Shown piece by piece: positions 1 to 64,000 of a stretch of DNA of 64,000 nt. The notes under the pieces are model-generated. The model was not told where the DNA came from, did no database searches, and saw nothing but the letters and a program-made list of their open reading frames with translations. The stretch spans positions 186,001-250,000 of the forward strand of contig NZ_CP033459.1 in assembly GCF_003265305.2 (NCBI RefSeq), given 5' to 3'. This DNA comes from Pseudoprevotella muciniphila. GTDB taxonomy: Bacteria; Bacteroidota; Bacteroidia; Bacteroidales; Bacteroidaceae. The position numbers were made by a program, and so were the translations under genes. The stretch's first letter is position 1; each line of letters begins with the position of its first letter.

Positions 1-836
1 ACGAGGATTCTGTTACGCAGACAAACCATTATCAACCTAAGCTCAAAGACCTGGACACCAAAGGCTGGACTATCAATACCATAAAGACTCCTTTACTTCA
101 AACTAATTGGGGACAGGGTATACCTTATAATACTTATTGCCCTGAACTTCCGGATTATTATATCAATATTGGAAATCATGCAGCAACAGGTTGTGTTATT
201 ACAGCGTTGGCACAGATGCTTTCGTATTATCAGGTAGTTACAGAAGTGCCGTATGTGGCTTCTATTCCTCAGATACAAACTACCTTACATTGGAGTCAGA
301 TTATTCAAGATTCTCAAAATAATAATGGACACCTAAATAATACAACATCTCAATCGACAAATGAAGTTGCATGTTTAATGAGATATCTTGGTACATGTAT
401 TACGGTTGATTACGGAGTTACAAGCGGTGCTCAAAAAGAAGATGCTACAAATTTCCTTAAAGTTAAAGGACTTAATGTAAGCAAATGGGCAGACTTTAAG
501 GAAAGTAGGATTATCAATACTTTATCCCAAAATTACATTATGTTTGGTTCTGGCTACGGAGAAAGAAAGAAAATTGCAGGCATCACGTACAAATACACGA
601 AAGGTCACGTTTGGATTTATGATGGCTATCTTAATGCAACAAAAGATAACAACACCTTAAATATGGTTCATTGTAATTGGGGCTGGAACGGTACAAGAAA
701 TGGTTATTATTTCTGTAAAGTCTTCAACACCCGACTTGGCGGCGAAATTCCAGATGATGGAGATAATACTTACATAGAAAGTTTATATGATTTCAGATAT
801 AAATTTGAATACGCAATAGTTGCAAACAATTTATAA
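1..836 (+). CDS. C10 family cysteine peptidase (streptopain-like), 5' end outside window
   Basis: The frame is open from base 3, so the gene starts before the window and only its C-terminal catalytic part is seen. The translation shows the C10 core: WGQGIPYNTYCP, then AATGCVITALAQM with the likely catalytic Cys at 192-194, then GHVWIYDGY with the likely catalytic His at 606-608, and the downstream NWGWNGTRNGYY tryptophan motif. Family members are secreted papain-like proteases, made as zymogens and related to SpeB and interpain. The signal peptide and propeptide must lie upstream. A lipoprotein gene follows after only 7 bp. Family assignment is firm; substrate and export route are unknown. 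Confidence 0.9.
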   Translation, partial: EDSVTQTNHYQPKLKDLDTKGWTINTIKTPLLQTNWGQGIPYNTYCPELPDYYINIGNHAATGCVITALAQMLSYYQVVTEVPYVASIPQIQTTLHWSQIIQDSQNNNGHLNNTTSQSTNEVACLMRYLGTCITVDYGVTSGAQKEDATNFLKVKGLNVSKWADFKESRIINTLSQNYIMFGSGYGERKKIAGITYKYTKGHVWIYDGYLNATKDNNTLNMVHCNWGWNGTRNGYYFCKVFNTRLGGEIPDDGDNTYIESLYDFRYKFEYAIVANNL

Positions 837-843
837 TACAATT

Positions 844-1344
844 ATGAGAAAAGTACATTTATTATCGATATCTATTATTCTTATAGCAATATCATTGTTT
901 ACATCGTGCAGCGATGATTACGGACTTCCTTCTGACCCTATAAAGTGGACATCTGGCACACATAGTATCAAGATGGCAGACAAATATAATCATCAAGTCT
1001 TTATTGACGCAGATGCCGATACATTACAATTTAATTGTGTAAACTATTCATATCCGCTCATTACTAATTTAACAGAACCTGATACAGCTTTTGAATACAG
1101 AATTGGTATTAGTTCGGATGCAGACATTCCAGAAAAAGCCTCTTATTTCTTTATGGACACTCACGAACAGCATATTGACAGGCCTGACCTAAAAGTCGAG
1201 CTTAAAGATAATATCCTGATCATAATTGTTGATAAGAATACGAGTCAAAACCAACGAGTCTATGGCCTTTCGTTTGAAAACTCTGAAGGTGGCTTTCCAA
1301 GTCTTGGATTTATTTGTGTCTTCCAAGCTGGAATGAAGCCGTAG
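844..1344 (+). CDS. Small lipoprotein downstream of C10 peptidase; candidate peptidase inhibitor
   Basis: I chose the ATG at 844 because it gives MRKVHLLSISIILIAISLFTSC, a clean lipoprotein signal peptide with lipobox LFTSC and a following SDD. An upstream in-frame codon at 820 would place extra residues before it and overlap the peptidase gene. The mature part is about 145 residues, probably beta-rich, with no motif I recognise and a C-terminal CVFQAG stretch. It lies 7 bp after the C10 peptidase stop, so the two are almost surely co-transcribed. In Bacteroides fragilis some C10 peptidase genes are paired with small lipoprotein inhibitors; an analogous role here is inference from position and size only. 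Confidence 0.75.
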   Translation: MRKVHLLSISIILIAISLFTSCSDDYGLPSDPIKWTSGTHSIKMADKYNHQVFIDADADTLQFNCVNYSYPLITNLTEPDTAFEYRIGISSDADIPEKASYFFMDTHEQHIDRPDLKVELKDNILIIIVDKNTSQNQRVYGLSFENSEGGFPSLGFICVFQAGMKP

Positions 1345-1390
1345 AATTGATAAAACTCATCATTGTCGGTGTATTACGACTAATGCAAAC

Positions 1391-1428
1391 AAAAAAGTGT
1401 GGCAATGCTTATTTTGCCACACTTTTTT
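1391..1428. terminator. Bidirectional intrinsic terminator between the lipoprotein gene and rng
   Basis: A 15-bp perfect inverted repeat (AAAAAAGTGTGGCAA and its complement) with an 8-nt loop. It has a T-run on the right arm for the plus strand and, by symmetry, on the other arm for the minus strand. It sits between two convergent genes. Confidence 0.9.
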
Positions 1429-1446
1429 AATTTAGTAGATGATTTG

Positions 1447-3015
1447 TTATTGCATCTCTTTGTCCTCAAACATGAATATTTCATCGTTGTTTTCATCAAT
1501 AAATTTATATTCTAAAAAGGACAGGCTCTGATTGGGAATAATCTTAAATCCCAAACCGTAGCGGGCGTGCCACTTAATTTTCAGGCTGATAATGCCTTGA
1601 TTGATGTAAGCAGCCACAAACGGATGTACGTGAAGTCGGAATTTCGTGATTCCAAGATGTTTGGTGAGCCTACGAATTTTTCCTTCCAAAACATCTGTAA
1701 AGAGGAGGCTCGACTTGATATGCCCTGTGCCTCCGCATGTAGGGCATGATTCTTCAACGGTGATGTCCGTTGCAGGACGAACGCGTTGGCGGGTAATCTG
1801 CATCAGGCCAAACTTGCTCAGAGGGAGTATGTTGTGCTTGGCACGGTCCTTCTGCATGTTTTCGCACATGCGTTCGTAAAGTTTCTGGCGGTGTTCGGCT
1901 TCGCTCATGTCAATGAAATCGACCACTATGATGCCGCCCATGTCGCGCAACCTCAACTGTCGCGCCAGTTCGTCGGCTGCACCGAGATTTACGTCAAGTG
2001 CATTTGTTTCTTGGCCATCCTCTGACTTTGAACGCTTGCCACTATTTACATCAACTACGTGAAGCGCTTCCGTGTGCTCAATAATTAAATATGCGCCATG
2101 TTTGTATGTAACAGATCTGCCCAATGAGGTCTTTATCTGCTTGGTAACTGAAAAATTGTCGAAAATTGGAACGTTGCCCTTGTAGTATTTGACAATTTCA
2201 GCGCAGTCCGGAGCAATAAGCGTTACATATTCCTTTACTTCGTTGAAAATCTTCTCATCGTTCACGTAGATGTTTTCAAACGATGGATTGAACAAATCCC
2301 GAAGTAACGCAACAGGGCGAGGCGTTTCTTCATAAATCAGAAGAGGACGCTCAACAGAACCTACCACCTTGCTGATGGATTCTTCCCAGCGTTTCAGCAG
2401 GATGCTGAATTCTGATTCGAGTTCTTCTGCACTTCTGTTTTCTGCAGAGGTGCGGATAATGACTCCGAAGTGTTCGGGCTTCACGCGACTGATTAACTGT
2501 TTGAGTCGGGCGCGCTCCGGACCTTTCTTGATTTTCGTAGATACCGAAATCTTGTTGCTCAAAGGCATGAGAACCAGATAACGACCTGCGAGTGACAATT
2601 CGCATGTCAGACGCGGACCTTTAGTCGAGATAGGCTCTTTCACAATCTGAACCAGTAATTCCTGACCAGTTCGAAGTGTTGTCTGAATGCTGCCTTCTTT
2701 CTCCAGGTCCGGCTCTTTGCCGACTTTAGACAATGGTAAGTTCTTGCCCTTGTCGAGTAGTTTCAGGTATTTTTCGTAGGCATGGAAATGCACTCCAAGA
2801 TCCTGAAAATGAAGGAATGCATCCCGTTCGTAACCGACATTCACGAAACAAGCGTTCAAGCCCGGCATGATTTTCTTGACTTTTGCCAAATAGATGTTGC
2901 CTACAGAGAAATGCTCAGAACGTCCCTCTTTCTGGAATTCAACCAAACGCTTGTCTTCCAAAAGGGCTATCGAGATGTCCCGAGGCTGTACATCTACTAT
3001 TACTTCGCTTGTCAT
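1447..3015 (-). CDS. rng: Ribonuclease G / RNase E family endoribonuclease
   Basis: 522 residues, the usual length for RNase G. The N-terminal third carries an S1-like fold (VGNIYLAKVKKIMPGLNACFVNVG). The catalytic core shows HVVDVNSG and GGIIVVDFIDM, which hold the metal-binding acidic residues. The Zn-link CPTCGGTG lies towards the C-terminus. The enzyme makes endonucleolytic cuts in rRNA precursors and mRNA. It lies downstream of HU and the 29-residue mS38-like peptide on the same strand, an arrangement that fits a translation/nucleoid housekeeping block. The start at 3015 gives the conserved MTSEVIVDVQPRDISIALLED. Confidence 0.95.
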   Translation of the reverse strand: MTSEVIVDVQPRDISIALLEDKRLVEFQKEGRSEHFSVGNIYLAKVKKIMPGLNACFVNVGYERDAFLHFQDLGVHFHAYEKYLKLLDKGKNLPLSKVGKEPDLEKEGSIQTTLRTGQELLVQIVKEPISTKGPRLTCELSLAGRYLVLMPLSNKISVSTKIKKGPERARLKQLISRVKPEHFGVIIRTSAENRSAEELESEFSILLKRWEESISKVVGSVERPLLIYEETPRPVALLRDLFNPSFENIYVNDEKIFNEVKEYVTLIAPDCAEIVKYYKGNVPIFDNFSVTKQIKTSLGRSVTYKHGAYLIIEHTEALHVVDVNSGKRSKSEDGQETNALDVNLGAADELARQLRLRDMGGIIVVDFIDMSEAEHRQKLYERMCENMQKDRAKHNILPLSKFGLMQITRQRVRPATDITVEESCPTCGGTGHIKSSLLFTDVLEGKIRRLTKHLGITKFRLHVHPFVAAYINQGIISLKIKWHARYGLGFKIIPNQSLSFLEYKFIDENNDEIFMFEDKEMQ

Positions 3016-3109
3016 TTGTGATGGTTAAACGTGGTGCTTACGCAGAACAGCAGAGATGGGATATAAGCAGTCTCTCGTACGCTAAGACACCTGATTAGTT
3101 ATTCTTAAA

Positions 3110-3140
3110 GTGCCAATAACCCCGAAGGCATTATTGGCAC
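3110..3140 (-). terminator. Inverted repeat, probable terminator after the mS38-like gene
   Basis: A perfect 10-bp inverted repeat (GTGCCAATAA and its complement) with an 11-nt loop lies just after the stop codon of the small gene at 3164. On the minus strand it is followed by only a weak T-rich stretch, so termination may be partial. Confidence 0.6.
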
Positions 3141-3163
3141 ATCATGTAGGCACAAGAATTTTA

Positions 3164-3253
3164 TTACTTGTTCTTATGTCTGTTCTTGCGCAGTCTTTTT
3201 TTGCGCTTGTGCGTCGACATCTTGTGTCTTTTTTTCTTCTTTCCGCTTGGCAT
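3164..3253 (-). CDS. 29-residue basic ribosomal peptide, AURKAIP1/COX24 (mS38-like) family
   Basis: Reading back from the ATG at 3253 gives a peptide that begins MPSGKKKKRHKMSTHKRKKR and ends in NRHKNK followed by TAA. It is almost entirely Lys, Arg and His. This matches the very short AURKAIP1/COX24 domain proteins that Bacteroidetes encode next to HU, related to mitochondrial mS38 and mycobacterial bS22, which bind the small ribosomal subunit. The composition leaves little doubt that it is coding despite its length. It lies between HU (upstream) and rng (downstream) on the same strand, with its own hairpin after the stop. Confidence 0.88.
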   Translation of the reverse strand: MPSGKKKKRHKMSTHKRKKRLRKNRHKNK

Positions 3254-3299
3254 AGGTAAATGGTTTTATGATTAAAATATATTAAATGCTCTGAATGGT

Positions 3300-3572
3300 T
3301 TATTTCACTTTCTCTGCAAGCACCTGAGAGGGTTTGAAGGCTGCAATCTTGTGCTCGGGAATGTCTATTGCTACATTCTTTGATATGTTGCGACCTATCT
3401 TTCTTGCACGTGTTTTCAGGATGAAACTGCCAAAGCCGCGGAGATAAACGGGATTGCCGTTTATTAAAGATTCAGCCACAGTGCTGGTGAATGCTTCAAC
3501 ACAACTGATGACTACGTTCTTTTCAACGCCCGTCTTTCTTGCAATTTCATTAACAATGTCTGATTTAGTCAT
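3300..3572 (-). CDS. hup: DNA-binding protein HU
   Basis: 90 residues, full length. The N-terminal helices MTKSDIVNEIARKTG and the arm region RGFGSFILKTRARKIGRNI are typical of HU/IHF histone-like proteins. HU bends and compacts DNA as a dimer. A Bacteroidetes -7 element lies about 40 bp upstream of the start, at 3612-3620. The mS38-like gene follows 46 bp downstream, so they may share a transcript. Confidence 0.95.
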   Translation of the reverse strand: MTKSDIVNEIARKTGVEKNVVISCVEAFTSTVAESLINGNPVYLRGFGSFILKTRARKIGRNISKNVAIDIPEHKIAAFKPSQVLAEKVK

Positions 3573-3611
3573 TTTTTCTATTCTTTTTTTAATTGTTATT
3601 CTAAAACGGAT

Positions 3612-3620
3612 GCAAAATTA
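3612..3620 (-). promoter_or_regulatory. Promoter -7 element for HU
   Basis: TAATTTTGC on the minus strand, an exact match to the Bacteroidetes TAnnTTTGC element, 40 bp from the HU start codon. Confidence 0.75.
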
Positions 3621-3689
3621 TGATTTTCAAATGAAAAGGCAAAATCTTATGGTGATTTTTATCGACAAAATCTGAAAAATGTCACCTTT

Positions 3690-4136
3690 CTATCTGTCCA
3701 ATCTCATCTTTTCTATCCTGCGAACATGCCTGCCACCTTCGAAAGACGTGTTGAAAAACTCATCCAAACATGCTTTGGCTGTTTCTTCAGACATGTATCG
3801 GCCGGGCAGTACGAGTATATTGGCATCGTTGTGCAGGCGTGCCATGTGTGCTATCTCTGGTTGCCAGACCAATGCGGCGCGAATGCCTTGGTGCTTGTTC
3901 AGCGTCATTGAGATACCCTCGCCGGAGCCGCAAATGCCTATGCCACAGTTGCATTCACCATTCTCTATACCTTCAGCCAATTTATGAGCAAAGTCGGGAT
4001 AATCGCAACTCTCTTCATTGTAACAGCCGTAATCGGTAAAAGTTAAACCCGCTCCCTGAAGATATTGTTTCACATACTGTTTCATGGCGAAACCGGCGTG
4101 GTCGCTTGCCAAACCTATGGGCAATGCTTTTGTCAT
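3690..4136 (-). CDS. rpiB: Ribose 5-phosphate isomerase B
   Basis: 148 residues from the ATG at 4136, which matches the family length. A further upstream start at 4169 would be TTG and would overlap tkt. Motifs seen are GLASDHAGFAMK (substrate phosphate/anomer binding), GICGSGEGISM with the active-site Cys, and HNDANILVLPGR. The enzyme interconverts ribose 5-phosphate and ribulose 5-phosphate in the non-oxidative pentose phosphate pathway. It follows tkt by 22 bp on the same strand, so both pentose-phosphate enzymes are made from one transcript. Confidence 0.95.
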   Translation of the reverse strand: MTKALPIGLASDHAGFAMKQYVKQYLQGAGLTFTDYGCYNEESCDYPDFAHKLAEGIENGECNCGIGICGSGEGISMTLNKHQGIRAALVWQPEIAHMARLHNDANILVLPGRYMSEETAKACLDEFFNTSFEGGRHVRRIEKMRLDR

Positions 4137-4158
4137 ATCGTTTATGTTGTTCAAAATG

Positions 4159-6180
4159 TTATTGTTCAAGATATGCCTTTATTTCCTTATAGATGTTTTC
4201 CGGTGTATATCCCAGTTTTTCGTCCAGCACTTTGAATGGAGCAGAATAACCGAAGGTGTCGAGCCCATGAATGTAGCCGTTGTTACCTACAAGTCCTGCC
4301 AAAGTAACGGGAAGACCGGATGTCAGACCGAAGATCTTGGCATCTGATGGAAGCACCTCGTTTTGATAGACTTCGCTTTGACGTCTGAACAGACCTTCTG
4401 AGGGGCAACTTACTACACGGTACTTGATGCCGTCTTTCTTCAGCAATTCGCCTGCACCTACAAGAGTGCTGATTTCTGAACCTGAACCTACAAGTATAAC
4501 GTCAGGATTAGCCTCTTCAATGACGGCGTATGCGCCTTTGGAGAAACCTTCGTAACTTGAGCCGGGAGGAAGGTCGTCAATATTCTGGCGACTGAATATC
4601 AATGCAGTAGGAGTGTCGAAATTGTTCATCGCCATTTCCCACGCCTTTGTAGTTGCATGCACATCGCAAGGACGGAAAACGCGTACGCTGTCGTTACCGC
4701 TATGGTTCTTCAGTTTTTCCATCAAGCGTATCTGAGCCTCTTGCTCAACAGGCTCGTGAGTAGGCCCGTCTTCGCCTACGCGGAAGGCATCGTGCGTCCA
4801 GATGAACTTCACCGGCACCTCCATAAGTGCAGCCATGCGTATTGCTGGCTTCATGTAGTCCGAGAAAACGAAAAATGTACCCATGGCTGAAATAATTCCG
4901 CCGTGGAGCATTGCACCGATGCAGACACAAGCCATGGTCAGTTCTGAAACGCCTGCCTGAAGAAAACCGCCTGCGAAGTTGTCGCGGGTAATCGTACTGC
5001 TGTGGGCAAGAAAACCATCTGTCTTGTCGGAATTACAGAGGTCTGCAGAAGAGACTATCATATTAGGCACATATTCCGAAAGCATCTGAAGACACACTTT
5101 GGAACCTTGACGGGTGGGTTGGTTGGGCTTTTGCTGAATCTTGTCCCAAGGCAGTTCCGGAAGGCGGTTATGGAACCAATCATCGAGCAGTTTGGCTTTC
5201 TCCGGATTTGCAGCAGCCCAGGCTGCTTCTTCCTTACGGTATTCTGCCACGACAGCCTCCAGTTCTGCCTTGCGATTGGCATAGAGTGCGGCTGTCTCCT
5301 CACTGACAACAAAAGGATTGTCCGGGTCGCCACCAAGGTTGCGAATGGTATTTTCGTATGCACCGGGACCTAAAGGCGCACCATGTGTACCGCAATTATT
5401 TTCATAACTTGTGCCGTCTGCTTTTATCGCGCCCTTACCCATGACGCAATGGCCGATAATGAGAGTGGGGCGGTCTGTCTCTTTCTTTGCTGTTTCGAGG
5501 GCCTCACGGATTTGTTCTGCATCGTTGCCGTCAATCTCGAGCACATTCCAGTTCCAGGAACGGTATTTCGCTGCCGTGTCCTCTGAAATGACATCTTTTG
5601 TCGCAGTGGATAGTTGGATGTCATTGGCATCGAAGAACATAATCAGGTTGTTCAGACCCAAGTGCCCTGCCATGCGTCCGGCACCTTGAGAGATCTCCTC
5701 CTGCACACCACCGTCTGATATGTAGGAATATATCCTCTCTCGTTCAAAACCCGGATTGCCGGTGCGCGCATAAAGCAGTTTGGCTGCAAGAGCAGCGCCT
5801 ACTGCGTATGTGTGTCCCTGCCCCAAGGGACCGGAAGTGTTTTCTATACCGCGAGATATGTTGCGTTCCGGATGACCTGGAGTCGGGGAACCCCATTGAC
5901 GGAAATTCTTCAGGTCGTCCATAGTAAAGAAACCGCAGAGCATCAATACTGAATAGAGCATTGGCGACATGTGCCCCGGATCAAGAAAGAAACGGTCGCG
6001 GCACATCCATTCATGGTCTGACGGGTCGTAAATGAGATGCTCGCTATAGAGGGCATTGCAAAAATCTGCGCCACCCATGGCACCTCCCGGATGACCTGAT
6101 TTAGCCTTTTCTACCATCGCTGCTGCTATGATACGAATATTGTCTGCAGCCGTATTCATCTGTATCTTGGAATTTTTCAT
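4159..6180 (-). CDS. tkt: Transketolase
   Basis: 673 residues, normal length. The N-terminal thiamine-diphosphate domain shows KSGHPGGAMGGADF, GPLGQGHTYAVGAALA and a GG..EEISQGAGRMAG stretch. The central pyrimidine-binding domain carries THDAFRVGEDGPTHEPVEQ. It transfers two-carbon ketol units between pentose-phosphate sugars. A -7 element at 6303-6311 gives a leader of roughly 115 nt. It is followed immediately by rpiB. Several long frames read antisense to this gene because of its codon bias; I treat them as shadows. Confidence 0.97.
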   Translation of the reverse strand: MKNSKIQMNTAADNIRIIAAAMVEKAKSGHPGGAMGGADFCNALYSEHLIYDPSDHEWMCRDRFFLDPGHMSPMLYSVLMLCGFFTMDDLKNFRQWGSPTPGHPERNISRGIENTSGPLGQGHTYAVGAALAAKLLYARTGNPGFERERIYSYISDGGVQEEISQGAGRMAGHLGLNNLIMFFDANDIQLSTATKDVISEDTAAKYRSWNWNVLEIDGNDAEQIREALETAKKETDRPTLIIGHCVMGKGAIKADGTSYENNCGTHGAPLGPGAYENTIRNLGGDPDNPFVVSEETAALYANRKAELEAVVAEYRKEEAAWAAANPEKAKLLDDWFHNRLPELPWDKIQQKPNQPTRQGSKVCLQMLSEYVPNMIVSSADLCNSDKTDGFLAHSSTITRDNFAGGFLQAGVSELTMACVCIGAMLHGGIISAMGTFFVFSDYMKPAIRMAALMEVPVKFIWTHDAFRVGEDGPTHEPVEQEAQIRLMEKLKNHSGNDSVRVFRPCDVHATTKAWEMAMNNFDTPTALIFSRQNIDDLPPGSSYEGFSKGAYAVIEEANPDVILVGSGSEISTLVGAGELLKKDGIKYRVVSCPSEGLFRRQSEVYQNEVLPSDAKIFGLTSGLPVTLAGLVGNNGYIHGLDTFGYSAPFKVLDEKLGYTPENIYKEIKAYLEQ

Positions 6181-6302
6181 CTTATGAATGTTTGTCCGGA
6201 TTATTACGAAAAAAATACTAATTGTCGATGCAGAAGTCTCAACAAATCAATATGTCAGGACTATTCCCAAAAATGAAAGAATCGGGTGCATCCTAACGCA
6301 AT

Positions 6303-6311
6303 GCAAAATTA
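6303..6311 (-). promoter_or_regulatory. Promoter -7 element for tkt-rpiB
   Basis: TAATTTTGC on the minus strand, in the 221-bp gap between gldE and tkt. Otherwise I see no structured element in that gap. Confidence 0.65.
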
Positions 6312-6401
6312 CGAACAGAAACGTGTTGAGGCAAATTTTTTATGAATTTTGTTACGCACAAACGCAAGTTGCCATGCTGTCTTGCCTGGTGAACACTCTT
6401 T

Positions 6402-7652
6402 CTATGTTTTGTGAGACTCGGAATCTTCGATAGTAAGTTTTCTGACTTGAATCTTGCTGATGCGGTGAGAATCTACAGCAAAAACTTCAAACGAAAGACC
6501 GCCATATTCACAGCGTTGATGGGGCTTAGGAAATGCGTTGAACAATGTCAGAACCATCCCTGCCACAGTTTCAGAGTCGCGGGCAATGGTTTCAAAGTCG
6601 CGCTCATCAAGGTCTAATGCCTCATAGAAGTCTGCCAAGGCTGTCTTGCCCTCAACAATGAATTCTGTATCGTTAATCTTTATGATATTGCGTTCTTCTT
6701 CATCAAATTCATCGTTAATTTCGCCAACAATTTCTTCAAGGAGGTCTTCCATTGTTACTATGCCCGACATGCTGCCATATTCATCCACAACAATCGCAAT
6801 GTGTACTTTCTCCTTCTGAAACTCACGGAGCAGGTCGTCAACCATCTTGCTTTCTGGCACAAAATAAGGTTGTCGAATAAGCCGCTTCCAGTTGAAGTCG
6901 TCATTTTCTTTCAAATAGGGCAGGAGGTCCTTCACATAAAGGATGCCTTTGATTCGGTCCGAAGAGTCTTCATATACCGGAATGCGAGAAAAATTTTCAG
7001 AAACTATGCAGGAAAGCACATCTTTATATCCGGCATTTACGCTCACACTCACAACGTCAACTCGAGGCGTCATTACTTCGTCAACAGTAGTGGTGCCAAA
7101 GTGGAGTATGCTCTTTAGCATATCCTTCTCAACATTTGTTTTCTCGCCCCCACGAGTTTCTATCACGTGTTCAATATTTTCTATAGTGTCGTTTTCATCT
7201 GTTTTGTCAGAACGTATACTTTTGCGAGTAATGAATGGGGAAACAATACGAAGCAGGATATGGGTTAATGTCGATATTTTAGAAATGAATTTTAGTGCGT
7301 AAGGGGCTGCCATGCGTTGTGGAAGGATGTTTGCTGCAGCAATGACGAAAGCGACGCCGATTAAAGTCCATACTAAGTGTTTGTCGAGGTTGAAATACGG
7401 CACAACCTTCCACACAAATACGAAGATAAAAATGCAGAGAAACAACATGCGGTAGATAATAATGGCTTGTCGTAACTCTTGAGGACGTTTCAGTAGGTTA
7501 AGCAGAAGCAATCTTTGCTTTCTTTCACCCTCGCGCAATTTCTCTATTGCTTCACGCGTAAGTAACATGAATCCTCTCTCCATGGCTGAAACGAATGCCA
7601 TACAAAGGTATGATGCTACTAAAACAAATAAGTAAAATGTGATGGATACCAT
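6402..7652 (-). CDS. gldE: GldE-like CNNM/CBS-domain membrane protein (TlyC/CorC type)
   Basis: 416 residues. The first ~135 form a DUF21/CNNM transmembrane domain with several hydrophobic helices. CBS domains follow (VMTPRVDVVSVSVNAGYKDVL and IVVDEYGSMSGIVTMEDLLEEIVGEI), then a CorC/HlyC C-terminal domain from about residue 325. GldE was named for gliding in Flavobacterium but occurs in non-gliding Bacteroidetes, and the domain family is linked to metal (Mg or Co) transport. It lies downstream of ssb on the same strand, a conserved pair in this phylum. Its real function in a non-gliding species is uncertain. Confidence 0.88.
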   Translation of the reverse strand: MVSITFYLFVLVASYLCMAFVSAMERGFMLLTREAIEKLREGERKQRLLLLNLLKRPQELRQAIIIYRMLFLCIFIFVFVWKVVPYFNLDKHLVWTLIGVAFVIAAANILPQRMAAPYALKFISKISTLTHILLRIVSPFITRKSIRSDKTDENDTIENIEHVIETRGGEKTNVEKDMLKSILHFGTTTVDEVMTPRVDVVSVSVNAGYKDVLSCIVSENFSRIPVYEDSSDRIKGILYVKDLLPYLKENDDFNWKRLIRQPYFVPESKMVDDLLREFQKEKVHIAIVVDEYGSMSGIVTMEDLLEEIVGEINDEFDEEERNIIKINDTEFIVEGKTALADFYEALDLDERDFETIARDSETVAGMVLTLFNAFPKPHQRCEYGGLSFEVFAVDSHRISKIQVRKLTIEDSESHKT

Positions 7653-7755
7653 CCCTTATTTCACTAACATTTAATTAAAAAGTGATGTCATAATTGGCAT
7701 CACTGTCATTATCAGATCTTCTTTTGAAAACTTTGTTGGTCTTATGCAGACGAAA

Positions 7756-8184
7756 TTAGAACGGAAACGGTTCATTTTTATCACCATCTTGCCCAAATAC
7801 ATTGTCATTGGGAGTTTCATTCGTTTTCTCACTCTCGGTTATCATGTCTTTACGAGGCGACATGAGTTCAAGCATGTTAGCCCAAACTTCGGTTACCGTG
7901 TGTGTCACACCTTTGCGGTCTGTATATGTGCGTGTGCGCAGTTCGCCTTCAACATATACCTTGTCGCCTTTGTGGACATACCTTTCTGTTACTTCTGCCA
8001 ACTTTCTCCAGAGATAAATGCGGTGCCATTCTGTACGTTGAGGTACTTCGGTGCCATTCTGAAGTCTGTATGCACGTGTGGTTGTAGCAAGATTGAAAGT
8101 GGCTGTGGGAACACCGCTGTCAATGTAGCGTATCTCAGGGTCTTTGCCCACATTGCCTATCAGCATAACACGATTTAGTGACAT
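7756..8184 (-). CDS. ssb: Single-stranded DNA-binding protein
   Basis: 142 residues with an N-terminal OB fold (MSLNRVMLIGNVGKDPEIRY, EWHRIYLWRKLAEV, KVYVEGELRTRTYTDRKG). A short, polar, disordered tail ends in EPFPF. The tip is less acidic than the usual DDxPF. The protein coats single-stranded DNA in replication and repair and recruits partners through its tail. gldE follows about 100 bp downstream. Confidence 0.96.
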   Translation of the reverse strand: MSLNRVMLIGNVGKDPEIRYIDSGVPTATFNLATTTRAYRLQNGTEVPQRTEWHRIYLWRKLAEVTERYVHKGDKVYVEGELRTRTYTDRKGVTHTVTEVWANMLELMSPRKDMITESEKTNETPNDNVFGQDGDKNEPFPF

Positions 8185-8225
8185 GTCGTCTTTGTCTTAA
8201 AATATATGTATAATAGTGCCTCTTT

Positions 8226-8666
8226 TTATCTTATTCTGTCTGCAGCGCGAACTTTCTCTTCATCATGTTTGATGCCACGCTTGCCAAGATAAGCAAGTAT
8301 TATTGAGATAAATGGAAGAGCAACCCAAATCGTGGGACGATAGGTGAAACTGCCGCCACTGACTACTTTATAGCAGATAAAGGCATAGCAAATGTAGAAA
8401 AAAACACTAGCCATGATTAGTGAATTGCACCATTTCATCTGTCGCTTACGGTTCTTATACCCAAATATCGCAATAAAGGCAATCACCACAGCAAAGATTG
8501 AGAATATCAACAAACTGTATATTAGCGGCGAAGATATATCGCTGGGATAACTGTAAAGCATTGCTATTTTCCTGCCATCGCAAAAGCGTGCTAACGGAAG
8601 AAAAATCGTCAAGGCAGATGCAATAGCGGCTAAAAACAAATAAATGCTCTGAATTCGTTGAAGCAT
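8226..8666 (-). CDS. DUF4293 family membrane protein
   Basis: 146 residues with about four predicted membrane helices: residues 5-25 (IYLFLAAIASALTIFLPLA), around 45-68, around 78-98 and around 108-125. A charged C-terminus (KRGIKHDEEKVRAADRIR) follows. This matches the Bacteroidetes-specific DUF4293 family, found downstream of rpoZ. No function is known. It starts 29 bp after the rpoZ stop on the same strand, so it is probably in the bamD-rpoZ transcript. Confidence 0.8.
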   Translation of the reverse strand: MLQRIQSIYLFLAAIASALTIFLPLARFCDGRKIAMLYSYPSDISSPLIYSLLIFSIFAVVIAFIAIFGYKNRKRQMKWCNSLIMASVFFYICYAFICYKVVSGGSFTYRPTIWVALPFISIILAYLGKRGIKHDEEKVRAADRIR

Positions 8667-8694
8667 GAGGTCAGTGATTTCTTTGGCTTATTTG

Positions 8695-9033
8695 TTAGTC
8701 ATCAAGGCGGTTTTTCTCCTTCTCGGGGTTGCGGAAGTAGATGTTGCCGTCCTGAAACTCTTTTGTGGCTATCAGAGTGGGCTTGGGAAGGCGTTCGTAA
8801 CGACGGCTTATTTCTATCTGTTCGTGGTTTTCGAATGTCTCTTCGAGTGTCTCGTTGGATGTTGCAAATTCGCGAAGTTTCTGAATAAGTTCATCCTTCA
8901 TCTCGGCGCCAATCTGATTGGCACGTTTAGACATGATAACTACACTTTCATAAATGTTGCCTGTCTCCTTGCAAAAGTCCATTACATTGAAAGTTGTGGT
9001 GTCGGTAGGGGCTTTCGTTTTCTTAAAATCCAT
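8695..9033 (-). CDS. rpoZ: RNA polymerase omega-like subunit (Rpb6/RpoZ family)
   Basis: 112 residues. It carries the Bacteroidetes form of omega, with NIYESVVIMSKRANQIGAEMKDELIQKL as the helical core that clamps the beta-prime C-terminus, then a diverged C-terminal tail (YRNPEKEKNRLDD-like). It lies between bamD and DUF4293, the conserved arrangement in this order. Assembly factor for core RNA polymerase. Confidence 0.85.
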   Translation of the reverse strand: MDFKKTKAPTDTTTFNVMDFCKETGNIYESVVIMSKRANQIGAEMKDELIQKLREFATSNETLEETFENHEQIEISRRYERLPKPTLIATKEFQDGNIYFRNPEKEKNRLDD

Positions 9034-9069
9034 AATTATATTGAATGTTTTTTGTTCCTGTTTATATTT

Positions 9070-9918
9070 CTATTCTTGATTCTCCTCATCGCTTGATTTC
9101 ACGTAACCTAACTTGACCGCCTTGTTGTACAGACTTTGTGCCTCCTTCAGGCGTTTCGATTCCGGAAACTCTGTCTTGAAGTTATAGTATTCGTCAACGG
9201 CATTGAGGTAACGCTCCTTTTTCTTCGATTCCACACTCTGCTGAGCCAACTCAAACTTAGATTTCAGAATTAGGTACGAAAAGTCTTCACGGCGTGGGGT
9301 GTATGGGTATTCACGTATGGCATTTTCAGACGTAACAATACATGCTTGAAAATTATTGCCCGTGTAGCAGTTCATGAAATACGTACCTAAGTCATAGTAC
9401 AGTTTGGCATTAAGGTATTCCTTCTCCACCAGTTTGTCTTGAAGTTCGAATATCTTTTGCTGGGCATCCTGACGGAAGCGGCTGTTAGGGTACTGGTCGA
9501 TAAACTCCTGAAATTCTCGGATAGCAACGAGTGTCTGCGACTGGTCCAATTTAGGCTCGGGAGTGCTCTTGTAGTACGACATACCGCTGTAATAACGCGC
9601 TTCTTCTGTGTAAATGCCTTTGGGGTACGATGTGTAGTATTTATTAAAGAATTGTGCTGCAGCATTGTAGTCGCGCGAATTCAAATTACTCATGCCTAAC
9701 AAGTAGAGAGATTCTTCGCCACGATCTGTTCCCTTAAGCACTTGAATCACATCGTTCAACAACATAGAAGCACGATTGAACTGGCCGCGGGAATAATACT
9801 GCTTTGCCATCTCGTATTTCTGGTCATAACTGGCGCTCTTAAGCACCTTTGTATAACTGTTGCACGATGTCATGACAACAATGGCGAGCAACGGTAATAT
9901 ATATTTACGAAACTTCAT
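9070..9918 (-). CDS. bamD: Outer membrane protein assembly factor BamD (lipoprotein)
   Basis: I start at the ATG at 9918, which gives MKFRKYILPLLAIVVMTSC with a lipobox Cys. The frame continues upstream only to a TTG that would precede the promoter-distal leader. TPR-like repeats follow (YDQKYEMAKQYYSRGQFNRAS, LYLLGMSNLNSRDYNAAAQFF, RQDAQQKIFEL). BamD is the inner-leaflet outer-membrane lipoprotein that with BamA inserts beta-barrel proteins. A -7 element (9970-9978) lies about 50 bp upstream. It heads the bamD-rpoZ-DUF4293 operon. Confidence 0.92.
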   Translation of the reverse strand: MKFRKYILPLLAIVVMTSCNSYTKVLKSASYDQKYEMAKQYYSRGQFNRASMLLNDVIQVLKGTDRGEESLYLLGMSNLNSRDYNAAAQFFNKYYTSYPKGIYTEEARYYSGMSYYKSTPEPKLDQSQTLVAIREFQEFIDQYPNSRFRQDAQQKIFELQDKLVEKEYLNAKLYYDLGTYFMNCYTGNNFQACIVTSENAIREYPYTPRREDFSYLILKSKFELAQQSVESKKKERYLNAVDEYYNFKTEFPESKRLKEAQSLYNKAVKLGYVKSSDEENQE

Positions 9919-9969
9919 GTATCTGTCTTGAGAGGCAGGCACAATCTTGCCATGCACTTTTTTCAAACT

Positions 9970-9978
9970 GCAAAGATA
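9970..9978 (-). promoter_or_regulatory. Promoter -7 element for bamD operon
   Basis: TATCTTTGC on the minus strand, exact TAnnTTTGC match. Its position supports the ATG at 9918 as the bamD start. Confidence 0.7.
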
Positions 9979-10071
9979 ATACTAAAACTTAAAGCACTGA
10001 AATTTAACTGCGATTTTATGTTTTTTTTATCATTTCAAATTGCTCATATCAATTATTTTTTCAAAATCAAC

Positions 10072-10080
10072 TAATTTTGC
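10072..10080 (+). promoter_or_regulatory. Promoter -7 element for trmD
   Basis: TAATTTTGC on the plus strand, 22 bp before the GTG start of trmD. Confidence 0.7.
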
Positions 10081-10102
10081 GCAAAATAAAAATAATACAA
10101 CC

Positions 10103-10777
10103 GTGAGGATAGATATCATATCCGTATTGCCGGAAATGCTCGAAGGTTTCGTAAACACTTCCATTCTGGCGCGTGCGCAAAAGAAAGGACTTGTGGAAAT
10201 TTATCTCCACAATCTCCGTGATTATACCACAGACAAACATCGCCGTGTCGATGACTATCCCTACGGCGGTTTTGCCGGAATGGTGATCCAATGCCAACCG
10301 ATAGATGATTGCATTGCTGCGCTTCAGAAAGAGCGAAACTACGATGAAATTATCTTTACAACGCCCGATGGCGAGCAGTTCGACCAACCCATGGCAAACG
10401 AACTCTCACTAAAGAAGAATATCATTATCCTATGCGGTCATTACAAGGGCGTTGACTATCGCATACGTGAGCACCTTATAACAAAGGAGATCTCCATCGG
10501 CGATTATGTCCTTACCGGAGGTGAAATAGCAGCAGCCGCAATGTCTGATGCCATAGTGCGCCTCATACCTGGCGTACTATCCGACGAGCAGTCCGCCCTG
10601 AGCGACTCATTCCAAGACAACCTCCTCGCAGCACCCGTATATACACGTCCCGCTGACTACAAAGGGTGGAAAGTCCCTGAAATTCTACTTTCTGGACACG
10701 AGCAGAAGATCAAAGAATGGGAACTCGCACAGTCACTCGAAAGAACAAAACGATTGCGCCCGGATTTGCTGGAATAG
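10103..10777 (+). CDS. trmD: tRNA (guanine-N1)-methyltransferase
   Basis: I start at GTG 10103 ([16 protein letters not shown]), since the -7 element at 10072-10080 lies inside any longer reading. About 224 residues, the family length. SPOUT trefoil-knot motifs are clear: [22 protein letters not shown] and [11 protein letters not shown]. The enzyme methylates G37 of tRNAs from S-adenosylmethionine and prevents frameshifting. It is a single-gene transcript, closed by a long hairpin downstream. Confidence 0.95.
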
Positions 10778-10835
10778 TTATATCTATATCCATCTAAATG
10801 TTTCCCATTTTTCAAAAATCAACACAAAAAATCAA

Positions 10836-10879
10836 TTATAGCGTGCAAAAAACGTTTGGTGTTTTTTAGCACGCTATAA
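10836..10879. terminator. Bidirectional terminator between trmD and the BspA-like gene
   Basis: An 11-bp perfect stem (TTATAGCGTGC with GCACGCTATAA) is extended inward by AAAAAAC pairing with GTTTTTT across one bulged A. It lies between convergent genes. Confidence 0.85.
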
Positions 10880-10903
10880 TAACTTTGTTTAATAAACTTC
10901 AGT

Positions 10904-12781
10904 TTACTCTTCTATTATCGCTTTGAAGTCTGTCCAAGGATATTTGTTGTAACTTTCTTTTGAACCTTTGGGAATATATACAGTAGCATTGTAATTTCCC
11001 AAAGCCTCATAATTATAAACGCTAGGAGGTGTAATAGGTTTCATGTGTATTTCTTTGATATTTCTACAGCCATTAAAAGCGTCATAACTAATTAAAGTAA
11101 CAGAAGCAGGAATAGTAATTGATGTCAGTCCTGAGCAACTATAGAATGCATAATCCTTAATTTCAGTGAGATAGTTTGGTATGGTTAAAGATGTTAGCCC
11201 AGAGCATCCTCTGAAAGCAGAACTTCCTATGCTCGTAACGGAGTTGGGGATGCTTACAGAAGTCATACTAGAGCAGTCATAGAAAGCATAACTTCCTATA
11301 GATTTAACATCATCACCTATTGTATAGCTTTTCACTTGACTACCAAAAATACCAGAAACGCGTCTTGAGTATGATGTCTCGCTAAGAATAGAATTAGAGT
11401 TTATTGTTACATTTGATATACTGTTGCAACCATTGAAAGCACGATATCCGATAGTTGTAACGGAGTTAGGAATGGTTATAGATATCAGGCCTGTGCAACC
11501 ATTAAATGCATCTTCCTTAATTTCGGTAATCGTGTTGGGAATTTGTAATTCTTTTATTTCTTTACCATTCAAATACAAATGGTGCGCAAGAGTTAACGGA
11601 TTGCTGCCGTAGTGGTAAGAGCTATGAAACGCATCAATCAAATAACTATAACAATCGAAATCTATTTTACACCATGATACAAGATCTGTGATATTTACAG
11701 ATGTCAGACCAGTGCAACCTTCGAAAGCATCTTTTTCTATGCTCGTGACGGAGTTTGGGATGGTTATTGATTTCAATTTCGAGCAACCATCGAAAGCACA
11801 TCGACCTATAGCAGTTACAGAATTAGGAATTGTTGTATTTATACAACCTTTCATCAATTTGTTGCTTTTTTTCTCTATAATGGCGTTACAATTGTTTCTG
11901 CTATCGTATGTTGTATTGCCTTCTTCCACATTTATGGCAGACAAACTTTCACAGCCATAGAAAGCATCATTATAATTAATACTTTCTTTTCCTGAACCAC
12001 CACCATCATAACGATTTGTTAATCCAATGTAAGTAACCGATTTTGGGATTGTTATTGAACTTAGGCTAGAACAATTCTTAAAAGTTCTGCCTGGAATTAT
12101 TGAAACATTGTTCGAGATATTTATAGAAACCAAATTCTTACATTCTTCAAAAGCTCCATAATTATAAGAATTATAAAATTGACCATCATAAAAATAAGCA
12201 CCTGGATCATCTGGATCTATTCCTATATATTTTACAGAATTTGGTATTTCTACAATTTTTAGTCGTTGGCAGTTATAAAAGGCACCTTCACCAATACCCT
12301 TTAATGTATTTGGCAATCTAATACCTTCCAGTTTAGGACAATTCGCAAATAAACATTCTGTGATTTTATCCGTTTCAACTTCAATATTACCATATCCAAC
12401 TGAATATCCAACTCCACCTGCAACAATTCTTGCTTCTGATAAGTCAAGATATTGTAAAGTGCCGCTTTTGAAAGACAAACCAGTCATCATACGGATAAAA
12501 TTCAAGTCATCGGAGTTAACGAAACCAGTAACCTTGAGATGTGTTATCAGAGATTTTCTGTCTTCACCAATTAAGTAGGGTAAGGTCCCACCTTGAGCAA
12601 CGTGATAAGTGTCAAATTTTACTTTGGGCCATTGGGCTGAAGCGGTGTTATCATTTTGACTGCCATTTCCGTTGTTTGCTTCAGTCCCACCATTTACTAT
12701 TTCATCGTAATCTTCACCACAACTGGTAAAAGTGAATGTTGATACTGCCATTAGTATCATCAATAATAATTTAGGTTTCAT
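10904..12781 (-). CDS. BspA-like leucine-rich-repeat surface lipoprotein
   Basis: About 625 residues from the ATG at 12781 (a second ATG lies two codons upstream). The signal peptide MKPKLLLMILMAVSTFTFTSC ends in a lipobox Cys. The rest is a run of LRR_5 repeats of about 23 residues of the form IPNSVTSIG..AFxGCSGLTSI, with a C-terminal segment (PPSVYNYEALGNYNATVYIPKGS) typical of Prevotella and Bacteroides BspA relatives. Such proteins are surface-exposed and bind host or matrix proteins. The gene is AT-rich relative to trmD and dnaG and sits in an accessory stretch. Ligand unknown. Confidence 0.9.
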   Translation of the reverse strand: MKPKLLLMILMAVSTFTFTSCGEDYDEIVNGGTEANNGNGSQNDNTASAQWPKVKFDTYHVAQGGTLPYLIGEDRKSLITHLKVTGFVNSDDLNFIRMMTGLSFKSGTLQYLDLSEARIVAGGVGYSVGYGNIEVETDKITECLFANCPKLEGIRLPNTLKGIGEGAFYNCQRLKIVEIPNSVKYIGIDPDDPGAYFYDGQFYNSYNYGAFEECKNLVSINISNNVSIIPGRTFKNCSSLSSITIPKSVTYIGLTNRYDGGGSGKESINYNDAFYGCESLSAINVEEGNTTYDSRNNCNAIIEKKSNKLMKGCINTTIPNSVTAIGRCAFDGCSKLKSITIPNSVTSIEKDAFEGCTGLTSVNITDLVSWCKIDFDCYSYLIDAFHSSYHYGSNPLTLAHHLYLNGKEIKELQIPNTITEIKEDAFNGCTGLISITIPNSVTTIGYRAFNGCNSISNVTINSNSILSETSYSRRVSGIFGSQVKSYTIGDDVKSIGSYAFYDCSSMTSVSIPNSVTSIGSSAFRGCSGLTSLTIPNYLTEIKDYAFYSCSGLTSITIPASVTLISYDAFNGCRNIKEIHMKPITPPSVYNYEALGNYNATVYIPKGSKESYNKYPWTDFKAIIEE

Positions 12782-12799
12782 AATCATTAAATTTTGTTA

Positions 12800-13624
12800 T
12801 TAGTTTTTATGTTTTTTTATGTTCAATTTGGAAGTCTTTATGTCCGGACTCTTTATATTTTTCTCTTCAAATAATCCTTTTATTCTTTCTGTGATTTTGT
12901 GTTCATCTGCGTATGGACTGATAATAATCTTGTTTATTAAATCAATTGGTATTTTAAGTTGATAATATGCTCTTTTGTCTTTTTTTGTGTTTTTTTCTGT
13001 AATAAAGCCAAATATTCTGTATTCATCTTCTATAAGCCAATTCATTCTTTTTGAACATATTGTTTCTATTATCAACTCCTCAAATATTTTGTTTTCTTCT
13101 TCCTCCCCTTCACTCCATCTTTTATATAAAGATTCCGCTATTCCTTGAATTTTCGAAACATATGCGTAATTACATCGTTTAAATTCTAATTTGTTTTCCT
13201 TACAGAGTCTCTTCAGCTCTAAGTAATTTAAAACTATTGCTATACCCTCTTCTTTTCTATCATTATATGTATTCCACATTCCAACTTCATTTATTTCTAT
13301 TTTTCTTGAGCGAGTAAAGGATGTAAAAACAGGATTTCCGTTCAGCTTTCTGTAATTATTGAAGCATTTTTCAAAATCTTTTGATTTATTCGATTTGTTT
13401 GAAAACAATTTCTTTATCATTAAAAACTCTTCTTGATCATTTGTCTCATCTAAAGAATAAAGATGAAAGTCAAGACACTTTTGTTGAATACACTCTTTAT
13501 TCGATAACATTTTTTCAAGACAACTTAAACCTGTATAGTGTTTTACAGAATTTGGCTTGCTATTTTGAAGATTTTTGTTTAACTCAACAAGAGTATCTTT
13601 TTGTTTAATTGTTTGATTCTGCAT
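12800..13624 (-). CDS. DUF2971 family protein
   Basis: 274 residues from the ATG at 13624; the only longer option starts at TTG. Features typical of DUF2971 are an N-terminal VKHYTGLSCLEKML segment, then VGMWNTYNDRKEEGIAIVLNY, then MNWLIEDEYRIFGF and a C-terminal LINKIIISPYADE. The protein is Lys- and Asn-rich and the gene is markedly AT-rich, which suggests horizontal transfer. No signal peptide is seen, so it is probably cytoplasmic. DUF2971 has no established biochemistry that I know of. It is 18 bp upstream of the BspA-like gene and could share its transcript. Confidence 0.7.
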   Translation of the reverse strand: MQNQTIKQKDTLVELNKNLQNSKPNSVKHYTGLSCLEKMLSNKECIQQKCLDFHLYSLDETNDQEEFLMIKKLFSNKSNKSKDFEKCFNNYRKLNGNPVFTSFTRSRKIEINEVGMWNTYNDRKEEGIAIVLNYLELKRLCKENKLEFKRCNYAYVSKIQGIAESLYKRWSEGEEEENKIFEELIIETICSKRMNWLIEDEYRIFGFITEKNTKKDKRAYYQLKIPIDLINKIIISPYADEHKITERIKGLFEEKNIKSPDIKTSKLNIKKHKN

Positions 13625-14020
13625 TACTATCAAAGTCGTGAATTGTTGGTTTGGGTACAAGAAAAGCGTGAAGATTTGCTTTGTTCATCAAAACCTTGGT
13701 ATCGCCAAACACCACGTATAGAAATGAACTGAAAACAATTCTCTCACGCTGTGAAGTATATAGAACTTCAGAGCGCGTTAGCACACTAAAGATATATACC
13801 ACAGTTGAGCGTCAATTGTTTTAATCCTTCTATACTTTGAAATTGGCGATTTCAGGTTTTAGGATAAATCAAAAACGCTTCCTTGGTCGCAGTTTTCTCC
13901 CTGCTACACGGCAAAAATAATCAAAAAAATGAAAAGGATAAAAGAAAAAACTCAAATTTAACAATAGAAAAATCCCCAAGCCAAAGCAAGGGGATTTCAA
14001 AGTAATCAGACATCATCAGA
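13625..14020. other. 396-bp AT-rich gap with one hairpin and one terminator
   Basis: No convincing gene. A 65-codon minus-strand frame at 13605-13802 overlaps the DUF2971 start and has no family resemblance I can name. An 11-bp stem with one mismatch (13747-13757 with 13765-13775, 7-nt loop) stands alone. The terminator of the porin gene lies at 13969-13998. Confidence 0.6.
13969..13998 (-). terminator. Terminator of the 14.0-15.3 kb porin gene
   Basis: An AAATCCCC/GGGGATTT stem (8 bp) is followed on the minus strand by a T-run, 23 bp past the stop codon. Confidence 0.8.
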
Positions 14021-15253
14021 TTAGAACCTGCAATAAACCTGAACACCAAAGGTGTTGTATGTACGGTCTTCTGCAAGTGTCTTGTCGTGGGTGATGTCGT
14101 ATTCTGCCTGAATGAAGAGGTTCTTGTTGAAATAGTACGTCAGCGAAATTTCGTATATCTGTTTCAGCGAATTCCATTCCTTATTGTCGCGGTAGCAGTC
14201 CCATCTTCCCATAAGTTTGAAACCGTAAAATTTTGGTGCACCGGCTTGAATATACCAGGCATCTGAATAGTTGGGAGAGTCTTTATATAATTGCACCCCT
14301 TCTGCATCCACACCATTTTTCACACGGCCAATCTTCTTGCCTTTTGACCAGACATATTCACCACGAACCATCCAGTCGCCTTCATATTCTGCACTGACGG
14401 CCCAGCGCTGACGCTTGACGGACTTCAGTTGTGAGTCGTAGTCTGAACCAAGACCGCTTGCTTTGTAGCCTTCGTTCACGTATTTGCCGTTCCAGCCGAA
14501 ACCGCCTACACGCATGCCCTTGACAGGCGATACCCAGATGCCACCAATCAGGTCCTTGTGGTTGTCTTTGTCAGAATGGTTCACACCCTGACCGTTGAAA
14601 AGACCTACCTGATAGTGCAACCACCGATGCCCGTCTGCCGCAGGGAAGAAGTCGCCCTGCACCTGTACACCCTGGTCCCTGCCGTTGCAGGCATGTTCGC
14701 CTACACGGTCGCTGAAGCCAATCAATTTAGTGGTTGCTTGTGAATATGCACCAAAACCTACATTCAGTGGGTTCATAGGGTTTTCGTAGCCGAAACTGCG
14801 CTTAAACTGTCCAATTTTTACACGGAATTCCTTGAACTTCTGCCATTCAACGAAAGCGTCAACAATGCGTGGACCTTTGTCTTCGCCGGGAGCGCCATTC
14901 ATTTGCAGTTGCAACTTGTAATAGAAATCTTTGAATGCATGACCGTCAACGTAAAGACGCACCAGGCGCAAATCAAAGGTGCTGTTGCTGCTTTGGTGTT
15001 TGCGGTCGTTGATGCTGTACTTGCCAATAATGTAACCGCCGAACTTAATATCAGACTGCGTGTCGTCGAGAACTTTCTGCACTTGGTTGAAAAAACCTTT
15101 GGGTTTCTCTGATTTTTCCGGTTCAACGCTTTCCACAGCAATCGATGCAGAGTCTATAGGTGTGGCAGCATCTGTGATTTCATCTGAATTGTACTCTGCG
15201 TGCATGCTCATGCATATACCTGCAACGAGAGTAAGTAATAACAGTTTCTTCAT
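14021..15253 (-). CDS. Phosphate-selective porin O/P family outer membrane protein
   Basis: 410 residues. Signal peptide MKKLLLLTLVAGICMSMHAE, then an acidic spacer, then a long beta-rich region with porin-type strands (DIKFGGYIIGKYSIND, FDLRLVRLYVDGHAFKDFYYKLQLQ, KIGQFKRSFGYENP), ending in an aromatic residue (VYCRF) as expected for a Bam substrate. The OprP/OprO-like fold is known in Bacteroidetes for porins of unclear specificity. It is a single-gene unit with its own terminator, 53 bp after dnaG. Confidence 0.85.
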   Translation of the reverse strand: MKKLLLLTLVAGICMSMHAEYNSDEITDAATPIDSASIAVESVEPEKSEKPKGFFNQVQKVLDDTQSDIKFGGYIIGKYSINDRKHQSSNSTFDLRLVRLYVDGHAFKDFYYKLQLQMNGAPGEDKGPRIVDAFVEWQKFKEFRVKIGQFKRSFGYENPMNPLNVGFGAYSQATTKLIGFSDRVGEHACNGRDQGVQVQGDFFPAADGHRWLHYQVGLFNGQGVNHSDKDNHKDLIGGIWVSPVKGMRVGGFGWNGKYVNEGYKASGLGSDYDSQLKSVKRQRWAVSAEYEGDWMVRGEYVWSKGKKIGRVKNGVDAEGVQLYKDSPNYSDAWYIQAGAPKFYGFKLMGRWDCYRDNKEWNSLKQIYEISLTYYFNKNLFIQAEYDITHDKTLAEDRTYNTFGVQVYCRF

Positions 15254-15306
15254 AAATTTTACTTAAATTGTATGGATTGTTTTTTTGTATTGAAGTCTAT
15301 AATTTG

Positions 15307-17244
15307 TCAGGTCGTTACGACAAGATCGAGTGCTTTAGCAAATTGATCGATAATCTCCTTGATGTCCTTTATTTGTTTCATTATTTCCATCATACGCGTC
15401 ATGTCGTTCATCACTTCAGGCTGTTTCAGGAGATTTTGCAACTCTTTCACCTTGTCGCGTAGGATGTAGTATTTCAGGCTGTTTAATTGCTGCGAAACCA
15501 ATGACTGCAGACGCTTTTCTTCAGGAACGTATGTGCTCCAGATGGATTCTGATTGTTCTAAACTAACGGATACTATTGATGCTGCTAAAGTGTTGATCTG
15601 CTCATTTGGATGATGAAGGAAGTGTTTAAGCGTATCGCTGTCTTGTTCGCTGAGTTCCACTGCCTCGGCAAGTATCTGGTTGTATATGTCTGTCTGGAAT
15701 GTAATGCCGTCAGCAGAAAAGTCCTGTTTGATATATGGTGCCAATTTTAGAGGAGGGTCTTCAGTGAATAGTTCGTTGCCGTAGCGAATGAGCAATATGG
15801 CAAGTTGCTTCTCCTGCTTAGAACGTTTTGATGTAGGCGCCTTGATGGTTTGAGACGCGTTTGCTTCAACTTTTTCTTTAATGCTGTCGTCTGAATCTTT
15901 GTTGTCGCGCTGTGAGGCGTTGTTGTTCATCTTGAAGTCTTTCCTGCGCATGGAAGAAATTTCCTTGATGATAATGTCTTCCTGCACTTGCAGCAGCGAC
16001 GAACATTCATGGGCATACGACTGGCGAATCAGACCGTCGGGAATGACTGAAATGCTGTGTATGATATCTTTTACCACTTCTGCACGTTTAATAGGGTCGT
16101 GCTTCACACTCTCAAGAAGTAACCGCGACTTAAAGGTAATGAAATCTTCCTGGTGCTCGTCTATGAATGCCTGGAACTCAGTTGCAGTATGAGCTTTTGC
16201 GAAACTGTCAGGATCTTCGCCTTCAGGCAGAAGAAGTACCTTGATGTTCAATCCGGCTTTAAGCAGCATGTCAATGCCGCGAAGAGATGCCTTGATGCCT
16301 GCACTGTCACCATCATAGAGGATGGTGATGTTATTTGTAAATCTTCGCAGCAGACGGATTTGTCCTTCAGTAAGGGATGTGCCGGAAGAAGAAACCACGT
16401 TTTCAATGCCGCTCTGATGCATCTGAATCACATCGGTATATCCTTCTACAAGGAAACAGCACTTCTGTTTAACTATCGCCTGCTTCGCAAAATAAAGTCC
16501 GTAGAGTTCATTGCTCTTGTGGTAAATGGATGATTCTGGGGAATTAATGTATTTTCCCACATCCTTTCGCTTACTACCCAAAATGCGTCCGCCAAACGCA
16601 ACAACACGGCCACTCACAGTGTGAACAGGAAATATTACGCGCCCACGATAACGGTCGAACAGGCGATGATCTTCAGTCTCAATACTTATACCCGTCTCTA
16701 TGAGATATTCTTTTTTATAACCCTTGGCTATTGCGGCTTTCGACATGGTGTCGCGTTCTTCGAGACAATAACCCAACTGAAACTTCCTTATGATGTCATC
16801 ACGAAAACCACGGCTTCTGAAATATGCCATGCCTATGGCAACGCCATCGACGTTGTTATGAAGCGTGTTTACAAAGTAGTCGCGTGCTTTTTCGTTAACG
16901 ATGAATAAACTCTCACGTGTGGAATTGCGTTGCTTTTCTTCATCAGTCTCCTCACGTTCCTTGACTTCAATACCATATTTTCGACCTAACCATTTAATCG
17001 CTTCAACGTATGACATCTGTTCATGCTTGCGCAGAAATCCTATCACATCGCCGCCTGTGCCGCAACTGAAGCATTTGCAAATCTGCTTGGCGGGCGAAAC
17101 CATGAAACTTGGAGTCGTGTCGTCGTGAAAAGGACACAAGCCTTTGTAGTTCGTACCGGAACGCTTTAAGGGGACGAATTCACGAATCACATCTACAATG
17201 TCTGCAGTAGAAAGAATCCTGTCGATGGTACTGCGATCAATCAT
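15307..17244 (-). CDS. dnaG: DNA primase
   Basis: 645 residues. The N-terminal CHC2-type zinc finger has ligands near residues 37, 40, 58 and 61 (LCPFHDD..., CKCFSCGTGGD). The TOPRIM core shows CFLVEGYTDV, SSSGTSLTEGQI and LYDGDSAGIKAS. The C-terminal helicase-binding region is Ser/Lys-rich and diverged. It makes RNA primers for lagging-strand synthesis. It follows mltG at 82 bp on the same strand. Confidence 0.96.
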   Translation of the reverse strand: MIDRSTIDRILSTADIVDVIREFVPLKRSGTNYKGLCPFHDDTTPSFMVSPAKQICKCFSCGTGGDVIGFLRKHEQMSYVEAIKWLGRKYGIEVKEREETDEEKQRNSTRESLFIVNEKARDYFVNTLHNNVDGVAIGMAYFRSRGFRDDIIRKFQLGYCLEERDTMSKAAIAKGYKKEYLIETGISIETEDHRLFDRYRGRVIFPVHTVSGRVVAFGGRILGSKRKDVGKYINSPESSIYHKSNELYGLYFAKQAIVKQKCCFLVEGYTDVIQMHQSGIENVVSSSGTSLTEGQIRLLRRFTNNITILYDGDSAGIKASLRGIDMLLKAGLNIKVLLLPEGEDPDSFAKAHTATEFQAFIDEHQEDFITFKSRLLLESVKHDPIKRAEVVKDIIHSISVIPDGLIRQSYAHECSSLLQVQEDIIIKEISSMRRKDFKMNNNASQRDNKDSDDSIKEKVEANASQTIKAPTSKRSKQEKQLAILLIRYGNELFTEDPPLKLAPYIKQDFSADGITFQTDIYNQILAEAVELSEQDSDTLKHFLHHPNEQINTLAASIVSVSLEQSESIWSTYVPEEKRLQSLVSQQLNSLKYYILRDKVKELQNLLKQPEVMNDMTRMMEIMKQIKDIKEIIDQFAKALDLVVTT

Positions 17245-17326
17245 TAAGACGAAAAATATTTGAAACTATAAAAAACTATAATAAGGCGGAGTTTTTACTT
17301 CTTACGAAATGATTTCTATTGGAACT

Positions 17327-18367
17327 TCATTTCTTTATGTTGCGCTGATTCAGATATTCCGCATAAATCTTGCCATATTTGGCATGTTCCTCGTATGTCT
17401 TTGAGAAATGGTGTTTGCCTGAACGGTCTGCACGCGCGCACATAAACAGGAAGTCGTTATGGTTGTAGTTCAAGACAGCATCTATGCAAATGGGGCGGGG
17501 TAAGTAAATCGGACCTGGAGGCAAACCCGCGTGGAGATATGTGTTGTAGGGACTCTCATGCATGGTGTGTTGTTTTAGGACGCGTCGCATCGTAAAGTCG
17601 CCAACGGCAAAAATCGCTGTTGGACACGACTCCAGTTTCATGCCTTTTTTAAGCCTGTTCATGTATAAACCTGCAATGATGGGCATGTCTTCCTTGTCGT
17701 TTGTCTCACGGTCAATGATTGAAGCAAGTGTGCTTACTTCAATAGGGGTCAGTCCGATATCTTTTGCTTTTGACAAGCGTTTTGAATTCCAGAATGTGTC
17801 ATACTCCTTTTTCATACGCTCAACAAACTGTTCCGGAGTAATCGTCCAATATATCTCGTATGTGTCTGGGATGAACAGTGCGGCTATTGTGGTATCATTG
17901 ACACCGCATTTTTCCTGAAGTGCTTTGTTGTGGAACGCGGCCTTTAGTTCGTCCTCGCTGCAACGTAGTTTTTTGGCAATCTTTTCTGCCAGCATATCCA
18001 CAGTGTGCGTCTGGGGAATGGTTAATTTAAGTGGAGTTTGCAGGCCGTGGCGCAAGTTTTGTACAACAGTATATGTGCCTTTACCTTCGCCTACATCATA
18101 ACGACCGGGAAGAATCTTCTTGGAATAGCCTCGCAGACTGCACAGAAACTTGAAAGTGCCAATCTTGCAAGGACCGGCAGTCGCTTCCAGTTTTGTATAG
18201 ACGGAGTCGATGTTGTCATCGTTGTCTATGTAGAGCATTGCGTGCTCTTTAGATGTGAATCTGCCGAATATGATTGTGCTTATAACAATCGCCAGTAATG
18301 CTACGATGGTACAAACAAATCCAAGAATTAATTTCGAATATCTCTTTTTCTTTTGTCTTGATTTCAT
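17327..18367 (-). CDS. mltG: Endolytic murein transglycosylase MltG
   Basis: I start at the ATG at 18367 (MKSRQKKKRYSKLILGFV) because a -7 element at 18375-18383 lies between it and the next in-frame ATG at 18409. A single N-terminal membrane helix (residues ~11-33) is followed by a LysM-like region and the YceG catalytic domain: IPQTHTVDMLAEKIA, ASIIDRETNDKEDMPIIAGLYMNR with the catalytic Glu, and PGPIYLPR. MltG cuts nascent glycan strands and sets their length at the inner membrane. Confidence 0.92.
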   Translation of the reverse strand: MKSRQKKKRYSKLILGFVCTIVALLAIVISTIIFGRFTSKEHAMLYIDNDDNIDSVYTKLEATAGPCKIGTFKFLCSLRGYSKKILPGRYDVGEGKGTYTVVQNLRHGLQTPLKLTIPQTHTVDMLAEKIAKKLRCSEDELKAAFHNKALQEKCGVNDTTIAALFIPDTYEIYWTITPEQFVERMKKEYDTFWNSKRLSKAKDIGLTPIEVSTLASIIDRETNDKEDMPIIAGLYMNRLKKGMKLESCPTAIFAVGDFTMRRVLKQHTMHESPYNTYLHAGLPPGPIYLPRPICIDAVLNYNHNDFLFMCARADRSGKHHFSKTYEEHAKYGKIYAEYLNQRNIKK

Positions 18368-18374
18368 AACGAAT

Positions 18375-18383
18375 GCAAAATTA
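18375..18383 (-). promoter_or_regulatory. Promoter -7 element for mltG-dnaG
   Basis: TAATTTTGC on the minus strand, 8 bp from the chosen mltG start. If it is used as drawn, the mRNA would be nearly leaderless. Confidence 0.6.
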
Positions 18384-18577
18384 CAGAATATGAAAAAAAC
18401 AAACTTCATTTAAGCAGATTTTTTCATGAAATTGTGTCCTGAATACTGCACTCATCGTAAACATTTTGTAAACTTGTCGAAATATTTTGAAAAAAATATT
18501 CTTAAAATTGTTTAGTCAAAAAAAGTTTATTAACTTAGCACTTTGTTAGAGTGTGGTGAAGAAAGAACAAGTCAGCC

Positions 18578-18637
18578 ATGAGTGTCATCAAACAATGTGG
18601 TAAGGCTTATATGAACACGATAATCACTTTTGCATGA
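18578..18637 (+). CDS. Possible 19-residue upstream ORF overlapping the recQ start
   Basis: ATG at 18578 encodes [19 protein letters not shown] and stops with a TGA that overlaps the recQ start codon as ATGA. The overlap would couple translation of the two. Composition alone cannot prove that it is translated. Confidence 0.3.
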
Positions 18638-21030
18638 TGCCAAAGAAGGATAATTTACACAAGGAACTCAAACGGCGGTTCGGATTTGACACATTTAAGG
18701 ATAATCAGGAAGCCATCGTAAGAACACTTCTCAATCGCAAAGATGCCTTTGTGCTTATGCCTACCGGCGGAGGTAAAAGCCTTTGCTACCAGTTCCCTGC
18801 ATTGCTCATGGAGGGAACAGCCATTGTTGTGTCGCCGCTTATAGCACTGATGAAGAACCAGGTGGATGCCATCCGTCAAATAAGCGAAAGCGATGGTATA
18901 GCACATTTCCTTAATTCTTCTTTAAATAAATCAGAAATAGATACCGTCAAGGCAGATGTGGCGAATGGAGTAACAAAACTCCTATATGTCGCTCCTGAAA
19001 GCCTGACTAAACAGGAAAACGTAGATTTTCTCGGCACAGTAACAGTGTCGTTCTTTGCTATCGACGAAGCACATTGTATTTCTGAATGGGGGCACGACTT
19101 CAGACCGGAATACCGCAACATAGCAGAGAGCATCACAAGAATTGCCAAAGTGCATATAAAAGAGGAAATTGACAGACTCAATGCATGGGATGAAATAAAA
19201 GCTATTTGTAATGAAGAAGAACTTCTCACAGAAGATGACCTGCTCGAAGAACTCTTCCAGAATTACGGCGGCGACAATGGTGCAGAAAAACTTGCTGATG
19301 AAATAAAAAAAACAACAGGAAAAGTTTTCGGATTCAATTATAAGAAAACACCGATAATTGCACTTACAGCCACAGCAACAGACAAGGTAAGAATGGATAT
19401 CAAGAAAAATCTGCACATCTTAGAAGCAGAAGATTTCAAAAGTTCGTTCAACAGACCAAACCTTTACTACGAAGTTAGACCAAAATCGAACAAACAGGAA
19501 GAAGTTTACAAGGAAATAATAAAATTCATCAGTAAGCATCCGCACAAGAGTGGCATAATTTATTGTTTGAGCAGGAGTTCTGTGATGAGATTGGCAGAAG
19601 AACTGCAACAAAATAATATCAAGGCAAAGCCCTACCATGCAGGAATGGAGTCAAAGGAAAGGTCGGACACTCAAGACGACTTCCTGATGGAAAGAATAGA
19701 TGTCATCGTGGCTACCATAGCCTTCGGTATGGGCATAGACAAGCCTGATGTAAGGTTTGTAATACACTATGACATACCAAAAAGCCTTGAAAGTTATTAT
19801 CAGGAGACAGGCAGAGCCGGTCGGGATGGCGGTGAAGGTATATGCCTGGCTTTCTATTCTCCGAAAGACCTCGTGAAATTACAAAATTTTATGAAGGATA
19901 AGGGAGATTCGGAGAAACAAATAGGACAACAACTCATCAGGGAAACAAAAGCATACGCAGAATCGTCCGTGTGCAGAAGAAAATTGCTGTTGCACTACTT
20001 CGGTGAAGAATACGATAAGGATAATTGCGAGAATTGCGACAACTGTCTGCACCCAAATACCTACATCGAAGCAAAAGACGAATTGCTTGACCTGCTGAAG
20101 GTCATAAAAATCACAAAAGAGAATTTTCGCGACGATAACATCAAGGATTTCTTGCTCGGAAATGAAAAGCAAGAATTTTCGGCATTTCATTACGATGAGA
20201 TGGAAGAGTTCGGTTGCGGAGACGACAGAGATGAAACAATCTGGAATGCCGTAATAAGGCAAGCCATTATTGCAGGATATCTAAAAAAGGAAATAGAAGA
20301 ATATGGCGTGTTGAAAATTACAGCCGCAGGAAAGAAATTTATGAAACAACCGGAATCATTTAAAATAGTTAAGGACAAGGATTTCTCAGATTTGGAAACC
20401 AATGATCAAGAGCCGGCAGGAGCAACAGGTGCACTCGACCAATTGCTCTACGATATGCTCGCTGATGAAAGAAAAAGAGTGGCAAAGGAGAAAAACGTAC
20501 CGATGTACGTCATTTTCCAGGACGCAAGCCTTCAGGCCATGGCCACTGTTTATCCACAAAACATCGACGAACTGCAGAATATTCCTGGTGTCGGTGAAGG
20601 TAAGGCAAAAAGATATGGAAAATCGTTCTGTGAACTTATCAAGAAGTATTGCGAAGAGAACGAAATAGAGCGTCCCGAGGATATGCGCATCAGAACAGTA
20701 GCCAAGAAATCTAAGCAAAAAGTCGACATAATAAGACAAGTCGATATGCAAAAAGATTTCGAAGTGATGCTCACAGCCCTCGACTTAGGAACCGAGGAAT
20801 TGCTCAAGGAAATGGAGGCCATAGTATATTCTGGAACAAAATTAAACATCAATTATATAGTCGAAGAATACTTGGATGATGACGAAATCGATGAAATTTA
20901 CAACTATTTCCTCAGTTCTGAAACAGACGACATAAGTGCTGCCATAGATACTCTCGGAAAGGATAAGGAATATGGAGAACCTGAAATAAGACTTGTAAGA
21001 ATTAAGTTCCTCTCTGAACAAGCCAACTAA
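18634..21030 (+). CDS. recQ: ATP-dependent DNA helicase RecQ, with an extra segment in the helicase core
   Basis: 798 residues. Motif 0 FKDNQEAIV; Walker A MPTGGGKS near residue 45; DEAH at 144-147; TATAT at 245-249; motif [13 protein letters not shown] four-Cys zinc-binding domain ([11 protein letters not shown]...CENCDNC), a winged helix and an HRDC domain ([16 protein letters not shown]) follow. RecQ unwinds DNA in recombination repair. From about residue 171 to 238 there is an acidic, helical-looking stretch between motifs II and III that ordinary RecQ lacks; Bacteroides RecQ as I recall it is about 726 residues. It heads a recQ-glnS-TPR transcript. Confidence 0.95.
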
Positions 21031-21047
21031 ACATTATAAAACAGAAT

Positions 21048-22814
21048 ATGAACGATACGCAAAACAATACATCAGCCTACGATACATCATTATCTGCAGA
21101 CAAAGAGAGCATGGCTGGACTCAATTTTATTGAACAAATCGTTGTAAAAGACTTAGCGCAGGGAAAAAACGACGGAAGACTGCAAACACGTTTCCCGCCC
21201 GAGCCCAACGGCTATCTGCATATAGGACATGCAAAGGCAATATGTATGGACTTTGGCATTGCTAAAAAGTATAATGGTATATGCAACCTGCGTTTCGACG
21301 ATACAAATCCTCTCAAGGAGGATATGGAATACATGGATGCTATTAAGGAGGATATAAAATGGCTCGGCTTTGATTGGGCAGGAGAATACTATGCGTCCGA
21401 TTATTTCCAGCAACTGTGGGACCTTGCCGTAAGGCTGATTAAAGAAGGCCGTGCATACGTTGATGAGCAGTCTGCCGAACAAATCGCTCAACAGAAAGGC
21501 ACACCAACAAGGCCTGGCACTGACAGCCTTTATCGAAACAGGCCTATAGAAGAAAGTCTTGAACTTTTTGAGAAGATGAATTCCGGAGAGATAGAGGAGG
21601 GGAAAATGGTGCTCAGGGCAAAAATTGATATGGCTAATTCTAACATGCACTTCAGAGATCCCATCATCTATCGCGTTGTAAATCATCCTCATCCGCGTAC
21701 AGGTAGTAAGTGGAAAGCATATCCAATGTATGATTTCGCACACGGACAGTCAGACTTTTTTGAAGGCGTAACTCACTCACTTTGTACACTCGAATTTGTT
21801 CCTCACAGGCCACTCTACGACCTTTTCATAGATTGGGTAAAAGAAGGACAGGATCTTGAAGACCATAGACCTCGCCAATATGAGTTCAATAAACTCAATC
21901 TAAACTATGTACTTCTCAGCAAAAGAAATCTGCTAATCATGGTAAAAGAAGGACTGGTCGATGGCTGGGATGACCCACGTATGCCGACGCTTTGCGGATT
22001 TAGACGCAGAGGTTATTCACCCGAGGGGATACGTAAATTCGTTGACAAAATCGGATATACCACGTTCGATGCGCTCAATGATTTCGCATTGTTGGAAAGT
22101 GCCATACGCGAAGACCTCAACGAAAGGGCAACAAGAGTGTCGGCTGTACTTAAGCCTGTAAAACTCGTAATAACCAACTACCCCGAAGGTCAGACAGAGG
22201 AAATGCAGGCTATTGACAATCCTGAACACCCTGAAGCAGGATGCCATACCATCACTTTTAGCCGTGAACTTTGGATTGAACAGGACGATTTCATGGAAGA
22301 TGCGCCTAAGAAATACTTCCGACTTACACCAGGAAAAGAGGTACGACTTAAAAATGCGTATATCGTAGAATGTTCAGGGTGCAAAAAGGACGACGAAGGC
22401 AACGTAACGGAAATTTATTGTACATACGATCCGGATTCAAAGAGTGGAATGCCCGGTGCTAATCGTAAAGTGAAAGGAACTATTCATTGGCTGAGTACAC
22501 AGCACTGCAATAAGTCAGAAGTAAGGCTCTATGACAGGCTTTGGATGGTTGAAAACCCAAGGGATGAATTGGCATCTTTGCAGGAAAATGAAAAATGTGA
22601 TGCTCTGACAGCAATGAAAAAAATGATAAATCCGCACAGTCTGGATGTTCTGAATGATTGTTATGTGGAGCCATATCTCGAAGAACTATACGAAAGGGGT
22701 GAAAAATACTTGCAGTTCCAACGTATTGGCTACTTCACGTTTGACAAAAATTCAAGCAGTGAGAAACTCATTTTCAATAGGACAGTTAGCCTGAAGGATA
22801 GTTGGAAAAAATAA
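21048..22814 (+). CDS. glnS: Glutaminyl-tRNA synthetase
   Basis: 588 residues. The class I motifs are clear: PEPNGYLHIGHAKAI (HIGH) near residue 50 and VLLSKRNLL (KMSKS equivalent) near residue 285. GlnRS anticodon-binding beta-barrels follow (CHTITFSRELWIEQDDF, PGKEVRLKNAYIVEC). It charges tRNA-Gln directly, so this organism need not rely on transamidation for Gln-tRNA. It starts 17 bp after recQ. Confidence 0.97.
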   Translation: MNDTQNNTSAYDTSLSADKESMAGLNFIEQIVVKDLAQGKNDGRLQTRFPPEPNGYLHIGHAKAICMDFGIAKKYNGICNLRFDDTNPLKEDMEYMDAIKEDIKWLGFDWAGEYYASDYFQQLWDLAVRLIKEGRAYVDEQSAEQIAQQKGTPTRPGTDSLYRNRPIEESLELFEKMNSGEIEEGKMVLRAKIDMANSNMHFRDPIIYRVVNHPHPRTGSKWKAYPMYDFAHGQSDFFEGVTHSLCTLEFVPHRPLYDLFIDWVKEGQDLEDHRPRQYEFNKLNLNYVLLSKRNLLIMVKEGLVDGWDDPRMPTLCGFRRRGYSPEGIRKFVDKIGYTTFDALNDFALLESAIREDLNERATRVSAVLKPVKLVITNYPEGQTEEMQAIDNPEHPEAGCHTITFSRELWIEQDDFMEDAPKKYFRLTPGKEVRLKNAYIVECSGCKKDDEGNVTEIYCTYDPDSKSGMPGANRKVKGTIHWLSTQHCNKSEVRLYDRLWMVENPRDELASLQENEKCDALTAMKKMINPHSLDVLNDCYVEPYLEELYERGEKYLQFQRIGYFTFDKNSSSEKLIFNRTVSLKDSWKK

Positions 22815-22824
22815 CGGCAAAAGC

Positions 22825-24228
22825 ATGTCGATAATTGATAAGGTATCTGTTTACGAACAAGCCGTAAAAAAAGGGAGTTCTATATACATGGATGCCAACG
22901 ATTTGTTGGATATCTACGACTATTATGTTGACCACCAAAGGGAACTTGATGCTGAAGCCTGCTTACATACTGCTTTGCGCATTCATCCAGACAATGAGGA
23001 TGTCCTTGTAACTTATGCTATATTTCTGCGAAGTCTGGGCAAACGTGAAGCGGCTTATAAAGTCGTAAAAGGCATAGAAAATCAACATGCTCCTGATGTG
23101 TTGATTTTTTATGGGGAGAATGAACTTAACAAAGCGAATATAGAAAAAGCAGAGAGATATTTTGACGCTATTCCGGAAGATGTACAACCTTATCAATGGC
23201 GGCTTCAGTATGATGTTGCACAAGTTTATTTTGACTACGGGTTTTATCAGAAAGCAAACATCTGGCTTGACAAATGCGATAATCCTCAAAATCCAGAATT
23301 CAGACAAGTGCTCGAACTCAGGGCTAAAATCTGTTATAATCTGGGGCAATACTCCAAGGCTGAACAGTTCATGAATAAATCCATCGACCTTAATCCTTAC
23401 GATGAAATGTCATGGATTTATCTGTCTGAAATACAACTGAAGTTAGAAAAATATGATAAGGTCATAGAAAGCACAGAATATGCATTAGTTATAAATGCAG
23501 ATGCTAAGCAGGCAATAAGGAATAAACTTTTGGCTTTGCTTAATCGGGACGATGCTTACGATTGTACTGACGCATTAAATTATTACCTTTCTCTTCAGGA
23601 AGGAATGGTTGTTGACATTAGTCTGCTTTGTATTTTGGTCGAAAAAATGATGAATTTTGCGCCGAGTGAAATTGTAGAGAAAATGATTATTTCGGCATTG
23701 GAAAATACCTCAGTTAATTCATTGGAACGCCATCGGTTGCTCAGTTACTATTGTTACATACTTATTGATAAAGGTGAATTATCTAATTCAAAGCAGGTTG
23801 TTCAAAGTCTTTGTATAAATGGTGAAAATTATCAAGCTGTGATGTATGATTATGTGTTACGCCTGCTGTCTAAAGGTTATGTTGACGAAGCCATGCTGTG
23901 TATGCAGGAGGTAATAGATAATGATACTTTTGATAACAGGTTTGCCGGATTATACGCAATGGAGTTCGTTAGGCGCAAATGTTTCGAGCCTGCGAAGTTT
24001 TTTTGGGAACGTGTCTTTTCAGAATATGAATGCATTAATGAAGATTATACTTATGCACTTGCAATGGCTGCTCACGAACTTAAATCTTCTAAACTTGCTG
24101 ATATAATCGAACATGTTAAAAAAGAAGATTTCCTGGCATTCCACTATTTTAGCAATATATACAATGTGTATACATGGGAAGAAGTTGTGAAAAAAGCAAA
24201 AAATGAAGCAGAAACGTGGAAAAAGTAA
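22825..24228 (+). CDS. Tetratricopeptide-repeat protein of unknown function
   Basis: 467 residues, no signal peptide and no membrane segment, so probably cytoplasmic. Several TPR-like helical hairpins are visible, the clearest at residues ~170-235 (YNLGQYSKAEQFMNKSIDLN, LKLEKYDKVIESTEYALVIN). It begins 10 bp after glnS and is therefore in the same transcript. Similar TPR genes follow glnS in Bacteroidales. No catalytic motif is seen. Confidence 0.8.
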   Translation: MSIIDKVSVYEQAVKKGSSIYMDANDLLDIYDYYVDHQRELDAEACLHTALRIHPDNEDVLVTYAIFLRSLGKREAAYKVVKGIENQHAPDVLIFYGENELNKANIEKAERYFDAIPEDVQPYQWRLQYDVAQVYFDYGFYQKANIWLDKCDNPQNPEFRQVLELRAKICYNLGQYSKAEQFMNKSIDLNPYDEMSWIYLSEIQLKLEKYDKVIESTEYALVINADAKQAIRNKLLALLNRDDAYDCTDALNYYLSLQEGMVVDISLLCILVEKMMNFAPSEIVEKMIISALENTSVNSLERHRLLSYYCYILIDKGELSNSKQVVQSLCINGENYQAVMYDYVLRLLSKGYVDEAMLCMQEVIDNDTFDNRFAGLYAMEFVRRKCFEPAKFFWERVFSEYECINEDYTYALAMAAHELKSSKLADIIEHVKKEDFLAFHYFSNIYNVYTWEEVVKKAKNEAETWKK

Positions 24229-24258
24229 TGAAAAAATGTGTAAAACAAGTTTTTTTTA

Positions 24259-24267
24259 TAATTTTGC
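24259..24267 (+). promoter_or_regulatory. Promoter -7 element for the his operon
   Basis: TAATTTTGC on the plus strand. The predicted start of transcription is near 24273, about 14 nt before the leader peptide ATG. Confidence 0.8.
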
Positions 24268-24286
24268 ATTCGAAATAATAAATAAT

Positions 24287-24334
24287 ATGTCAGTAGAACT
24301 CTATCATAGCCATTTGCATCTTGCCTCAGAATAA
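24287..24334 (+). CDS. hisL: His operon leader peptide
   Basis: The 15-residue frame MSVELYHSHLHLASE ends in TAA. Three of five residues at positions 7-11 are His (HSHLH), far above chance. It lies between the his promoter and an intrinsic terminator, directly upstream of hisG. This is the arrangement of a His-responsive attenuator leader: ribosomes stall at the CAT codons (24305, 24311, 24317) when charged tRNA-His is scarce. Symbol is given by analogy with enteric hisL; there is no sequence homology. Confidence 0.82.
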   Translation: MSVELYHSHLHLASE

Positions 24335-24404
24335 GGTGAGTCCTACTTTCTATGATGAGTTGGAAATAACGGCTTGCCTATTGTAAATAGGTGAGCCTTT
24401 TTTT
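24320..24404 (+). promoter_or_regulatory. His transcription attenuator with four alternating pairing segments
   Basis: Segment 1 CTTGCCT (24320-24326), segment 2 AGGTGAG (24334-24340), segment 3 CTTGCCT (24373-24379) and segment 4 AGGTGAG (24389-24395) can pair as 1:2, 2:3 or 3:4, each with two G-U pairs. 3:4 extends to a 12-bp terminator stem followed by seven T. Segment 1 starts right after the last His codon, so a ribosome stalled there masks it and frees segment 2 to pair with 3. A ribosome at the leader stop codon covers segments 1-2 and permits the terminator. Confidence 0.82.
24371..24404 (+). terminator. Attenuator terminator of the his leader
   Basis: The stem GGCTTGCCTATT (24371-24382) pairs with AATAGGTGAGCC (24386-24397) over a 3-nt loop, with two G-U pairs, then T7. 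It lies 30 bp before hisG. Confidence 0.88.
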
Positions 24405-24434
24405 AGTAGTAAAATATACCAAAAACTTACCAAT

Positions 24435-25286
24435 ATGTTAAGAATAGCAATACAGTCCAAAGGACGGCTCCACGATGATGCCATGAACTTGCTCTCCGAA
24501 GCGGACGTAAAAATACGTGAATCTAAACGTACTTTACTCGTGAAAGCAACGAATTTCCCTGTAGAAGTTCTGTTTCTTCGCGACGATGATATTCCTCAGA
24601 CCGTCGCTAACGGAGTGGCTGATATAGGCATAGTAGGACTTAATGAGGTAGAGGAAACCGGTTGTGCCGTGGATATCGTGCGTAGTCTAGGCTTTGGTGC
24701 TTGCCGACTTTCTCTTGCATTACCAAAAGATCTGAAATATGAAGGGCTGCAATGGTTCAACGGTAAGAAAATAGCAACTTCTTACCCAGCAGTCCTACGA
24801 AAATTCCTGAGCAAAAACAATATAGATGCAAAAATACACATCATTTCCGGAAGTGTGGAAATCTCTACAGGAGTAGGCATTGCTGATGCTATTTTCGATA
24901 TCGTAAGTTCTGGGTCAACATTGGTCAACAACAATCTCAAAGAGGTAGAAACTGTAATGCAAAGTGAAGCAGTGTTTGTGGCAACAAAAAACCTCGATAC
25001 AGAAAAAAAACAAATTCTCGATGAATTGCAGTTTCGTTTCGATGCCATAAAGAGTGCAGAAAACAAAAAGTATGTCCTTTTGAATGCACCTGACGACAAG
25101 ATCTCAGAAATTATCAGTCTTCTGCCGGGTGTGAAGAGTCCTACAGTAATGCCCCTCGCTGAAAAAGGGTGGAGCAGTGTACATACAGTGATTGATGAGG
25201 TGAAATTTTGGGAAATTATCGGTCAACTGAAAGCACATGGTGCACAAGGCATTCTGATTATAGATATTGAAAAATTGATTGTATAG
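24435..25286 (+). CDS. hisG: ATP phosphoribosyltransferase (long form)
   Basis: 283 residues, the long HisG form with a C-terminal ACT-like regulatory domain (GVKSPTVMPLAEKGWSSVHTVIDE...LKAHGAQGILIIDIEKLI). Catalytic domain motifs include LRIAIQSKGRLHDDA, DIGIVGLNEVEE and the phosphate loop GVGIADAIFDIVSSGSTL. It catalyses the first step of histidine synthesis, ATP plus PRPP, and the long form is normally feedback-inhibited by histidine. It is the first gene after the attenuator. Confidence 0.97.
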   Translation: MLRIAIQSKGRLHDDAMNLLSEADVKIRESKRTLLVKATNFPVEVLFLRDDDIPQTVANGVADIGIVGLNEVEETGCAVDIVRSLGFGACRLSLALPKDLKYEGLQWFNGKKIATSYPAVLRKFLSKNNIDAKIHIISGSVEISTGVGIADAIFDIVSSGSTLVNNNLKEVETVMQSEAVFVATKNLDTEKKQILDELQFRFDAIKSAENKKYVLLNAPDDKISEIISLLPGVKSPTVMPLAEKGWSSVHTVIDEVKFWEIIGQLKAHGAQGILIIDIEKLIV

Positions 25287-25297
25287 TTTTGCCTCTG

Positions 25298-26590
25298 ATG
25301 ATGAATGTAATATACAACCCAAATCGCTCACAATGGCAAGAACTTACACAAAGACCTGTCTTTGATGTAACAGAACTGTTCAGTGTGGTAAGCCCTATTT
25401 TTAAAGCAGTGTCTGAAAGAGGCGACGATGCTCTGAAAGAACTGGAGTTGCAGTTTGATAAAGTGTCGCTGCAGACATTGCGTGTTGGAGATGACGAGAT
25501 TAACGAAGCCGACTCTTTACTTGATACGAACTTGAAGGATGCCATCAATAAAGCATACGACAATATTTATGCCTTCCATGATGCGCAGAGGTTTGAACAA
25601 ATTGAAGTAGAAACAATGCCTGGCGTGAAATGTGTACAAAAGGCTGTTCCGGTAGAGAAAGTAGGCTTGTATATACCGGGTGGAACTGCGCCTCTTTTTT
25701 CTACTGTCCTCATGCTCGGCGTTCCCGCCAAAATAGCAGGCTGTAAACAAGTGATAGTTTGTACTCCGCCCTCTTGCGAAGGAAAGGTAAATCCTGCTAT
25801 ACTCTATGCTGCAAAATGTTGTGGAATAACGGAAATATTCAAAATAGGAGGAGCACAAGCCATCGCTGCAATGTCGGTAGGCACTGCTTCCGTTCCAAAA
25901 GTTGACAAAATCTTTGGACCTGGCAACCAATACGTCATGGCTGCCAAACAACTTGCTGCATTGTCTAACGTGGCTATTGATATGCCTGCAGGACCAAGCG
26001 AAGTAGAAGTACTTGTTGATGACACATGCGTGCCGGCTTTTGTGGCAGCTGACCTTTTAAGTCAGGCTGAACACGGACCGGATAGTCAGGTCGTGTTGGT
26101 CTCTACAACAGACAATGATGTTGTAAAACTAATAGAAGAAGAGTTAGAACACCAATTAAACGAACTTCCAAGAAAGGACTTCGCTGCAAAAGCACTTCGA
26201 AATAGCAGATGTGTGCTGTTTGACAATATGCAAGATGCCATCGATTTTACGAACGAATATGCGCCAGAACATCTTATTATAGCAGCAGAAGACTATAATG
26301 ATATTGCAAATCAAATAACACACGCAGGCAGTGTGTTCCTCGGAAATTACAGTTGTGAAAGCGCAGGAGACTATGCCTCGGGAACTAACCACACACTGCC
26401 AACAAAAGCATGGGCAAAAGCATATAGCGGATTATGCCTCGATAGTTTCATCAGGAAAATCACATTTCAGGAAATAACAGAAGAAGGTGTTAAAAATCTT
26501 GCCGGCATAGTGGAAACAATGGCAGAGGCAGAATGTCTCGACGCACACAAGAATGCAATGAAATTTCGCAGAAAAAGTCTGAATATATGA
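25298..26590 (+). CDS. hisD: Histidinol dehydrogenase
   Basis: About 430 residues from ATG 25298 ([16 protein letters not shown]), 11 bp after hisG; the frame reaches back only to a TTG. Motifs: [46 protein letters not shown] and the Zn-site region [25 protein letters not shown]. It oxidises histidinol to histidine in two NAD-dependent steps. The stop overlaps the hisC start (ATGA), which indicates translational coupling. Confidence 0.97.
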
Positions 26591-27624
26591 ATCTAAAAGA
26601 TCTTGTAAGACCAAACATTTATGCTCTTGCACCCTATAGTTCTGCAAGGGATGAGTATCAGGGACATGACGCAGCAGTTTTTCTTGATGCAAACGAAAGT
26701 CCATACAATAAACCTTACAATAGATACCCTGATCCTCTTCAACGCGAAGTAAAAGAGAAAATAAGTCAGGTAAAAGGTGTGCCTCCTGAAAACATATTTC
26801 TCGGGAATGGCAGTGATGAGGCCATAGACCTCATTTTCAGAGTGTTTTGTGAGCCTGGACTCGATAATGTTGTGGCTATAGAACCGTCGTATGGCATGTA
26901 TGCTGTATGTGCAGATATAAACAATGTGGAGTATCGTAGGGTAAAACTTCATAACGACTTTTCTTTTTCTGCTGAAGACATTATGCAAATCGCCAACAAG
27001 CGGACAAAGGTTGTTTTTCTGTGTAGTCCTAATAATCCTACAGGCAACCTCATGGATAGAAAGGAAATCCTGAAGTTGCTCGACCTCTTTCAAGGAATTG
27101 TAGTCGTGGACGAGGCATACGGAGATTTCGCAAATGGAAAGTCGTGGAGATTTGATGTTAACACATTCCCTCAGTTAGTTGTTTTGAATACATTCTCTAA
27201 AGCATGGTCGTCTGCAGCAGTAAGGCTTGGAATGGCGTTTGCCGACAAGGAGGTTATACATTATTTTAATAAGGTTAAATATCCGTACAATGTCAATCAA
27301 CTGACACAGGAATATGCACTCGATTTACTTAAACACAGTTATGATGTAGAGAAGTGGGTGAAATTGATTCTCGGCGAGAGGCCTAAAATGATTTCTGCAT
27401 TTGCAATGCTGCCTTATTGTGAGAAGGTCTATCCGACAGATGCAAACTTTTTCCTTGCAAAAGTAAGTAATGCACAGAAAATATATGACTATCTTATTAG
27501 GAAAGGAGTTGTTGTGCGAAATCGCTCAAAAGTAACACTTTGTGAAAATTGTCTGAGAATTACAATCGGTACACCGCAGGAAAATACTGCACTTCTAAGT
27601 GCGCTACGCCAGTTTGAAGAATAA
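26587..27624 (+). CDS. hisC: Histidinol-phosphate aminotransferase
   Basis: 345 residues from ATG 26587, which overlaps the hisD stop; the longer frame upstream lies wholly inside hisD. PLP-enzyme motifs: [52 protein letters not shown] and the lysine region [19 protein letters not shown]. It transfers an amino group from glutamate to imidazole-acetol phosphate. Confidence 0.97.
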
Positions 27625-27640
27625 ATTAAGAACAATACAA

Positions 27641-28711
27641 ATGCCAAAAAAACTGCTATTTATCGACCGCGACGGAACGCTCATCAAGGAGCCTGAAGAC
27701 GAACAGATAGACGCATTCGATAAACTCGAGTTCGTGCCTAATGTGTTCACGGCTTTGGGAACTATTGTAAGGTCATCGGACTATGAACTTGTCATGGTAA
27801 GCAATCAGGATGGACTCGGAACAGACGCTTTTCCTGAAGAAACATTCTGGCCGGTACAAAATTTTGTATTGAAAACATTAGAGCAAGAAGGAATTAGTTT
27901 TGCAACAGTTCATATAGACCCACATTTCCCGCAAGATAACCATCCAAACAGGAAGCCTGGAACAGGTATGCTTGAACCATACCTCAAAAACCCTGAATAC
28001 GATATTCCGAATTCATACGTAATAGGCGACAGGGATACTGATGTGAAACTGGCAGAAAATCTTGGATGCAAGGCGCTGAAACTGTCCGGCAAAATGGATT
28101 GGCTGAGAATAGCAGAAATCTTAATAGCAGGAGAACGTACTGCAGAGATTCATCGCGTTACGAAAGAAACGGATGTATATGTGAAAATAGAACTCGATAA
28201 TCCTCAGCAATGTAATATAGATACAGGACTCGGTTTCTTTAATCACATGCTCGAACAAATCTCACACCATGGGGCAATAGGGCTTACTGTCCAGACAAAG
28301 GGAGATCTTCATGTGGACGAACACCACACCATCGAAGATACAGCGCTTGCACTTGGAGAATGTCTGAAAAAAGCCGTTGGAAACAAACTTGGCATTCAAA
28401 GATACGGATTTTCGTTGCCAATGGATGAATGCCTCTGCCAAGTGGCTCTCGACTTTGGAGGACGACCTTGGCTTGTGTGGGAAACGGATTTCAAAAGAGA
28501 AAGAGTGGGAGATGTGCCAACAGAAATGTTTCTGCATTTCTTCAAAAGCCTTTCAGATGCAGCAGCAATAAACTTGAATATAAAAGCAGAAGGGCAGAAC
28601 GAACACCACAAGATAGAAGGCATTTTCAAAGCATTTAGCAGAGCACTTAGGATGGCATTAAAACGAGATACAGACTACCTAGTGCTCCCTTCTTCAAAGG
28701 GAATTCTTTGA
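27641..28711 (+). CDS. hisB: Bifunctional histidinol-phosphatase / imidazoleglycerol-phosphate dehydratase
   Basis: 356 residues from ATG 27641 ([18 protein letters not shown]). The N-terminal ~165 residues form a HAD phosphatase ([28 protein letters not shown]). The rest is the dehydratase domain with its paired metal motifs ([44 protein letters not shown]). The fusion is usual in Bacteroidetes and gammaproteobacteria. It completes hisGDCB; the remaining his genes are not in the window. Confidence 0.97.
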
Positions 28712-28751
28712 TATTTTCAAAGAAAAATTTTGCTAATCCAAATGGCAGATG

Positions 28752-28760
28752 TATCTTTGC
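28752..28760 (+). promoter_or_regulatory. Promoter -7 element for tRNA-Glu
   Basis: TATCTTTGC on the plus strand, 17 bp before the tRNA 5' end. Confidence 0.7.
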
Positions 28761-28777
28761 ATTCGAATTTGGAACAA

Positions 28778-28849
28778 GGCGCTTTCGTCTAGCGGCTAGG
28801 ACACATGCCTCTCACGCATGGAACACGGGTTCGATTCCCGTAGGCGCTA
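28778..28849 (+). tRNA. tRNA-Glu (anticodon CUC)
   Basis: Cloverleaf: acceptor GGCGCTT with AGGCGCT (first pair G-U, discriminator A); D-arm GTCTAGCGGCTAGGAC; anticodon stem CATGC/GCATG with loop CTCTCAC, so anticodon CTC; T-arm ACGGGTTCGATTCCCGT. CCA is not encoded. The body matches the tRNA-Glu pattern (TCGTCTAG near the 5' end). Confidence 0.93.
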
Positions 28850-28855
28850 CAAAAT

Positions 28856-28888
28856 AGGATGCTACTTATGGCATCCTTATTTGTTTTT
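28856..28888 (+). terminator. Terminator after tRNA-Glu
   Basis: AGGATGC/GCATCCT 7-bp stem followed by a T-rich tract (TATTTGTTTTT). It overlaps the 3' end of convergent nadD. Confidence 0.7.
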
Positions 28889-29473
28889 AGTCGTATTATG
28901 GCGATAAGTCTCGTATAGATGCTCGCTTAAAATGCGTTCGTGAACCTTCCTGTCAATCATCTCTGACACATCTTCTCCTTTTATAAGCCTCCTTCTTACG
29001 TCTGTGGAACTGAATCTGAACAATGGGGCATTCATCAGCGTAACATTCTCAGGCAGAGCAGACGTTATATCGTAGCCCTCGCGAGGGTAGATTAAAATCT
29101 TGTAGTTTTCAACAATTTTCTTGTAGTTTTTCCATTTGTCAAAGCAAAGCCAGTTGTCTGCACCGATAATGAGGGCAAATTCCTGAGTAGGGTAGGCTTC
29201 TTCAAGTGCTTGGAGAGTCTGCCATGTGTAGGAAGGCCGTGGCAGGTGAAACTCAAAGTCCGATGCCTTTACATGGGCTATGTGTCGGACTGCTGTTCTT
29301 GCCAAGGAGAAACGTTGTTTTTCAGGAAGAAGTGAGTTTTCTTCCTTCAGAGGATTTTGAGGAGATACCATCAGCCAAACTTCGTCAGCATATCCTTGTT
29401 GCACAATCCATTGTGCAAGACCTGTGTGCCCAAGATGAATAGGGTTGAAGGACCCGCCGAAAATACCTGTCAT
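28877..29473 (-). CDS. nadD: Nicotinate-nucleotide adenylyltransferase
   Basis: 198 residues. The nucleotidyltransferase signature GGSFNPIHLGH opens the protein and FSSTDVRRRL, the second ATP-binding motif, lies near residue 155; ALIIGADNW matches the family. It makes nicotinate adenine dinucleotide for NAD synthesis. Its start overlaps the gmk stop by 4 bp, giving a coupled gmk-nadD pair. Confidence 0.95.
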   Translation of the reverse strand: MTGIFGGSFNPIHLGHTGLAQWIVQQGYADEVWLMVSPQNPLKEENSLLPEKQRFSLARTAVRHIAHVKASDFEFHLPRPSYTWQTLQALEEAYPTQEFALIIGADNWLCFDKWKNYKKIVENYKILIYPREGYDITSALPENVTLMNAPLFRFSSTDVRRRLIKGEDVSEMIDRKVHERILSEHLYETYRHNTTKNK

Positions 29474-30036
29474 TTTGAATTGATGAAATCCACAACCGTT
29501 TCTACAATTTCTGCTTTAGCAGTCTCAAGGTCGTCATTGATGATGCGTTTGTCGAATTTGTCTGCAAAAGACATTTCATATTCGGCGCGCCTAATGCGGT
29601 CTTCGATGACTTCCAATGTGTCTGTGCCGCGTTTAACAAGGCGTTGGCGAAGCACTTGAATAGAGGGTGGGGCAATGAAAACACTCAAAGCACGTTTCCC
29701 ATATATTTTTTTGATATTCTCCGCGCCAATAACATCAACATCGCAGACTACATTCTTTCCTTTTTTGAGTTTTTGGTCCACTTCGCTCTTTAAAGTGCCA
29801 TAAAACTTGTCCTCATACACCTCGCAATATTCCAAGAACTCGTTTTTCGCTATTTTCTCGCGAAATTCTTCAGGAGTCAGAAAATAGTATTCCACACCAT
29901 CTTTTTCTGTTCCTCTCGGTGCACGGCTCGTGGCTGATACTGAGAAATGCAAGTTTTCTACCTGACCCATCAAATGCCCGATGAGAGTACTTTTGCCACT
30001 TCCACTCGGAGCAGATATAATTAGTAATTTTGCCAT
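29470..30036 (-). CDS. gmk: Guanylate kinase
   Basis: 188 residues. P-loop APSGSGKSTL at the N-terminus, GMP-binding SVSATSRAPRGTEKDGVEYYF and the lid region FIAPPSIQVLRQRLVKRG are all present. It phosphorylates GMP to GDP. It lies between yicC and nadD, the conserved Bacteroidales order. Confidence 0.97.
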   Translation of the reverse strand: MAKLLIISAPSGSGKSTLIGHLMGQVENLHFSVSATSRAPRGTEKDGVEYYFLTPEEFREKIAKNEFLEYCEVYEDKFYGTLKSEVDQKLKKGKNVVCDVDVIGAENIKKIYGKRALSVFIAPPSIQVLRQRLVKRGTDTLEVIEDRIRRAEYEMSFADKFDKRIINDDLETAKAEIVETVVDFINSK

Positions 30037-30079
30037 AATGTTCCTGTTTAATGCGATCTATTATTAGCAGTAGTGCGAA

Positions 30080-30955
30080 TTATAAGACATTAAGTACTTG
30101 TTCTTTGATTTGTTCCAATTCGTCCTTCATCTTAACGACGATGTTTTGCATCTCTGCTAAGTTGCTTTTTGAACCGGTAGTATTTATCTCACGACCCATT
30201 TCCTGTGCAATGAAGCCAAGTTTCTTTCCTTGTCCGGGTTCCAAATCCAACGTCTCGCGGAAGTACTTCAAATGATTGGTAAGACGCTGTTTCTCTTCAC
30301 TGATGTCGAGTTTCTCTACGTAGTATATCATCTCTTGCTCAAGGCGGTTCTTGTCGTAATCCACGCCCTTGATGTCTTCAAGATGGTCTTTCATGCGCTG
30401 ATAAATCTTGTCGATGCGGTGCTGTTCGTATGGTTCTAACTGACCTAGCAGGTGCTCTATGTTGTCTGCTTTCTCCATGAATTTTTCATAAAGAGCGGCA
30501 CCTTCTTGAGCGCGGAATTCAACGAGGTTGTCAATAGCCTCATCAACTGCTTTCTTGGATGCAGCCCATTCTTCATCAGATAAATCGTCAATAGTGCTGT
30601 TTTGTGAAGTTTCAGGAAGACGAAGTACGATATCCCAATAATTCTCTGGCTCAGAGATACCCAGTTCCGAACTAATGACCTTAATCTGGTCTCTGTAACT
30701 CTTTATGGCATCCGAATTTAGCACGGCAGTTGAATGTCCGCTTTCTTTCTCTGTCCATAGTGTAAAATCCACCTTGCCACGCTGAAGTCGTGCGGATATC
30801 ATTTGTCTTATTTCCATCTCTTTCTCATGATAGCCGGGTGCTATGCGGGCATTGATGTCAAGATTTTTGCTATTGAGCGATTTTATTTCAATGTGGATTT
30901 TTTTGAATGAGAAGTGGGCATCGGCTTTACCGAAACCCGTCATGGAATGAATCAT
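30080..30955 (-). CDS. yicC: YicC family endoribonuclease-like protein
   Basis: 291 residues. N-terminal MIHSMTGFGKAD and KSLNSKNLDINARI are YicC signatures; the C-terminal DUF1732 part carries DISEEKQRLTNHLKYF and GKKLGFIAQEMGREINTTGSKSN. E. coli YicC has been linked to RNA decay, and the family is now viewed as endoribonucleases. It is 43 bp upstream of gmk. Confidence 0.93.
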   Translation of the reverse strand: MIHSMTGFGKADAHFSFKKIHIEIKSLNSKNLDINARIAPGYHEKEMEIRQMISARLQRGKVDFTLWTEKESGHSTAVLNSDAIKSYRDQIKVISSELGISEPENYWDIVLRLPETSQNSTIDDLSDEEWAASKKAVDEAIDNLVEFRAQEGAALYEKFMEKADNIEHLLGQLEPYEQHRIDKIYQRMKDHLEDIKGVDYDKNRLEQEMIYYVEKLDISEEKQRLTNHLKYFRETLDLEPGQGKKLGFIAQEMGREINTTGSKSNLAEMQNIVVKMKDELEQIKEQVLNVL

Positions 30956-31039
30956 AAGTAACGATTTTAAATTTTATGCGAAAATAAAAGAATAACAAGG
31001 ATTGACAAAATAAATAATTAAAAATGTCCAAAACTATAT

Positions 31040-31069
31040 AAAAAATAAAGCCGCAGTAAGTCCCGCGGC
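31040..31069 (-). terminator. Terminator of rpoD
   Basis: GCCGC/GCGGC stem (31050-31054 with 31065-31069), followed on the minus strand by TTTATTTTTTA, 30 bp past the rpoD stop. Confidence 0.75.
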
Positions 31070-31098
31070 AGTATAATCATGTTATGTAAGTCTTCTGA

Positions 31099-31959
31099 TT
31101 AACCGAGATATTTAGTAAGAATTTCAATATTCTCGGCTTCACGAAGCCGGCGAAGGGCGCGCTCCTTTATTTGGCGTACACGTTCGCGTGTCAGGTTCAT
31201 CTTGTTTGCCACCTCTTCTGCTGTCATCTCGCTGCGACCGATGCCAAACAACATCTTCAGAACCTTGCTCTCACGTTCAGCAAGGATGGAAAGTGCTGCC
31301 TCAAGGTCAGAATGAAGAGATTCACGCTCCATCTTGTTGTCGGTGGTAGGTGCATTCTCGTCCGTCATGATGTCAATCAGCGAGTTGGATTCGTCCTCTT
31401 GGAAGGGGGCATCAACAGACACTTTCTTGCCATTTGAACCAAGTGCATCCTGAACCTTTTGAACGTCGGTGTTTAAAATTTCTGCCAGTTCTCGTACGGA
31501 AGGACGGCGCTCGTTCTCTTGTTCAAAAGAAACAATGGCTTTGGTCAGTTTGCTCTGGAAACCAACCTGATTCAGTGGCATGCGAACAATACGACTTTGT
31601 TCGGAGATTGCTTGCAGAATGCTTTGTCTGATCCACCAAACGGCATAACTGATGAACTTGAAACCACGTGTTTCGTCAAACTTCTGTGCTGCCTTAATCA
31701 AACCCAAGTTGCCTTCATCGATAAGATCGTTCAAGGCAAGGCCCTGGTTCTGATACTGCTTGGCAACACTGACTACGAAACGCAGATTCGCCTTTACCAG
31801 CCGCTCAAGTGCCTCGCGGTCACCGCTGTGAATCCTTTGAGCCAATTCCACTTCTTCATCTGTGGAAATCAATTCCTCACGACCAATCTCTACGAGATAT
31901 TTGTCAAGCGCTGCACTCTGACGATTGGTAATACTCTTGTTAATTTTTAGTTGTCGCAT
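31099..31959 (-). CDS. rpoD: Principal RNA polymerase sigma factor (RpoD/SigA, Bacteroidetes type)
   Basis: 286 residues with no region 1.1, which is normal for the phylum. Region 1.2 SAALDKYLVEIGREEL; region 2 LRFVVSVAKQYQNQGLALNDLIDEGNLGLIKAAQKFDETRGFKF with YAVWWIRQSI; region 3; region 4 helix-turn-helix AEEVANKMNLTRERVRQIKERALRRLR. It directs transcription from the TAnnTTTG-type promoters seen across the window. Its own -7 element is at 31992-32000, and an IS element begins 66 bp upstream of that. Confidence 0.96.
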   Translation of the reverse strand: MRQLKINKSITNRQSAALDKYLVEIGREELISTDEEVELAQRIHSGDREALERLVKANLRFVVSVAKQYQNQGLALNDLIDEGNLGLIKAAQKFDETRGFKFISYAVWWIRQSILQAISEQSRIVRMPLNQVGFQSKLTKAIVSFEQENERRPSVRELAEILNTDVQKVQDALGSNGKKVSVDAPFQEDESNSLIDIMTDENAPTTDNKMERESLHSDLEAALSILAERESKVLKMLFGIGRSEMTAEEVANKMNLTRERVRQIKERALRRLREAENIEILTKYLG

Positions 31960-31991
31960 AGTCTTTGCCTAATTTATCTAAATTAAGAAAT

Positions 31992-32000
31992 GCAAAAGTA
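31992..32000 (-). promoter_or_regulatory. Promoter -7 element for rpoD
   Basis: TACTTTTGC on the minus strand, 33 bp before the rpoD start codon. Confidence 0.7.
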
Positions 32001-32084
32001 ATAAAAAATATTCTATCCAAGCCTAATGTAGTATTTATTTAGAAAAAAAATCAATATTCGTAGATTCAAGTAGCAAGTGCAATA

Positions 32085-33032
32085 TTAGTCTAAAAGTTTG
32101 TAAAATTCGTTTTTTGGGTTATTAAAGTTGAGTTTTTTTCTTGGTCTGCTGTTAATTTGCTTTTGTACTTCCATAAGATATTTGTCTGTGTATTGTTCTA
32201 AATTCGTTCCCTTAGGTATATATTGTCTGACGAGTTTGTTGTAGTTTTCTACACCTCCCTTTTCCCATGAGCTATAAGGGTGTGCAAAAAAGATTTTCGT
32301 GGAGAGTTTCTTTGCCAATTGACTATGCCTGGCGAACTCTGTTCCATTATCTGTAGTAATAGTGAGTACTTGTTTCTTGTAAGGAATCAACATTCTGTAT
32401 ACTGCTTCTTCCACGCCTTTTGCCTCTTTTCCATCAGGCAGCCTTTTGACCATCCCATATCCAGTACGTCTCTCGTAGAGTGTAACTAGCGCTCCTTTCC
32501 CATCCTTACCGACTATGGTGTCCATTTCCCAATCTCCGAAACGCGTGCCGTCTGCCTCTTCCGGCCTAAGGTCTATACTCACGCGGTCTTTTATGGGAAT
32601 CCGTTTTCCCTTGTCTGTCTTCCGTCGCTTCTTCATTGCGTGACGGCAGAGTTTCCAAAGCATCCCTCCGCACTTCCTGTCGGTTCTGATGAATGCGTAT
32701 ATTGTTTCATGGGAGACGCATTCGCGCCCTTGTCTCTTTATATACCCGCATATCTGTTCGGGCGACCATTTCTTTTGCAGCAGACTTATGACTTCCCGCT
32801 TAAGGGCGTGTGTGAATCTTCGCGGTTTCTGAAGACGCGTCTTGCGGCGGTCTGCTTCGCGCTGTGCCTTTTCTGCATTATAAACCTTGGCACCGCCATT
32901 TCGATGGATTTCCCTGTAAAGGGTGCTTTCGTTCACCTCTATGAGGGCGGCGATCATCTTTTTGGTCAATCCTTGCTTTAATCCGTTCTGGATTGTGTAC
33001 CTTTGCTGCGAGGTTAGCTGTTTATATTTCAT
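32085..33032 (-). CDS. IS30 family transposase
   Basis: 315 residues from the ATG at 33032 (MKYKQLTSQQRYTIQNGL); a GTG three codons upstream overlaps the promoter. The N-terminal helix-turn-helix is ALIEVNESTLYREIHRNGG. The DDE core has GDWEMDTIVGKDGKGALVT, TITTDNGTEFARH and YSSWEKGGVENYNKLVRQYIPKG, with the final Glu. Every catalytic residue is present and the frame is intact, so the element may still be active. Confidence 0.95.
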   Translation of the reverse strand: MKYKQLTSQQRYTIQNGLKQGLTKKMIAALIEVNESTLYREIHRNGGAKVYNAEKAQREADRRKTRLQKPRRFTHALKREVISLLQKKWSPEQICGYIKRQGRECVSHETIYAFIRTDRKCGGMLWKLCRHAMKKRRKTDKGKRIPIKDRVSIDLRPEEADGTRFGDWEMDTIVGKDGKGALVTLYERRTGYGMVKRLPDGKEAKGVEEAVYRMLIPYKKQVLTITTDNGTEFARHSQLAKKLSTKIFFAHPYSSWEKGGVENYNKLVRQYIPKGTNLEQYTDKYLMEVQKQINSRPRKKLNFNNPKNEFYKLLD

Positions 33033-33039
33033 ATGCAAC

Positions 33040-33048
33040 ACAAAAGTA
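33040..33048 (-). promoter_or_regulatory. Promoter -7 element of the IS30 transposase
   Basis: TACTTTTGT on the minus strand, 8 bp before the ATG at 33032, inside the element. Confidence 0.55.
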
Positions 33049-33217
33049 GTTAATCTCAGGGAGATGAAAATCTCCCTTTTGCTTTTATGTTGCTACTTGA
33101 TGTCTCTGACTTACCTTTCAATCAGTGAATCCCACAGGACGAGTCTTGCACTTCTTATTTGAATTTAAGATTTTATTTGGTATTTGGAGTTGACTAGGGT
33201 GATCTTTTGCTGTTTTC

Positions 33218-33321
33218 TTCTCCATGTAATTACCATTAATTTACCATGTAATTGTAACCACGAATTACACGAATTGCACGAATTCTTGCTTTGCAAGCGA
33301 GCGAGCTGGAGCGACACGGAT
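33218..33321 (+). repeat. Dispersed repeat, copy A
   Basis: It contains TTCTCCATGTAATTA, an AACCACGAATTACACGAATT segment, and a 42-bp block (33280-33321) that recurs with four differences at 38351-38392 in the same orientation. The block includes the small hairpin CTTGCTTTGCAAG. It lies downstream of the 1377-residue surface protein gene. The rest of 33101-33464 holds no gene I can support. Confidence 0.75.
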
Positions 33322-33464
33322 GACATGAATTCTTTTTTTGTGATAGATATTTTAACCATGAATTATATGATTTTTTTTTCGTGACAAGATGTAACCCATG
33401 CCAATCGGTTTGTCGAGAAATCTTATCCAAAAGAGATCGGGGCAGCGCAGGAGAGGAAAACTGG

Positions 33465-33503
33465 AAAAACGAGGATATGCCATTATGACATATCCTCGTT
33501 TTT
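33465..33503. terminator. Terminator downstream of the large surface protein gene
   Basis: A 15-bp perfect inverted repeat (AAAAACGAGGATATG and its complement) with a 9-nt loop. A- and T-runs on the outer arms make it usable on both strands. Confidence 0.88.
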
Positions 33504-33546
33504 GATAGATACATGATTAATCCTCATCTTCATTAAATTGGGACTA

Positions 33547-33668
33547 CTAATTATCGTCTATCCAATCTGCGAAAAGACGAGTGCGCAGACCTACGCCACT
33601 ATTAGCGCTTCCGTCGAAGCAAGTCCTCCTTCCATCTAACTTGCTGATGGCGAATAGACTTTGTTCTC
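33547..33668 (-). pseudogene. Possible 3' gene remnant after the large surface protein gene
   Basis: On the minus strand a frame ends at TAG 33547-33549 with a translation closing in GVGLRTRLFADWIDDN, preceded by KLDGRRTCFDGS. The composition looks like coding sequence, but there is no start codon of its own and it is out of frame with the neighbouring gene. It may be a fragment of a repeated tail or of a lost gene. Confidence 0.3.
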
Positions 33669-36600
33669 TTAGTATACTTTCTTCTGACCTCCTATGATGT
33701 ACAGTTCTCCTTTTCTCGGCTGATGTACGCGACGTCCTTGTAGGTCGTAAATCTCCTGCGATTCAGCGTCGAGACCGAGGCCTTTAATGGCAGTAGTCGT
33801 AACTTCTCCATTGCCGAAATCGAGACTACTGGCGCGGACGTACTGTGCTGCATTTTCCTCTATTTGGAAATAAGCGCGGAAGGGCAGCAATTTGCGGTCT
33901 TCGGGGGCGTGCTGCAACTGGTTGCCTTCCGTGAGGAAGAGGATAGACTTGTTTCCTCCAGCGACGTCGATGGTCGTGTAGTTGCTCTTGAAAGTCACAG
34001 GTAGCAGGCCGCCACTCTGTGCATTCACTTCAATGGGTAGTGTAGAGGTGACGGTAACGCTGTCGAACTTGGGTGTGGTAATGTCGGTACCACCCGGTTC
34101 CCATTTGATGATGTAGGGTTTGCCGGCTTCGATAGCCGTGGCGCTCTTGAAGGTGAGGTGGAGCGTTTGGGTGTTTACGTCCACACCGTTGCGGGCGTTT
34201 TCGTCAAGTTCCATGACTGTAGCCCCTTCGAGTGGTGTACCGTCGAGTGTGGGAAGAGAGAAGGGCAGGCAAAGGGTATTCCACGCACCGTCCTTATAGA
34301 GTTTGCGACCTACGATGCTTACATACGTTGTCTCAAAATTTTTGAACTTGTTTAGGTAGCTGGTGTTGTTAGGTGTCATGACGGCATCGTTGTCGGAGAG
34401 AATGACATACGGCTTGCTGGCCATATATATATCATATTTGTTGGTGGCAAAATGGTTGAAAGGACTTGCGTAGTCGGTCCTATAGTCGCCGTTCTTCTGT
34501 TCGGAGAATATATATAGCTTATACCATCCGTCTTTCAAGTCATCCGGAAGGTCAATAGAGAAATAGCCCGATTCTTTGTTGCCATCCATGTTTCCGTAGT
34601 AGAGCACTTCGTTAGTGCGATTGTCAACCAGCATGGCCGAAACATACTCGTTGAGCCCTTTTCGCGCACCGCGGTAAGTAATGAACACCGTTTCTCCCGG
34701 CAATACCTGCGAGTTGTAGTCGCCGTAGTTGGCGAATGTGGAATAGAAATCGGCGCGCGATGGATCCAAAAGGGTCAGTTTCAGCCCCCTGACATCAGCC
34801 TTCACCACTCTACGCATGGAAGTATTGTAGATGCTGTTCGACGACTTGCCGCCCAGGGCCGGCGATGTCATCAGCACTGCGGGATCGTAGAGGCAGAAAG
34901 CCGGACGCATACCGCAGGTGTCAGTCATATCAACACGGTAACACCTCAGGGATTCTTTTTCCATTATCCATGGCTGATAGTGATGCTGAAGATGCCCAAC
35001 GCTGTAATTTAAAATATAAAAGTCTTCCCCAGTATTACGTAGAATTTGCTCAATCAATTTCAACACCTCTTCTTCTGTAGTAGTAGGTTTTAGTCCTCCT
35101 TCTTCAATCAACCAATCAGGCTTCCATGTGGGGGTCTCTTGAGACTCGGTGGACAGGAGATTTATTTTTTTCTTAGGAGAAAGCCAAGTTAAATCTCTAT
35201 CTACAAAATTTATTTCATCATTTTCACCTGATTCTTCAAATTTCTTTTTCGGCTCATCATTCACAAAAATTATTTGAAGCTCCAATGCTTCTCTGGATGT
35301 ATAATGGGTCAAATTGCGCAACCACCACGAGCAGGTATCTCCCTTGAATGTGGATTTGAAGAACTGCTTTGGAAGAAACTCTTTGATTTCTTTTATCGAG
35401 AGTGGGAATAATTTATTTCCTTCCAGTCTCTCAAAGAGTTGGTTAGCAGAATCCTCATCATATTTGGTGATTCTCTTCATCATTGTTCTTTCCAGATCGG
35501 TAAAATTCTGGTTGAAGAACTCATTATGGAAATGCTGCATATTCGGATAGCTACACCAAAAGTCATGATTATCACCTCCACCAGAGAATGACATCAAGTT
35601 ACCATCGGTATTGCCCCATAGGGTCTTAGAGAGCAGGGTCATGGCGCCGGGTTCGCCGTTGACGTCATGACCTTTGTCAATCACAAGCCACGAAGGCACC
35701 TCATCGTCATAGGCAAAACCAGCGTTGTTATATCCGTAATAAACGGTTGAGGTGAATTCTTTGAGCGCTTTTGTTCCCAAATACATGGTACTGTTTTCGC
35801 CGGTGTCTTCGGGTCGGACGGACACTTGATTGCTGACTGTGAACAGCAATTGTAATGGCAGCGTTTCTCCTTTCGTGTATTTTCCTTCTTTAGAAGTCAC
35901 ACCCTCAAATTTGATTTCCGCATACGTGTCGTATTTTCCCATATTAACATTCAGATTTGACAAATGGTGTTTGGGGCGGACGTATATGAGCTTCTCTTGG
36001 TTGCCTTCGAGGAAAAATTCCGAATTGCCTTCGGCATCTTCAATGTGGAACGCACTGAAAGAACCATCGTAGGTTGGCACGGTCATGGTCACCTTTACAG
36101 AGTCCGGACTGGTATTGCTCATTTTCAGCGTTTGGGCACAAACAGGGCCATATTCACTCGGAACTGTCCCAAAGTCTAACTTGTCCTTGCTGATATTAAA
36201 ACCTCTTTCCCATTGGGCATAAAGATTGATGTCTTTCATGATAAGATAGTCTGAATCTAACTTGGTACCTCCAACAGAATCGGTGAACCATCCCTTGAAC
36301 TTGTACCCGCCAAAGGTCAATTGGGGAAGGTGATCCAGTTTGGAATCTTCGTTGGATAAAAGATAACCTCCTCTTATTACATCACTTATTTCTGCACCTC
36401 GTGGATCAAATTTAACAACATGTGGGTTTACCACATCGGCATTCAACATTACATATCCAATTTCTTTTCCACTTTCGTTGCGGATGCTCAACTTCTTGGA
36501 GTAAACTCCTTGAGCTGCACGTCCAATATAGAGCGTAACCTTCAAACTATCAGTGCTGTTGGCAGGGATATCAAGATAATCCCATGTCTGGAAAGGCGCA

Positions 36601-37802
36601 GAGGTGGATTTGCCATTAGGGAATGTAAGGTACACTCTTTTATTCGCAGAGAAATCGTTCCTGATATGAATATACTTCGTAATCACTTCATTCATATAGT
36701 TAGGGTCTGACATGTGGCGGCCGTAATCGATTGTGTCGCGACTTCCGTTAACAGGGTAGAGTCCACCGGTCCAACGAGCGTGAAGCGTTTGTTCGTATGT
36801 TAGGACTGATTCTTCTGTGATTTGATTTCCATTGTGGTCAAACCATCCTAGAAAAGAATAGTCGGTCCCTTCTGGAGGATTGACTTTTGCCTTACTCAGA
36901 CGGGGATGACCATCTTCATCTACCTCCACATTTCCTATATTTGCTGCCGTTCCTCCGTTGATTGATACGGTGCCTCCATTTGCATCAAGAGATATATTGG
37001 CGTTGTTGGTTGGAACGAAAAGAGCAGAGTATCTTGTATCGTTTGCAATGAGAGCCTTGCCAAGTGGTACATTATAAAGCTTGCCTCGGTTCGTTCCTTT
37101 CAAGCACAAAAGTTGTCGAAGGATAAAGCCTTTTTGCGGCTTTACCACGATATCAACCCAAGAATTATTCAAACCATATCCATAGTTTCCGTGTCCATCG
37201 TGATTCTTCATTTCAACTGTGCCTTGGCTTGGGTGCGAGGAAAACTCCAGCCACCTGCAGTTATAAGGCATGAACCAGAATCGCAAATGCTTGTCTTGGA
37301 CAACGTTATACGTGCGTTCCCATACGTCATCTGCTTCATCGCCATAAAGCGTATAATAGGGCTCATTACTTCCTTCCTTGCTTATAGTCAGCTTCCAGAA
37401 CCTTTCTTTACCGCTGGGGCCTTTCTTACACAAGACCTTTGTCCTGAATTTCATATCGTATGTTGTCACTTTGCTTCCCCACACAAGCCTGATGCCTGCA
37501 GCGTTATCATCACCCTGACCAATCGTATATTTTATCCTGTCGCCCGCCCATGACAAGTACCATGCACCTGTGTACTGCCACAATTGCACATTACTCTGCG
37601 TCCTTCCATCACGATGTTGGTAGGGTAGGATGTCGATTGTAACTTGGTCATATTTCCAGCGGTCATCCCCAAAATATCCCACCGCATAATGATCAGGCTG
37701 AGACCGCATAACCTGTGGCAGCATGGCTGCTGTGAGGAATGCGAAAAGAAGAACAAAGTATCTTGTTCTCTTCAGGATGGTTTTCATTGTTCTTGCTTTC
37801 AT
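33669..37802 (-). CDS. Large secreted protein with InlB B-repeats and a Prevotella-type C-terminal sorting tail
   Basis: 1377 residues. The signal peptide covers residues ~1-34 (a second ATG lies five codons in). Two Listeria-Bacteroides (InlB_B/Flg_new) repeats are visible, LDANGG...FLGWFDHNGN...LHARW and FDPRGA...FKGWFTDSVGG...LYAQW. A long beta-rich middle with no named domain and a C-terminal YDLQGRRVHQPRKGELYIIGG follow. The tail resembles C-terminal regions of Prevotella surface proteins thought to use type IX secretion; that route is inference. Likely extracellular or surface-bound. The gene is bracketed by direct repeats. Confidence 0.8.
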   Translation of the reverse strand: MKARTMKTILKRTRYFVLLFAFLTAAMLPQVMRSQPDHYAVGYFGDDRWKYDQVTIDILPYQHRDGRTQSNVQLWQYTGAWYLSWAGDRIKYTIGQGDDNAAGIRLVWGSKVTTYDMKFRTKVLCKKGPSGKERFWKLTISKEGSNEPYYTLYGDEADDVWERTYNVVQDKHLRFWFMPYNCRWLEFSSHPSQGTVEMKNHDGHGNYGYGLNNSWVDIVVKPQKGFILRQLLCLKGTNRGKLYNVPLGKALIANDTRYSALFVPTNNANISLDANGGTVSINGGTAANIGNVEVDEDGHPRLSKAKVNPPEGTDYSFLGWFDHNGNQITEESVLTYEQTLHARWTGGLYPVNGSRDTIDYGRHMSDPNYMNEVITKYIHIRNDFSANKRVYLTFPNGKSTSAPFQTWDYLDIPANSTDSLKVTLYIGRAAQGVYSKKLSIRNESGKEIGYVMLNADVVNPHVVKFDPRGAEISDVIRGGYLLSNEDSKLDHLPQLTFGGYKFKGWFTDSVGGTKLDSDYLIMKDINLYAQWERGFNISKDKLDFGTVPSEYGPVCAQTLKMSNTSPDSVKVTMTVPTYDGSFSAFHIEDAEGNSEFFLEGNQEKLIYVRPKHHLSNLNVNMGKYDTYAEIKFEGVTSKEGKYTKGETLPLQLLFTVSNQVSVRPEDTGENSTMYLGTKALKEFTSTVYYGYNNAGFAYDDEVPSWLVIDKGHDVNGEPGAMTLLSKTLWGNTDGNLMSFSGGGDNHDFWCSYPNMQHFHNEFFNQNFTDLERTMMKRITKYDEDSANQLFERLEGNKLFPLSIKEIKEFLPKQFFKSTFKGDTCSWWLRNLTHYTSREALELQIIFVNDEPKKKFEESGENDEINFVDRDLTWLSPKKKINLLSTESQETPTWKPDWLIEEGGLKPTTTEEEVLKLIEQILRNTGEDFYILNYSVGHLQHHYQPWIMEKESLRCYRVDMTDTCGMRPAFCLYDPAVLMTSPALGGKSSNSIYNTSMRRVVKADVRGLKLTLLDPSRADFYSTFANYGDYNSQVLPGETVFITYRGARKGLNEYVSAMLVDNRTNEVLYYGNMDGNKESGYFSIDLPDDLKDGWYKLYIFSEQKNGDYRTDYASPFNHFATNKYDIYMASKPYVILSDNDAVMTPNNTSYLNKFKNFETTYVSIVGRKLYKDGAWNTLCLPFSLPTLDGTPLEGATVMELDENARNGVDVNTQTLHLTFKSATAIEAGKPYIIKWEPGGTDITTPKFDSVTVTSTLPIEVNAQSGGLLPVTFKSNYTTIDVAGGNKSILFLTEGNQLQHAPEDRKLLPFRAYFQIEENAAQYVRASSLDFGNGEVTTTAIKGLGLDAESQEIYDLQGRRVHQPRKGELYIIGGQKKVY

Positions 37803-37880
37803 GATATCTTAATATATTATATAGTTTATTAAGTTTTTCTATTGAATGTCAAAATGTGGCAGACGCTAATGACATAAGTC

Positions 37881-38135
37881 CTATCTTGAGGAAAGACTGA
37901 ATCGTCCCAGAACGTCTCCATCAAGACCGCCGGGCATGACGAAAGAAGCCCGTTTCCCTTTGCGTATCAGCACGTTAAGGGAGCGGGCGCTATTCTTGTA
38001 AAGATGTACGTTAAGTGGAGGAGAATGCGGGGATGCATACCCACCAACATGCGGCTTGCATATGGGGCTTGCAAGGCTTGCTGCAAGGGTGCCCATGAAT
38101 TGGACGCGGATGCGGTAGAGGTCTTGTATGCTCAT
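37881..38135 (-). CDS. Possible 84-residue protein upstream of the large surface protein gene
   Basis: The ATG at 38135 lies about 18 bp downstream of a good -7 element (38153-38161). The frame (MSIQDLYRIRVQFMGTLAAS..., ending GDVLGRFSLSSR) runs 84 codons and stops 79 bp before the large gene, on the same strand. I know no family for it, it lacks a signal peptide, and its richness in Pro, Gly, Ser and Arg is unusual. It could instead be an untranslated leader of the large gene. Confidence 0.4.
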   Translation of the reverse strand: MSIQDLYRIRVQFMGTLAASLASPICKPHVGGYASPHSPPLNVHLYKNSARSLNVLIRKGKRASFVMPGGLDGDVLGRFSLSSR

Positions 38136-38152
38136 TTTTGTCGCTTGAAAGT

Positions 38153-38161
38153 GCAAATATA
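38153..38161 (-). promoter_or_regulatory. Promoter -7 element upstream of the surface protein locus
   Basis: TATATTTGC on the minus strand, exact TAnnTTTGC match. Confidence 0.6.
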
Positions 38162-38235
38162 AGTATTTACGGTGAATAGGCAAATTTTTTTGAGATTATT
38201 TTCGTTGATTATTATCGCTGTGGATTCTTTTTTTG

Positions 38236-38392
38236 TTCTCCATGTAATTATCATTAATTTTCGTTAATTTTTAACCACGGATTACACGGATTTTTGATGT
38301 GCTTTTTGTTCTCCATTAAGTATCATTAATATTCATTAATTTTTAACCATGAATTCTTGCTTTGCAAGCGAGCAAGCTCAATCGACACGGAT
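38236..38392 (+). repeat. Dispersed repeat, copy B (two tandem units)
   Basis: Two related units each begin TTCTCCAT and carry a CATTAAT...TTAATTTTTAACCA segment. The second ends in the 42-bp block (38351-38392) shared with copy A. Same orientation as copy A, about 5.07 kb apart. No other gene is supported between 38162 and 38672. Confidence 0.75.
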
Positions 38393-38575
38393 TCTTGTTG
38401 TTTTTTTTCATTAAATCTCATTTAATTGTGCCTGTGTATTGCTTGGGGATTACACAGATGCCTTGCATGGGAAAATTCCGAAAAATTATTTCCTGTGAAG
38501 CGGTAATTATTCATAAATTGTCTTGAGTTATTTTCAACAACAATTCACTAAGATGAATACGTCATGAATTTTACA

Positions 38576-38584
38576 TAACTTTGC
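38576..38584 (+). promoter_or_regulatory. Promoter -7 element for the TonB-dependent receptor gene
   Basis: TAACTTTGC on the plus strand, giving a leader of about 80 nt before the ATG at 38673. Confidence 0.7.
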
Positions 38585-38672
38585 AACAAAATCGGAGTCG
38601 GCAGAAACATCTTTATATCTATTCCAAGATACAAGGCTGCAATATCGGCACAATAAATTCGTTATATGTTTA

Positions 38673-41072
38673 ATGGGAAATTATGATAGCGTTAAAAGGC
38701 TGATAGCCTTTGTTCTTCTTTCGTTTGCTTTTGTAACAATTAATGCACAAACGCGGACGAGAATTTATGGTATGGTCAAGGACGAAGCCGGCAATGGCAT
38801 AGAACTCGCCACGGTGCGGCTGCAGGGAACTGCCAGTATGGTCATGACCAACCTCAAGGGGCAATACAATATCTACTGCAACATGGGTGATAGCGTTACA
38901 GTTGTTTTTTCACAACTTGGGCATCAAACACGGAAAAAGACCCTCATTGCTTTTGGAGATTCTATGAGAGTGGATGTTGTTTTACCTCCATACAATCAGA
39001 CTGACGAAACTGCGGTTGTAAAGGGAATGGGTATTCAGAGTGGAAGCATGGTGCGACTAAATACAAAGAACAATGACTTTGCACCATCTGCATCTGGTAA
39101 TGCAGTGGAAGAACTCGTGGCTACACAGGCTGGTGTCTCTACACATAACGAACTGAGTTCGCAGTATAACGTACGAGGTGGCTCGTTCGATGAAAACTGC
39201 GTATATCTGAATGGAGTTGAAGTTTATCGACCCATGCTTGTGAGAAGTGGTGAGCAGGAAGGGCTTAGTATCATCAATAGCGACATGGTGGACAAAATCT
39301 CGTTTTCCACCGGAGGTTTTGAGGCACGGTATGGCGACAAAATGTCTTCAGTGCTTGATATTACATACAAACGGCCCGAAAAGTTCGAAGCAAAGTTAAA
39401 TGGAAGTATTCTCGGAGGAAGTGCCTATATTGGATGGGGAAACAAACACTTCAGTTTCATGTCAAGCGTAAGGTACAAAACGACGAAATACCTTTTAGGA
39501 TCTACTGATACAGAAGGAGAGTACGACCCGAAATTCCTGGATTATCAGGCTTATTTGTCATGGCGTCCGTCAAAGAGATGGACTATAGATGTTATAGGAA
39601 ACATCAGTGATAATGAGTATAACTTCATACCCAAAAACAGAGTTACCAATTTCGGTACCATAGATAACCCAAGGACTTTTGTGGTCTATTTTGACGGACA
39701 GGAAAAGGACTATTTCAAAACCTACTTCGGTTCAGCCACCGTCACACATAATTTCAACCCAAACACCTACCTCGCTCTCAATTTCTCTACATTCAAGTCG
39801 AAAGAGGCCGAAACTTACGACATACAAGGCGAGTATTGGCTCAACGAAGCCACGTCGCAGGAAGAGTTGGGTGTGGGAACATACATGGAGCATGCACGCA
39901 ACCGACTTCGTGCTAATGTGATGAATACAGGATTGAAATTCCGTACAAGATTAACGGGGCATACCATCCAGTCAGGATTTGACTGGCAACACGAAGATAT
40001 AAAAGAAAACTCAAGAGAATGGGAAATGCGCGACTCTATGGGATATTCACTCCCTTACGACCCAAATCAACTCAGATTGATTTATAGCCTTGCTGCGCAA
40101 CAGGAATTAAAGACCAACCGACTCAGTTTCTATCTGCAGGACAACTGGAGATTTAAGAACAGTATGGGACTATTCAACTTGGCTTATGGCATAAGAGTCA
40201 GTCATTGGGACTGGAACAAGGAAACACTCATCTCTCCACGAGCATCATTAGGTCTGATGCCATCATTTAGCGATAATTGGGTGTTCAGAGTTGCAACAGG
40301 TGTGTATTATCAAGCCCCGTTCTACAAAGAACTGCGTGACACAGCAATGCTCAACGGAATAGCATCAGTATCTCTGAATAAAGATATCAAGGCACAGCGT
40401 TCTATACATTTTGTAATAGGTGGAGACTACACCTTCCGCCTGATGAACCGCCCGTTTAAGTTCACAACTGAAGCCTACTACAAGGCACTGTCCAACCTCA
40501 TTCCATACAATGTGGACAATCTGAGAATTATCTACTACGGAAGGAATATGAGCAAAGGTTACGCTGCAGGACTTGATTTCAAACTTTTCGGAGAATTTGT
40601 ACCCGGTACGGACTCTTGGATAACGTTCTCCATAATGTCAACGAAAGAGAAAATTAACGGAAAGACTGTACCAAGACCCACAGATCAAAGATACAACCTA
40701 TCCTTATATTTCACCGACTATTTCCCGGGAAGTACACGTTGGAGGGTAACGCTGAAGGCTGCATTGGCAGCAGGACTGCCCTTCGGTGCACCACGCACAG
40801 GTCTTGAAGGAAAGTCGTTCAGAGCACCCGCATATAAGCGTGTGGATCTCGGCATGAGTTACAGGTTGCTCAATAATGAAGATCGTCATATCCATTCAGG
40901 CATCGGGAAATACATGAAGAACGTTTGGCTCGGAGTAGATGCTTTCAATCTTTTAGGCATCAGCAATGTCAACTCCTATTATTGGGTAACAGATATCACA
41001 AACACGCAATATGCAGTGCCAAACTATCTCACAGGAAGAAGAATAAATGCACGTTTTGTCATAGAATTCTAA
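38673..41072 (+). CDS. TonB-dependent receptor with N-terminal carboxypeptidase-regulatory-like domain
   Basis: 799 residues. Signal peptide to about residue 26 (FVTINAQ); a CarboxypepD_reg-like domain at ~29-100 (RIYGMVKDEAGNGIELATVRL); a plug domain at ~125-230 (SAVEEL-like start, QYNVRGGSFDENCVYLNGVEVY, FSTGGFEARYGDKMSSVLDI). A long beta-barrel follows, ending in INARFVIEF with a terminal Phe. It is shorter than SusC proteins and has no SusD partner. Such receptors import a bound ligand with energy from TonB; the ligand is unknown. The next gene starts 4 bp later. Confidence 0.9.
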   Translation: MGNYDSVKRLIAFVLLSFAFVTINAQTRTRIYGMVKDEAGNGIELATVRLQGTASMVMTNLKGQYNIYCNMGDSVTVVFSQLGHQTRKKTLIAFGDSMRVDVVLPPYNQTDETAVVKGMGIQSGSMVRLNTKNNDFAPSASGNAVEELVATQAGVSTHNELSSQYNVRGGSFDENCVYLNGVEVYRPMLVRSGEQEGLSIINSDMVDKISFSTGGFEARYGDKMSSVLDITYKRPEKFEAKLNGSILGGSAYIGWGNKHFSFMSSVRYKTTKYLLGSTDTEGEYDPKFLDYQAYLSWRPSKRWTIDVIGNISDNEYNFIPKNRVTNFGTIDNPRTFVVYFDGQEKDYFKTYFGSATVTHNFNPNTYLALNFSTFKSKEAETYDIQGEYWLNEATSQEELGVGTYMEHARNRLRANVMNTGLKFRTRLTGHTIQSGFDWQHEDIKENSREWEMRDSMGYSLPYDPNQLRLIYSLAAQQELKTNRLSFYLQDNWRFKNSMGLFNLAYGIRVSHWDWNKETLISPRASLGLMPSFSDNWVFRVATGVYYQAPFYKELRDTAMLNGIASVSLNKDIKAQRSIHFVIGGDYTFRLMNRPFKFTTEAYYKALSNLIPYNVDNLRIIYYGRNMSKGYAAGLDFKLFGEFVPGTDSWITFSIMSTKEKINGKTVPRPTDQRYNLSLYFTDYFPGSTRWRVTLKAALAAGLPFGAPRTGLEGKSFRAPAYKRVDLGMSYRLLNNEDRHIHSGIGKYMKNVWLGVDAFNLLGISNVNSYYWVTDITNTQYAVPNYLTGRRINARFVIEF

Positions 41073-41076
41073 AACC

Positions 41077-41973
41077 ATGCACAAAGCACCTCAATACACC
41101 ATCTTCAAAGTTACGGAAAGAGACGCACTCCTGCCTTTCATCATGAAGTCATTGCAAGGGATCAGTCGCAATAAGGCAAAGGCTATATTGCAGGGAAACG
41201 GAGTGCGAGTGAATAAAAAAATTGTTTCACAGCATGATTTTGAACTGACGCAGGGAATGGTCGTTGAAATCAGCAAGAAGAAGGACAGGCAGACACTTAA
41301 CAGCCGTTTTGTTAAGTTGGTGTATGAAGACAGCCACATCATTGTGATTGACAAAGCACCGGGAATTCTTTCTATGGCAAACAACCATAGTGCATTTTGC
41401 GTGAAGACCATACTCGACGAGTATCTTCACCGAACGCACCAAAAGTGTACGGTACACGTAGTGCATAGGTTGGACCGCGATACGTCGGGGCTTATGGTTT
41501 ATGCCAAAAACATGAAGGCAGAGCAAATACTTGAGGATAATTGGCATGAAATAGTTACTGACAGAAGATACATTGCAGTCCTTTCGGGTAAGATAGAACA
41601 GAAGAAGGGTATGGTGGAGAGTTGGCTGAAAGAAAACAAACAGATGGTTACATATTCTTCACCTGATGAGGGCGATGGAAAGTACGCCCTTACAAGATAT
41701 CGAACCATCAAGACTGATGATAAACACTCACTCGTTGAACTGAAACTCGAAACAGGACGTAAAAACCAAATCCGAGTCCACATGGCAGACATCAACCATC
41801 CTGTCTGCGGAGACGTAAAGTATGGTAACGGCGACAATCCTATCGACCGACTTTGCCTGCATGCTTATCGGCTTGATTTTTATCACCCCATGACAAGTGA
41901 ACTTATGAAATTTGAGACACCGATTCCAAAAACTTTTAATGCCATCTTTTCATCAAAAGAACAAGACTCCTGA
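41077..41973 (+). CDS. RluA family RNA pseudouridine synthase
   Basis: 298 residues. An N-terminal S4 RNA-binding domain (ISRNKAKAILQGNGVRVNKKIV) is followed by the RluA catalytic domain, with VVHRLDRDTSGLMVYAK containing the catalytic Asp, then GRKNQIRVHMADINHPVCGDVKYG. It converts specific uridines in rRNA or tRNA to pseudouridine; the exact site cannot be read from sequence. It is likely co-transcribed with the TonB-dependent receptor, a pairing that appears incidental. Confidence 0.93.
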   Translation: MHKAPQYTIFKVTERDALLPFIMKSLQGISRNKAKAILQGNGVRVNKKIVSQHDFELTQGMVVEISKKKDRQTLNSRFVKLVYEDSHIIVIDKAPGILSMANNHSAFCVKTILDEYLHRTHQKCTVHVVHRLDRDTSGLMVYAKNMKAEQILEDNWHEIVTDRRYIAVLSGKIEQKKGMVESWLKENKQMVTYSSPDEGDGKYALTRYRTIKTDDKHSLVELKLETGRKNQIRVHMADINHPVCGDVKYGNGDNPIDRLCLHAYRLDFYHPMTSELMKFETPIPKTFNAIFSSKEQDS

Positions 41974-42128
41974 TTTTCATATCTTACTGTACATCTCGAT
42001 TAGGGTGTTTTTTTCAACGATCTGCAGAGTCTGTAAGATGACCTTATTTACAACATAGTGTTGCATCACATCCGGCATTTATCCACTCTTTATGTAGAAG
42101 GGAGCGCTGTCCGTTAAGCACACTAATA

Positions 42129-43796
42129 CTATTTAAGCATCTCGTCAATTTTCATACTGGTTGGTGGAACGTTTTTCTCTACAATATTGCCTTTCCTGTC
42201 AATAAGGAGCGTGAAAGGGATTGCATTGAACTGAAACGTGTTGCAGAGGAGATTCCATTCGTCCGACGTGAGAAAGATGTGTTCACCTTGAATGTGATTA
42301 TCGGAGAGGAACCTCTCACTTGGTTCACGGGGTGAGTCTTTTTCGTTGCAGATGTAGAGGAAACGTACTGGCGCGTCTTTGTATTTCTCGACGAGTGTGC
42401 GCTGGTCGAGCATCCCCTTGCGGCAAGGTCCACACCCGATGCCCCAGAAGTCCATGTATATGACGTTGCCGGCATATTTGTCCTTCAGCGATTGAAAGAG
42501 AGAGTCGCCTGGTGTGGAAACTGACGCCTCCATTCGAGCATTTCCTTCGCGTTCGATGACAAAGTGGCGGTAGACGTCCACGGCATGGTGACAGATAGAC
42601 GAGGCGGTAAACAGTGGCATGGCTGCGGCCAGTTCTTCTGCCTTGCGAGTGAGGAACCATTCAGCGGAGTCCTCGTAGTCAAAGTCAAGGACGCGATGAA
42701 GTAAGCTGAGCTGCATCATGAATCCCGTATTGTCAAGTTTGAAACGCGAGCGGATGCTGTCGCTGCACATCGCATAATAGTCTGCCAAGGAAAGCAAGTG
42801 GCCCTTGTCAAACTCAAGCATTTCGCGGTGAAGCGCAGGGTCGTAGTTGTGCGGCAGGACGAAGTTCTCTTTGTAATTGCCCAGTTCATCGGAGTCGGTC
42901 GACTTGCTCCATCTTTCCATATCGTTTGCCAGGAACAAGTATGCGTTGAGTACATAGAATTCCATATTGTTGACGACACCGCCGCCATCAGCTGCGAGGA
43001 TCATCAATGGATTGTCCATCAAATAAGACTGCCTTGCCGAAAGGAAATCGAAGAATGAGTCAGAGGAAATCGTCAGGGCTGGATTAGGCTTTCCGTCCTC
43101 GTTCCTTGTTCTCCACCGCCATTGATGCACTGCCACAAGCATTTGCTCCAGCGGCATAGCCAGCAGACTGGTCTTCAACACATCCTTTGCGTAGTTTGAG
43201 CAATCTTTCAGCGCGGCGATGGTATCAGCATCTATGGCACTGGCTATTCGGTCGAGTTCCCTGACCTTTCTGTTTTTCCACTCTAACATGAATTCACGGT
43301 TCATTGCCTCCCAGGGCGTCTGTGTTTCTTTCGAGGCGAACTGAGTCTCCAACTGTGGCCAGACGCTGTTCACTTCTCCTGTGGCGCCACTGCCTGAGAT
43401 TGTTGCTTCGCTCCCTGCGTCATCAATCAATAAATCCAAGGTGTCACCAACAGCGATAAAAGCAGGCGGAATTTCTGCACCATCAAAGTAAACCCATCCT
43501 GAATGCGGCAGACTAATCAGTTCAAGAAAAGAACCATCGGGTTCGATGTTAATCGTTCTGACGAAATCTTGATTCGAGAACAGATCCGTCCCTGTCACAT
43601 TGAAAGTTGAGAAGCTGTGTTCCGTCCGATTGACAAAACGCCCCTTGACTATTGCTTTTCCAGCATGGAAGTGGTATTCATCTATCGTACCCGAGGGGTA
43701 GCTCCTGAGCATGGCATTTATTGCATACTTCTTTTGGGCAATGCAGCATGTTATGGGTAGCAGTGCAAGCAGGAAGGTGATGATGGTTTTATTCAT
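42129..43796 (-). CDS. TlpA/ResA-like thioredoxin-fold protein, secreted
   Basis: 555 residues. Signal peptide MNKTIITFLLALLPITCCIAQ. The first ~420 residues hold a beta-rich then helical region with no name I can give, as in many Bacteroidetes TlpA-like proteins. The C-terminal thioredoxin domain has YMDFWGIGCGPCRKGML with a CGPC active site and AIPFTLLIDRKGNIV with the cis-Pro. It probably works as a periplasmic disulfide reductant. It lies about 95 bp downstream of the cytochrome c synthase gene, which fits a role in keeping apocytochrome CxxCH cysteines reduced; that link is inference. Confidence 0.85.
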   Translation of the reverse strand: MNKTIITFLLALLPITCCIAQKKYAINAMLRSYPSGTIDEYHFHAGKAIVKGRFVNRTEHSFSTFNVTGTDLFSNQDFVRTINIEPDGSFLELISLPHSGWVYFDGAEIPPAFIAVGDTLDLLIDDAGSEATISGSGATGEVNSVWPQLETQFASKETQTPWEAMNREFMLEWKNRKVRELDRIASAIDADTIAALKDCSNYAKDVLKTSLLAMPLEQMLVAVHQWRWRTRNEDGKPNPALTISSDSFFDFLSARQSYLMDNPLMILAADGGGVVNNMEFYVLNAYLFLANDMERWSKSTDSDELGNYKENFVLPHNYDPALHREMLEFDKGHLLSLADYYAMCSDSIRSRFKLDNTGFMMQLSLLHRVLDFDYEDSAEWFLTRKAEELAAAMPLFTASSICHHAVDVYRHFVIEREGNARMEASVSTPGDSLFQSLKDKYAGNVIYMDFWGIGCGPCRKGMLDQRTLVEKYKDAPVRFLYICNEKDSPREPSERFLSDNHIQGEHIFLTSDEWNLLCNTFQFNAIPFTLLIDRKGNIVEKNVPPTSMKIDEMLK

Positions 43797-43892
43797 TTTC
43801 GTTTCGTTTGTAATTGTCTTTCTTTATTTATATACGCAAATCTTCGTGGGAATATGTCGGAGAATATGTTAATTTTTGTTAATTAAACAAAT

Positions 43893-45962
43893 TTACGCGT
43901 AACTGTGCATGCCGCCTAAAAGGAAATTTACACCGAAGAAGGTCATCAGAACGGTAAAGAAGGCCAACACCATATAAAGATGATATATGAATGCTTTGCG
44001 CATAGAAGGCAGAGAACGACTGTGGAGTGGGAGAGAGTAAACCAAAAGTGTGATTAGTGCCCACACTTCTTTTGGATCCCAACTCCAGTAGTTCCCCCAT
44101 GATACATTTGCCCAAATAGCACCAAGAAAAATTCCGGTGGCAAGCATAAATACGGCAGGATACAGCATCGACCTGCTCAATATGGTCAGTTGGAGTATAG
44201 ATTGATTTAACCTAAAATCTCTCGTTTTAATACACATAAGCACCAAACTAAAAATTCCACTGAGCATACAAAACGCAAAAAGCGAATAGGCTATCATGAT
44301 GATAGACACATGTGCACTGAGCAGTGGAGAATTCAGCACAGGCATCAAATTTGTGATTTGAGGAGACATCTGTCCCAGGTGCGATACAAGCAAAGTGAAA
44401 CCTGCAATAAGAAAAGCAAACGGTTGGGTATAGCGTATGCGATATTGCAGAAGAGATCCGAGAAACAATGTGAACAATGCCATGAATAGCATCGTCTCAT
44501 AACCATTCGAAAGTGGAATCCTGCCTATGATAATCCACCGCAGAATGTATGTGTACAGTTGGAGCAAAAAGGCAACAATCATGAACATAGCAAGGATGTT
44601 GTAAGCCTTCTTTACACTAACAATGTGGCTGTTCTTTTTACCTTTTGTCATGGCATAAAGCAATAGGAAGAAAGAGAACAGACCCAGTGTCAGGCAACTC
44701 ATAAAGAGTATCTTTGTTACAGGCAAGGCATTGTAGATGATTTCTGCTTCTATGCGAGCGGAGGAAACTCTTGATTTGCCCGTGGCAGGCCGAACAAGCG
44801 TACCTTGAGTAAGCATAAGAATCAAACCCACTTTTTCATCTAACTCTTGAACTGATTTCTTCAAAGACACATTTCCCTGATACTCTTTGGCAGCAAAGTC
44901 TTTTAGTTTATAATCATTAGCATTAAATAGTTCCGTGAACTTGGCATATTTACCATTGATGCCGAGTAATTGACGTAATTCTGCATGCTTAACGAGTATC
45001 ATAGGCTGTTCTTTCCATACATCAGGACGAAGCCCCCAACCGAAAAGAACTTGTTCTGCACTAAGACCCCGATAAGTCTCTTTGCCATATATTTTTTTTA
45101 AGAAATCACAAGCCAAGGTGTTGAGAGGAGCAGTACGATTGTTGTATATTACCTGTTGCCGCGATAACTCATTTGCCTTGTCGCGGTTAATGCTTGGAAT
45201 AGCCTCTGCCGCAGTCGTGCTTAAACTGAATGAGCAGAAATAAAGCAAAGCAAAAAGAAAAAGATTTCTACGGAGCAAAGGATGGCGAAGCAGTCTGCGG
45301 AAAGTGTTGCTAAGCAGCAGAACCATAATCATTGACAAGGCCAAAAGAGCATAACCAAAATAGGTGATATTCGTACCCCACAAATCATAGTTTACTGTAA
45401 GAATCGTCCCGCGACAGTCGCTGTCGAAAGATGTTTGGTAAAACCTGTAACCATCTATGGAGAGGATGTTGTTCATGGAGATTATGGAGGATTGTGAAAT
45501 CGAATCACCCGAAATGTGATACGTCACGAAACTCTTGTAATCAGAAGGTGCTGTCGTACCAGGGTAGCATTCCACAGCAAAACTGTCAAGCCTCAGCGAG
45601 AAAGAGAGTGGGGAGGATTCATTCGTTTTTTTTAGGAAGAAATAATCAGCAGTTGAACCTTGTCTCAGATGAAGTGTACCATCTTTGCTCGTCATATATG
45701 AAGTCAGTGCACCGGCAAGAATAACCAAAAATGACAGATGAAGACAAAACACGCTGAATTGTCTCCACATTTTTCGTTTGAAGATGACTACAAGGCTCAA
45801 TACAGATATGAAGCCCCACAATAAGCAGAACCAGAGGCTGTGGTATATTTTTTCTGATACATATTCACTGCCGTTGACTTTTTCAATGATTGTGCCGATA
45901 CCAAGCGCAATGACCATTGTGGTCAATAAAAAAAGTATAATATTCTTCAAAATACGGTTCAT
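43893..45962 (-). CDS. ccsBA: Cytochrome c biogenesis protein CcsBA (ResB-ResC fusion)
   Basis: 689 residues, many membrane helices. The N-terminal ResB-like part has helices at ~10-95 and a periplasmic segment. The C-terminal CcsA part carries the haem-handling tryptophan-rich motif WANVSWGNYWSWDPKEVWALI near residue 610, with flanking helices. This is the system II synthase, which exports haem and attaches it to CxxCH motifs. It lies downstream of genes for a di-haem enzyme and a c-type cytochrome, which need exactly this activity. A hairpin separates it from the RidA-like gene, so it may have its own or a read-through transcript. Confidence 0.92.
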   Translation of the reverse strand: MNRILKNIILFLLTTMVIALGIGTIIEKVNGSEYVSEKIYHSLWFCLLWGFISVLSLVVIFKRKMWRQFSVFCLHLSFLVILAGALTSYMTSKDGTLHLRQGSTADYFFLKKTNESSPLSFSLRLDSFAVECYPGTTAPSDYKSFVTYHISGDSISQSSIISMNNILSIDGYRFYQTSFDSDCRGTILTVNYDLWGTNITYFGYALLALSMIMVLLLSNTFRRLLRHPLLRRNLFLFALLYFCSFSLSTTAAEAIPSINRDKANELSRQQVIYNNRTAPLNTLACDFLKKIYGKETYRGLSAEQVLFGWGLRPDVWKEQPMILVKHAELRQLLGINGKYAKFTELFNANDYKLKDFAAKEYQGNVSLKKSVQELDEKVGLILMLTQGTLVRPATGKSRVSSARIEAEIIYNALPVTKILFMSCLTLGLFSFFLLLYAMTKGKKNSHIVSVKKAYNILAMFMIVAFLLQLYTYILRWIIIGRIPLSNGYETMLFMALFTLFLGSLLQYRIRYTQPFAFLIAGFTLLVSHLGQMSPQITNLMPVLNSPLLSAHVSIIMIAYSLFAFCMLSGIFSLVLMCIKTRDFRLNQSILQLTILSRSMLYPAVFMLATGIFLGAIWANVSWGNYWSWDPKEVWALITLLVYSLPLHSRSLPSMRKAFIYHLYMVLAFFTVLMTFFGVNFLLGGMHSYA

Positions 45963-45974
45963 GTTCTTATATTT

Positions 45975-46007
45975 GAAAAATAAAGCAACTTCAATTTGAG
46001 AAGTTGC
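45975..46007 (-). terminator. Terminator after the RidA/chorismatase-like gene
   Basis: GCAACTTC/GAAGTTGC 8-bp stem with a 7-nt loop, followed on the minus strand by TTTATTTTTC. It separates the porin-to-RidA run from ccsBA, perhaps incompletely. Confidence 0.7.
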
Positions 46008-46042
46008 ATTATGTTGCTATGATAAAACAGGTGCTCTGACTG

Positions 46043-47188
46043 TCAGAACGAATCATATTCAGGATACTCTGTTTTTTTGATACCGATGCATTCCATTTCT
46101 ACGAGCCATCCGGGACGACAAACCGGGGCATGCACAATTACCAAAGGCTTTGCAGGAAGACGTTCCGAGCAGATTTTGCGTACAATCTGAAAATCAGATG
46201 GATCTCTGAGATATACTATCACTTGCGCCAAGTCGTCAAACGACGCGTCAGCCTCCTTGAGCAGTGCCTCAATGTTTTCAAGCAACCTGTTTGTCTGATT
46301 TATAATGTTGCCTGAATGCATGATATCGCCTTTGTGGTCTATGCTCGCAGTGCCTGAAATGAATATATGGCGGCGATCGCCATAGTCAATGTATGTGCCG
46401 CGTTCGAAGCGAACACCATACTCGCTCGTGCGGTTCAGGTGGTCTGATGCATAAAGATAGTGCTTCTGTCCGTTATCTAATCCTCCGGTGGCGCAAGCAT
46501 CCATTTGCACAAAGATGCTTGGGTCTTGTTGAACACCCCCAATACCAGTACTGGCAATGAAGTGAGTGTCGCAGGTCAGTCCACATGAATCGAATACATC
46601 GTTGCGAGCCCTTACCATGCCTGAATAGCGGTTGTCTATATCGCTGACAAAGAACCATGTGCGTGTGCAATCTCTTTCAAGGGTCATGTCAAATTCAGAA
46701 AGTCGCTTAATGTAGCGCTTGAATATCAATGCTGTCTGCGATTGCGAGTTCTTTTCTTCATTCGATAATCCACCCGTCCAAAGATGTGTATATTTGCCGC
46801 GTTTGAATACAACAGATGTACCGGACTGCGTGGACGTCGGCTCAATATCGCTTACAAGATACGCCCACAATGCCACTTTAGAACCATCAAGTGGCGGTTG
46901 CTGAATGATAGAAAGAGCAGAGCGCTCGTCTGAGTTGATTTCCCTTACCAATCCTGCTTGGTTTGCTGCATCGCTCAAGAAATAGCGTTTCATCACTGCC
47001 TGCGGACGACCGGCTAAACCTGAAGACACTTCGTAAAAAGTATCAACAAGCGACTGAAGTTGTTCTTCGAAAGGGAGCATGAAGTTTTTCACATGTATCA
47101 TCATGTGATACTCTTTCGCGCTTTCGACATTCTCGAAACCATATATTTCTGCAAACGTGTTCGGAAAATTTACGGTTTGTTGGGACAT
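46043..47188 (-). CDS. RidA-superfamily / chorismatase-like protein
   Basis: 381 residues, three times a plain RidA. The C-terminal ~110 residues are RidA-like (HIFISGTASIDHKGDIMHSGNIINQTNRLLENIEALLKEA, VYLRDPSDF) and end with CRPGWLVEMECIG. The overall two-domain layout resembles chorismatase enzymes such as FkbO, Hyg5 and XanB2, which release hydroxybenzoate or related products from chorismate. Whether it has that activity is not shown. It starts 25 bp after the cytochrome c lipoprotein gene. No signal peptide is seen, so it is a cytoplasmic protein in an otherwise envelope-directed gene run. Confidence 0.75.
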   Translation of the reverse strand: MSQQTVNFPNTFAEIYGFENVESAKEYHMMIHVKNFMLPFEEQLQSLVDTFYEVSSGLAGRPQAVMKRYFLSDAANQAGLVREINSDERSALSIIQQPPLDGSKVALWAYLVSDIEPTSTQSGTSVVFKRGKYTHLWTGGLSNEEKNSQSQTALIFKRYIKRLSEFDMTLERDCTRTWFFVSDIDNRYSGMVRARNDVFDSCGLTCDTHFIASTGIGGVQQDPSIFVQMDACATGGLDNGQKHYLYASDHLNRTSEYGVRFERGTYIDYGDRRHIFISGTASIDHKGDIMHSGNIINQTNRLLENIEALLKEADASFDDLAQVIVYLRDPSDFQIVRKICSERLPAKPLVIVHAPVCRPGWLVEMECIGIKKTEYPEYDSF

Positions 47189-47213
47189 TATCTTGTTTTT
47201 AGTTTATTTGTTG

Positions 47214-47939
47214 CTAATTCCTTGCACCACTGTTGATCCAGTCGTTCAGGATATTCTTCATTTTATTGTTTTCAAGCACCTCGTGACTGTGGTCGTAATG
47301 CCAATCGCGGGAAATGTTGCTGAAAAGCGCCTGGGAGAGCATACTGTTTTCTGTGTCACCAGGTTTTACTCGCAGTAATTCTGGATTTTTCTTCGACTGA
47401 ATGTTGACCAGATTTTCATAACTCTTTCCTTTTGTCAGGAAGAGGCCTGCTGCCGCACTATTGCTGCTGCCATGACAGTTGGCGCACGTTGTGCTGAACA
47501 GATTGTCCTGTATGGCATTAAGCATGCTCACGTCTTGAGAACCCACTGCAAACGGAATAGTATCGAGAGAGGTCTTGATGTCGTCCGTAGAGAGAGTGGC
47601 AAATGTGGCAACGCGAATACGAAGGCTGTTAACGGCGCACAACTCTATGCTTGACACGCTGTCGGGAATACCAGCAAGCGTAACGTCAATAGGACCATCC
47701 GATGTCGGCTCTACAATTTTCTTCATAATAACGGCATATTCACTGTTGTCCGTGAAACCTGCTATTGCGAGTGAATAGCCGTCTGCCCATGTCTCCTTGC
47801 CGCTAATGTTACCTACTGCTCGTACAACACGTCCGTCTATGGTGTTGTTGTAGTGCTCGTGAACCATTCCATCGTCGCAAGATGTAAAAGTACTACAAAA
47901 AACGAAAACAGCAATGAATAATAGAAAATATTGTCGCAT
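47214..47939 (-). CDS. c-type cytochrome lipoprotein
   Basis: 241 residues. Lipoprotein signal MRQYFLLFIAVFVFCSTFTSC with Cys21. Residues ~30-130 form a beta-rich domain I do not recognise. A mono-haem cytochrome c domain follows, with CANCH at about 152-156 and a likely Met ligand near residue 200 in PGDTENSML. The residue W..DHSHE segment near the C-terminus is His-rich. Probably an electron carrier anchored to the outer or inner membrane, working with the di-haem oxidoreductase encoded upstream. Confidence 0.85.
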   Translation of the reverse strand: MRQYFLLFIAVFVFCSTFTSCDDGMVHEHYNNTIDGRVVRAVGNISGKETWADGYSLAIAGFTDNSEYAVIMKKIVEPTSDGPIDVTLAGIPDSVSSIELCAVNSLRIRVATFATLSTDDIKTSLDTIPFAVGSQDVSMLNAIQDNLFSTTCANCHGSSNSAAAGLFLTKGKSYENLVNIQSKKNPELLRVKPGDTENSMLSQALFSNISRDWHYDHSHEVLENNKMKNILNDWINSGARN

Positions 47940-48023
47940 TTTCCTAATTTTCTGTCTGTTATATTCCTATAAATGATATTTCTATATTGCTTTACAACAT
48001 TTTTTATTTTTAGATGCCAATTT

Positions 48024-49238
48024 TCAGAATGTGTATTGCAGCAAAATTCTTGCGCTGTGCTTGGCAAGACCAAGGTCATCGATGTCGCGGTCAAGTTGGG
48101 TGCTGTGTCCTGTGCGCCCGATGAACTGATACATGCCTTGTATCTTCAGATTGGTATGCGGAACAAAATAGTTCAGCCCTATGGCTGGCATATTTAGGAA
48201 GCCTTTCTTGTCTGTACCGTTTCTGTCCATAAAATCATAGCGCAGGGCGGCTTGGAGTTGATTGGTCACGAAATAACCAGCCTGTATGTATCCTCCCCAG
48301 TAATTAAAGTCTTCTTTGATTTTCTGGCGTTTTGTGAAGTTTACGTTCATGTAGTAGGCCTCTGCGCCGATATACCATCTGTTTTTGAGCATAGCGAACT
48401 CCAGACCGGCTCGAAAATCATTGGTACTTTCGCTTTCGCTTTCAACATTTTCCGACAGTGAAATGCCAAAAAGCATCTTGTCCTCGTGCAGACGGTTCGG
48501 ATCACCCTGTGTCGATGGCATCACGCCTTTTGGCATATACGTGAACCGACCTGCATATAATAGCGATGGAATATGCCAATCGTCGCTAAATGTTTTTTTT
48601 GCGCTGTTTGTACCGGCACCTGTACCGTTGAAGATACCAACCTCGTAACCGAATTTCTTGCCCAATAAGCCATGAACTTCCACACCAAGGTCAAAGCCCG
48701 TTGCAATAGATGGAGTTACGGCATTGAGCGAATAGGGCATGATGCTCGATGCAGTGAGCGATGTGGGTACTTGTGGGAAAAGAGTTGAACCTAATGTCGT
48801 AAGATAGGCGTGCGTAAATGGGGTCTTAAACTTACCAGCCTTCACCGCAATTTCTTCTTTCAACTTTAAGTCCACCCATGCCTGCTGAAGAAGTTTGCCA
48901 CCACTCTCAGCAGCATTGATTGTCAGGTTATAGGATACTTTGTTGAAGGCCTTGCCTGTGAAACCGATTACTGCGTATGGTATGGAAAAACCTGAATTCG
49001 CTACATTATCCTGATTGTAGGCTTTGTCCAATCCTTCGTCATCGTAATAGTTGTAGTTCGCTGCACCTTGAACAAGCAGATAGGGCTTGAACACGAAGTC
49101 GCCTTTCTTGCTTTTCAGAACAAATCCGTCTTTGTCGGCAACGGATACAACACCGTTTTCTGTTTCCTCTTCCTCTTGTTGTGCAAATGTTATTGCAGGA
49201 AATACTGCCAAAGCAGCGAGTAATAATAACTTTTTCAT
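48024..49238 (-). CDS. Outer membrane porin, OprP/OprO-like (second in the cluster)
   Basis: 404 residues. Signal peptide MKKLLLLAALAVFPAITFAQ, an acidic linker (QEEEETENG), then beta-strand repeats with porin features (FKPYLLVQGAANYNYYDDEG, VSYNLTINAAESGGKLLQQAWVDLKL, FKTPFTHAYLTTLGSTLFPQVP) and a terminal LLQYTF. It is a phosphate-selective porin-like barrel. It lies between the di-haem enzyme and the cytochrome lipoprotein, both on the same strand with short gaps. Confidence 0.82.
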   Translation of the reverse strand: MKKLLLLAALAVFPAITFAQQEEEETENGVVSVADKDGFVLKSKKGDFVFKPYLLVQGAANYNYYDDEGLDKAYNQDNVANSGFSIPYAVIGFTGKAFNKVSYNLTINAAESGGKLLQQAWVDLKLKEEIAVKAGKFKTPFTHAYLTTLGSTLFPQVPTSLTASSIMPYSLNAVTPSIATGFDLGVEVHGLLGKKFGYEVGIFNGTGAGTNSAKKTFSDDWHIPSLLYAGRFTYMPKGVMPSTQGDPNRLHEDKMLFGISLSENVESESESTNDFRAGLEFAMLKNRWYIGAEAYYMNVNFTKRQKIKEDFNYWGGYIQAGYFVTNQLQAALRYDFMDRNGTDKKGFLNMPAIGLNYFVPHTNLKIQGMYQFIGRTGHSTQLDRDIDDLGLAKHSARILLQYTF

Positions 49239-49269
49239 TATGTAGTTTTACTTTTATTCTAATTTATTG

Positions 49270-50706
49270 TTAGAGCGACCAAAGGAATGCTATCAGAGCA
49301 TCTCGGTCTTCCTTGGGCATGTTCGCAAATTTTTGTCGTGAAGCATAACCTTCGCCACCATGCCACATGATGGCTTCCACGAAGTTACGGGCACGCCCAT
49401 CGTGCAGGAAGTAAGTGTGTCCGTTCACTATCTGTTGCAGTCCGATACCCCACAAGGGAGTGGTGCGCCATTCATTGCCACGCGCCAAACCGCTGACATA
49501 GTTATCATTCAGCCCTACACCCATTATCTCAGAACCCATGTCGTGCAAGAGATAGTCGGAGTAGGGGTGTATGGTCTGATTGCCAAGCCAGGGTAGTTCT
49601 GTGCCGTTGAGAAGAGTTGCACCGCGAGGCTGTGTGTGGAGTGTCGTAACATGACACAAATGACAACCAGCCTGGTAGAACATTTGTTCGCCGCGTTTCA
49701 CTTGCGGGTCATTTACATTGCGACGAGCAGGAACACTTAGGGCATGAAGGTATAAATCTACATCTTCCATTTCTTCTGTTGTAACGTCAAGTTGGTCGTA
49801 GGCAAGTCCCATCATCGAGCCTTCTTGCATCTGCATCTGTCCCTCGCAAATCTCTTCGGGATAGCGGCTGTTGGTTACACCCATATCGCTCGAAAAACCT
49901 AATTCTACTGTTAGGTCTGCATGTTGTGCCTTGTTGCCCGAAAGTCCCAACTGAAGTATGCCGCGCTCGGTGATGTAGTTCGCCTTGCCGCTTATGCCCC
50001 ATTCAGGGTAATTGCTGCGCGCGGCAAGTTGTTCTATCTCTTGCCTGTTTAACGCCATCATCTGCCCCATACCGACATGGCGCAAAGGTATTCTTACAGT
50101 GCAGAACAAATCTTCGGGAGCAATGCTGTCGGCATACCATTCGGTTATGGTATATACAGGAAGGCAGAGTTCATATTCTTCACCATCCGGGAAGGTAAAC
50201 TTTTGATATTTCTTATCCATCTTCACTTTGCCCTCAGGGCGAACGCCATAGATGGATTGGTCATGTAGCACACGGCCATAGTTAGGAAAGAATGTGCCGT
50301 TTTTCCTGCTGATGTAAATCAATGCAGATGTAAAGCCGTTATTTCCGCTACCCTCGCTCGACCAAAGTGCAGGAGTGGTGCGACCAGCGTTACGATGACA
50401 ACTGCCGCAACTGTAACCGGCGTACACCGGACCAAGTCCGCCACCTTTGCTGTTGCTTGATGTGCGGACATTATCGTAGAGATTGTCACCAAGGTTGAAA
50501 CGGATAGAATACATTCCCGACAACCATTCAGCATCAGTGTCGTATGCATAACTGCTTACCTCAAAATTCGTGGAAGTGCCGGCTGATAGTGCATACCCGT
50601 CTTTCACTTCTATATCGAGAACATCCAAACCGTCTTCGCTGCAAGAAGTGATGGAGGCGAATAACAGGCAGAATGACACTGCTTTTGTTATGTATTGTAT
50701 GTTCAT
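49270..50706 (-). CDS. Di-haem oxidoreductase (DHOR family) lipoprotein
   Basis: 478 residues from the ATG at 50706; an in-frame extension upstream lacks a signal sequence. Lipobox FASITSC with Cys22. Two c-haem motifs: CGSCH at ~100-104 and CHLCH at ~348-352. The segments LSVPARRNVNDPQVKRGEQMFYQAGC, THPYSD-like and FLHDGRARNFVEAIMWHGGEG are characteristic of the DHOR/thiol oxidoreductase family, related to MauG and bacterial cytochrome c peroxidase. DHOR genes are known partners of imelysin genes, as here, but their reaction is not settled. It needs a system II synthase, supplied downstream. Confidence 0.92.
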   Translation of the reverse strand: MNIQYITKAVSFCLLFASITSCSEDGLDVLDIEVKDGYALSAGTSTNFEVSSYAYDTDAEWLSGMYSIRFNLGDNLYDNVRTSSNSKGGGLGPVYAGYSCGSCHRNAGRTTPALWSSEGSGNNGFTSALIYISRKNGTFFPNYGRVLHDQSIYGVRPEGKVKMDKKYQKFTFPDGEEYELCLPVYTITEWYADSIAPEDLFCTVRIPLRHVGMGQMMALNRQEIEQLAARSNYPEWGISGKANYITERGILQLGLSGNKAQHADLTVELGFSSDMGVTNSRYPEEICEGQMQMQEGSMMGLAYDQLDVTTEEMEDVDLYLHALSVPARRNVNDPQVKRGEQMFYQAGCHLCHVTTLHTQPRGATLLNGTELPWLGNQTIHPYSDYLLHDMGSEIMGVGLNDNYVSGLARGNEWRTTPLWGIGLQQIVNGHTYFLHDGRARNFVEAIMWHGGEGYASRQKFANMPKEDRDALIAFLWSL

Positions 50707-50866
50707 ATTTTGATATTCCTGTCTTCTAAAGCCATAAAAACAAATTGATAGATAGTTACTTATGGTTATTAGAAGCTCAACCTCTAATTTTGCCGCAAAA
50801 CGAAGACAGGAACAAAGCCCTATCTCCGTTTGCAATTTGATGCGTTTTCTGTTGATGTAGAGAAAA

Positions 50867-52075
50867 TTAGTTGACAGTTCTTGCTTTACCATCCTTGAAA
50901 ATCAGAAATTCAAGTGTGTGGAAGCCACGAAGCGACTGAGCGTTGGCAATGTCGGTGGCATGTTGAGATGACGGGCCTTCTTCAGCCTCTTCTTCATATT
51001 CTCCACTCCAGTTAAGTGCATCGAAGTTGCCCGATTTGATGATGTCAGTAATGCCTTTTTGGTCGAGTGGCCAGGAATCCATGTTGGGGTCAAGACCTTT
51101 GTCGGCTACCGGACCGAAGAGGAAGGCTTCGCTCGTCTCCCATGGCTCACGTGCTGCAAGCCATGCTGAGGCACATGTCTGGAAATTGCTGTTTGAGGGC
51201 GAAATGCGGAATGCCTTGACGGCATCAAGCAATTTCTGGTTCTTTTCTACAAGTTCTTTGTAGGTGGGAACAACAACAACGTTGACGTAATTCTCTACGA
51301 TAGGTTGCAGTTCTGCCTCTGTAATAGTACCGTTAGATGCATTGCTGTTTAGGTATGGCTTCAGGTTCTCGTTTAGGCAGTCGTAGAGATCGGCACAGGC
51401 TTCAGCAGCAACTTTGGCTTCTGTGCTGTTGATGTGGCTACGGAAAGGAGCAGGGATGCTCTGGATAGCATTCCATGCAGCACGGATTTTATTCCTGACT
51501 TCTATATCCAATGATGCGTTCTTGGAAGCGACGAGAGTGGCAATAGATGCTGTGGCAGGACTACCGTCCCGTGACCCAAAATAAGCATTACGGATAGAAA
51601 CAATGTTATTGGAATAGTCATCGATAGAATGCCAACTATACCAAGATTCTACGGCATAGAGAGCATCAATTGTACGACCTGAAATATACAAAGTATATGG
51701 GTCGCCAATCTTTGCTGAACCTACTTCGTTTGCAATGGTCTTGCAACCTTCGATAATTTCATCGATGCAGTTCATGGCTGAACTGTAGCCATTGGAACCA
51801 GTGTGGTTGATGAATGATTGTGCATAACTTTCGCCACCATTGTAACTTACAGTCCAGTCGTTGTAAAGTGTTGTAGCATCTTCAACGAGCAATTCAGCCA
51901 CTTTCTGCATATAGTTTCCCCAACCCGCAGCATTACTTGCGTTGTAATCCAAATTCGCTGCTGTAACGTCAGTTTCGTTAGGATTAACTTGGGGTTCATC
52001 GTCGCTACCGCATGAAACGAATGAAATAGACATAACGAATGTCAGAAGTCCGAGTAAAAAGAGGTTTTTCTTCAT
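50867..52075 (-). CDS. Imelysin family (M75-like) lipoprotein
   Basis: About 402 residues from the ATG at 52075, which gives MKKNLFLLGLLTFVMSISFVSC with a lipobox; an ATG 12 codons upstream overlaps the porin stop. The imelysin helical bundle is seen, with SLRGFHTLEFLIF carrying the GxHxxE signature, and EPWETSEAFLFGPV. Imelysins (IrpA, IcmP, EfeO-like) are iron-regulated periplasmic or surface proteins thought to bind metal; protease activity is doubtful. It sits between a porin and the DHOR gene in one transcript. Confidence 0.9.
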   Translation of the reverse strand: MKKNLFLLGLLTFVMSISFVSCGSDDEPQVNPNETDVTAANLDYNASNAAGWGNYMQKVAELLVEDATTLYNDWTVSYNGGESYAQSFINHTGSNGYSSAMNCIDEIIEGCKTIANEVGSAKIGDPYTLYISGRTIDALYAVESWYSWHSIDDYSNNIVSIRNAYFGSRDGSPATASIATLVASKNASLDIEVRNKIRAAWNAIQSIPAPFRSHINSTEAKVAAEACADLYDCLNENLKPYLNSNASNGTITEAELQPIVENYVNVVVVPTYKELVEKNQKLLDAVKAFRISPSNSNFQTCASAWLAAREPWETSEAFLFGPVADKGLDPNMDSWPLDQKGITDIIKSGNFDALNWSGEYEEEAEEGPSSQHATDIANAQSLRGFHTLEFLIFKDGKARTVN

Positions 52076-52097
52076 TTTTATAGTTTTTTTGTTAAAA

Positions 52098-53594
52098 TTA
52101 TTTTTTAGCATTTTTTGCTTTTAGGATTTCCACTTCCCGACGCAGTTCATTCACTTGCTGGTTGAGTCGTTCATAGTCAACGCAACGAACCTTCTCGCCA
52201 TTGTGCTTGATAAACCAACCAATATATGCCACACCAATAGAGAACTCATTCTCGCTGTTATAGCCCGCATTGGATGTACCGAATATCTTACGTGTGCCTA
52301 TCTGGCGGGTAGTATAGTCTGCCTTGACAACCAAATTTGGAAGTGGGCGCCAATTCAGTCCCATGGTCCACAGGCTCACTTGACAGCGGTCGTCCATGGC
52401 AGATGTAGATTTCTCTCCTTTCTCTTGCGGATTGTAGTATTCGTAATGTGCAAAAGGTATGATGTTGGGGAAGTTCTTGCTGCAGTTGAAAATGTTCTTG
52501 ACGTTCAGACCAAGTTCACAACTGTAGGTTAATGCGCGCTTGGCAACGTTGGGTGTACGGTTATAAGGAGAGTCCTTGGAGTAAATGCGGTTAACCCAAC
52601 TGATGTCGTCGGCATGGCTTACGCGACCTGTAATGATATTGGCACGTGCCTCAACCCATCTGTTGATATATTGAGCATCTGCCGACCAGATGAGCAAAGA
52701 GATATTGCCGAAGCCTTTATAAGTATTAAGTTTGTCTGCATTTCTCCCGGCATCGCCACAGTAGTATAATGACGTGCCGACACGAAGACCATCTACACCA
52801 TGCCAGTTCAGACGACCTACGTAGGCTGGACGCGTGAAGTTGTCGGCTTCAAAGTAGTTTTGCTTACCTTTCTTAATCCAGTTGTATTTGTCAAAACCAT
52901 TAGGGTTAGCGCCTGCAATGATCATTGCCTCATAATCAAATTTAGCGAGACCTTTGCCAAACTTACCAAAGAATTCAATACCTGTCTCATGCCAGGTGGA
53001 AGGCAGTATGGTGGTCTCACCCTCAGGACGACGGGTTCCGAAGAAATAGATGGGCTCATGATGAGTGTTAGTGATACCTACCGGAACAATCATGTGACCC
53101 ATACGAACGTTGAACGATGGGTGGGCAAGATATGTTAGGTGAAACTGTTCCAATGCCACCTCGCCACCTGTTTCAGTTTCGGTCTCATATTCACCGTTCT
53201 CAGAGCCGGAGCCTACTTCAATTTCATATTCTGTACCAGTGCCGCCTCCTTCAAATTCCACCTCTGCACTCAAAGCCCAGCGCTTGCTGAATTTGTAGTC
53301 GAAGGCCATGATGAACCGGGGTAGGGCAATCGTGGCATGATGGTCGCGGGTGCTACCTGTTGTCTGACCATTCCAGCGATTCAGTCCGTAATCTTTCCAA
53401 CTCGCCACAATCTCACCATAGCCACCAAATCGAAATTTGTAGTCATCGTTGGCAGTAGTAGGCTTCTGAAGAACGATGGCTGTATCTTTTTCTGATTTGA
53501 TGTCATTTTCAAAATTGTTTGCTTCAATATTTCGACCGGAAATGTTGATGACAATCAAAGATAAAACCCAGATAATAATGTATTTTTGTTTCAT
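52098..53594 (-). CDS. Outer membrane porin-like protein with C-terminal coiled coil (first gene of the redox cluster)
   Basis: 498 residues. Signal peptide MKQKYIIIWVLSLIVINISG, then FRFGGYGEIVASWKDYG and a barrel with repeated aromatic-rich strands (FIMAFDYKFSKRWALSAEVEFEGG, FHLTYLAHPSFNVRMGHMIVPVG). The last ~25 residues (LNQQVNELRREVEILKAKNAKK) form a coiled coil, an odd ending for a barrel and perhaps a periplasmic tether. It is first in the run and lies 42 bp downstream of the cluster promoter (53636-53644). The substrate is unknown. Confidence 0.82.
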   Translation of the reverse strand: MKQKYIIIWVLSLIVINISGRNIEANNFENDIKSEKDTAIVLQKPTTANDDYKFRFGGYGEIVASWKDYGLNRWNGQTTGSTRDHHATIALPRFIMAFDYKFSKRWALSAEVEFEGGGTGTEYEIEVGSGSENGEYETETETGGEVALEQFHLTYLAHPSFNVRMGHMIVPVGITNTHHEPIYFFGTRRPEGETTILPSTWHETGIEFFGKFGKGLAKFDYEAMIIAGANPNGFDKYNWIKKGKQNYFEADNFTRPAYVGRLNWHGVDGLRVGTSLYYCGDAGRNADKLNTYKGFGNISLLIWSADAQYINRWVEARANIITGRVSHADDISWVNRIYSKDSPYNRTPNVAKRALTYSCELGLNVKNIFNCSKNFPNIIPFAHYEYYNPQEKGEKSTSAMDDRCQVSLWTMGLNWRPLPNLVVKADYTTRQIGTRKIFGTSNAGYNSENEFSIGVAYIGWFIKHNGEKVRCVDYERLNQQVNELRREVEILKAKNAKK

Positions 53595-53602
53595 GTTATA
53601 AA

Positions 53603-53617
53603 TGTTAATTAAATTAA
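53603..53617. promoter_or_regulatory. 15-bp perfect palindrome in the cluster leader (candidate operator)
   Basis: GTTAATTAAATTAAC, between the -7 element and the start of the first porin gene. Its position would let a bound protein block or aid early transcription. Being AT-only it could also be chance. Confidence 0.4.
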
Positions 53618-53635
53618 CAGTCTTCCGAATTTGGG

Positions 53636-53644
53636 TGCAAAATT
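53636..53644 (-). promoter_or_regulatory. Promoter -7 element for the porin-imelysin-DHOR cluster
   Basis: TAATTTTGC on the minus strand, 42 bp before the start of the first gene. Confidence 0.72.
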
Positions 53645-53754
53645 ATGGAGTTCTGTGCCTCGTTTCAATACCAAAAAGTGGGTATAATGGTTGCTTTTTA
53701 AGTGATTTTTGTATAAGGACGCACCATTTTCATTTATAAAGTTTTCTTTTTTAA

Positions 53755-53763
53755 TAATTTTGC
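53755..53763 (+). promoter_or_regulatory. Promoter -7 element for the hemerythrin-LuxR gene
   Basis: TAATTTTGC on the plus strand, 23 bp before the ATG; it diverges from the cluster promoter at 53636. Confidence 0.72.
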
Positions 53764-53785
53764 AGTAACTAGAAAGTATGAATTT

Positions 53786-54736
53786 ATGTCTGTTGCAATT
53801 AAAGAAAATGATAAACTGTGCGACATCATCAGTAAGGAATATCACCTCTTGCAAATGATGACACGCTTCGGCATCTCGCTCGGGGTAGGAGAAAAGACCA
53901 TTAAGCAGGTGTGCGAAGAAGCGGCTGTGGATACCAATACATTCCTCGCTGTCGCTAATTACCTGAAATCAGGAGAAGATATCGTGGACGACTACATAGA
54001 AACTGTATCTGTCAAGTCGCTGATTGATTATCTTGAGAATGCACACGTCTATTTCCTTGAATTCCAACTACCTGCCATAAGACGGAAACTGCTCTCCGCC
54101 ATCGATTGTTCAATAGATAACAAAGTGGCTTTCCTCATTCTCAAGTTCTTCGACGAATACCTGGCTGAAGTGAGAAAACACATGGCGTATGAGAACTCGA
54201 AAACGTTCCCATACGTAAAAGATCTCCTCAAGGGAATAAAAGCAACAAATTACGATATTTCCGTGTATTCCAGAGGACACGATGCAGTTGAAAAAAAATT
54301 GCAGGAACTCAAGAACATCATCATTAAATATTATAAAGCAGGGGGAGATGACACTCCTTTAGTTAGTGTGCTTTTTGATATCTTTACCTGTGAGGCTGAC
54401 TTGCACCAGCACGAAACTGTAGAAGACTACCTGTTCGTGCCTGCCGTAAAACTGCTTGAGAACAAAGTTGCAGTAAATGGTGCTGTCAATAGTGAAGAAG
54501 AACCACAAAATGTAACCAAAGACGAAACACTCTCAGAAAGGGAGAAAGAGATAGTAAGGTGTATTGTCAACGGTTTGACTAATAAAGAAGTGGCTGAAAA
54601 ACTTTTCATTTCAGTCAATACCGTCCTTACCCACAGAAAAAATATTGCGAGAAAACTATCAATACATAGCACGGCTGGTCTTACTATCTATGCCATAGCC
54701 AACGGCATAGTCAATCTTGAAGATGTGCAAATATGA
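53786..54736 (+). CDS. Hemerythrin-domain LuxR-type transcriptional regulator
   Basis: 316 residues, three parts. The N-terminal ~60 residues resemble the DUF542/ScdA domain of iron-centre repair proteins, but the usual Cys pair is replaced (ISLGVGEKTIKQVC). Residues ~80-225 are hemerythrin-like with likely di-iron ligands H87, H132, E136, H165, H207 or H209, and E210 or E213. Residues ~248-310 are a LuxR helix-turn-helix (LSEREKEIVRCIVNGLTNKEVAEKL, VNTVLTHRKNIARKL). It may sense O2, NO or iron through the di-iron site. It diverges from the redox cluster, which suggests control of it. Confidence 0.88.
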   Translation: MSVAIKENDKLCDIISKEYHLLQMMTRFGISLGVGEKTIKQVCEEAAVDTNTFLAVANYLKSGEDIVDDYIETVSVKSLIDYLENAHVYFLEFQLPAIRRKLLSAIDCSIDNKVAFLILKFFDEYLAEVRKHMAYENSKTFPYVKDLLKGIKATNYDISVYSRGHDAVEKKLQELKNIIIKYYKAGGDDTPLVSVLFDIFTCEADLHQHETVEDYLFVPAVKLLENKVAVNGAVNSEEEPQNVTKDETLSEREKEIVRCIVNGLTNKEVAEKLFISVNTVLTHRKNIARKLSIHSTAGLTIYAIANGIVNLEDVQI

Positions 54737-54868
54737 CAGAATAACCTGAAAAGAAGAAACCACGTAACATTTTTAGCGATTAGTGTCAACTGCAATACAC
54801 GAATGATAACAATATCGTCTGGTATTTTGCGACTCAGTCGCAACCATCAACTTTCAGCGAAACACAAA

Positions 54869-54905
54869 GAAAAACTGCAAGTTTTTCGCTTGCAGTTACT
54901 TTTCT
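54869..54905. terminator. Bidirectional terminator between the LuxR-type gene and marR
   Basis: AACTGCAAG/CTTGCAGTT 9-bp stem (54873-54881 with 54889-54897) with an A-run before and T-rich after. A second short inverted repeat, TTGCGAC TCA GTCGCAA, lies just upstream at 54827-54843. Confidence 0.82.
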
Positions 54906-54921
54906 ATAGATAATTACGACT

Positions 54922-55371
54922 TTATCGTTTGTCTTCCTTTATATTCTCAAACACGCGGCGCAGAACCTCCTGTGATATGCTGATGTCTGTCAGTCCGAGA
55001 CCACGCAACGCTTCGCGCAGTGTGATGAGTGCTATCTTTTCTGCGCGGTCTTTCATGGCATAGCCGTGAGGAGTTAGATGGATGAGGTTGCTGCGACGGT
55101 CTTCTGTGTTCGATTTCCTTTCAACAAGATGGTTCGTTTCCATGGTGTCGATGATACGCGTCATGGAAGGCTTGTCTTTGTAAACCTTGTCGCACAGTTG
55201 ACGCTGGGTAATCATGTCTTGTTCGGAAAGATAGAAAAGCACAGTCCATTGTTCGGGTGTAATCTTCAGACCACTGCGAACAAAGTTGCGTTGCAGTTTA
55301 CGATTGATGGCAGTAAAAACCTTGCCGTTAAGCATCGCAAAAATAAGACTCACATCAAAATCCATTTCCAT
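54922..55371 (-). CDS. MarR family transcriptional regulator
   Basis: 149 residues from the ATG at 55371. Winged helix-turn-helix signatures: ITPEQWTVLFYLSEQDMITQRQLCDKVYKDKPSMTRIIDTMETNHLVERKSNTEDRRSNLIHLTPHG. Such dimers repress genes and release DNA on binding small aromatic or oxidising ligands; the target is not evident. The -7 element is 55399-55407, 28 bp upstream. No divergent gene follows upstream, so self-regulation or a distant target is possible. Confidence 0.88.
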   Translation of the reverse strand: MEMDFDVSLIFAMLNGKVFTAINRKLQRNFVRSGLKITPEQWTVLFYLSEQDMITQRQLCDKVYKDKPSMTRIIDTMETNHLVERKSNTEDRRSNLIHLTPHGYAMKDRAEKIALITLREALRGLGLTDISISQEVLRRVFENIKEDKR

Positions 55372-55398
55372 AATCAACGCGTTTTAACATTTTACGAC

Positions 55399-55407
55399 AC
55401 AAAATTA
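55399..55407 (-). promoter_or_regulatory. Promoter -7 element for marR
   Basis: TAATTTTGT on the minus strand, 28 bp before the start. Confidence 0.6.
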
Positions 55408-55509
55408 CAGATAAAAAGGAAATTGACAAAGACAATAATAAGAATTTGTATTATTGCGAATGTAACTTTTTCAAAAAGCCATTATTACATCCGAAATCAT
55501 TCTATAATG

Positions 55510-55932
55510 TTACTTTTCTTTTGAAGTACCAATACGTTTTCCGCTGGCATCTCGATAGGTTGTAATCTTATTGCCAAAAGCGTCGGTACGAGTCTCCGAT
55601 GTACCTGTGCGCCTACCACTTTTGTCGCGGTAAACTGTGGTTTCCTTGCCAAAACTGTTGGTTCGTGTTTCAGCAGTGCCCGTCCTTCTTCCGCTATTGT
55701 CGCGGTAGGTGGTGTTTGTTTTGCCGAACGTGTTGGCGCGTGTCTCGGATGTGCCTTTCCTCGTACCGCTGTTATCACGGTAGGTAGTAGTGGTTTTACC
55801 CCATCTGTCGGTCTTGGTAGTTGATGTTCCTATGCGTTTTCCACTGTTGTCGCGGTAGGTGGTGCTCTTGTTGTATTGTGCCGATACGCCTGTTGCCATG
55901 AAGGCAAAGAACAATAATAGTATATATTTCAT
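55510..55932 (-). CDS. Small secreted protein made of 25-residue tandem repeats
   Basis: 140 residues. Signal peptide MKYILLLFFAFMATGVSAQ. The mature protein, from residue 26, is four full copies and one partial copy of a 25-residue unit that starts YRDNSGxRxGTSxTRT and continues with a Phe or Trp then GK. The repeated Arg, Lys, Asp and Ser content is strongly charged. I know no function. It lies upstream of nothing obviously linked; the glycan-binding-like gene is 27 bp upstream on the same strand and may share its transcript. Confidence 0.82.
   Translation of the reverse strand: MKYILLLFFAFMATGVSAQYNKSTTYRDNSGKRIGTSTTKTDRWGKTTTTYRDNSGTRKGTSETRANTFGKTNTTYRDNSGRRTGTAETRTNSFGKETTVYRDKSGRRTGTSETRTDAFGNKITTYRDASGKRIGTSKEK
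55513..55857 (-). repeat. 75-bp tandem repeats inside the small secreted protein gene
   Basis: About 4.6 units of 75 bp, in frame, encoding the YRD...GK units. Copies differ at several bases, so this is an old protein-level repeat, not a fresh slippage tract. Confidence 0.8.
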
Positions 55933-55958
55933 GATATCGTTGTTATGTTGTTATCAGA

Positions 55959-56654
55959 TTAGTGTACATCAACGCCGTCGAATATGAGTTCGGAAATGGC
56001 TGTCTCTTCAAGTTTGTCTCCGGGATAAACGTCAAGTATTTCAAAACGTAGCGTCCACTGCGGCATGTATGCGTCATGAAATCCTATTGTGCCAATTTCA
56101 AAAGTTTGAAGGGAACGGCTGTCTTTCAAGTCGAGTATAGCGTAAGGAGCACCGTTGAAATATACTTTCAGTTGCTTTACACGCGATCTGTTTTTCCATG
56201 TCACTAAATCTGTGATGTCACCATTGATGATGTTGATGGTCGTAATTCGAGGACAAGAACCGGGAAAGGTATATTCCAGATATTCACCGATTCCCTGACC
56301 CGTAGCACCTTCAATCCATTGTGTGGTGACGTCGAAGTCGTGGACGTTTGCACCGGCATATTTCCTCCCGTCTTGTTCCAAACAACTTGAAGCAACAATG
56401 GTGTCAACATCCCCACCGCAATACCAACTGCATCCGCCTGAGAAGAAGTCATAGAACAAGGCGTCGTTCTCAAATTTCTTAGCCTCTTTCTCTGTCATCT
56501 TACCGGTGTTGTATGCTTCGCCAAGTTGATTGTATTGCTCGGCAGAGATGGTTTGAAGTTTAGCAACATTCTTTGGTTTGATATGTTTCACTTGTGCGTA
56601 CATACCAAAAGCAACAAATGAAAAAATAATGGCTGTCAAAATCTTGTGTCTCAT
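55959..56654 (-). CDS. Secreted protein with NADase-type glycan-binding-like (discoidin-like) domain
   Basis: 231 residues from the ATG at 56654, 24 bp past a -7 element. Signal peptide to about residue 23 (FGMYAQ). A helical segment then a Cys-rich stretch GGCSWYCGGDVDTIVASSC precede the domain HDFDVTTQWIEGATGQGIGEYLEYTF, which has the pattern of the galactose-binding-like fold seen beside bacterial NADase toxins and in other secreted Bacteroidetes proteins. Probably binds glycan or a surface; no catalytic site is visible. Confidence 0.65.
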   Translation of the reverse strand: MRHKILTAIIFSFVAFGMYAQVKHIKPKNVAKLQTISAEQYNQLGEAYNTGKMTEKEAKKFENDALFYDFFSGGCSWYCGGDVDTIVASSCLEQDGRKYAGANVHDFDVTTQWIEGATGQGIGEYLEYTFPGSCPRITTINIINGDITDLVTWKNRSRVKQLKVYFNGAPYAILDLKDSRSLQTFEIGTIGFHDAYMPQWTLRFEILDVYPGDKLEETAISELIFDGVDVH

Positions 56655-56677
56655 AACGTATGTATGTGTAATATCAT

Positions 56678-56686
56678 GCAAAAATA
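56678..56686 (-). promoter_or_regulatory. Promoter -7 element for the glycan-binding-like gene
   Basis: TATTTTTGC on the minus strand, 24 bp before the start. Confidence 0.6.
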
Positions 56687-56745
56687 AAAAAAACCAATAT
56701 GAATTCTCTTAATATTGGATTATTTTGTGCGTATTAAGTTTAAAC

Positions 56746-58104
56746 CTATGATTCTGCCGCAGCAAGTACTAACTCGCTCAGAGTGGGGTGGGCGTGTACA
56801 GTCTTGGCAATGTCTTCCAATGTGCCTCCGTTCGACATAAGGAGAGTAACCTCGTGAATCAGGTCTGACGCATGTGCACCAAGTATTTGTGCCCCAAGCA
56901 CTTTACCGTTCTCATCTGCAAGTATCTTCACAAGACCTTCGTCGGCACCGAGCGACAGTGCCTTTCCGTTGGCACGGTAGAAGTATTTATGCGATTTATA
57001 GTCAATGTCGGCATCTTTCAGTTGTTCTTCACTACGTCCAACAGATGCAAGTTCTGGCACTGTGAACACCGCGCTTGGGATAATCTCCAGGTTGATTTCA
57101 CTTTCATTGCCAAGAATATGGTCGATGGCACGATAGCCCTGGAAAGTTGCAGCATGAGCCAAAGGACAAATCCCGTTGATATCGCCGATGGCATATATTT
57201 CTGGAATGTTAGTCTGCATGTCTGCATTAACTTCTATGCCACGGCGCGTGTAAGAAATACCTACCTCATCAAGATTAAGACTCTCAAGATTCGCAGCGCG
57301 CCCAACAGCCATAAGGACACAATCAGCATTCACCGATGCTTCCTTGCCTTTTTCTGTGAAGCAGACTTCAGAACTGCCGTCTTCCAATGTCTTCACTGCT
57401 GTAACGGCAGCATCAACGTGGAAAGATATGCCTCTCTTCTTCAATGATGTGCGAAGGCGCTTGGCAATGTCCTTGTCAAGATTGGGAAGCACTTCCTTGC
57501 AGAATTCCACAACAGTAACCTCGCTGCCAAAACTGTTGAATATAGAAGCAAACTCCAGACCGATAACACCACCGCCTATCACGCAGAGTCGCTTTGGCAG
57601 AGACGTCATGTCCAAGAGTTCAGTTGAAGTAACGACGTTCTCAGAATGTGCACCTTCTATAGGAAGAAACTTGCTTACACTGCCTGTTGCAATGATGATG
57701 TGCTTTGCAGAAAGTTCTTCCACACTGCCGTCAGGCTTGGTCACGCAAACTGTATTTTTATCCTTAAACGAGGCTTTGCCGTTCACAAGAGTTATCCCTG
57801 GCGACTTCATCAAGCCAGCCACGCCGCTTGTCAACTGAGCCACGACCTGATTTTTCCTCTCGATGGCTACCTCAAGATTGAATGTGATGTTTTCTGCATT
57901 GATGCCCAATGATGAAGCACCGCGTATTTCATCGAGCATTTCTGCACTGTGGCAGAGGCATTTTGTTGGTATGCAACCCTCATTGAGGCATGTGCCACCA
58001 AGATGTTTCGACTCGACGATGGTTACCTGAAGTCCAAGTTTTGCAGCCCTAACTGCTGTTTCGTAACCGCCAGGTCCGGCACCAATAATGATTAAGTCTG
58101 TCAT
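56746..58104 (-). CDS. lpdA: Dihydrolipoyl dehydrogenase
   Basis: 452 residues. FAD-binding IIIGAGPGGYETAVRAAKLG; redox disulfide GGTCLNEGCIPTK; NAD-binding VIGGGVIGLEFASIFNSFG; second FAD motif YAIGDINGICPLAHAA; C-terminal dimer domain with VHAHPTLSE carrying the catalytic His-Glu. It is the L-protein that reoxidises the lipoyl arm of GcvH. As last gene after gcvPB it completes the glycine cleavage system here; a hairpin (58130-58165) precedes it, which may lower or process its mRNA. Confidence 0.96.
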   Translation of the reverse strand: MTDLIIIGAGPGGYETAVRAAKLGLQVTIVESKHLGGTCLNEGCIPTKCLCHSAEMLDEIRGASSLGINAENITFNLEVAIERKNQVVAQLTSGVAGLMKSPGITLVNGKASFKDKNTVCVTKPDGSVEELSAKHIIIATGSVSKFLPIEGAHSENVVTSTELLDMTSLPKRLCVIGGGVIGLEFASIFNSFGSEVTVVEFCKEVLPNLDKDIAKRLRTSLKKRGISFHVDAAVTAVKTLEDGSSEVCFTEKGKEASVNADCVLMAVGRAANLESLNLDEVGISYTRRGIEVNADMQTNIPEIYAIGDINGICPLAHAATFQGYRAIDHILGNESEINLEIIPSAVFTVPELASVGRSEEQLKDADIDYKSHKYFYRANGKALSLGADEGLVKILADENGKVLGAQILGAHASDLIHEVTLLMSNGGTLEDIAKTVHAHPTLSELVLAAAES

Positions 58105-58129
58105 ATTATCTTTGTATTTGATAAGATAA

Positions 58130-58165
58130 GGACGCGCCCCATTATTAAAGTATGTGAGCGCGTCC
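58130..58165 (-). terminator. Intercistronic hairpin between gcvPB and lpdA
   Basis: GGACGCGC/GCGCGTCC 8-bp GC-rich stem with a 20-nt loop, followed on the minus strand by TTATCTTAT. It may be a partial terminator or an mRNA end-protecting hairpin; it begins 8 bp before the gcvPB stop codon. Confidence 0.5.
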
Positions 58166-58172
58166 GTTGGCT

Positions 58173-59654
58173 TTAATTAAAATCGTACTTGAAAATAGCA
58201 TCTTTTACCGCCTTCACGTCATCAAGACGTCCTACTGGTGTGTGGTGAGGAGCAGACTTCACATATTCACGATTGTCGCGCGCTTCCTCTGCTATTTCCT
58301 TCATCACGGCAATGAACTCATCGAGCGTATCTTTGCTCTCCGTCTCCGTAGGCTCTATCATCAGTGCCTCATGGAACAGAAGCGGGAAGTAGATTGTCGG
58401 AGCGTGGAAACCATGATCAAGGAGGTTTTTAGCCACTTCCAAAGTCGTAACATGTCCATCGTCATGATGGTCGCCGCCATATTCAGGACGCAATCCGTCA
58501 AACACGAATTCATGCTTGCAAAGACCGTCGATGGGCAAAAGATAGTGCGACTTCAGGCTTTCCTTGATATAGTTGGCATTCAGTGTGGCAAGTCGTCCTG
58601 CCATGTTGATGCCGTCCCTGCCAAGCGAGAGCAGGTAAGCGTATGCGCGGACGAGGATGCCATAATTGCCAAGATAGCACGACACACTGCCTAAGGCTTC
58701 ACCGTTCTTGGTCAATGAGAAACTGCCATCAGCATTTTTCACTACGCGAGGATTGGGAAGATATGCCTCCAGACCTTGACGCACACCGACAGGACCGCTA
58801 CCGGGACCACCACCGCCATGAGGAGTGGAGAATGTCTTGTGAAGATTTATGTGCATCACGTCGAAGCCCATATCGCCAGGACGACACACACCAAGCATCG
58901 GGTTGAGGTTGGCGCCGTCATAGTACATCAGGCCACCACAGTCGTGAACAAGGCGGGCTATGTCGGGAATCTTGGTCTCAAATATGCCCAGCGTGTTCGG
59001 ATTCGTCATCATCATGCCCGCAATGTCGTCGCCAAGAAGCGGCTTCAAGTCTTCAACGTCAACAGTGCCGTCTGGTGTGGACTTCACCTCAACTATCTGA
59101 AAACCGCAAACGGCTGCCGATGCGGGATTAGTGCCGTGTGCAGAGTCAGGAACGATAATCTTCGTGCGCTTTTCGTCGCCACGGCGTTGGTGATAGGTGC
59201 GTATAATCATCAGGCCCGTCAGTTCACCGTGTGCGCCGGCAAATGGATTTAGTGTGAACTCGCTGAGGCCGGAAATCTCTGACAATATCTTCTGAACTTC
59301 ATAGTACAACTCTAATGCACCCTGAACAGACGCGGAGGGTTGAAGTGGATGCAGGGCTGTGAATGCTGGAAGGGCTGCCACTTCTTCGTTTATCTTGGGG
59401 TTGTACTTCATTGTGCAACTGCCCAAGGGATAAAAACCTGTATCTACACCGAAATTGTTGTTCGACATGTTGGTGTAGTGGCGGGCTACGGTCTGCTCGT
59501 CTGCTTCAGGCAAGTGGAGCGATGTTGTGCGTTTCACTGATGCAGGAAGACTTTCGCAACCGGTTGCTTCAACTTCGCACGTCGGAAGACTGTAGCCTGT
59601 GCGACCGGTCCGTGATAATTCGAATATCAGTTTGCCATAAAATACATTGTTCAT
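58173..59654 (-). CDS. gcvPB: Glycine dehydrogenase (decarboxylating) subunit 2
   Basis: 493 residues. Contains the PLP site region DVMHINLHKTFSTPHGGGGPGSGPVGV with the Schiff-base Lys, and the N-terminal TSLHLPEADEQTVARHYTNMSNNNFGVDTGFYPLGSCTMKYNP typical of subunit 2. With GcvPA it forms the split P-protein that decarboxylates glycine and loads the aminomethyl group onto lipoyl-GcvH. It starts 18 bp after gcvPA. Confidence 0.96.
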   Translation of the reverse strand: MNNVFYGKLIFELSRTGRTGYSLPTCEVEATGCESLPASVKRTTSLHLPEADEQTVARHYTNMSNNNFGVDTGFYPLGSCTMKYNPKINEEVAALPAFTALHPLQPSASVQGALELYYEVQKILSEISGLSEFTLNPFAGAHGELTGLMIIRTYHQRRGDEKRTKIIVPDSAHGTNPASAAVCGFQIVEVKSTPDGTVDVEDLKPLLGDDIAGMMMTNPNTLGIFETKIPDIARLVHDCGGLMYYDGANLNPMLGVCRPGDMGFDVMHINLHKTFSTPHGGGGPGSGPVGVRQGLEAYLPNPRVVKNADGSFSLTKNGEALGSVSCYLGNYGILVRAYAYLLSLGRDGINMAGRLATLNANYIKESLKSHYLLPIDGLCKHEFVFDGLRPEYGGDHHDDGHVTTLEVAKNLLDHGFHAPTIYFPLLFHEALMIEPTETESKDTLDEFIAVMKEIAEEARDNREYVKSAPHHTPVGRLDDVKAVKDAIFKYDFN

Positions 59655-59672
59655 AATCTGTCCTCCTAATTA

Positions 59673-60986
59673 TTATTTAGCAAGTGAAACTAATAGGTCC
59701 ATTTCTGCTTTCGTGCGCTGTTCGGTAACGGCAACGAGCAATTTGTTGTTGTCAACCTTCACGCCAGCCAATATGCCTTCTTCGGCGCACTTCTTGATGA
59801 GTGCATCAACGTCTCCGTCGTATGTAAGGCAGAATTCGTTGAGGAAAGGTGCGTCGTATGTCAGTTTGAAATGTCCGGTGCCAACGAGAGCGTCACAAAG
59901 ATAATGCGCGTTCTTCATAGAGATGTCATTCACCTCGACAAGCCCTTTAGGTCCCATCAAGGAGAGGTATATGGCAACGTAGAGGCACATGATGCCTTGT
60001 GCGGTGCAGATGTTCGATGTCGCCTTTTCGCGACGAATGTGCTGCTCACGCGCCTGCATGGTCAGCACGAATGTACGCTTGCCTTCGGTGTCTTCTGTCT
60101 GACCTACGATGCGGCCCGGCATCTTGCGGATAAGTGCACTTTTGACACAGAGATAGCCAATGTACGGACCTCCATAGTTGAGTGGCAGACCAAGCGATTG
60201 AGCATCGCCGCAGGCAATGTCGGCACCCCATTCGCCGGGCGATTTCAGCACGCCTAAAGGACTGGCAGGACCTGTGATTACAAGCAAAGTCTTCTGAGTA
60301 TGGCATTCATCAGCAAGACCTGTAAAGTCTTCCACTATGCCGTAATAATTAGGCTGAGCAACAATTAAACCTGCCACATCCCCTTCTGCAAGTTTTGCTG
60401 AAATGCTTTTACGGTCGCTTTGTCCATCCTTTGCAGGAACAATCTCAAGATTGATGCCATGGAAGTGAGCGTACGTTTTCAATACGTCTAATACGGCAGG
60501 GTTAAGTGTGCCGCTTGCAAGGACACGGTTGCGTTTTTTCGATGCAGCGCAGGTCATCATCATGGCTTCAGCAGTGGCTGTAGCGCCGTCGTACATGCTG
60601 GCATTCGATACGTCCATACCTGTAAGGTTCGACATCATCGTCTGGTATTCGAAGATGTACATCAGCGTGCCTTGAGAAATTTCAGCCTGGTAGGGTGTGT
60701 AGGATGTGAGGAACTCACTGCGCGATGTGATGTAAGGGATAACACTCGGTGTGTAATGGTCGTATGCGCCTGCACCTGCAAAGCATGTCAAAGGTTTGTT
60801 CATGGCAGACAAACGCGCAAAAATGGAGCGTATCTCTGCCTCTGACTTGCCTTCGGGAAGATTCAGTTCGCCTTTGAGTTTCAATTCTTCAGGTATCTCG
60901 GCAAATAGGTCGTCAAGACTCTTGACACCTATAAGGTCGAGCATCTGGCGAATGTCTTCGTCTGTATGTGGAAAATATCTGTGCAT
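59673..60986 (-). CDS. gcvPA: Glycine dehydrogenase (decarboxylating) subunit 1
   Basis: 437 residues. N-terminal MHRYFPHTDEDIRQMLDLIGVKSLDDLFAEIPEEL, then CFAGAGAYDHYTPSVI, YTPYQAEISQGTLMYIFEYQTMM and ASMYDGATATAEAMMM, all characteristic of GcvPA. It is the non-PLP partner of GcvPB. A large intercistronic hairpin lies between gcvH and this gene. Confidence 0.96.
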   Translation of the reverse strand: MHRYFPHTDEDIRQMLDLIGVKSLDDLFAEIPEELKLKGELNLPEGKSEAEIRSIFARLSAMNKPLTCFAGAGAYDHYTPSVIPYITSRSEFLTSYTPYQAEISQGTLMYIFEYQTMMSNLTGMDVSNASMYDGATATAEAMMMTCAASKKRNRVLASGTLNPAVLDVLKTYAHFHGINLEIVPAKDGQSDRKSISAKLAEGDVAGLIVAQPNYYGIVEDFTGLADECHTQKTLLVITGPASPLGVLKSPGEWGADIACGDAQSLGLPLNYGGPYIGYLCVKSALIRKMPGRIVGQTEDTEGKRTFVLTMQAREQHIRREKATSNICTAQGIMCLYVAIYLSLMGPKGLVEVNDISMKNAHYLCDALVGTGHFKLTYDAPFLNEFCLTYDGDVDALIKKCAEEGILAGVKVDNNKLLVAVTEQRTKAEMDLLVSLAK

Positions 60987-61016
60987 GTCTAGTTAAATAA
61001 ACTCTATGTTATTAAA

Positions 61017-61076
61017 TAAGGTATGTTCTATTTATTAAAGATGGATAAATTATCAGAATCAATAGAACATACCTTA
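61017..61076 (-). repeat. 16-bp perfect inverted repeat between gcvH and gcvPA
   Basis: TAAGGTATGTTCTATT (61017-61032) and its exact complement (61061-61076) enclose 28 nt. A second, GC-richer imperfect hairpin (61077-61109, AAGGA/TCCTT core with GGAG/CTCC outside) abuts it. Placed after gcvH in the mRNA it could end or protect the upstream transcript. Confidence 0.85.
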
Positions 61077-61133
61077 AGGAGGCAAGGAAGAAAATCCTTC
61101 CCGGTCTCCTTTTATCGGTTCATTACAGTGAAT

Positions 61134-61511
61134 TTACTTGCAAAGAGGTTCGTAGTCGGCTGCTGAAAGCAGATTGTCCAGTTCAGACTTGTCGCTCAGT
61201 TCAACCTTGATAATCCAGTTTTCAAACGCGTCCTGATTTACCAATTCGGGCTCATCTTCCAACGCTTCGTTGATTTCAACTACTTTTCCGCTTACCGGAG
61301 AAATGAGGTCGCTGGCTGCTTTTACACTTTCTACTGCACCGAACACTTCGCCTGCTTCTACTTCGTCGTCAACCTCGGGCATATCTACATACACCACGTT
61401 GCCTAATTGGTTTTGAGCATAGTCGGTAATGCCGATGTAACCGAAGTCGCCTTCTACTTTAACATACTCATGACTCTCTGCATAATAGAGTCCTTCAATG
61501 ATTTTTGCCAT
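61134..61511 (-). CDS. gcvH: Glycine cleavage system H protein
   Basis: 125 residues, normal length. The lipoylation site is GAVESVKAASDLISPVSGKVVEIN with the modified Lys. YYAESHEYVKVEGDFGYIGITDYAQNQLGNVVYVDMPEV is the standard N-terminal hammerhead. It shuttles the aminomethyl group from GcvP to GcvT and is reoxidised by lpdA. The lplA gene at the head of this region can supply its lipoate. Confidence 0.97.
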   Translation of the reverse strand: MAKIIEGLYYAESHEYVKVEGDFGYIGITDYAQNQLGNVVYVDMPEVDDEVEAGEVFGAVESVKAASDLISPVSGKVVEINEALEDEPELVNQDAFENWIIKVELSDKSELDNLLSAADYEPLCK

Positions 61512-61539
61512 TTCTATTAAAAGTATTTATTTGGGTTTA

Positions 61540-62634
61540 TTATTTCTTGTAACTCTTCTTGTAAAAACGTTTCTTGGTAACAACTCCCTCGTGTGTCTTG
61601 CGGTGAATCTTCACGAGCAGTGGAGTGTCGAGTGCCGCACATTTGATGTCAACAAGCGCCATGCAAACACTCTTTCCTGTGCTGATAGAGTTATAACCTG
61701 TAGTAACGGTGCCAACGACTTCTTCGCCCGACAGCACTTCGTAGCCATGGCGGGGAATGGCGCGGCCTTTCAGTTCGATGCCCACAATCTTTCGACGAAG
61801 ACCTTCGGCTTTCTGTTTAACCAAAGCATCCTTGCCAATGAAGTCTTCTTTGTCCAGTTTGCAGAACATGCCCAAACCTGCTTCCAAGGGAGTGATATCG
61901 TCGGAGAGTTCATCGCCATAGAGTGGAAGACCTACTTCAAAGCGAAGCGTGTCGCGGCAACCCAGACCACAGGGAAGAGCCTTGCCGCTCTCGATAATCT
62001 TGTCCCAGCACGTCTGGATAAAGGCATGGCTGCCGTAAATCTCGAAGCCGTCTTCACCGGTATAACCCGTACGGCTGATGATGATAGTCTCGCCTGCAGT
62101 TTCTATGGTCTTGAAGGTGTAGAACACGAGGTCCTTGCATTCCAGTCCGAGTACGCTTTCCACAACAGCCTCAGCCTCAGGACCTTGAATGGCAACCTGG
62201 CCGTAATAGTCGCTCTGGTTTTCAGTTACAACGTCGAACTGCTTGGCGTTTTCTTCTATCCAGGCATAATCCTTGTCAATGTTGGCTGCATTGATAACGA
62301 GGAAGAACTTCTCATCGCCCATTTTGTAAACGAGGAGGTCGTCAACCGTACCGCCGGTTGGATGGAGCATCATTCCATAGAAAATCTTACCAACCTCGGC
62401 GCCGCTGATGTCGTTAGTGAAGATGTACTGCACAAATTTCTCAGCCTCTTTGCCAGTTACGACCACTTCGCCCATGTGGCTCACGTCGAAAATACCGCAG
62501 TGCTCTCTTACGGCATTGTGTTCTTCTATGATGGTTGAATACTGTATCGGCATATCAAAACCGCCGAAAGGCACCATCTGGGCGCCCAATTTGATGTGTC
62601 TGTCGTGCAGGCACGTAATTTTGGTTTCTGACAT
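61540..62634 (-). CDS. gcvT: Glycine cleavage system T protein (aminomethyltransferase)
   Basis: 364 residues. Motifs include GGFDMPIQYSTIIEEHNAVREHCGIFDVSHMGEV, NDISGAEVGKIFYGMMLHPTGG, ISRTGYTGEDGFEIYG and GCRDTLRFEVGLPLYGDEL. It transfers the one-carbon unit from GcvH-aminomethyl to tetrahydrofolate. It is first of gcvTH-PAB-lpdA; a -7-like element is at 62695-62703. Confidence 0.97.
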   Translation of the reverse strand: MSETKITCLHDRHIKLGAQMVPFGGFDMPIQYSTIIEEHNAVREHCGIFDVSHMGEVVVTGKEAEKFVQYIFTNDISGAEVGKIFYGMMLHPTGGTVDDLLVYKMGDEKFFLVINAANIDKDYAWIEENAKQFDVVTENQSDYYGQVAIQGPEAEAVVESVLGLECKDLVFYTFKTIETAGETIIISRTGYTGEDGFEIYGSHAFIQTCWDKIIESGKALPCGLGCRDTLRFEVGLPLYGDELSDDITPLEAGLGMFCKLDKEDFIGKDALVKQKAEGLRRKIVGIELKGRAIPRHGYEVLSGEEVVGTVTTGYNSISTGKSVCMALVDIKCAALDTPLLVKIHRKTHEGVVTKKRFYKKSYKK

Positions 62635-62694
62635 TATTTTAAGATGTTCTTAATGATTATTTTATTCATTGTCTGAAAAGTGCCTCAAAATTAC

Positions 62695-62703
62695 GAAAAA
62701 ATA
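62695..62703 (-). promoter_or_regulatory. Promoter -7 element for the gcv operon
   Basis: TAATTTTGA on the minus strand, matching TAnnTTTG, 61 bp before the gcvT start. I looked for glycine riboswitch structure in the short leader and saw none. Confidence 0.5.
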
Positions 62704-62751
62704 TTACACAAAAAGTATTTCCCTGCTATTTGTTTTCTTTTTCCTCACTTT

Positions 62752-63753
62752 TCAGGTGTGGAGCATATCTATAAGAACAGATGTGCTTAGCCCGCGGATG
62801 CTACGTTCAGGGTGGTGCGTCAGTACGGCATCGGTCAAGTCTTTATGAGTAAAAGGAACGCCACGAAATGCTGTGGAGAAAGCAGATTGGGCATCTTCCA
62901 ACTCAAAAAAGTCGCCGGAGAGCGTCACGTCTTTGATTATACTCCCAAGTAGGCTGAAACTTATGGTTATTTCACCGCAATGGTCGATATGACGGCTGAA
63001 TGTTTCTACTATTCCGCTTACATTGCCCCACAGATATTCGTCAGTGTAATATGTAGCCTCAATCTTTTCAATCTCTCTGATGTCGTCAGAAGTAAACGAC
63101 AAGGAACGGGAGCAAAGTACCTTTGTGAGTTCTGATCTCAATTCTTGAATACTTCCCAAATAGTAGTCTTTGATAAATCCCACGCGCGTACGGACACTCT
63201 GCACACCCCGGGCTTTAAGTTTTTCGGGTGCGGGCAACAGTGATTTTTGCATCAGTTCCATTGTCGTGTCGTAAAGCATTGTGCCATGCACGATATTTCG
63301 GTTGGTCAGGTGGTAGAAAGCATTACCGCAAATTTTTCTGCCATTTTCGAGCAGGATGTCATTCCTACCCGACACTTCAACAGGCACACCAACCTCCGTA
63401 AGCGCATCTGCCATGCGCTTTGAATAGACACCGAACACCGTTTCCACATCCCCGCCGTAAGTAACAAGACTCCACATGATATTGTTCCTGTCGGCAAAAA
63501 CAGCACCACCACCGCTTTTCCGGCGGATAATGTCAATGCCGTTTCCCCTGCAAAAGTCAATGTCCAATTCCTTATGAGCCACCTGATTGCGCCCTATAAC
63601 CACAGTCTTGTTCAATATCCACGAAAACAAGTAACTGCCCTCTGGAAATGTGCGTGCAACATATTCCTCTGCCGCCAGATAGAATGCAGCGCGACGAGGA
63701 ATACCATCATCAGGAAAAACAATTTCAACAGCAGGAAAAAAAAACTTCGTCAT
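62752..63753 (-). CDS. lplA: Lipoate-protein ligase A family protein
   Basis: 333 residues. The biotin/lipoate ligase core shows IIRRKSGGGAVFADRNNIMWSLV, SGRNDILLENGRKICGNAFYHL and VHGTMLYDTTMELM; a C-terminal accessory domain follows. It activates free lipoate with ATP and attaches it to lipoyl domains, here most likely GcvH. It is the gene before gcvT on the same strand (117 bp gap) and has its own -7 element (63780-63788). Confidence 0.93.
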   Translation of the reverse strand: MTKFFFPAVEIVFPDDGIPRRAAFYLAAEEYVARTFPEGSYLFSWILNKTVVIGRNQVAHKELDIDFCRGNGIDIIRRKSGGGAVFADRNNIMWSLVTYGGDVETVFGVYSKRMADALTEVGVPVEVSGRNDILLENGRKICGNAFYHLTNRNIVHGTMLYDTTMELMQKSLLPAPEKLKARGVQSVRTRVGFIKDYYLGSIQELRSELTKVLCSRSLSFTSDDIREIEKIEATYYTDEYLWGNVSGIVETFSRHIDHCGEITISFSLLGSIIKDVTLSGDFFELEDAQSAFSTAFRGVPFTHKDLTDAVLTHHPERSIRGLSTSVLIDMLHT

Positions 63754-63779
63754 TTCGTTATTCTACTAAAATATCTGAT

Positions 63780-63788
63780 GCAAAAATA
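63780..63788 (-). promoter_or_regulatory. Promoter -7 element for lplA
   Basis: TATTTTTGC on the minus strand, 27 bp before the lplA start; it diverges from the ABC-F promoter. Confidence 0.65.
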
Positions 63789-63820
63789 AGCAATAAATAA
63801 AGTAAAAACATACTATTTGT

Positions 63821-63829
63821 TATCTTTGT
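63821..63829 (+). promoter_or_regulatory. Promoter -7 element for the ABC-F gene
   Basis: TATCTTTGT on the plus strand, 25 bp before the ATG at 63854. Confidence 0.65.
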
Positions 63830-63853
63830 GCGCAAATTCAAAGAAAATTCACC

Positions 63854-64000
63854 ATGACGGTCTATCTCGATGTGCAACGCCTGACGAAATGGTTTGGAGA
63901 GCGGCTTCTTTTCGAAGACGTTTCCTTTTCCATTGCCAAAGGGCAACACGTGGCTCTGATTGCCCGTAATGGTACGGGGAAGACAACTCTGCTAAACATT
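63854..64000 (+). CDS. ABC-F family ATPase (Uup-like), 3' end outside window
   Basis: Forty-nine codons are seen: MTVYLDVQRLTKWFGERLLF, then VSFSIAKGQHVALIARNGTGKTTLLNI with the Walker A loop. No membrane segment precedes it, and the start pattern is that of soluble tandem-ATPase ABC-F proteins of the Uup type, which act on ribosomes. The class call rests on the first domain only. Confidence 0.8.
   Translation, partial: MTVYLDVQRLTKWFGERLLFEDVSFSIAKGQHVALIARNGTGKTTLLNI

Follow-up and report, generated by a model that had tools for sequence, protein, structure and literature searches.

The element at 24259–24404 of the 64,000-nucleotide stretch of Pseudoprevotella muciniphila DNA analysed here (hereafter, the window) is, with a probability that we put at roughly 0.9, a ribosome-mediated attenuator of transcription that responds to charged tRNA-His. 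Far from being isolated, it belongs, as a divergent copy, to a family of hisG leaders that is widespread in Bacteroidota. The family is of a kind that is already known, and the leaders tested have no match in Rfam.

Anatomy of the leader in front of hisGDCB

The element follows a same-strand TPR gene that ends at 24228 and precedes a his operon. The next four genes, all on the forward strand and all above the cut-offs of the family models, are hisG, which encodes the long form of ATP phosphoribosyltransferase (24435–25286; TIGR00070 and TIGR03455), hisD (25289–26590; TIGR00069), hisC (26533–27624; TIGR01141; the true start is probably later within the ORF) and a bifunctional hisB (27599–28711; NF003937), so that the position before hisGDCB, proposed in an initial annotation made from the letters alone, was recovered by family search. 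That annotation had also proposed a phylum-type promoter, and a box, TAATTTTG, is indeed present at 24259–24266 (forward strand, like all parts of the element); it fits TAnnTTTG, which we take to be the consensus of the Bacteroidetes-type promoter −7 box. No −33 TTTG element was found by eye upstream of the leader, and the −7 type box alone is clear. The expected leader of 15 codons, MSVELYHSHLHLASE, runs from an ATG at 24287 to a TAA stop at 24332–24334 (24287–24334) and is putatively translated; its three His codons, all CAT, lie at 24305, 24311 and 24317. A short ORF enriched in cognate codons is thus found directly before the cognate his operon.

Four segments were present in the order that had been claimed. 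Segment 1 (CTTGCCT, 24320–24326) is predicted to pair with segment 2 if the ribosome is absent. Segment 2, delimited by folding and covariation, occupies 24330–24343 around a core AGGTGAG (24334–24340), whilst segment 3, GGCTTGCCTATT (24371–24382, core CTTGCCT at 24373–24379), is both the antiterminator partner and the 5′ arm of the terminator. The 3′ arm is segment 4 (24386–24397, core AGGTGAG at 24389–24395), which forms 12 bp with segment 3 and is followed by a run of seven T (24398–24404), the 3:4 helix and the U-run together making an intrinsic terminator by both sequence reading and folding. The 2:3 helix reaches the 9 bp foreseen for it in the folded model (24334–24342 with 24371–24379). 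A further pairing noticed at the outset (24298–24309 with 24350–24360) was found as a computed outer stem that encloses 1:2, with its 5′ strand (24297–24309) spanning leader codons to just beyond the first His codon and its 3′ strand at 24350–24361. By folding and covariation (the latter modest for 2:3), the 1:2, 2:3 and 3:4 helices are mutually exclusive. This anatomy, like the conservation, covariation and folding preferences below, was observed or computed directly.

The start site, leader translation, stalling, premature ends and histidine response of the element we infer as follows. RNA polymerase would start at ~24272, the presumed start site, and make the leader. When charged tRNA-His is ample, the ribosome would reach the stop codon and cover segment 2, the 3:4 terminator would form and transcription would end near 24404, short of hisG. 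Under histidine shortage, the ribosome would stall on one of the three CAT codons and block the outer stem, a stall at the later CAT codons blocking segment 1 too; segment 2 could then pair with segment 3 once that is made, the terminator would be delayed or prevented, and hisGDCB would be transcribed. With no translation, the outer stem and 1:2 would hold segment 2 and the terminator would form, the outer stem plausibly lowering read-through when the leader is untranslated.

Conservation, covariation and distribution

We surveyed 131 hisG loci (25 from the genus of the window, 26 from the family and 80 on named contigs, with at least one duplicate pair, L031/L053), of which 46 passed a filter that asked for a His-rich leader with an ATG start within 400 nt; one of the leaders that passed, in L005, was rejected by hand as false. 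Up to seven consecutive His codons occur in hisG leaders of Bacteroides, Phocaeicola, Paraprevotella and more distant Bacteroidota, the survey including leaders from Bacteroides timonensis (MKNIVAHHHHHHYLTNNR), Phocaeicola coprophilus (MIFTATHHHHHHHYLTNER) and Paraprevotella xylaniphila (MKNIATRHHHHPNG). No locus titled Prevotella among the 131 passed the filter, and one titled Prevotellaceae (L116) did. Five contigs titled Akkermansia (L106, L120, L121, L127, L131) carry a hisG 63–65% identical to this Bacteroidaceae-type protein, and are probably mislabelled or mixed bins.

Within the genus, hisG is present in 25 of 58 genomes, and His leaders were found in five of these 25, namely the window, L006 (MTKTNQTFHHHHPNLKKGRLDA), L008 (MTLLHWHHHHHHTQLNER), L011 (MPLYNIIFHHTHDPFGYRVGKFAV) and L010 (MQTQNTHNRFHHHFLPKGGLRRV, 477–622 nt before hisG, found by the model R1 described below). 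No leader was found in the three closest sisters by HisG (L002, L003 and L004; 73–75%), in which a related TPR gene lies upstream as in the window, with 56–134 nt from its aligned end to hisG; since the element is common to the wider family, the leader was presumably lost in these three. As a separate observation, L006 matches the Bacteroidetes FopS sRNA family RF04319 at 2744–2812 on its minus strand (77.9 bits).

The covariance model R1 (Bacteroidota hisG leader), which was built from 32 relatives with the genus of the window left out, matches the window at 24278–24404 (34.2 bits, E = 2.1 × 10−5 in 64 kb), the next-best match in the 64 kb being at the same place on the opposite strand (16.9 bits). 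In its own genome, one contig of 2.92 Mb, the window gave the only reported match at E 0.01 (E = 9.9 × 10−4; 60 of 845 first-look candidates scored). Its 34.2 bits are nevertheless among the lowest scores of 76 leaders, which counts against the attenuator reading. R1 matches were obtained in 127 of 295 genomes of the order at E 0.01 and in 31 of 392 genomes of the phylum at E 10−4 (the window's own genome lying below that threshold), figures that are not counts of his leaders since the weaker matches include other leaders and plain terminators. For the top order-level matches, all 30 loci examined had hisG and a His-rich leader, as did 23 of 26 newly examined phylum-level loci (the exceptions were L209, L210 and L213). 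Within the genus, R1 also matched loci that have no hisG: in L138 the match is a Trp leader ahead of a trpB-like gene, in L136 a leader containing Phe/Trp codons, and in L134 and L139 what looks like a plain terminator.

In the 32 aligned relatives, segments 2 (CGGTRGGC), 3 (RGGCTTGCCG) and 4 (CGGTRAGCC) are near-invariant, and so is the segment 3 motif GGCTTGCC. Of 74 His leaders, 66 have a TAnnTTTG box 8–55 nt upstream of their ATG, where 0.012 per leader would be expected from its own upstream DNA, and the distance from box start to ATG is 28 nt in the window against a family median of 29 nt. Conservation upstream of hisG had been named as the check on the original claim, and His-rich leaders, segments and promoter box do recur in Bacteroidales and beyond. 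The leader peptides themselves are more variable: their His-codon runs range from 1 to 7, and residues other than His vary widely. Two features of the window here count against the attenuator reading, as only four of 78 leaders have three His codons, and the window is the only one of the 78 whose longest His run is 1, with no adjacent His codons.

Covariation was assessed in an alignment (A4) of 76 leaders fitted to R1, at a threshold set to exclude reverse-strand matches, with L011 and L116 falling below it. With the caveat that related sequences may exceed shuffles even without structure, 92.6% of cells were paired in 3:4 (90 double-change cells) and 89.6% in 1:2 (50 double-change cells), with 0 of 500 shuffles as high in either case, figures that lean on the model fit since both helices were used in aligning. 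The 2:3 helix, which is absent from the model, was paired in 93.5% of cells, with 14 double-change cells (0 of 500 shuffles), and in 21–47% when slid; the number of its doubly changed pairs is not exceptional, since 99 of 500 shuffles reached it, and sliding the helix by +1 to +3 still left 10–13 double-change cells. Among the 32 close relatives alone no 2:3 covariation was seen, and it appears, modestly, in the wider set of 76. The four-segment covariation that was to be looked for in relatives is therefore strong in 1:2 and 3:4 and only modest in 2:3. One position in segments 2, 3 and 4 reads C/G/C in 32 of the 76 rows and A/T/A in five (the window, L146, L152, L153 and L159), and this site is kept in step across rival helices, as a switch demands.

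Ribosome position and rival readings

The fold of 24259–24410 was matched by 1 of 200 dinucleotide shuffles (z = −2.45). For an RNA ending just past segment 3, the probability of 2:3 was 1.00 whichever of the three His codons the ribosome occupied and 0.00 when it stood at the stop codon; without a ribosome, 1:2 was at 0.96 and 2:3 at 0.02. The native ribosome-position score was reached by 0 of 1000 mononucleotide-shuffled spacers; this score comparison was used in place of a strict shuffle criterion (stalls at 0.9 or more), which the native sequence itself fails (0.89). Once segment 4 is present, the 3:4 terminator wins in all ribosome states (P = 1.0), which counts against the attenuator reading and means that antitermination must be kinetic. 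Over a set of 78 leaders, chosen for having a leader and excluding the rejected loci and L011 (the detector requires a T-run, which L011 fails), 54 were on at the stalls and off at the stop, and 38 of the 54 were also off without a ribosome.

These values come from a segment-specific measure that replaced a cruder one, in which segment 3 could be paired with anything upstream; both are reported. The cruder measure gave a weaker contrast for the window (0.87–0.93 at the stalls, 0.48 at the stop and 0.71 with no ribosome), classed 32 of the 78 leaders as switch-like with the window not among them, and let 2 of 500 shuffled spacers satisfy a criterion that the native sequence fails. In the E. coli hisL positive control, 2:3 was still at 0.76 when the ribosome had reached the stop codon and so was not released, and the ribosome-position calculation is thus not a validated predictor.

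Taken alone, the 2:3 duplex of the window is borderline, with 10 of 200 shuffles equally good; in 58 of the 78 leaders the 2:3 duplex was equalled by at most 10 of 200 shuffles, the window being exactly at 10. A segment swap was rejected as proof that 2:3 co-evolved in the window, as its segment 2 pairs no less well with 35 of 77 foreign segments 3, a negative outcome that follows from the near-invariance of the segments. For the outer stem of the window (−13.1 kcal/mol), none of 69 foreign spacers was as good, and it ranks among the strongest of 70; across the family the signal is partial, with a native mean of −8.2 against −6.5 kcal/mol when swapped, and 28 of 70 beating 95% of shuffles.

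The same observations bear on the possibility that the window holds a degenerate relic, that is, an ancestral attenuator whose copy here no longer responds usefully to histidine and instead terminates part of transcription at a roughly constant level. Its few, non-adjacent His codons, its low R1 score, and the patchiness of the leader in the genus (missing from the nearest sisters and found in only 5 of 25 hisG-bearing genomes) would all fit. The four segments, the promoter box and the T-run are nevertheless intact, the C/G/C to A/T/A change preserves the rival helices, no shuffle among 1000 reached the switch score, and the outer stem is among the strongest of 70; we therefore regard a relic as unlikely. 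That the terminator merely ends the upstream TPR gene, with a small ORF before it by chance, is suggested by its place in the gap after a same-strand gene ending at 24228, and yet a promoter box stands between that gene and the terminator and hisG is preceded by the complete unit in many genomes besides this one, which makes this explanation scarcely credible.

Two other ways of sensing histidine were weighed. Nascent-peptide arrest, of which TnaC is a comparable case, would have the His-rich peptide itself, and not tRNA supply, stall the ribosome in response to free histidine; the leaders are short and His-rich, as that would require, but their other residues vary widely, their His runs range from 1 to 7 and codon identity shifts with the pathway, and we hold arrest to be very improbable. 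Direct binding of histidine or tRNA-His by a metabolite riboswitch or T-box, with no need of leader translation, would equally place a structured 5′ region and a terminator ahead of a biosynthetic operon. Against it, no Rfam family reached its cut-off over the window element or the leaders of 12 related loci, no known T-box or histidine riboswitch family matched at the element, and the best sub-threshold match in the region (E up to 10) was an unrelated sRNA at 23.4 of 69 bits. What stays constant, moreover, is the presence of in-frame His codons, which give way to Trp codons where a similar locus precedes trp-like genes, to Phe/Tyr codons before phe-like and to Leu/Ile/Val codons before ilv/leu-like genes, so that direct binding seems to us extremely improbable next to ribosome-mediated attenuation.

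Known systems and leaders for other amino acids

Enteric his leaders are multi-hairpin structures. E. coli K-12 hisL (MTRVQFKHHHHHHHPD) shares with the window element a short His-rich leader, alternative helices and an intrinsic terminator directly before hisG, whereas the window has three separated His codons where hisL has seven in a row, four segments and an outer stem in place of the enteric arrangement, and a Bacteroidetes-type promoter box. The assertion that no sequence is shared with enteric his leaders agrees with the lack of any Rfam match at the element; RF00514, presumably the enteric His leader accession, had no match at gathering score in the window or the region.

The Bacteroid-trp motif is a leader-peptide attenuator, and Vitreschak et al. 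2004 reportedly mention attenuators in Bacteroidetes/Chlorobi in their abstract. Bacteroid-trp shares its phylum with the leaders described here, and Trp-run leaders before trpE- and trpB-like genes are among the weaker R1 matches; RF01692, its Rfam family, had no match in this genome or the window. The initial annotation called ribosome-mediated attenuation poorly described in the phylum, which goes a little too far, as it is not quite unreported: the relevant passage of one source lists RF01692 as a cis-regulatory RNA of Bacteroidetes, linked by its name to trp (PMC2864571), and a 2021 Flavobacterium psychrophilum transcriptome, in the passages concerned, describes structured 5′ elements before pheA and hisG that are found in other Flavobacteriaceae genera and have no Rfam matches, its authors seeing strong clues that amino-acid operons are attenuated by leader peptides (PMC9723704). 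Genes and phylum are those considered here and the class is different, and the passages concerned contain no sequence model, four-segment covariation or Bacteroidales survey (PMC9723704). His leader peptides were described in bacilli in 2010 before hisS paralogs and hisZ, where the authors, in the passage concerned, knew of no earlier leader-peptide system shown outside Proteobacteria and Actinobacteria; they resemble the window in being His-codon leaders outside Proteobacteria and differ in phylum and genes (PMC2965389). In the parts of further sources that bear on the topic, long 5′ UTRs of B. thetaiotaomicron hold small ORFs reminiscent of leader peptides (PMC7366714), an account of the his genes of the superphylum mentions attenuation in connection with Salmonella and E. 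coli (PMC8305728), and tandem attenuators with different signals are described (PMC3641672); other literature on the topic includes PMC4833913, PMC1262725 and PMC6429828. Our literature search, which covered few subscription papers, retrieved no recognised description of a Bacteroidales his leader.

Attenuation requires a ribosome that closely follows RNA polymerase, and the tightness of this coupling in Bacteroidota is little studied; the literature search found no paper that tests transcription–translation coupling in the phylum. To our knowledge, Bacteroidota mostly lack Shine-Dalgarno starts. As a conserved leader whose computed folding depends sharply on where the ribosome is, the element offers a direct means of testing coupling, and R1 would aid the annotation of hisG leaders. 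We are moderately inclined to think that ribosome-mediated attenuation is how Bacteroidota control their amino-acid operons by default (his, trp, phe, branched-chain and perhaps thr), that it uses one short, conserved segment pattern (GGCTTGCC or the like) and operates without Shine-Dalgarno starts, and that some lineages have two complete attenuators for one signal, placed in series. Transcription and translation would in that case be closely coupled at leaders in Bacteroidota, and the leaders would be ready-made reporters of coupling in living cells.

The weaker order-level R1 matches are mixed and comprise more hisG leaders, leaders for other amino acids and plain terminators. The codons of the leaders go with the genes, Trp with trpE- and trpB-like, Phe/Tyr with pheA-like and Leu/Ile/Val with ilvD- and leuA-like genes, these gene names being a reading of protein starts without family search. 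In the window's own genome, no clear leader was found upstream of ilvD, two aspartate kinases or a gene for a chorismate-binding protein that scored well under the trpE cut-off. Near 1117100 of that genome (L218), a leader rich in Phe/Tyr codons, MYASTFGFYFYFYFAKQAERDVVCIK, stands before pheA (PF00800, above cut-off) together with a promoter box and a terminator; its ATG lies 164 nt before the start of pheA homology, and its 2:3 pairing is at −18.4 kcal/mol.

Several further loci deserve mention. The his model matched Leu/Ile/Val, Trp or Phe/Tyr leaders in L174, L181, L183, L184, L185, L187 and L138, where the genes that follow are leuA-, ilvD-, trpE-, pheA- and trpB-like. At L210, a locus with no hisG, a minus-strand stretch that is Thr/Ile-rich by eye and is followed by a terminator is possibly a thr leader. 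Three loci from order-level genomes (L170, L172 and L164) have two units of His leader and terminator in series before one hisG and are possible same-signal tandem attenuators, and in L171 a trpE-like gene is preceded by two consecutive Trp leaders, MNTNRLNNYWWWQFTYSFYREEGKLS and MNNSNLHIWWWHNSGIKP, each having its own terminator.
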